Source of the DNA: a virus
IMG/VR virus record: IMGVR_UViG_3300007512_002494
Location: 1-21,930 of that record
Reading direction: 5' to 3' (one strand)
Length of the DNA: 21,930 nt
Shown: positions 1 to 21,930 of the stretch, in pieces
Layout: every line of letters begins with the position of its first letter
Numbering within the stretch: the stretch's first letter is position 1
Program-made: the position numbers and the translations under genes
The notes under the pieces: model-generated
Told to the model about the DNA's origin: nothing
Database searches by the model: none
What the model saw: the letters and a program-made list of their open reading frames with translations, nothing else

Positions 1-34
1 CGTCTTCGATTAAAGTAATTTTTTTATCACTCAT
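1..34 (-). CDS. N-terminal fragment of an unidentified phage gene
   Basis: Only the first eleven codons are inside the window (MSDKKITLIED); the rest lies beyond base 1. The ATG shares a 4-nt ATGA overlap with the stop of the upstream 169-residue gene, the same coupling seen between many genes here, which supports this start. The fragment is too short to assign a function. Confidence 0.6.
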   Translation of the reverse strand, partial: MSDKKITLIED

Positions 35-540
35 AGTATTTTGTCGTCTTTATATTGACTCCAAGATGTTTTGTTATTATCATTACAAACATCTTTTAAA
101 TCAAAACACCAAACACCATCATTTGTTGCTTCAAAGTCAATATCATCTATTTTTAAATTTAAATTAGGATTTTCGTTTTCTATACCTTCAAATTGAAAAC
201 TTATTTGTGGTATAAAATTTATATGTATATATAATTCTTTTAATTCTTTTTTAACATTATTATGATAATTAATAGGATAATTTAATGATACTGTATATCC
301 TTCAGCAATACATTTTTTCACAGTATTATAGTTCCATCCTACATTAGGAACAAAAGAATGATTAGCACCTAAGTAAATATGTTGAACTTCGTTTTGTTCG
401 GCATATTTAATTATTTTACTAGTAGGCTGAAGGCCTGTCACAAATAATGTGTGAAGGCCTTTTGCTTGTGTGTTTTCCACTTCTGTTCCTACAAAGAAGT
501 TTACATCAGCGGATTTTCCAGTTTCGTAATCTCTCAGCAT
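31..540 (-). CDS. conserved-looking hypothetical protein, 169 aa
   Basis: I do not recognise a family with confidence. The product is a soluble protein without signal peptide or membrane helix. It has an alternating beta/alpha pattern in its first half (around FVGTEVENT, HTLFVTG, VQHIYLGANHSFVPN) and a Asn/Asp-rich, acidic second half ending in Trp-containing segments. The ATG at 540 has no Shine-Dalgarno sequence and lies inside the end of a short reading frame (506-631) in another frame. Its translation may depend on coupling to that frame, or the two may have been one gene separated by an indel. The gene ends in an ATGA overlap with the next gene. It sits downstream of the clamp/DpdA cluster, so a DNA-metabolism role is possible but unproven. 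Confidence 0.7.
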   Translation of the reverse strand: MLRDYETGKSADVNFFVGTEVENTQAKGLHTLFVTGLQPTSKIIKYAEQNEVQHIYLGANHSFVPNVGWNYNTVKKCIAEGYTVSLNYPINYHNNVKKELKELYIHINFIPQISFQFEGIENENPNLNLKIDDIDFEATNDGVWCFDLKDVCNDNNKTSWSQYKDDKIL

Positions 541-631
541 TTTTTATGTTTTGCAAAATATCCAAAAGGCCAGGTAGTCCGCCGCTGTTACGTGATTCGG
601 CGATGCCCCCTAAGCCACTAGTTTCTGCCAT
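506..631 (-). CDS. possible 41-aa protein overlapping both neighbours
   Basis: A short frame reads MAETSGLGGIAESRNSGGLP, then an amphipathic, basic C-terminus ending NAERLRNWKIR. The start at 631 is preceded directly by AAGAAGGA, a possible but very close Shine-Dalgarno. It overlaps the end of the 74-residue gene by 22 nt and the start of the 169-residue gene by 35 nt. The composition (Gly-rich start, Leu/Ile-rich helix, more GC-rich than its surroundings) is unlike random AT-rich frame noise, which is why I list it. A +1 shift near its end would join it to the 169-residue protein. It could be a real small gene, a displaced N-terminus, or chance. Confidence 0.35.
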   Translation of the reverse strand: MAETSGLGGIAESRNSGGLPGLLDILQNIKNAERLRNWKIR

Positions 632-834
632 TCCTTCTTCAGTTTCTGGCAAAACGTCATGTTTTTTATTCGTTCGTCCTCTGCCTGTTTTATCCTGTAA
701 GCCTTTATGCACGAAATAATTTCCTCATCGTTAAGATCGTTACCCAAGAATATATTATCTCCATAATCTCTAAGGTTTACTTCCTTCCTGCCATAGTCAT
801 ATTTTACTATCTCTTGCCTACCATTAACCGACAT
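610..834 (-). CDS. small hypothetical protein, about 74 aa
   Basis: A short soluble protein of unknown function, starting MSVNGRQEIVKYDYGRKEVN, rich in charged residues, with a probable C-terminal helix (MTFCQKLKKEWQKLVA). The frame stays open up to 891, but that would place the start upstream of the expected transcription start of the promoter at 877-905, so I prefer the ATG at 834. The strong AAGGAG at about 865-870 lies 27 nt upstream of that ATG, too far for normal use. It is instead well spaced for a TTG at 857 that opens a 16-codon peptide in another frame (807-857). The start is therefore uncertain, and a leader peptide or an indel are both possible. Confidence 0.6.
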   Translation of the reverse strand: MSVNGRQEIVKYDYGRKEVNLRDYGDNIFLGNDLNDEEIISCIKAYRIKQAEDERIKNMTFCQKLKKEWQKLVA

Positions 835-876
835 GGACCTGTATACCAAGACCCCAAGCGATTTCTCCTTTTGTAT

Positions 877-905
877 ATTGTAGCATATCAAAGTATTTAT
901 GTCAA
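877..905 (-). promoter_or_regulatory. sigma70-type promoter with extended -10
   Basis: On the minus strand TTGACA (905-900) is followed after 17 nt by TACAAT (882-877), with TGC just before the -10, an extended -10 element. The expected transcription start is near 870, directly at AAGGAG, so the leader is almost only a ribosome binding site. The promoter overlaps the last codons of the HExxH gene. It would drive the small genes at 834-31 and what follows beyond the window, probably early in infection. Confidence 0.8.
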
Positions 906-1814
906 GTATTCTTGTACTCTTTTTGTGAACTTTTTTATTGCCATTGGATAGCGTGGATCAGGTTCGTGTAATTTGTCGCCTTTTAAAAAGTTAAAGAATT
1001 CACTATTTTCTATATAATGTTTTATTTGCGGATTCAATGGACGAGTCCTGTCATAGAATGTATATCTAAAACGTGATGCTTCTGATTCTATCATAGGATC
1101 AAATTCCATTGGACTTGTGTTATGCGATCGGCGACCAAACTCGGGATGATCTTTTGCCAATTCTTCGTCACCGTAGCCTGGATTAAGATCTGTTTGTCCG
1201 GTGTATGCAATATCGTCTGTTTCCCACTCGCCTGTTTTTTGATTAAACTTTTTAGAAGTAGTTTTCCTCAATGTAAACTCTTGTGTTAGATGCATTAGCT
1301 CATGTCTAAGAGTAGAATTAAGACGTTGCAATATATAATGTATTTGCCTAAACTGCTCCTTAGGATCAATTTGCTCTAGCAAATCTTCCATAATATCGCC
1401 TACGATAATCTTAACTCTATGAAGCCATTTATTGTTTCGAACACCTGTTTGATGTGTGCCTTCGGCATCTTCGTTTGCACTAGGTTTGTAAACTATTTGT
1501 AAATTAGCATATGCATCTTCTTTTTGTGTCTTAGGTGTATATCTACTTGGAAAGTCTTTGGGTGTGACATCAATTTCTATTTTGTTATTCCTGCCCTTTT
1601 TCCAATCCTGCTCAATGGTAACACCTTTTCTGTTTGCTACTTTAGCAATCATGCCTTTGATGTTCTTATGTTCAGGTTCGAAATTATCTCTACTGATTTT
1701 ATAATGATACATGTAGTTAAGAATCTCTTGCTCTAAGTGTGCAGAAAATGCTTTGTATATACGCTCTGGATATTTTACTAAAGATTCATTTACTTTTAGT
1801 TGTTTCAATCGCAT
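897..1814 (-). CDS. HExxH putative zinc metallopeptidase, 305 aa
   Basis: The protein carries a clear HExxH zinc-binding motif, HELMH at residues 171-175, in a helix (NSTLRHELMHLTQE). A later acidic segment around residues 238-247 (MIESEASRFRY) could supply the third, Glu ligand as in gluzincin-type enzymes. There is no signal peptide or membrane helix, so it would act in the cytoplasm or in the virion. The N-terminal 130 residues are basic and not recognised. It starts 7 nt after the DpdA-like gene stop without a good Shine-Dalgarno, so it probably belongs to the clamp-DpdA transcript. Possible roles are processing of a virion precursor or of a host protein. Only the motif supports peptidase activity; the family is not identified. 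Confidence 0.75.
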   Translation of the reverse strand: MRLKQLKVNESLVKYPERIYKAFSAHLEQEILNYMYHYKISRDNFEPEHKNIKGMIAKVANRKGVTIEQDWKKGRNNKIEIDVTPKDFPSRYTPKTQKEDAYANLQIVYKPSANEDAEGTHQTGVRNNKWLHRVKIIVGDIMEDLLEQIDPKEQFRQIHYILQRLNSTLRHELMHLTQEFTLRKTTSKKFNQKTGEWETDDIAYTGQTDLNPGYGDEELAKDHPEFGRRSHNTSPMEFDPMIESEASRFRYTFYDRTRPLNPQIKHYIENSEFFNFLKGDKLHEPDPRYPMAIKKFTKRVQEYLT

Positions 1815-1821
1815 ATAGTAT

Positions 1822-3351
1822 TTATTGAACAGTTTGTTCTAATGCTTCTAATTTATCATCATTTTGATCAAATGTATCTGCATCGTTATCGTCACCTACG
1901 TCTTCGACTTCAAATAGCGAATTAAATACTGCCGCAGACGATCTACGAGTGCGTTTATCACTAATATCTGCAAATAGTCCTTCTGCTTTTTCAATTAGTG
2001 TCATAGGATTTTCTGCTTTAAATATATCTTTACATACTTCGTTAAAGTAAATTAAATTACGTGGCACCCAAGGACTAAATTCATCTTCGTTGCCTGTTGC
2101 TTTTACTTTACGCCATTCTGTAATTTTAGGTTTATGCACAATACTTGCACAATCTGCAAGTATGTTGGCACGTTGTACAGATTCTATATGCTGATATACA
2201 TTATGTGCCATCATAAGAAAGTAACTGAAACTATCCCAACTAGTTTTACCTTCTTTGCCTAGTTTGTTTAAGTCACCTGGCTTGTAATAACAAATGTCGC
2301 CCATTGTCATACGTTCTGCAATAGGACTGCTCCACGGACACGGAATATCACTACCTGACAAATCTTTTGTATCTACTGCTTTGTCCATTATATAACTAAA
2401 GCGATTGTTTCTATGTACATGTTGTGTGTACATTTGTCCATGTGCTGTTGCTATAAAAGGACTAGCACAATCAAATGTAACCATCATATCTTCGTTTACA
2501 TGCTCACGCAAACAGCGTTGTATAGTTGTAAGCATACATGCCCAATCTAAACGTGATGTACCTAAGAAGTGTATGACATCGTTTTCGCCTTTTTCTAATA
2601 ACTTATCGTCACGCAAAACAATCATCCTACGTAAAGCAAGATATATATTCCGCATATTATTAGAACCAAATGCCCAACCTTCAAATGGAAAATGCTTTAC
2701 TGCATTATACCATTCAGTTGCAGAAGCCCAATCCATACCATGCAAAGCATTTAGAAACTTTACATTTCCTTGTCTGTGCTTAACGAACCAATCGTTATTA
2801 TACAATGTGGCTTTGAGTGTTTCGGCATAACTAGACATTTTTGTCCGTTTACGGTTAACGGGATCGGCAGCCCATGACGGTATGTCCAGTACGAGGGCAT
2901 AGTCAGCGGTATGCTCGAGCCAATTAAGAATCTTACTCCTAACGGCATCAGCATTACCAATATAATTAATATCACCAGGCTTTTCATAAAAGTTCTCCCA
3001 GTCAAAGTTAATAATACCTTTACCTATCTGGAATCCGCCACTATCAGCAAGACACCAAGTCTTTTGTTTGTCACGCTTCTGTACCATGCTTTCTTCGACA
3101 TCGCTTTTTGCAATATCAAGTTGTGCATGACCTGCAGAATACAATGACCATTTGTAATTAAAATACCCTTTATCTGCATTAAGAAAATTACAGCCTTCTA
3201 TACCATTTTCAAACTCCGCAGGAATTCTGTCCTTAGGAACATACTCTCCGTGTTGTTGTTTAGATATAAATGTATTATAAAATCCACTTATACTAGGAAG
3301 AAAGACTGCATAATCTCTATTGCTTTCTGTTAAGTTTTTCCTAGTCTTCAT
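1822..3351 (-). CDS. dpdA: DpdA/TGT-like DNA 7-deazaguanine transglycosylase
   Basis: TGT-fold enzymes swap guanine for a 7-deazaguanine; DpdA members act on DNA and some phages use them to protect their genome. TGT landmarks appear in order: LADSGGFQIGKG (101-112, with Asp103), VLDIPSW (Asp156), FLNALHG (199-205), EGWAFGS (224-230), FLGTSR (262-267) and MVTFDCASP (Asp294, matching the TGT nucleophile segment FDCVMPT). The Gln of the TGT VQGG segment is not conserved (LHGM), and I see no Cys-x-Cys-x2-Cys zinc site. At 509 aa it is longer than bacterial TGTs. An acidic tail after residue 470 contains FNSLFEV, nearly identical to the polymerase C-terminus. The start overlaps the clamp stop by ATGA. 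No preQ0 synthesis gene is in the window. Fold assignment is fairly sure; DNA as substrate is inferred from the phage setting. Confidence 0.82.
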   Translation of the reverse strand: MKTRKNLTESNRDYAVFLPSISGFYNTFISKQQHGEYVPKDRIPAEFENGIEGCNFLNADKGYFNYKWSLYSAGHAQLDIAKSDVEESMVQKRDKQKTWCLADSGGFQIGKGIINFDWENFYEKPGDINYIGNADAVRSKILNWLEHTADYALVLDIPSWAADPVNRKRTKMSSYAETLKATLYNNDWFVKHRQGNVKFLNALHGMDWASATEWYNAVKHFPFEGWAFGSNNMRNIYLALRRMIVLRDDKLLEKGENDVIHFLGTSRLDWACMLTTIQRCLREHVNEDMMVTFDCASPFIATAHGQMYTQHVHRNNRFSYIMDKAVDTKDLSGSDIPCPWSSPIAERMTMGDICYYKPGDLNKLGKEGKTSWDSFSYFLMMAHNVYQHIESVQRANILADCASIVHKPKITEWRKVKATGNEDEFSPWVPRNLIYFNEVCKDIFKAENPMTLIEKAEGLFADISDKRTRRSSAAVFNSLFEVEDVGDDNDADTFDQNDDKLEALEQTVQ

Positions 3352-4094
3352 TTATTCATTGCTGGTAAAATATAATTATAAGTTGCAAGTCCGCTATCAA
3401 TAGAAATTTGCAATGCACCTTGATCTGAAATGCTCATTACACAGGTACCTGACATTCCTAACTTAAGAATACTTAGCACCTGTTGTAATGGCCAACTCCA
3501 GTTCTGCTTTAGTTCACCTTCTACATTCCTAGCAAAAATCCGCTTGCCAGCATGTCCGCTACCGTCGTCAGTACCAACGCCGATAACAACATTACCATTT
3601 TCAGTTCTAACCGAAAAGGTTGGCTCGATTGTTGCATAGATGCTTGCGATTTGGGCGAGCTCCTGAACAGATTGTTTAGTAGGTTCAAACGATACATTCC
3701 AGTTTACTCCTTTAAATTTAACTGTTTTAAGTTGTTGTTCTACAACTTCTTTGCTCATAAATCTATATTGATCTGTGTTACCATATTGATCTTCGAATGT
3801 CAACGACTCTAATACTTGTTCGCCATTGCGTTCACGATTGTTAACATTAATTTTACCTTCTTCTGCTTTATAGCTATCAAGATTAACAATACCATTTAGA
3901 AAGCCTAAGTTACCCATACCAAACTCGCCTACAAACTCGGCGACAGGGTTAGTAGTCTTTGCATTTAATATAACAGTTCTATCTGTATCCATGGCTTCAA
4001 ATGCCGTTTCTGCATCTGTTCCTGTTACTTTAACATTTTCAATGAAGCCAAGGCCAGCTGTGTGGTCGACTACATCCAAAAGAATATCTTTCAT
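3348..4094 (-). CDS. 45: sliding clamp, T4 gp45-like
   Basis: The product (248 aa; T4 gp45 is 228) has the layout of the phage clamp: a repeated beta-rich two-domain protein with no signal or membrane segment. In the first domain NLGFLNGIVNLDSY matches the gp45 region LNGFLGILSLV. In the second, strands around NVVIGVGTDD and the C-terminal stretch LQQVLSILKLGMSGTCVMSI to YNYILPA match the gp45 C-terminal region in order and spacing. In T4 the clamp is a trimeric ring that holds gp43 on DNA and activates late transcription. The gene has its own consensus promoter, a TAGGAG ribosome binding site and an ATGA overlap with the DpdA-like gene. The clamp loader genes 44 and 62, which lie next to gene 45 in T4, are not in this window. 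Similarity was judged by eye, so confidence is good but not complete. Confidence 0.8.
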   Translation of the reverse strand: MKDILLDVVDHTAGLGFIENVKVTGTDAETAFEAMDTDRTVILNAKTTNPVAEFVGEFGMGNLGFLNGIVNLDSYKAEEGKINVNNRERNGEQVLESLTFEDQYGNTDQYRFMSKEVVEQQLKTVKFKGVNWNVSFEPTKQSVQELAQIASIYATIEPTFSVRTENGNVVIGVGTDDGSGHAGKRIFARNVEGELKQNWSWPLQQVLSILKLGMSGTCVMSISDQGALQISIDSGLATYNYILPAMNK

Positions 4095-4120
4095 AAGTCT
4101 CCTATTAGATAATTTTATAT

Positions 4121-4149
4121 ATTATAACACGCCAAAAGGCTAATGTCAA
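4121..4149 (-). promoter_or_regulatory. full-consensus sigma70 promoter of the clamp gene
   Basis: TTGACA (4149-4144), a 17-nt spacer and TATAAT (4126-4121) all match consensus, with TGT before the -10 (extended -10). The start codon of the clamp follows 26 nt after the -10, behind TAGGAG, so the leader should be about 20 nt. The -35 lies 1 nt upstream of the stop of the phosphate-transporter gene, so the clamp gene can be transcribed independently of the metabolic island. The spacer contains a small GCC-TTTT-GGC inverted repeat. Confidence 0.88.
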
Positions 4150-4150
4150 G

Positions 4151-4657
4151 TTAAAACTTAGACATAAATTTTGCGAGTTGATTTACAAATGGTAACAGAA
4201 TAACTGCCATAAGCATATTAACTCCTGTATGTACCATTGCAATTTGTTTTGTAATACCAGTAGGCATTCCGTCGGATACTAAAAGTCCTGCCAACCAAAT
4301 AGTGCCAGTAGTTCCTATGTTTGCTCCAAGAACTGCTGCTATTGCTGCTGGAAGTGGCAATGCTCCGCCTGCAACTAATCCTATAATTGCAGTAGTAGAC
4401 AATGAAGACGATTGCCATAATAGTGTCATTATGATTCCACCAACAAACATATAAATTGGATTACCCAAAAACCATTGAAGGTGATCTATGTTTCCCATTG
4501 CTTTCATTCCGCCTGAGAACATTTTTAAACCAATGTAAAATATTACTAAACCTAGTAATGTTTGAATAATAGGATTATTAAATTCCATGCTCTGAACCTT
4601 TTTGATTAATTTTGCTTTCTTACTTACTTTCATTTCAAAGTTATTTATAGTTGTCAT
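4151..4657 (-). CDS. half-size Na+/phosphate cotransporter (NptA/PF02690-like)
   Basis: A membrane protein of 168 aa with about four hydrophobic segments after residue 28. It carries the family signatures WQSSSLSTTAIIGLVAGG (QSSS at 82-85) and VLGANIGTTGT (GANIGTT 111-117). Complete bacterial NptA-type transporters have two such repeats and often a PhoU-like tail; this protein has one repeat and no tail, so it would have to work as a dimer if it transports Na+ and phosphate. The ATG at 4657 has no Shine-Dalgarno, and a perfect late-promoter motif (4642-4649) lies just inside it. The ATG at 4585 (MEFNNPII), preceded by AAGG at good spacing and directly before the first helix, may be the real start. 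It is the last gene of the island. Confidence 0.82.
   Translation of the reverse strand: MTTINNFEMKVSKKAKLIKKVQSMEFNNPIIQTLLGLVIFYIGLKMFSGGMKAMGNIDHLQWFLGNPIYMFVGGIIMTLLWQSSSLSTTAIIGLVAGGALPLPAAIAAVLGANIGTTGTIWLAGLLVSDGMPTGITKQIAMVHTGVNMLMAVILLPFVNQLAKFMSKF
4642..4649 (-). promoter_or_regulatory. T4-type late promoter motif TATAAATA
   Basis: The minus strand reads TATAAATA, a perfect match to the T4 late promoter consensus recognised with gp55 in T4. It lies a few codons inside the longest frame of the phosphate transporter. Transcription would start near 4635, just upstream of the internal ATG at 4633 and well before the ATG at 4585, fitting a shorter protein. In AT-rich DNA an 8-mer can occur by chance, so this rests on motif and position only. 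Confidence 0.45.
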
Positions 4658-4671
4658 GTTAAAATTATGTT

Positions 4672-4688
4672 ATCATTTAATTTTCGTA
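4672..4688 (-). repeat. third copy of the palindrome half-site (17 bp)
   Basis: TACGAAAATTAAATGAT on the minus strand repeats exactly the sequence at 4708-4724, which contains the last codons and stop of the IPNS-type gene. It lies just 3' of the 39-nt palindrome. The region therefore holds a direct, an inverted and a second direct copy of the same gene end, followed by the phosphate-transporter start. Confidence 0.9.
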
Positions 4689-4690
4689 AT

Positions 4691-4729
4691 AAGAGTACGA
4701 AAATTAAATCATTTAATTTTCGTACTCTT
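4691..4729 (-). repeat. perfect 39-nt palindrome, RNA hairpin at the end of the IPNS-type gene
   Basis: The arms begin AAGAGTACGAAAATTAAA (4729-4712) and end with its exact reverse complement (4708-4691), giving an 18-bp stem with a 3-nt loop centred on base 4710. The left arm is coding: it contains the end of the IPNS-type gene and its stop codon. No run of U follows, so it is not a standard intrinsic terminator. It is more likely to affect mRNA end stability or to have arisen by template switching. Confidence 0.92.
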
Positions 4730-5660
4730 GATGCTTAGGAATATGTTGCTCGCCTTGCATAACAATCTCTGCACTTGGAATATAATCTGTATCGTGCGAT
4801 AAAGATAAACGCCATTTAAGATATTCATAAGCATTAATAGGATCGTACTTGGCTGGTTCGTTTGTAATATTTTCTACAGTAGTCCTACGTCCAGCATCAA
4901 CAAAATATGGCATTGATATTCTATCTTTTGTCATGTCTGAGTTCACAACTCTATGTGGTGTAGATTTTAATGTGTCGTTTGTCCATCGTTGTAATAAATC
5001 ACCTGTATTCATCACAATCGAGTTTTCTACTACAGGTACGTCTATCCAGTCTTTTTGTTTTCTATCATATACTTGCAAACCAGGAGTGTCGTCAAATCTC
5101 CATAGTAATGTACAAGTGCCATAATCAGTATGCGAACTACCTCTTATTTGTCCTGGTTGTATTTCTCCGTCATAGGCAGGATAACGTATCATTCTCATTG
5201 TAGAATTGCCATGTAAATGTTCTTCAACTAATTTTCCCCTAGGCAAGTCAAACATCTCTTCAAACATATAAATGAAGTCGTAACTTAATAACTCTGCTAT
5301 ACGTAGAATCTTTTGAGCTAATGGTTTGAATTCAGGTATGTCTAAAGGATAATATTGATCTGTCATACGATCAGGTGTAACCCAATTATATGTTTCTTTT
5401 AAGTCTCCAGGCGAGTCGGGATTTGTTCGTTCAAAACCCATCCAATGATAACCAATGTTATCTTCGACTCCGCTATATTTGTTCTTCTGTTTTGTTTCTA
5501 ACTGTAAGTCAAAGAACTCTTGCATAAGTTGTTTCCAATCATTAAACTCTGGTAACCATTGATTATAAACATTTGTAAAAACTGCAAAACCACATGTACT
5601 ATAAGCATTATACATCTTAGGTACAATGTCTTTATCGTTCCAATCTATTATTGGTATCAT
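4713..5660 (-). CDS. IPNS-type 2-oxoglutarate/Fe(II) oxygenase
   Basis: A full-length (315 aa) non-haem iron oxygenase of the isopenicillin N synthase/DIOX family. Residues 1-110 fit the N-terminal DIOX domain (MIPIIDWND, TCGFAVFTN). The catalytic domain has the facial triad His177-x-Asp179 (SSHTDYGTCTLL) and His236 (STPHRVV), with Arg247-x-Ser249 (RIS) for the 2-oxoglutarate carboxylate. It is expected to be cytoplasmic. The substrate cannot be read from sequence; the family includes enzymes acting on nucleobases, amino acids and small acids. From memory, relatives sit near nucleobase transport genes in alphaproteobacteria, which would fit this island, but this needs a neighbourhood search. 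Its start overlaps the preceding propeller gene by ATGA, and its last codons form one arm of the 39-nt palindrome. Confidence 0.9.
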   Translation of the reverse strand: MIPIIDWNDKDIVPKMYNAYSTCGFAVFTNVYNQWLPEFNDWKQLMQEFFDLQLETKQKNKYSGVEDNIGYHWMGFERTNPDSPGDLKETYNWVTPDRMTDQYYPLDIPEFKPLAQKILRIAELLSYDFIYMFEEMFDLPRGKLVEEHLHGNSTMRMIRYPAYDGEIQPGQIRGSSHTDYGTCTLLWRFDDTPGLQVYDRKQKDWIDVPVVENSIVMNTGDLLQRWTNDTLKSTPHRVVNSDMTKDRISMPYFVDAGRRTTVENITNEPAKYDPINAYEYLKWRLSLSHDTDYIPSAEIVMQGEQHIPKHQEYEN

Positions 5661-6688
5661 TTAGGTCCCTCCGGATATCTATGGGCTTTGAAGCAACTAT
5701 TATGTTCACCAGTAATAAACTTATTAAGTGGTTCTGGATATTCTGCAAAGTCGGGTATAACATATTCCCATACAGTTTCTCCTTCTGGTGTAACTTCAAA
5801 TAGTCTGCCAAAAGCACTTTCACAAATAAATGTATTGCCATTCCATAATCGTTCTACACTACCCATATATGGCGAAAAGAACGCAGGAGGCATGTCGTCT
5901 ACATAACTCCATACTAACTCTTTAGTGTTAAGATTAAATTCTACGATACGTGAATGATGTATTGAACCAGGACGAATATTACCATTATCAAAACATAACA
6001 AACCATTTTCTGTTATAACAGGACAATGTTGTTGTGCAACTTCTGGGTATTTAACTTCAAAAAAACGAAATCCTGTTTTTTTATCTATACCTATGATACC
6101 AGATGATGTACGCAAACTCAAGTAAACAATATCATTATATTGGTATACTCCATTTATCATTGGCCAATGATCATCATTAAAGCATTCATGAATAGGATAT
6201 TCTTCTTTTGTTAAATGCTCCCATGCTCTCCATTCCCATACAACTTCACCTTTGCGATTTACTTCCCTTACAATATCAGATTGTCCCTCCCATTGTTTAA
6301 TAGGTACTTCTGCTGCAACTGTATAGAGCAAATTACCATTGTCTAACCATTGAGCATCATGATGATGATATATGTCTTCATGTTCCCAAACAATATCGCC
6401 ATCAGGTGTTGCTTCCATAAAGTGACCACCATGCCAAATATCCCATGCAGGATATAAATGAGCAGATCGTTCATTGCTACCATTATAACCTAAATTGCTG
6501 TTTGGTAGTATAACTGCATCACGCCCTGGTCGCACAGGCATTTGCCATTCATGTTCTACGTTACCGTATATATCAATTAATACTACCCGGCCGTTTCCTG
6601 TTTGTGGAGCATACAAGGTAAATCCGCCTGCATTTCCTCCCGTTAGATGTGTTAATCCTAGTTTTCTTCTTTTAATTGTACTTTTCAT
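5657..6688 (-). CDS. arylsulfotransferase (ASST)-like beta-propeller protein
   Basis: The 343-aa protein is built of repeated WD-like blades of the ASST type: RVVLIDIYGNVEHEWQMP, GDIVWEHEDIYHHHDAQWL then NGNLLYTV, KGEVVWEWRAWEH, KELVWSYVDD, WNGNTFICESAFGRLFEV and EGETVWEYVIPDF. The HHHD-x3-LDNGNLL segment (about 108-121) is typical of these proteins. ASST enzymes move sulfate from a phenolic donor to a phenol and are usually periplasmic. Here there is no signal peptide (basic start MKSTIKRRK), so a cytoplasmic role or a non-sulfotransferase role is likely. It is flanked by two unrelated 2-oxoglutarate oxygenases with ATGA overlaps on both sides, implying equal expression and a joint pathway or complex. 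The fold is well supported; activity is not. Confidence 0.78.
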   Translation of the reverse strand: MKSTIKRRKLGLTHLTGGNAGGFTLYAPQTGNGRVVLIDIYGNVEHEWQMPVRPGRDAVILPNSNLGYNGSNERSAHLYPAWDIWHGGHFMEATPDGDIVWEHEDIYHHHDAQWLDNGNLLYTVAAEVPIKQWEGQSDIVREVNRKGEVVWEWRAWEHLTKEEYPIHECFNDDHWPMINGVYQYNDIVYLSLRTSSGIIGIDKKTGFRFFEVKYPEVAQQHCPVITENGLLCFDNGNIRPGSIHHSRIVEFNLNTKELVWSYVDDMPPAFFSPYMGSVERLWNGNTFICESAFGRLFEVTPEGETVWEYVIPDFAEYPEPLNKFITGEHNSCFKAHRYPEGPK

Positions 6689-7437
6689 ATAAGACCTGCT
6701 CTTTCATGAATAAATTTAATTATTTTTTCATCATTTTTTTGTTCTAATCGCGGAGCAAATAACGCCTTAGGCCTTCGTTCAGCATTTTTTGTAGATTTAA
6801 TCATATAATATACGGCCATAGATTGTCTGTATATATGATCTGGTTGTTTAGTATGCACAGGTAAACCATGCCAGCCATTTTGAGAAACATCAAATAAAAC
6901 TGCTCGGTTAAAAATTGGCATAATACTTTTTATTTTTTCATTGGGTAAATTATTTTTTTCATCATGTGACCAAAATTCCAACTGACCGTTCCATTCTTCT
7001 TTCCATTCTGGATTCATATAAATTATTAAATTTAATTTTCTCATTGTTCCCAATTTTGGATGTATAGAATAATCTTTATGCATATTTAAAATGCCGTTGG
7101 TCGGATGAAAATGTAATCCACCACCATGTAATCCAATATCCGGTATCAAATTATCAATGCCACTTATTTTTTGCAATTTTGGTATAAAATCTGAATTAAG
7201 ATAATAAAATGCACGGTATGTTGTTCTCTTAAATAGATCCCAATGAGGGATAGCGATCTTATTTTCTAAAGGTGAAAGATAACGTGTAACCATTTTATTT
7301 TGTGGCATATCACTCATTTCTGATAATAATTCTTTTGCTATATCTTCAGACCAAAAATTATCGATGACAACATGATCAAATGGTTCATTTTTTACAAATT
7401 TTTTATTTAGATCTTTAAAGTCTAAAATTGATATCAT
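6685..7437 (-). CDS. prolyl-4-hydroxylase-type 2-oxoglutarate/Fe(II) oxygenase
   Basis: This 250-aa protein has the double-stranded beta-helix core of the P4H-type family. The iron ligands are His120-x-Asp122 (LNMHKDYSIHPKLG) and His190 (SQNGWHGLP), with Arg204 (HIYRQSMAVYY) as the likely 2-oxoglutarate contact. Between them are the typical strands KLNLIIYMN and WNGQLEFW. Proteins of this kind hydroxylate prolines, sugars or small molecules; phages of T4 type often encode relatives of unknown target. It is unrelated in sequence to the IPNS-type enzyme two genes away. Its start overlaps the permease stop by ATGA and its stop overlaps the propeller start in the same way. Alternative substrates include a virion protein or a lipopolysaccharide sugar. 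Family is sure, substrate unknown. Confidence 0.87.
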   Translation of the reverse strand: MISILDFKDLNKKFVKNEPFDHVVIDNFWSEDIAKELLSEMSDMPQNKMVTRYLSPLENKIAIPHWDLFKRTTYRAFYYLNSDFIPKLQKISGIDNLIPDIGLHGGGLHFHPTNGILNMHKDYSIHPKLGTMRKLNLIIYMNPEWKEEWNGQLEFWSHDEKNNLPNEKIKSIMPIFNRAVLFDVSQNGWHGLPVHTKQPDHIYRQSMAVYYMIKSTKNAERRPKALFAPRLEQKNDEKIIKFIHERAGLI

Positions 7438-8195
7438 GCTATCTCCGATTCATGCCATTTGCGTAATAAAAAATGTCCTAATGTTGTGACCATCATAAAA
7501 AATGCAAACCCCATAATTGTTGCAGATAATATTAATGCCATTACTAATGCAGTTTCTAATTCTGCTTGGGCATATATAATTTGCACTCCTAGGCCTCCTG
7601 CCATACTTCCACTACCAATAATAAACTCTCCTACTATTGCACCAATTACAGAAAGTCCTGCAGATATTCTTAAACCTGCTATAATATTTGGTATTGCGGC
7701 AGGTAATCGTAACTTGTAAAATGCAACTAATCTTGATTTATTATGTAACCGAAATAGTTCTACTAAATTTATAGATGTAGATTTAAGACCTAGTAATGTG
7801 TTATTAATAATTGGAAATAAAGATATAATAAAACTAACAATAATAACAGACCGCATTTCAAAGCCAAACCATAATACTATTAAAGGTGCAACTGCAACAA
7901 CCGGTACTGTTTGTAAAAGAATAGCATATGGATAGAAACTACGTTCTAGTATCTTTGATTGGCTCATAATCGCCGCTACTGTAATACCTATAAGAATCGC
8001 CGATAGATAACCAAATAATGCTTCTTGTATTGTTATACTGGCACCTATTACTACAATTTCAAAATCATTAATAAATGCTTCTGCCACTGCCATTGGCCCA
8101 GGTAACATAAATGGTAAGTTATACATATGTGCAGCCACAGACCAAATGAATAAAAATAAAATTAAAACTAATATAGGTGGTAAAATATTTTTCAT
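7434..8195 (-). CDS. ABC importer permease, SsuC/TauC/ThiX type
   Basis: An inner-membrane permease of 253 aa with about six helices, full length for the family. The cytoplasmic EAA loop that docks to the ATPase is visible as ELFRLHNKSRLVAFYKLRLP then AAIPNIIAGLRIS (about 145-178). The N-terminus (LPPILVLILFLFIWSVAAH) is the first helix, followed by the family-typical PFMLPGP segment. It pairs with the ATPase at 8275 and the binding protein at 8992. This class imports sulfonates, taurine, nitrate or thiamine-pyrimidine precursors, so the subfamily alone does not give the substrate. It overlaps the next gene, a P4H-type oxygenase, by ATGA. Possessing all three ABC parts is unusual for a phage. 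Confidence 0.92.
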   Translation of the reverse strand: MKNILPPILVLILFLFIWSVAAHMYNLPFMLPGPMAVAEAFINDFEIVVIGASITIQEALFGYLSAILIGITVAAIMSQSKILERSFYPYAILLQTVPVVAVAPLIVLWFGFEMRSVIIVSFIISLFPIINNTLLGLKSTSINLVELFRLHNKSRLVAFYKLRLPAAIPNIIAGLRISAGLSVIGAIVGEFIIGSGSMAGGLGVQIIYAQAELETALVMALILSATIMGFAFFMMVTTLGHFLLRKWHESEIA

Positions 8196-8198
8196 TAT

Positions 8199-8273
8199 TC
8201 ACCTGCTTGCGTAGTAAAATATAATACCATATATAATAATAAATGCACAACCGTAAATAATAATTGTTCCCAT
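8199..8273 (-). CDS. possible 24-aa single-helix membrane peptide
   Basis: The gap between ATPase and permease genes contains an ATG frame of 24 codons whose product is nearly all hydrophobic (MGTIIIYGCAFIIIYGIIFY, then YASR), a plausible transmembrane helix with a basic end. The start is one base after the ATPase stop, with a weak GGA upstream, and the stop is three bases before the permease ATG. It could be a small accessory subunit, a coupling device or chance in AT-rich DNA. Confidence 0.35.
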   Translation of the reverse strand: MGTIIIYGCAFIIIYGIIFYYASR

Positions 8274-8274
8274 T

Positions 8275-8988
8275 TTATTTCCATGTTCGTAACTTTCCTG
8301 AGATATCGTTTACTAATTTAGTAAATTGAGTTTTTGATCTTAAGGCTTGAGTTCGTTGCTTAAATGGTATTTTTACATCATATGTAATTTTACCAGGTCT
8401 AGGTGACATTACAATTACACGGTCAGACAAATATACTGCTTCTGTTACATTATGTGTAACAAGAATGGCAGTAAACTTTTCTTTCTTCCATAGCTCATGT
8501 ATCTCTTCTTGTAATACTTCTCTTGTTAATTCGTCAACTGCTGATAAAGGCTCATCTAATAATAAGTATTCTGGTTTCAGCACCAACGATCTAGCAAGAG
8601 ACAATCGCATTTTCATACCACCTGATAGTTCGTGAGGGTATCGCTCTTCAAAACCTGTTAATCCTACTTGTGCTAATGCTTGTTCTGCTTTATGTTTACG
8701 TTCTACTTTGTCTACTTTTTCTAACTCCATTAATAGTTCTACATTTTTTTGTACTGTTCGCCAAGGTAACAGAGCTGCATCTTGAAAAACAAATGCACCT
8801 TTGTCTGGCTTTTCTGTATTACCATTAGATGGAGAAGTTATATCTGCAATAATTCGAAGTAAAGTAGATTTGCCGCAACCGGATGGTCCTACTACTGTAA
8901 TGAATTCGCCTGCGGCAATATCTAAATTTACTTCTGATAGTGCATGAACTTCATCAAAATGTTTTGTGACGCTCTTTACACTAATCAT
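8275..8988 (-). CDS. ABC importer ATPase, SsuB/TauB/ThiZ type
   Basis: A complete nucleotide-binding subunit of 237 aa: Walker A GPSGCGKST (34-42), Q-loop FVFQDAALLPW (Gln69), signature LSGGM (121-125), Walker B YLLLDEP (141-147) and H-loop His179 (VTHNVTEA). The ALLPWRTVQKNV segment is typical of the nitrate/sulfonate/taurine/thiamine-precursor import group. It would energise the permease encoded 80 nt downstream. The gene begins 3 nt after the binding-protein stop. All catalytic residues are present, so it should be active. The only oddity is the context, an ABC ATPase of cellular type inside a phage replication region. Confidence 0.94.
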   Translation of the reverse strand: MISVKSVTKHFDEVHALSEVNLDIAAGEFITVVGPSGCGKSTLLRIIADITSPSNGNTEKPDKGAFVFQDAALLPWRTVQKNVELLMELEKVDKVERKHKAEQALAQVGLTGFEERYPHELSGGMKMRLSLARSLVLKPEYLLLDEPLSAVDELTREVLQEEIHELWKKEKFTAILVTHNVTEAVYLSDRVIVMSPRPGKITYDVKIPFKQRTQALRSKTQFTKLVNDISGKLRTWK

Positions 8989-8991
8989 ACC

Positions 8992-9924
8992 TTAGTTAAA
9001 ACAACCCTTCTTAAAAGATGTGTCATAAGAGTCATGTGGATTAAAATCGGCCGGTAGCACGTCAATATCTTTTAACTGCTTCGAAAGCTCAACCCATCGA
9101 TTAGGATCTTGACATCCTATCTTGCTCCAATCTTTAGGAAGAAAATCTCTCTTCATAAGCTCAAGTGCATTCATATGAACAGCAGGTGTAACTTTCTTAC
9201 TCTTAGATAGAATTAAATCCATAGTAGGTTTTGGATCTACTAATGACTTGTGAAAGGAAATACTAAGACGATCGACAACTGCCTGTACCAATTCAGGTTC
9301 TTCTTTAATCATCTTATCACTTGTAAACAATACACTATATGGTCTATAACCTAGACTTTCTAAAGTAATTTGTTCGTTAGCAATTCCTTTTGCATCTAAT
9401 CTTGCAGGAAGAAAGATTGAATATCCCTGCTGAAATTGTCGAGGAGTTCTTGCAAACAACCCTAAGTCACCTGTTAAAGGAAATTCTTTGGCAGATACAC
9501 CATACTTATATTTTACCCATTTCCAATATGTAATTCCCATTACAACTGCAAAAGGTCTACCTTCTAAATCATTAACGGTTTTAATACCTTGATTAGGATG
9601 AAACACAAGAGTGTACGGCACATGATTAAGACTCACAAAAATTGCTTTGAGTCCTGCTCCTTTGGCATTAGCCATCATAACACTATCTGATCCGTTAAGG
9701 CCAAATTCGACTTGTCCGGATGCTACTGCGGTAGTAGTTCTAACTTTTGGACCACCGGCTTTAATTGTAATCTTCACATCATCGTGATATTGATTATCAA
9801 ATTGTGCTTGCCAGAATCCGCTTTGATTACCTTGTGGAAACCAATCCATGAGTAATGTAACTTCTCTAGCAAATGCAGACGTTGCAAATACAAATGCAAC
9901 TATGCTTACTAACAGTTTTTTCAT
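8992..9924 (-). CDS. periplasmic binding protein, NMT1/THI5-like
   Basis: The protein (310 aa) starts with a clear signal peptide (MKKLLVSIVAFVFATSAFA, cleavage before REVT). The mature part opens with VTLLMDWFPQGNQSGFWQA, the layout of NMT1/THI5-type binding proteins such as ThiY, which bind pyrimidine precursors of thiamine. Relatives bind other small nitrogen or sulfur compounds. It continues with the typical VASGQVEFGLNGSDSVMMA and VNDLEGRPFAVVMG. No lipobox Cys is present, so it should be free in the periplasm. A good AAGGAG lies before the ATG at 9924. It is the first gene of the three-part ABC importer and follows a purine-type phosphoribosyltransferase, which makes a nucleobase-like ligand plausible. 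The exact ligand is unknown. Confidence 0.9.
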   Translation of the reverse strand: MKKLLVSIVAFVFATSAFAREVTLLMDWFPQGNQSGFWQAQFDNQYHDDVKITIKAGGPKVRTTTAVASGQVEFGLNGSDSVMMANAKGAGLKAIFVSLNHVPYTLVFHPNQGIKTVNDLEGRPFAVVMGITYWKWVKYKYGVSAKEFPLTGDLGLFARTPRQFQQGYSIFLPARLDAKGIANEQITLESLGYRPYSVLFTSDKMIKEEPELVQAVVDRLSISFHKSLVDPKPTMDLILSKSKKVTPAVHMNALELMKRDFLPKDWSKIGCQDPNRWVELSKQLKDIDVLPADFNPHDSYDTSFKKGCFN

Positions 9925-9938
9925 TTTATCTCCTTGAT

Positions 9939-10517
9939 TTATGCCTGTACAGGCGGTTTAAAAACTGGTAATTTTTCTAAATATACCAAATCAGGATTTT
10001 CGTATCCTGCATCTTCTAGTAAAACTGCCGCTCTACAAACAACATTTGCTTCAACTTTGTTTAATAATTTTTCTACAGAGGCAATAGTGCCTCCTGTTGA
10101 AACCACGTCTTCTATAATAGCAACATTTTTACCTTTTATTTTATCAATGTCAACTTTATCTAATACAAGATTTTGTTCACCTATTGTTGTAATCGATTCA
10201 ACTTTTTCTGTTATTGGATCAGTCATATATCCTTTAACAGACTTACGTATAACAACATAATCTATTCCTAAATTTCTAGCACAAGCATGAATTAAAGGAA
10301 TTGCTTTTGCTTCAGGACAAACAAGATAATCTATACCGCTTACGGAAAATTTTGCAGTAAGATGTTCAGCACATCTCTCTACTAGCTCTGTATCCCCAAA
10401 CATAACAAAGCTCGCGATTGCGAGCTCGTCGTTAATCTTAACTTTGGGCAATTTGCGAGTGAGTCCTGCAACTGTTATCTCATAAAACTCATCTTTAAAA
10501 CTTTCGCCCCATGTCAT
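9939..10517 (-). CDS. purine phosphoribosyltransferase, APRT/XPRT-like
   Basis: A type I phosphoribosyltransferase of 192 aa. The PRPP loop is VAIIEDVVSTGGTIAS (about 132-147), with the two acidic residues Glu136-Asp137 before VVSTGGT. Upstream, LVCPEAKAIPLIHACARNLG and VVIRKSVKGYM match the substrate and flexible-loop regions of the APRT/XPRT group. The enzyme would join a free purine base to PRPP, giving a nucleotide for phage DNA synthesis. It lies directly after the NCS2-type permease (one base gap) and 14 nt before the binding protein, so transport and trapping of the base are encoded together. Whether it prefers adenine, xanthine or another base cannot be settled by eye. Confidence 0.88.
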   Translation of the reverse strand: MTWGESFKDEFYEITVAGLTRKLPKVKINDELAIASFVMFGDTELVERCAEHLTAKFSVSGIDYLVCPEAKAIPLIHACARNLGIDYVVIRKSVKGYMTDPITEKVESITTIGEQNLVLDKVDIDKIKGKNVAIIEDVVSTGGTIASVEKLLNKVEANVVCRAAVLLEDAGYENPDLVYLEKLPVFKPPVQA

Positions 10518-10518
10518 A

Positions 10519-11652
10519 TTATGCTCCCATCATGATCAGTTGAGTAACAAATCCTGCAACTAAACCATAAAAAGGATTAAACTTTGCAGTAACAAATGCT
10601 GTCGCACCAATAACCATTCCTGCTGGTCCAAATCCATATGGTCCTGCAAAGGAACCGCCAATGCTAATAGCGCCTGCAATATTTGTTGCAAACGTAACAA
10701 ACGCACCTAATACAAAAAGGAAACCTGCAATAGATGCTCTATGTACATATTGTCCTATCCACGGAAGTGCTTTACTTAAAAGGATAACTGCCATAATACC
10801 CATCATAATACAGGATGCAATAACAGCATTTGGAGCCGCTGCAGTACCTGAAATAATTGCTTCAACAGGTCCTCCACCAAAAAATGCCGAGCCCATATCT
10901 GCTAAACTAGAATAAATTGCAAGGTGATCAATATTGGTTTCTGCACCTGCAATAGAACCTGTAATTTTACCAAATGAAATGTTAGCACCGATATTTAAAC
11001 ATGCTAATGATAATGCACCAATAACAATGTTTCTATTTGTCCAAAAATCCCATTGGATATTACCTGTTGTAAATTTTTCACGTGACTTATCTACTACAAT
11101 TTCTTCTAATTCTACACCTAATTTTTCTCGTAATTCCTCATTAAATTTTAGTAATACATAAAAACCAGTAGATATAATTACAGACCAAATAATTGTTTGT
11201 GCTAAATCTTTTGTCCAAAACCAAACAAGCAATGCACTAATAACAGATACTCCACCTGTCCATTTTTCTGATTTAAATAAATCTACAGAAACATTTGCTA
11301 ACATAATACCTACACCAGCCATCATTGAAGTGACAACTAAAGGTCCTATAAAGTCAACTAATGCTTCATTCATTCCAAGCAAAGAAGGTATCAACAATAG
11401 AGCGGCACCCCAGAAAATCAATGAAAGTCGTTCTTTCATATTTTTACCTAGAGTACCGGCTAAAGTGATTGTTTCTGCTTGGAAGGAAATGGTTGCCACA
11501 GACATAAAGACTGCTGAACCGATGATACCAATGACAAATGCTATTGCCGTCGGGAACGCAGCGAAACCAAATGTTAACGCTAAAATACCCTGCGGAATAC
11601 CATTAATCACAACTGCAATTGCAGTTAGAATATTTTCCATCATTCCTTCCAT
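10519..11652 (-). CDS. NCS2-type nucleobase permease
   Basis: A polytopic membrane protein of 377 aa with 10-12 predicted helices, Gly/Ala-rich. Segments such as GPLVVTSMMAGVGIMLANVS, FGGGPVEAIISGTAAAPNAV and AGFLFVLGAFVTFATNIAGA resemble the NCS2/AzgA nucleobase-cation symporters, in which the glycine-rich segment after helix 8 lines the binding site. It is shorter than usual (E. coli members are about 430-480 aa) and has a soluble loop around residues 165-195 (FNEELREKLGVELEEIVVDK). It has a strong AAGGAG ribosome binding site. Its place between a nucleoside-binding protein and a purine phosphoribosyltransferase supports purine uptake. A more distant transporter family is possible. Confidence 0.75.
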   Translation of the reverse strand: MEGMMENILTAIAVVINGIPQGILALTFGFAAFPTAIAFVIGIIGSAVFMSVATISFQAETITLAGTLGKNMKERLSLIFWGAALLLIPSLLGMNEALVDFIGPLVVTSMMAGVGIMLANVSVDLFKSEKWTGGVSVISALLVWFWTKDLAQTIIWSVIISTGFYVLLKFNEELREKLGVELEEIVVDKSREKFTTGNIQWDFWTNRNIVIGALSLACLNIGANISFGKITGSIAGAETNIDHLAIYSSLADMGSAFFGGGPVEAIISGTAAAPNAVIASCIMMGIMAVILLSKALPWIGQYVHRASIAGFLFVLGAFVTFATNIAGAISIGGSFAGPYGFGPAGMVIGATAFVTAKFNPFYGLVAGFVTQLIMMGA

Positions 11653-11668
11653 GTTTTCTCCTTAGAGT

Positions 11669-12757
11669 TTATTTTATAGGGAATTGAGTTACAACACCTT
11701 CGACATAGTATTGCATTGTTTCAAGTTCAGGTCGCTTAATTACACCTGCCGCTACTTTGCTCCCATCTTGCTTTGTAACGCCTTGAGAAAATGGATACCA
11801 TTCATCCATTTCGTCGTTGATCCAATTCATTTTAATTGTCTCAACTTTATTTACTACTTCGCCTGGTACATTTTTACCCCATGGCGAAAGACCTACACAA
11901 TTTTCTTTTAACCCCCAATTCCATCGTTGACCCATTTGCAGTTTACCTTCGCTATATAGATCAGCAATACGTTTATACAATACATTCCAGTTAAACATCA
12001 TACCTGTGACATATCTATCTGGGCCATATTGTCCCATTGGTGCATCATTACCCATACTCCAAATTTCTTGTCCTTGTTCTGCACGTTGTTGTGCTAAGGT
12101 AACCACACTTGGAGAATCTGTAGTAGTAAAAAGAACATCGTTCTGTTGGTCTGCTAACACTTTTGCCGCATCCATGTCCTTTGGTGGATCAAACCAAGAG
12201 TTAATCCATATTACTGAAACTTTAACATCAGGATTAACTAATTGGGCCCCTAGTGTTAGAGCGTTAATGTTTCTAATAATTTCTGGAATTGGATGTGATC
12301 CTACAACTCCAATTTTATTAGTTTTAGTCATCATACCGGCGGCAATACCTGAGAGGTATCTTGCTTGAAAGGAATGACAAACATAATTGTCCATGTTCGT
12401 GTCATTGCCTTTGTAACCTGTGGCATGCATGAAGATTGTTTTTGGTCTTGATTTGGCCGCTCTTACCATTGGTTCCATGAATCCAAAAGAGGTACCAAAT
12501 ACAATATCATGTTTTCTTGAGAGCTTTTTAAATACTCGCTCACTATCAGCTTCTGCAACTGATTCTACGCCCTCTACATTATATCCATGTTTTGATAGAG
12601 AATGAAAACCTTGATGGTGCCTCATGCTCCATCCACCATCAGTAGATGGTCCTACTAGGACAAATCCAATGGATGCTTTTTTTGCAAGTAAATTACTTGG
12701 ACTTAAAATCGCCCCGAGTAGGGCGGCGAATGTTAGTATGCCTAAAATTTTCTTCAT
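11669..12757 (-). CDS. BMP/PnrA-family nucleoside-binding protein
   Basis: The protein (362 aa) has a signal peptide (MKKILGILTFAALLGAILSP, then NLLA-KK) without an obvious lipobox, followed by the BMP-family domain: KASIGFVLVGPSTDGGWSMR, GFHSLSKHGYNVEGVESVAE, DIVFGTSFGFMEPMV, FQARYLSGIAAGMMTKTNKI and QNDVLFTTTDSPSV. BMP proteins such as PnrA bind purine nucleosides outside the inner membrane and normally feed ABC permeases. Here no BMP-type permease pair is present; the next gene is an NCS2-type permease. The ATG at 12757 has a perfect GGAAGGAGG, which fixes this start although the coding region overlaps the end of the preceding phosphoribosyltransferase by 65 nt. Confidence 0.9.
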   Translation of the reverse strand: MKKILGILTFAALLGAILSPSNLLAKKASIGFVLVGPSTDGGWSMRHHQGFHSLSKHGYNVEGVESVAEADSERVFKKLSRKHDIVFGTSFGFMEPMVRAAKSRPKTIFMHATGYKGNDTNMDNYVCHSFQARYLSGIAAGMMTKTNKIGVVGSHPIPEIIRNINALTLGAQLVNPDVKVSVIWINSWFDPPKDMDAAKVLADQQNDVLFTTTDSPSVVTLAQQRAEQGQEIWSMGNDAPMGQYGPDRYVTGMMFNWNVLYKRIADLYSEGKLQMGQRWNWGLKENCVGLSPWGKNVPGEVVNKVETIKMNWINDEMDEWYPFSQGVTKQDGSKVAAGVIKRPELETMQYYVEGVVTQFPIK

Positions 12758-13250
12758 TTAATCCTCCTTCCGAGTCATTTTCTGTTTGTAGTGGACTAGA
12801 CCACCAAGCCTCCCATGGAAAGTGAATCCAAATTTTTCCTGAATCTTTTGCACAATCTCTTACCCAATAATGCGGTTTAAAGTCACATTCATTATTCCAC
12901 CAAAGGGTTGCGAAACGAACTTCTGTCTGCAATTCAACCATCGTAGGGTTCTTAATATGCTCTGACATTTTTACGAAAGTTTCGCCCGAATCACATATAT
13001 CATCAACGACTAATATACGGTCATCGGTTGGTTTAGGTAAGTATGTTTCCCAATGTGGGAAATCACGCAGACTTGCATGAATAGGTTTAAAAGGAAGGTT
13101 TAACCAATGTGATAACATGACTCCAGGTGTAAGGCCCCCTCGTGCAATACCTACAATTACTTGCGGCATATATTCTGAGAGTACTAGTTGTCTAACGATT
13201 GCGTTGACATCTAGCATCATGTCCTTCCAACTGTACCAGATATAATTCAT
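12693..13250 (-). CDS. xanthine-guanine phosphoribosyltransferase (Gpt)-like
   Basis: The order of motifs matches E. coli Gpt: YIWYSWKDMMLDVNAIVRQL (Gpt YIVTWDMLQIHARKLASRL), VIVGIARGGLTPGVML (31-46), the PRPP loop ILVVDDICDSGET (79-91) and, near the end, KIWIHFPWE (Gpt DTWIEQPWD). The product would convert guanine, xanthine or hypoxanthine to the nucleotide with PRPP. The Gpt match begins at the first residues, supporting the ATG at 13250 despite no clear Shine-Dalgarno. At 185 aa it is about 30 residues longer than Gpt; the extra tail (SPLQTENDSEGGLNEENFRH onward) is hydrophilic and overlaps the BMP gene start in another frame. It is the first gene of the island, 37 nt after a 58-residue gene. 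Confidence 0.87.
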   Translation of the reverse strand: MNYIWYSWKDMMLDVNAIVRQLVLSEYMPQVIVGIARGGLTPGVMLSHWLNLPFKPIHASLRDFPHWETYLPKPTDDRILVVDDICDSGETFVKMSEHIKNPTMVELQTEVRFATLWWNNECDFKPHYWVRDCAKDSGKIWIHFPWEAWWSSPLQTENDSEGGLNEENFRHTNIRRPTRGDFKSK

Positions 13251-13284
13251 TGGCTTGTGTTCTAGTAGGCTTCCCCTACATGGT

Positions 13285-13292
13285 TATTTATC
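13285..13292 (-). promoter_or_regulatory. late-promoter-like motif GATAAATA before the island
   Basis: GATAAATA differs from the T4 late consensus TATAAATA at one base. It lies at the end of the 58-residue gene, 35 nt upstream of the first island gene, and would give transcripts starting near 13279. There a small hairpin (stem GTAGG/CCTAC, 13265-13279) would form the 5' end of the RNA. No sigma70-type promoter is visible here. Support is motif and position only. Confidence 0.4.
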
Positions 13293-13464
13293 TATTACGG
13301 AATTTAGCTTCCGCATCAACAAAATCTTCTAGCCAAATTTTACCAGTACCTGCTTTTGAGTTTTCAATAGATGAGTTGATTTGATCTAACTCTTCGTCAC
13401 TTAATTGTGACGTAGTGTCTTTAATAATAGTTTCTAATGTTACACAATACTCTGTAAATGTCAT
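13288..13464 (-). CDS. 58-aa hypothetical protein after the polymerase
   Basis: A 58-residue frame (MTFTEYCVTLETIIKDTTSQ, then LSDEELDQINSSIE, ending AEAKFRNR) lies 7 nt after the polymerase stop, with AGGA at suitable spacing before the ATG. The protein is acidic and mostly helical, with no signal or membrane segment. It fills an otherwise empty 221-nt gap, keeps the strand and spacing of its neighbours and has good codon structure, so I consider it real. In T4 a small translational repressor, RegA, follows the polymerase region, but RegA is about twice this size and I see no resemblance. Confidence 0.7.
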   Translation of the reverse strand: MTFTEYCVTLETIIKDTTSQLSDEELDQINSSIENSKAGTGKIWLEDFVDAEAKFRNR

Positions 13465-13471
13465 ATATATC

Positions 13472-16135
13472 CTATGCTATTTCAAATAATGAATCAAATG
13501 TGTTTGTGCTTTCTGTTTCCTTAAGGTCCCAGTTTAACACGCCAATAAGATTATCAATTTTCTTATTGATAATTGTACGCTCCATTTCTGTATGATCAAA
13601 TGGAAGATCTTTGTACCATTGCGGTAAATGCAATTCATCAATTGGATATGCTACACTTGTCATACCCATCGGATTATTCTTTAGTTTGCAAACAATAGTT
13701 TTCATACCGTCTGTAATTTCCATAGAATAATTATCTGAATATGCTTTGCGTAATCTATTCCAATTAATAGCGGCCATAACATGACCTACACCACATTTAC
13801 CTGTACGCTCAAACATGTTGGTATACTTTGTAAGGTTATTAACACGCTTAGGTGTACCTTTTTCCCAACCAGGGCGTTCTTTAAAATTCTCTCTAAATGA
13901 TTTTATTCTATCCAGAATATCAGTTTCTTGCTTGCCATCTAATACTTCAAACAATATTTCTTCTAAAAATCGTTGCATAAATTCTGGAGTATCACTACGT
14001 TTAAGATCTAAGCCCATGGCTTTTAGTTTTCCTGGTTTGCCATCGGTATCTTTGCGATTACCTTCTTGGTCATAAACTAGGATGCCATATCTTTTCTTTT
14101 TAATAAACAAACCTCTTGAAGCAACAATTTCCCTTGCCGCTGCAATAATTTCTCCACTTTCTATAGTAATACCAAATGTGTTATTCATAAACTGTGGAAA
14201 TGATGAATTTACTTCCTCGCCTATTGCATCATATAACTTTATCGCTTTCTCTTTATCCCATTCAACATTACCATTTGCTATTTCATCCTTGAGAGCTGGT
14301 ATAGCACTATAATAAACACTATCAGTATCACCATAAATGATAGTTGAACCCACATGATCGTACTCTCCTGTAAGTACCTTGTTGACCTGTGCGGACATAT
14401 GTTTTGCTATAGATCTGCCAGTCAACGTAACACTTTGACCCATCCTTAGGTCAAAAAATCTAGATCCTGGATTTAGAATAGCTCCATATAAACTATTTAA
14501 GTTAATTTTCTTTACAAGTTGTCTTTTATCCCAAAATTCTATCTTTTCTTTGTCGTTGGCGTCTATTGCTTCTTGCAAACTTTTTTGCATAACTTTACGC
14601 TCTGCATACCAACGCTCTAATAAGTTTGGAATAATACCTTTTATATCATGTCTAAAAATAGTACCGTTTGCGGATATACCCCACGGATTACCTTGATTGT
14701 GTATTAAGTCATATATCTCAGCACCTGTATATTGATCTGTTTCTCCGTTCTCCCAATCTACAGTAATCTTTTCTGCGACATCTCTATCTCGCACTAAATC
14801 AAATTCTAATGTGCAAAATATACCTTCCCATGCTTCTGCAAAACTAGATTTGTTACCCATTTTTTCACGTACCATGTTGTACGTTTTTTCTAGTCTGCAT
14901 TGTCCTATAATTGTTTCTGGTCCCATATTCATAGCACGAATTACACTAGGATATAGTGAATTCAAGTCCATAGAACCTATCCAATCATGCATTCCTATTT
15001 TTGGTTGTGCTACATAAGCACCTGCGGCAGTACTAAATTCGTCTTCGCTTTTTTGTTTTTTATCAGGTACTTGTAATCCTTGGCTATGTGCTTCGTTTAT
15101 AATTGCTTGGTCGCTAACTGCTACTGCCCCCATTGTTGTTTGCAGTAATACCGTATTAGCATGGGCTAACACATTTGCTAAATCAATGAACTGTAATTTG
15201 TCATCCATTTTCTTTAGCATCATTGTATCTTGTCTGTTGTATGCTATAAATTTTTCATAATCATTGTTATATAGTTGATCTAATGTACCTTCGTATGCTA
15301 CCTTAGTTTCGCCAATTTCATATTCACCTACTGCATCTAGTCTATAACTATGCATTTCATGATATGTATATTTGCGATACAATTCTAAATAATCTAAATG
15401 TACTCTACCTATTAAATCAAATGTTTCTAAATCTTTACCAAACTTTTCAAATTCTCTTTTGCGTGGATACTGCTTCCACAAACAAAAATCTCGCATACGC
15501 TCTTTGCCTAATACTCTAGCAACTCTGTTTACTGTATACGGAATATCATAACCTTCACTATTCCAACCACTTAATATGTCTGCATTTTCTATCATTGCTA
15601 AAAAGTTTTCTAGCAATTCTTCTTCTGTATTGCAGAGCATTGTGTTTTCAAATTTACCACATATTTCTTCTGCTTCTGTACGTTCTACAGTCTTAGGCCG
15701 TATAGTAAATGTGATTAGACTATCTAACCAACTGCACCACATTGTTACAGAATTAATCATAGAAAATGGATCAGACGGATCAGCAAAGCCCTTTTCCTGT
15801 TTAAAGTCTACTTCGATATCGAAGAAACACTTGTTTAAATTTGGCGCCTCTTTGCCTAAATAGTTGTCTTCTAAACAACGAAACACAGGATTAACATCCG
15901 ATTCAAACAATCGTTTATTACCTTGTAGTTTCTTTTCTTTATGAAATGCTTTACCGCTTGTAGTGCTTACTCTGCTAAGTGGAGTGCCAAATATGGATTT
16001 ATACTTGCCTCGCATATCTGAATAATAGAAGACATATCGAGCAGGATACGACATGTATTCACGCTTACCGTTAACACGCTCTACAATATGTATTGCGTCT
16101 TTTTCTCTTTCGAAGAAGGCGTCTACATAACTCAT
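13472..16135 (-). CDS. 43: family B DNA polymerase, T4 gp43-like
   Basis: The replicative polymerase with 3'-5' exonuclease; 887 aa, close to T4 gp43 (898). Exonuclease motifs: Exo I FFDIEV (Asp106, Glu108), Exo II GWNSEGYDIPY (Asp197) and Exo III YNRQDT (Tyr299, Asp303). Polymerase motifs: A MDLNSLYPS (Asp390), B KKINLNSLYG (about 542-551), C YGDTDS (601-606) and KKKRYG (689-694). All catalytic residues are present. The C-terminus ends TFDSLFEIA; in T4 the last residues of gp43 bind the clamp, so FDSLFE (880-885) is probably the clamp-binding peptide. The start overlaps the preceding small gene by ATGA. It is transcribed from the promoter at 16410-16438. No intein or split is seen. Confidence 0.98.
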   Translation of the reverse strand: MSYVDAFFEREKDAIHIVERVNGKREYMSYPARYVFYYSDMRGKYKSIFGTPLSRVSTTSGKAFHKEKKLQGNKRLFESDVNPVFRCLEDNYLGKEAPNLNKCFFDIEVDFKQEKGFADPSDPFSMINSVTMWCSWLDSLITFTIRPKTVERTEAEEICGKFENTMLCNTEEELLENFLAMIENADILSGWNSEGYDIPYTVNRVARVLGKERMRDFCLWKQYPRKREFEKFGKDLETFDLIGRVHLDYLELYRKYTYHEMHSYRLDAVGEYEIGETKVAYEGTLDQLYNNDYEKFIAYNRQDTMMLKKMDDKLQFIDLANVLAHANTVLLQTTMGAVAVSDQAIINEAHSQGLQVPDKKQKSEDEFSTAAGAYVAQPKIGMHDWIGSMDLNSLYPSVIRAMNMGPETIIGQCRLEKTYNMVREKMGNKSSFAEAWEGIFCTLEFDLVRDRDVAEKITVDWENGETDQYTGAEIYDLIHNQGNPWGISANGTIFRHDIKGIIPNLLERWYAERKVMQKSLQEAIDANDKEKIEFWDKRQLVKKINLNSLYGAILNPGSRFFDLRMGQSVTLTGRSIAKHMSAQVNKVLTGEYDHVGSTIIYGDTDSVYYSAIPALKDEIANGNVEWDKEKAIKLYDAIGEEVNSSFPQFMNNTFGITIESGEIIAAAREIVASRGLFIKKKRYGILVYDQEGNRKDTDGKPGKLKAMGLDLKRSDTPEFMQRFLEEILFEVLDGKQETDILDRIKSFRENFKERPGWEKGTPKRVNNLTKYTNMFERTGKCGVGHVMAAINWNRLRKAYSDNYSMEITDGMKTIVCKLKNNPMGMTSVAYPIDELHLPQWYKDLPFDHTEMERTIINKKIDNLIGVLNWDLKETESTNTFDSLFEIA

Positions 16136-16392
16136 GCAGTTCTGCCAACTGCTTCTAATACATCTTCAACAGCACTAAAATCTTCTTTAGATTGATTAAG
16201 TGAGGCTTTATGTGCAATTTTAATTGCTTTATTAAGAGTAGCTGCTTTAATGTCGAGTTCTTGTGCAATTGCTTTAACTGTATCGCTTAACCCTTCGCGA
16301 AGATCTTGCATCTCTTGTGTAACTTGAACACCTTCGTTTACTAATTGCTTTAGTTTAGCAATCTCGTCAATACTATACACTTTTTGTGGCAT
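16132..16392 (-). CDS. small helical protein, possibly DsbA-like (T4 dsDNA-binding)
   Basis: An 86-aa, all-helical, charged protein (SIDEIAKLKQLVNEGVQVTQ; AIAQELDIKAATLNKAIKIA; EDFSAVEDVLEAVGRTA). The length and the arrangement of a long first helix, a helix-turn-helix-like middle (LDIKAATLNKAIKIAHKA) and an acidic C-terminal helix recall T4 DsbA (89 aa), a dsDNA-binding protein that helps late transcription. The resemblance is by eye and weak. It has its own strong promoter and a very good AAAGGAG ribosome binding site, and overlaps the polymerase start by ATGA, so it is co-expressed with the polymerase. A regulatory or accessory role in replication or late transcription is the best guess. 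Confidence 0.6.
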   Translation of the reverse strand: MPQKVYSIDEIAKLKQLVNEGVQVTQEMQDLREGLSDTVKAIAQELDIKAATLNKAIKIAHKASLNQSKEDFSAVEDVLEAVGRTA

Positions 16393-16409
16393 ATTTCTCC
16401 TTTTATTTT

Positions 16410-16438
16410 ATTATAACATATAAAAAGTATTTTTGCAA
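16410..16438 (-). promoter_or_regulatory. extended -10 promoter of the polymerase operon
   Basis: TTGCAA (16438-16433), 17 nt, then TATAAT (16415-16410) with TGT before it. The -35 has four of six consensus bases and the -10 is perfect. The ATG of the small gene is 17 nt after the -10 behind AAAGGAG, giving an expected leader of about 11 nt. The layout is the same as at 877-905 and 4121-4149. It separates the replication genes from the envelope block upstream. Confidence 0.82.
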
Positions 16439-16446
16439 ATAAAAAT

Positions 16447-16626
16447 TTATTTAATATAAGTTTGGATCATGTTTTTTCTACCATGATACTTATGTAGACG
16501 ATCTAAAGTTTCATCTATGTCGTGTATTTCCATTGCGGTAGGATCTGTTTTTGCAAGTTTTTGTTTTGCTATTTCTGTTATTTGTGCTATTTTATCGTCT
16601 AACTCTGCGACGTATGCTTCTTTCAT
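16447..16626 (-). CDS. 59-aa hypothetical protein ending the channel operon
   Basis: A 59-residue frame, MKEAYVAELDDKIAQITEIA, then KQKLAKTDPTAMEIHDIDET and a basic end (HKYHGRKNMIQTYIK). It is soluble and predicted to be helical, probably with a short coiled coil. Its ATG overlaps the stop of the preceding membrane-protein gene in TAATG, a sign of translational coupling, which makes it very likely real. It ends just upstream of the polymerase-operon promoter. No family is recognised; a cytoplasmic partner of the channel-like proteins or an unrelated regulator are both possible. Confidence 0.72.
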   Translation of the reverse strand: MKEAYVAELDDKIAQITEIAKQKLAKTDPTAMEIHDIDETLDRLHKYHGRKNMIQTYIK

Positions 16627-17093
16627 TATGTTCCTTTTGGAAGTTTTTTAGTAAAATCAAAATTATAAAATTCAAATTCACCATACTTAGTTCCTTCGCC
16701 TGCATCGTTTTCTTGACCTTGTTTAAATTCTCCTTCAATCATTTGTCCTTGCTCCATTTTACCACTTGCCTTTTCTTGATTTTGATGCTCAGGTTTTGAA
16801 TACGGAACTTTGTATGCTATTGGATCTTTATCGCCTTCGTGTATAACCCAATAATAGATCCAGTCAGGTTCTTTTACTGCTGAAGACAATAACATAAATT
16901 TACCCTTCTTAATACTTTCAGTAGGATAACCCAATAACCCTTGTATTGTAACATATGTAGTTACAGTGAGCAAGAGCGAAGATGGAATTAATACAAACAT
17001 ATATAATTTGTTTTGTCCTTTTTGTATTAAATCCCAGAGTAATATACTTAATAGTAAAATCCAGGCAACGATTAAAAATGCAAAAAATATCAT
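16626..17093 (-). CDS. two-helix membrane protein with Gln/Glu/Gly-rich tail, 155 aa
   Basis: Two hydrophobic helices (about 2-22, IFFAFLIVAWILLLSILLW; and about 30-54, YMFVLIPSSLLLTVTTYVTI) are followed by a soluble region with aromatic segments (PDWIYYWVIHEGDKDPIAY) and a low-complexity stretch of Glu, Gln, Lys and Gly (NQEKASGKMEQGQMIEGEFK). The protein is not recognised. It is the third membrane protein in a tightly coupled set: its ATG overlaps the stop of the MotB/ExbD-like gene (TAATG) and its stop overlaps the next start in the same way. It probably belongs to the same envelope complex as the channel pair. Confidence 0.8.
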   Translation of the reverse strand: MIFFAFLIVAWILLLSILLWDLIQKGQNKLYMFVLIPSSLLLTVTTYVTIQGLLGYPTESIKKGKFMLLSSAVKEPDWIYYWVIHEGDKDPIAYKVPYSKPEHQNQEKASGKMEQGQMIEGEFKQGQENDAGEGTKYGEFEFYNFDFTKKLPKGT

Positions 17094-17854
17094 TAATGTT
17101 CTCCTGACGCATCATGCTCATTTCTTCCTTCAGGTAAATCTTGTACTGGAGGAAGAGACTCATATTGTTGTTCTTCTGGCGATTCGTATTGAAGTGCTTG
17201 TACCTGAGCTCTTGTCGGACCTGAAGAAATATTAGTATTGGCAGAATCTATTGAACCTGCAAGTTTCTTTTGTAATTTATTTGTAGAAATTATATTACCG
17301 TTTTTATCTACAGTAAATCTAATAGCGGTTCGCTCATCTGCAGGTTTATACAATACTTCAATACCATTATATACCTCAAAGTATGGATTTATTTTAATAA
17401 CTTGAATCATTACTTCAGTTGGTTTACTAGATTCTCTGGCGCCTTTGGCAGAATAAAAATGAACATTAACAATATGTTCACCTGGTATAATACCTCTTAC
17501 GGTCATGATTTCTCTATTTAAATGAACAACTTTTGGCTCACCATTAGCCATTAAAATAGTATCATTTGTTTTGCCTAAATCGTCTCTATCTAAATGTAAC
17601 CAGCCTGCATCTTTATTAGGAAAACCAACAACTGTACCAGTCGGATCTTTCATCCACAAATCTATATCATACGATGAGTCCGGATCCCACTCCATTATCA
17701 CCATGAATTCTGCTTTTGCTTGTATGTTTGCTTCTTCAGTTATAGGATTAATTAAAATAAATGCAACAATGAATAGAAAAGCAAAACCTATTAGTACGTT
17801 GAATAAAAGGTCAGTAAATGCTAATGAGCTTTTGTATTTAGAATTACTGTCCAT
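17093..17854 (-). CDS. MotB/ExbD-type one-helix protein with DUF2135-like domain
   Basis: The N-terminus has a short cytoplasmic part and one helix with an acidic residue at its start, LAFTDLLFNVLIGFAFLFIV (Asp15), the arrangement of MotB, TolR and ExbD, where this Asp carries the proton. The rest (about 40-253) would be periplasmic. Residues 50-168 contain MEWDPDSSYDIDLWMKDPTG and GWLHLDRDDLG, then IIPGEHIVNVHFYS, which resembles the DUF2135/YfaP beta-sandwich (W-x-D-DlDLhV-DP-G; G-LD-D). There is no OmpA-type peptidoglycan-binding domain and no clear ExbD domain. The tail is Gln/Pro/Glu-rich. It overlaps the MotA/ExbB-like gene by 11 nt. The helix assignment is supported by the neighbouring gene; the domain match was judged by eye. 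Confidence 0.72.
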   Translation of the reverse strand: MDSNSKYKSSLAFTDLLFNVLIGFAFLFIVAFILINPITEEANIQAKAEFMVIMEWDPDSSYDIDLWMKDPTGTVVGFPNKDAGWLHLDRDDLGKTNDTILMANGEPKVVHLNREIMTVRGIIPGEHIVNVHFYSAKGARESSKPTEVMIQVIKINPYFEVYNGIEVLYKPADERTAIRFTVDKNGNIISTNKLQKKLAGSIDSANTNISSGPTRAQVQALQYESPEEQQYESLPPVQDLPEGRNEHDASGEH

Positions 17855-18302
17855 GGATTCTGTTCTCGTTTTCTACATTAACTAATTGTATTTTTAATGC
17901 TAACGAACAGATTAACCCTATCAATGTTGTATATAAGGCAGTACTCATGCCCAATGCCATTTTTGTAAGTGAATTCTGTATAGTACTTGTATTTGCTAAA
18001 TCAATTTCTGCAAATGCTCCGCTTAACATTAACAAAAATCCTGTTACAGTTCCTATCATACCTAATGCAAGACATGACTCGGATATAAACCAACCTATAC
18101 TAACATCTTGTGCTTTTTCTTCTGACTTTTTAGTTCGCCAACCTGTCCAAAGAGATGCTAATATAAACACTATTAAAATGAGAAAACTTAGTTTTGTTTG
18201 ATCGGCATTATATAAATTTTTATGTAGGTCAAAGTAAACTGCTATCCCGCCTGCTAAAATAGACAAACAAAATATAAGCCACCATCTTAGTAGTGCTTTC
18301 AT
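17844..18302 (-). CDS. MotA/TolQ/ExbB-like proton channel subunit, 152 aa
   Basis: Four hydrophobic segments (about 5-24, 38-55, 73-96, 117-140). The last two carry the family core: LGMIGTVTGFLLML (80-93; family G-x2-GTV-x-G) and ALGMSTALYTTLIGLICSLALK (116-137; family AL-x-TT-x-G). In MotA, TolQ and ExbB these helices form a pentamer around the Asp-bearing helix of the partner, turning proton flow into motion. It is small (ExbB is about 244 aa) and its cytoplasmic loop (about 56-66, basic and acidic) is short. It starts one base after the peptidase stop and overlaps the MotB/ExbD-like gene. A phage-encoded motor or pump for the host envelope is the natural reading; the task is unknown. Confidence 0.8.
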   Translation of the reverse strand: MKALLRWWLIFCLSILAGGIAVYFDLHKNLYNADQTKLSFLILIVFILASLWTGWRTKKSEEKAQDVSIGWFISESCLALGMIGTVTGFLLMLSGAFAEIDLANTSTIQNSLTKMALGMSTALYTTLIGLICSLALKIQLVNVENENRIHGQ

Positions 18303-18303
18303 A

Positions 18304-18768
18304 TTATGGTTTCCAAGGAAGATACTTTCCTTTGGTTTTTTGATTAATAATTAATCCTATGTGCCTATTTGTACCGTCATTTCGATAAGAACAATGAACC
18401 CAACCACTATTAGGATCTCCTGTCGGATCATGGAACTCTAATATGATTTGATCAAAGTCTAAATTTTTATAACACCATGTCGCTAATTCTTTATTTGATA
18501 ATCCGTTAATTTCAAAATCTGCGGCTTGTCCTTTGGCATGTTGTGATCTTCCAGAACTGCCTACTGCTTCGCATAATTTAACAGATCTATATCCTGAATT
18601 AATACGTACAGATCTTCCATAATGATCACGTACTGGTTGAAGAATGTTACAACAAAGAGCTGTTAAATTTATAATTTCTTGTATACCTGGCTCATTGGGA
18701 ATATTTCTTCTTATTGCTGTATCTGAAAAAGTCATTTCTTTTAATGAAAAGTTTTTTGTGATTTTCAT
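18304..18768 (-). CDS. M15-family peptidase, probable endolysin
   Basis: A 154-aa peptidase of the M15 (Peptidase_M15_3) type that cuts peptidoglycan stem peptides. The zinc ligands are visible: His77 and Asp84 (SQHAKGQAADFEI) and His125 (GWVHCSYR); the family-typical RINSGYRS (55-62) is also present. There is no signal peptide, as for many endolysins, so release to the periplasm would need a holin or similar. It has an AGGAG ribosome binding site and lies between the transglycosylase-domain protein and the channel-like genes. Either lysis or a virion-borne wall-opening function is possible. Confidence 0.9.
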   Translation of the reverse strand: MKITKNFSLKEMTFSDTAIRRNIPNEPGIQEIINLTALCCNILQPVRDHYGRSVRINSGYRSVKLCEAVGSSGRSQHAKGQAADFEINGLSNKELATWCYKNLDFDQIILEFHDPTGDPNSGWVHCSYRNDGTNRHIGLIINQKTKGKYLPWKP

Positions 18769-18788
18769 TTATTTCTCCTGGGAGCTTA

Positions 18789-21419
18789 CTAGATATTTAC
18801 CTTACTCATACCTTCAAGGATAGCACTTTTTTTAGAAAAGTTTATACCTTCAAACATTTTATAATTTTTCATAAATCTTTTGGCATTTTTTCTACCTTTA
18901 GGACTAGTAGCAGAACCACTTGTGTAATGAGCATATGTGTCTATTACATTACCTTTATATTTTTTTAATAAAAAGCTAAAATACCAAGCTCCGATTGTAG
19001 CTGCTTTAAGAGGATCGGTTGCAACCGTTCTCCATGTATATTTTGTGCCATGTCGAATATTGAAATCATTTACTGCTCCTGGTTGAGCAATACCCCACCT
19101 AACATGAAAAATACCAAAAGATCCTTCTTTGCCCATATGTTGGTCGCCTCTATATTTCCATTTTGTTAAATTACTAGGACTTACTAAACTTTCTGTAGCA
19201 CCTAATGTTTTTAATAATTTTATAGGTACACCTGACTGAATAGACAAAGACCTCATTAATTCTTCATAATTTTCTTGTGTACTAGGTGCTCCTCTTGTTT
19301 TCTTGGTACTATTAACAACATTTTTAATTTCATCTTCATCGACTGTAACTTCTCCTATATTAACAAAGTTACTTTTAAGTGTGGTGTCGGCAGTTGTTGG
19401 CAACAAATCTTCTGGTCCTTCTGGTTCTATGCCCAACGATGCTACTTCTTTTTCTTTTTTATTATCATCTGTGCTCCTCAAGTGAGGTGCGTACCAATCG
19501 GCAGGTGGTTCGATTTTTTCGTCTGTAAAGTTAATTAGATTTTCGTAGTATCGTAATTCGTGTCTCATAGGTATATATAAAACATTTCCTTCATCATCTA
19601 TTTTTGTACCACCTTCCTCTTCTTCCGTTGAAACATCATGATATATACCTGTTGGGGCTGTTTGTTCGCCGCTAATATATAGTGTACTTACATTCGAAGT
19701 ACCTATCTTCATCCGTTCTATTCTTTTTCGTTTGGTACCAAAATCAGGATGTCCTTCGTATTCGTGTGTAGGAATAATTTGCATTACTGTACCTGGTTGG
19801 TTATATAAATCAAATAATCGTTTAGAATGAATATTTTGAACAGTTCCGTTCGGTATCATCATTCGTACTAAATTATCTTTAATAAGATCATCTGAGAATT
19901 TTATATCTTTTCTATTTTTAATTGACATATTAGTCCAAGAATTGGTTAATTCTTTAAATTGTTCTTTACTAGGTTGCGAAGTAACAAATACAGTAGTTAA
20001 TCGATCCTTTGGAGGTGTAAATGGTATAGGTTGATATAATGGGGTATTAGCATAACCTCCATTAAATTGCATGGGTGTCAATAACTTTCTAACATCGGTT
20101 TCTGGTAAAGTGTCTTGTTCTTTAGATATGTCTTTTACATATGAATCGGCGGCAAGAGACATTGCTATCTTGTCTAAACCAGTGAGTGCAAAAAACATAC
20201 CTATTCCTCCGGCCGCCCTGAGTCCTCCGCCTATTTTTGATTTCCAAGTTCTTTTAGGTACTGTATGTTTTACACCTTTTTTATCTGTAAATTCTTCATT
20301 ATTTGCAGCTTTTAAAGTTTTTGCTTGTTTCTCTATTTCTGCCTGAAGTTGTTTTGTTTTAGCATCTATATCAAGTTGCTTTTTAGCCATAGCATCCAAT
20401 TTTGCTTGTTGAGCCTTTTTAAATTTCTCACCAGATTGGCCGATTCCTGTTTTTATTGCACTATCCTTCTTTTTACCACTTTGATCTTTAACTGTTTGTG
20501 TATCTTTTGCTTTATCTATTTTTTGTTGTAATTTTTTAGATGGTTCTTCAGGAGCATCGCCTGTTCCTGTTTTTTTCAATACTTGTTTATTTGCCTGCGT
20601 TTTTTTTGCAGGTTTGTAATCTTGTGATTTAGCGGCCTGTTGATGTTTTTTTATTATTTCGGCTGCATCTTTATATTTTATCCAATTTGTATCGCCTGGA
20701 TTTTTGATATTTTGTCTGTAGTATCTACCAGTTTTATCCATTTTTAAAACATATTGTTTATCTATTTTGACAACAAATTTATCTTTACCAACTAGTCCAC
20801 TAGGTGGTGGCTCTAATTGCGGTACTTTTGCTATTTTTACAGGGCTTACTACTGGTTTTTTAGGATCTATTTTAATTTTACTTGGTGTAATTTGTAATGC
20901 AGGCTTTTTTGGTTTTTCAAAACTAGGTAATCCTACTTTAGGTACATCTACTTTAATTTTAGCAAGATCAGGTTTTGTGATTGGTATATCAATTTTAAAT
21001 GGCTTTGCTTGCTTTATTTCAGGTTTAGGAAATGTAACTTTTGGTAATTCGACTTTTGATATAGCAGGTTGCTTTACCTGTATTTCAGGTTTTGCTAATG
21101 CCGGGACTACTGGTCTTTTACTTGGCGTTAGCAAAGACGGTGGAGGAAGTATAGTAGATCCTCCTTTTTTTAATATAGGTTTTATTGGTTGAGGTATCGG
21201 TGGTATTAAATACGGATCTTTGATTTTTGCATGTTGTTTTGGTTGTTCTGGTTCTATACTTGTAGTTGGCAGTTTTTTAAATGGCCGCTTTAACATATGT
21301 ATAGGTACAAGATCTTGACCAAATCTCGGACCCTTTAACGTAGAAGAAGGCTTTTCTAATAATTTTTCCAATTCTCGTTCAAATAAAATTTTTTCCTTCT
21401 CATCAATACCATAGCCCAT
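18789..21419 (-). CDS. 876-aa Lys/Pro-rich protein with C-terminal lytic transglycosylase domain
   Basis: Residues 1-215 are a Lys/Pro-rich region with loose repeats of KP-x-I and VPKV type. Residues 265-400 are Lys/Gln/Ala-rich and predicted coiled coil (KQLDIDAKTKQLQAEIEKQA). A weak hydrophobic segment lies near 400-425 (GGLRAAGGIGMFFALTGL). About 725-850 is an SLT-type lysozyme-like domain: ATES (Glu743, probable catalytic acid), then EGSFGIFHVRWG in place of the usual GA-x-GLMQ, and later AHYTSGSA. The layout fits a large virion protein (tail or baseplate associated) that cuts the wall at entry, but a T4 equivalent is not recognised. The rod-like Lys/Pro part also resembles envelope-spanning proteins of the TonB kind. 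It starts 3 nt after the preceding gene. Confidence 0.82.
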   Translation of the reverse strand: MGYGIDEKEKILFERELEKLLEKPSSTLKGPRFGQDLVPIHMLKRPFKKLPTTSIEPEQPKQHAKIKDPYLIPPIPQPIKPILKKGGSTILPPPSLLTPSKRPVVPALAKPEIQVKQPAISKVELPKVTFPKPEIKQAKPFKIDIPITKPDLAKIKVDVPKVGLPSFEKPKKPALQITPSKIKIDPKKPVVSPVKIAKVPQLEPPPSGLVGKDKFVVKIDKQYVLKMDKTGRYYRQNIKNPGDTNWIKYKDAAEIIKKHQQAAKSQDYKPAKKTQANKQVLKKTGTGDAPEEPSKKLQQKIDKAKDTQTVKDQSGKKKDSAIKTGIGQSGEKFKKAQQAKLDAMAKKQLDIDAKTKQLQAEIEKQAKTLKAANNEEFTDKKGVKHTVPKRTWKSKIGGGLRAAGGIGMFFALTGLDKIAMSLAADSYVKDISKEQDTLPETDVRKLLTPMQFNGGYANTPLYQPIPFTPPKDRLTTVFVTSQPSKEQFKELTNSWTNMSIKNRKDIKFSDDLIKDNLVRMMIPNGTVQNIHSKRLFDLYNQPGTVMQIIPTHEYEGHPDFGTKRKRIERMKIGTSNVSTLYISGEQTAPTGIYHDVSTEEEEGGTKIDDEGNVLYIPMRHELRYYENLINFTDEKIEPPADWYAPHLRSTDDNKKEKEVASLGIEPEGPEDLLPTTADTTLKSNFVNIGEVTVDEDEIKNVVNSTKKTRGAPSTQENYEELMRSLSIQSGVPIKLLKTLGATESLVSPSNLTKWKYRGDQHMGKEGSFGIFHVRWGIAQPGAVNDFNIRHGTKYTWRTVATDPLKAATIGAWYFSFLLKKYKGNVIDTYAHYTSGSATSPKGRKNAKRFMKNYKMFEGINFSKKSAILEGMSKVNI

Positions 21420-21422
21420 ACT

Positions 21423-21930
21423 TCACTTCACTAAGTTAGATGCAAGTTCTTCTTGAGCTGAATTAAAAATTCTATTCAATCCCTTTTTAACTCTAGGATT
21501 TACAGATTCCATACTAGGTGCAAGTTCTATTTGAGCTTCTTCTGCCGGCTCGTCAGATAAGTGCGGATTAACTTGTTCGTATTCTAAATAATGTTTAATA
21601 GAACTCATATAATCTGCAGCCTTTGTAATCTTTGATTGAATCCAAGGTTCTAAATTATCTGTATCGCCAATCATTTGATGAAGTTGAATAGCGTATTGGG
21701 CTGTTTTGTAAAGTTGTTGTTTTGCCATCCAGCCATCTTCGTCGGAGGCATCTAACACACCTTCTTTAATTTGATCTTTCATATTTTCACCTACTGGTTT
21801 TCCTTTAACTACTTTTGGAAACATTCCTACTTTGTTAGCGTCAGCACTAACAGGTTTCTCTCGCCTAATCATTTTACCTTTGCCTAATGGTGCATTAACT
21901 GTTGCAACATTTCCAGCACTTGTGCCTCCT
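21423..21930 (-). CDS. conserved-looking phage protein, 5' end beyond the window
   Basis: The frame is open to the window edge: upstream of the ATG at 21872 it continues GGTSAGNVATVNAPLGKGKM without an in-frame ATG, so the true start probably lies beyond base 21930. The visible part is hydrophilic and mainly helical, with a Trp-containing core (DEDGWMAKQQLYKTAQYAIQ; DNLEPWIQSKITKAADYMSS) and an acidic linker before a basic C-terminal helix. No catalytic motif or membrane segment is seen. It lies 3 nt upstream of the transglycosylase-domain protein, so a virion or assembly role is likely. I have an impression of similar proteins in marine T4-type phages but cannot name a function. Confidence 0.75.
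   Translation of the reverse strand, partial: GGTSAGNVATVNAPLGKGKMIRREKPVSADANKVGMFPKVVKGKPVGENMKDQIKEGVLDASDEDGWMAKQQLYKTAQYAIQLHQMIGDTDNLEPWIQSKITKAADYMSSIKHYLEYEQVNPHLSDEPAEEAQIELAPSMESVNPRVKKGLNRIFNSAQEELASNLVK

Follow-up and report, generated by a model that had tools for sequence, protein, structure and literature searches.

The stretch of viral DNA analysed here (the window, 21,930 bases, from a marine phage) carries on its minus strand a gene for a 509-residue DpdA-like enzyme with a predicted tRNA-guanine transglycosylase (TGT) fold (1822..3351), a gene for a 248-residue protein with the predicted fold of a PCNA sliding clamp (3348..4094; phrog_12062, AlphaFold2 model), and a gene for an 887-residue family-B replicative DNA polymerase (13472..16135; phrog_262 at E 1.7e-195, PF00136). 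The DpdA-like gene follows the clamp gene directly, the clamp stop codon and the DpdA start codon sharing an ATGA (3348..3351, minus strand), as a sequence-only reading of this DNA had described; the same -4 overlap is found at the related loci L002-L005 and L013. A longer contig of 41,993 bases (G001) contains the whole window in reverse orientation at 99.96% identity and therefore represents the same virus population.

Gene order

At least 589 relatives of the window DpdA were matched in a scan of viral contigs; scans of these contigs with the homologue from PA5oct or from Vibrio phage 2.275.O alone as the query gave no matches. The order polymerase, clamp, DpdA recurs among the relatives: the clamp gene lies upstream of the DpdA gene, on the same strand and within 1.5 kb, at 112 of 116 loci (within 60 bases at 66), and the polymerase gene lies within 1 kb of the clamp gene at 100 of 105 loci. 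In most relatives the polymerase and clamp genes are thus neighbours, whereas in the window they are separated by roughly 9 kb of transport and metabolism genes (4151-13250), an insert that most relatives lack. It encodes a Na/Pi cotransporter, two 2OG-Fe oxygenases, an arylsulfotransferase-like protein, an NMT1-type ABC transporter, two phosphoribosyltransferases, a permease-like membrane protein and a Bmp/PnrA binding protein; speculatively, its purine-type phosphoribosyltransferases and PnrA might recycle guanine freed by base exchange. Two further features of the relatives deserve mention in their own right. Five of the long contigs (G007, G010, G012, G025 and G026) contain 11-18 radical-SAM domain matches each, an unusually high number for phages, and in PA5oct (L038:13608-18834) a Hef-like homing endonuclease splits the DNA polymerase into two reading frames, the second of which starts with intein-like sequence.

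The DpdA-like enzyme has a predicted TGT fold

Sequence searches of Pfam, PHROGs and the PDB returned no family for the window DpdA. An AlphaFold2 monomer model of the protein, made from 19 homologues, reached a pTM of 0.79; when this model was compared with the PDB by Foldseek, the top 50 matches were all tRNA-guanine transglycosylases (probability 1.00, E ~1e-5), and a viral structure library returned phage proteins annotated as TGT, that of Motura among them. Three aspartates at the catalytic signatures DSGG, LDxP and FDC, namely Asp103 (in DSGGFQ), Asp156 (in LDIP) and Asp294 (in FDCASP), show no variation across a diverse set of 43 homologues. In an hhalign comparison the FDCASP segment aligns, at low probability, with FDCVMP of E. 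coli TGT, which makes Asp294 (2470..2472, minus strand) the putative counterpart of the TGT nucleophile, Asp264 in the E. coli enzyme.

At the level of sequence profiles the relationships are weak. PF01702 was reached in three of the 43 homologues (E 0.046); the alignment with the Motura TGT, which is encoded in a QueC-QueE-FolE cluster, has an E value of 1.5e-6 and covers one segment only; that with DpdA2 of Vibrio phage nt-1 (0.0055, low probability) is local to the region of the catalytic aspartate; and hhalign gave no detectable profile similarity between the window enzyme and the DpdA of phage 9g. The assignment of the window enzyme to the TGTs rests on its modelled fold, and we regard the protein as the representative of a large, hitherto uncharacterised DpdA family.

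The genes that accompany the enzyme point to DNA as its substrate. Genes for FolE are present in 25 of 26 records of relatives, for a QueE homologue in 18 of 20 and for QueD in 11 of 20. In G001 the DpdA, FolE (26729-27265) and QueE homologue (29242-30063) genes all lie on one strand, the DpdA homologue of Vibrio 2.275.O adjoins QueF, QueC, FolE and QueD, and that of PA5oct is near QueE. Because of the FolE, QueE and QueD genes of the relatives, together with the Que genes of Vibrio 2.275.O and PA5oct, DNA is the likely substrate. The base that would be inserted is less certain, since QueC was detected in only 2 of 20 records; QueC-dependent preQ0 was set aside on this ground, and the base may instead be an intermediate of the pathway, for instance CDG.

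The neighbouring gene encodes a predicted PCNA-like clamp

The clamp protein matches phrog_12062, whose annotated function is 'unknown', and no family beyond this one was found for it in sequence searches of Pfam, PHROGs and the PDB. Its AlphaFold2 monomer model (pTM 0.86) has a two-domain PCNA fold and matches PCNA structures at E 3e-11, and its homologues adjoin the polymerase gene in PA5oct, Vibrio 2.275.O, Phosso, Atu_ph07, GAP32 and Munch. The term gp45-type, as applied to this clamp, describes the fold only, because hhalign gave no profile similarity between the window clamp and T4 gp45. A comparison with the clamp of the 9g-type phages by the same means likewise gave no similarity. The models support the view that phrog_12062 is a PCNA-like sliding clamp, for which a trimeric ring around DNA and stimulation of the polymerase would be expected, and would thereby provide a function for this family.

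A conserved motif in the disordered tail of DpdA

The DpdA-like protein ends in an acidic tail (residues 466-509; 1825..1956, minus strand), which contains a clamp-binding-type motif, FNSLFE, at residues 476-481 (1909..1926, minus strand). The disorder suggested from the letters alone was borne out by the model: pLDDT is below 50 from residue 466 onwards, and aspartate and glutamate make up ~32% of the last 35 residues vs 12% of the core. AlphaFold2 places the motif in this unstructured tail, not buried, and the possibility that it is a piece of the folded core was set aside on this ground.

To describe conservation, the 116 DpdA loci were reduced to 40 clusters at 80% identity and the last 65 residues of each were considered. 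Of these 40 tails, 34 contain the pattern F..[LMIF]F[DESAGTV], vs a mean of 0.94 in shuffled tails (maximum 6 in 500 shuffles), so that chance occurrence is excluded. Phe480 is present in all 40 clusters, Phe476 in 34 and Leu479 in 33; the flanks vary, and both TTT and TTC are in use as Phe480 codons. The motif positions carry 3.3-4.3 bits, compared with a tail average of 2.05. In more distant homologues the motif is kept down to ~41% identity (PA5oct) and is recognisable at ~30%, where it lies at the extreme C-terminus. The DpdA of one clade (L158, L159 and L174) stops at the motif, as NNFSSLFE, and some tails are degenerate (WQQNF in L014). A second conserved element, DDxLxxLE, lies at the very end of the tail (DDKLEALE in the window, residues 498-505; 1837..1860, minus strand), with 3.35 bits at Leu504 and 2.82 bits at Glu505 over the 40 clusters; it is absent from the clade in which DpdA ends with FxxLF.

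Among the 26 ORFs of the window, the strict pattern occurs in three C-terminal tails vs 0.11 expected: those of DpdA, the polymerase and the arylsulfotransferase-like protein. The last of these (AFGRLFE; gene 5657-6688) was considered as a further clamp client and rejected, the motif sitting in a repeat within a predicted folded domain. In PA5oct and six long relatives, this tail pattern is, among plausible genes, essentially restricted to those for the polymerase and DpdA.

DpdA and polymerase motifs resemble one another

The polymerase motif, FDSLFE, lies at residues 880-885 (13481..13498, minus strand), close to the end of the protein, and both it and the DpdA motif proved to be placed as first read. 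The class of motif is present at the polymerase end in 31 of 34 cluster representatives, and it resembles the C-terminus of T4 gp43, SLDFLFG; that this gp43 peptide binds the clamp, as the sequence-only reading stated, agrees with the T4 literature (PMC2988020, PMC7892883).

The two motifs of one phage resemble one another: DpdA 8-mers are closer to the polymerase motif of their own phage than to those of others (permutation p = 0.0006, a value from which phylogeny is not removed). In PA5oct, at 41% identity, DpdA has SFNSLFD and the polymerase ends in FDSLFGW; in Vibrio phage 2.275.O, DpdA ends in NNDLFGW and the polymerase in NTDLFDW, both of the form N-x-D-L-F-x-W. Phosso has a homologous clamp, a DpdA that is encoded far from it and ends only in VEGLF, and a polymerase with FNDLFTF. 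Related polymerase ends also occur in jumbo phages that have a homologous clamp and in which DpdA was not detected, FADLFGF in Atu_ph07 and the looser GFF[DE]W in GAP32 and Munch, which fits a peptide whose function is to engage the clamp.

A similar peptide in an unrelated DpdA lineage

The DpdA of phage 9g (L237:3007-3960), whose type has been tied experimentally to dG+ and dPreQ0 (PMC6884629), is likewise encoded next to clamp and polymerase genes, as are those of Seurat, MiCath, MMDA13, R31B, RHEph06, BcepGomr and Ssp-JY38. The gene order in these phages is DpdA, clamp, polymerase, opposite to that of the window lineage, and the clamp is a different one, the processivity factor phrog_947. 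The 9g-type proteins end in RLQDLFDE, RVQELF, RVMELF, SVADLFS and similar peptides (L237, L249-L328). All 60 distinct tails have [LM][FY] within the last 14 residues, and 44 of them have Q-x-[LM]-[FY]; LF occurs in the last 8 residues of 56 of 59 clamp-adjacent proteins, compared with 2.07 expected overall and at most 8 in 1000 shuffles. Among the 33 genes of phage 9g that were scanned, only that for DpdA has an LF-type end. Q-x-L-F is similar to the motif by which bacterial proteins bind the beta clamp.

A third set of DpdAs, of mixed composition, has [LM]F near the end in 2 of 57 proteins encoded without a nearby clamp. Where a beta-type clamp gene lies no more than 4 kb away, LF is found near the end in only 3 of 14; the others often end in GFGL or GFF, and these hydrophobic tails (L345-L358) are possibly another clamp-binding variant. 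The idea that the motif follows clamp adjacency in all DpdAs is weakened by the beta-type set, and the association is strong but not universal (Fisher 6e-23 with both sets pooled, which describes related sequences and is not a test). The expectation that the motif would be confined to phages with a gp45-type clamp was borne out in part: the 9g-type QELF ends lie beside another clamp family, and DpdA2 of nt-1, a T4-like phage, is without the motif. Nor does the published density of modification simply follow the motif, because Rosebush has 28% dPreQ0 (PMC6884629) while the DpdA of its close relative Arbiter is without it.

Taken as a whole, the comparison makes it probable, although with less confidence than attaches to the window lineage itself, that at least two DpdA lineages without profile similarity to one another have convergently gained a C-terminal peptide that would bind clamps of different families (PCNA-like and phrog_947), and that 7-deazaguanine exchange is coupled to the replisome, in 9g-type phages as well.

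A proposed role for the clamp in base exchange

We propose that the DpdA-type transglycosylase docks on the phage's own PCNA-like clamp through the F-x-x-L-F-[DES] motif of its tail, a reading to which we assign a probability of roughly 0.77. The flexible acidic tail would present the peptide to the clamp, where it would occupy the pocket used by the C-terminus of the polymerase; from there the enzyme would exchange guanine for a 7-deazaguanine base in phage DNA. Docking would place DpdA on freshly replicated DNA, which would be modified during or just after its synthesis; in an alternative placement, the enzyme would act on clamps left behind. Because the ring offers more than one equivalent site (three in the case of a PCNA-like trimer), the polymerase and DpdA could share one ring. 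The sequence-only reading had already proposed clamp-tethered insertion of 7-deazaguanine; the conserved motif and its counterpart at the polymerase end, the unstructured tail, the gene order, the FolE and QueE-like genes of the same virus and the predicted TGT and PCNA folds now support it, and neither of the outcomes named beforehand as speaking against it, loss of the motif in close homologues or its burial in the DpdA fold, was seen. Clamp binding, DNA as the substrate and modification at the fork are the steps that we infer.

Among the alternatives, the one that survives best, although we consider it unlikely, is that the tail binds the clamp for recruitment or regulation and not for modification at the fork: competition with the polymerase C-terminus could switch between synthesis and modification, as near-identical motifs imply competition for one pocket, or DpdA could be sent to leftover clamps for repair or late functions, much as the T4 clamp also tethers the non-replicative clients gp55 and gp33 (PMC2988020). 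The simplest role for a tethered base-exchange enzyme is, however, local action on new DNA, although the data separate neither possibility from the other. Slightly less probable again is that we are dealing not with a DNA-modifying DpdA but with a tRNA-guanine transglycosylase of the phage, or with some other enzyme of TGT fold. Its best structural matches are indeed tRNA-TGTs, QueC is mostly undetected, and we arrive at DNA by way of gene context; against this stand the fixed place in a replication operon, the clamp-type motif, the FolE, QueE and QueD neighbours, as in DpdA phages, and the weak profile similarity to the TGT of Motura's Que cluster. Least probable is that the motif serves for docking to something other than the clamp (SSB, a helicase, the polymerase or the second DpdA protomer) and is like the polymerase end by coincidence: the link to the clamp is one of sequence likeness and the DDxLxxLE element shows that the tail is able to bind more than one thing, but polymerase ends carry the same class of motif family-wide, the motifs of both proteins have moved to the C-terminus together in Vibrio 2.275.O, and the own-pair similarity, the adjacency of the clamp gene and the convergence in 9g-type DpdAs all argue against it.

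The proposal bears on the question of how phages that rely on base exchange modify their DNA fast and fully enough to escape restriction, without modified dNTPs. If it is correct, docking on the clamp would let an enzyme that works by base exchange keep up with the fork and remain with phage DNA, and two point mutations in the tail peptide would uncouple modification from replication while leaving catalysis untouched. Literature searches for DpdA or 7-deazaguanine together with the clamp gave, as judged by title and abstract, general papers only, within a coverage that is incomplete and leaves room for an earlier mention; the word 'clamp' is absent from the paper on 9g and nt-1 (PMC6884629).

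Comparison with known systems

Bacterial Tgt shares its fold with the window enzyme, and its FDC(V/A) nucleophile region aligns locally; the window enzyme differs in having no clear CxCxxC zinc motif, in its extra C-terminal helical region and tail, and in its phage replication context. DpdA2 of nt-1 is also a phage enzyme of the TGT superfamily, from a phage whose DNA modification was detected (PMC6884629), but its tail is without a clamp-type motif and its gene lies inside a preQ0 cluster instead of a clamp operon.

For the peptide, the closest parallel is in T4, where gp43, gp55 and gp33 bind the clamp through C-terminal motifs that can be freely exchanged for one another (PMC2988020, PMC7892883). 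The gp43 end is a hydrophobic-acidic C-terminal peptide of the same spacing as those of the window (LDFLFG vs FNSLFE and FDSLFE), and the T4 motifs lie in a flexible linker or terminal segment, as does that of the window DpdA (residues 466-505, pLDDT below 50); the clamp clients named in these two papers differ in that no base-modifying enzyme is among them. For the enzyme, the closest parallel is the 9g-type DpdA (PHROG 887, Queuovirinae; PMC6884629). It is smaller (~310 vs 509 residues), its clamp is phrog_947 and its peptide is QELF where that of the window is FxxLF, but it too is a TGT-type enzyme from phages with preQ0-pathway genes, encoded beside clamp and polymerase genes and ending in a clamp-type LF peptide.
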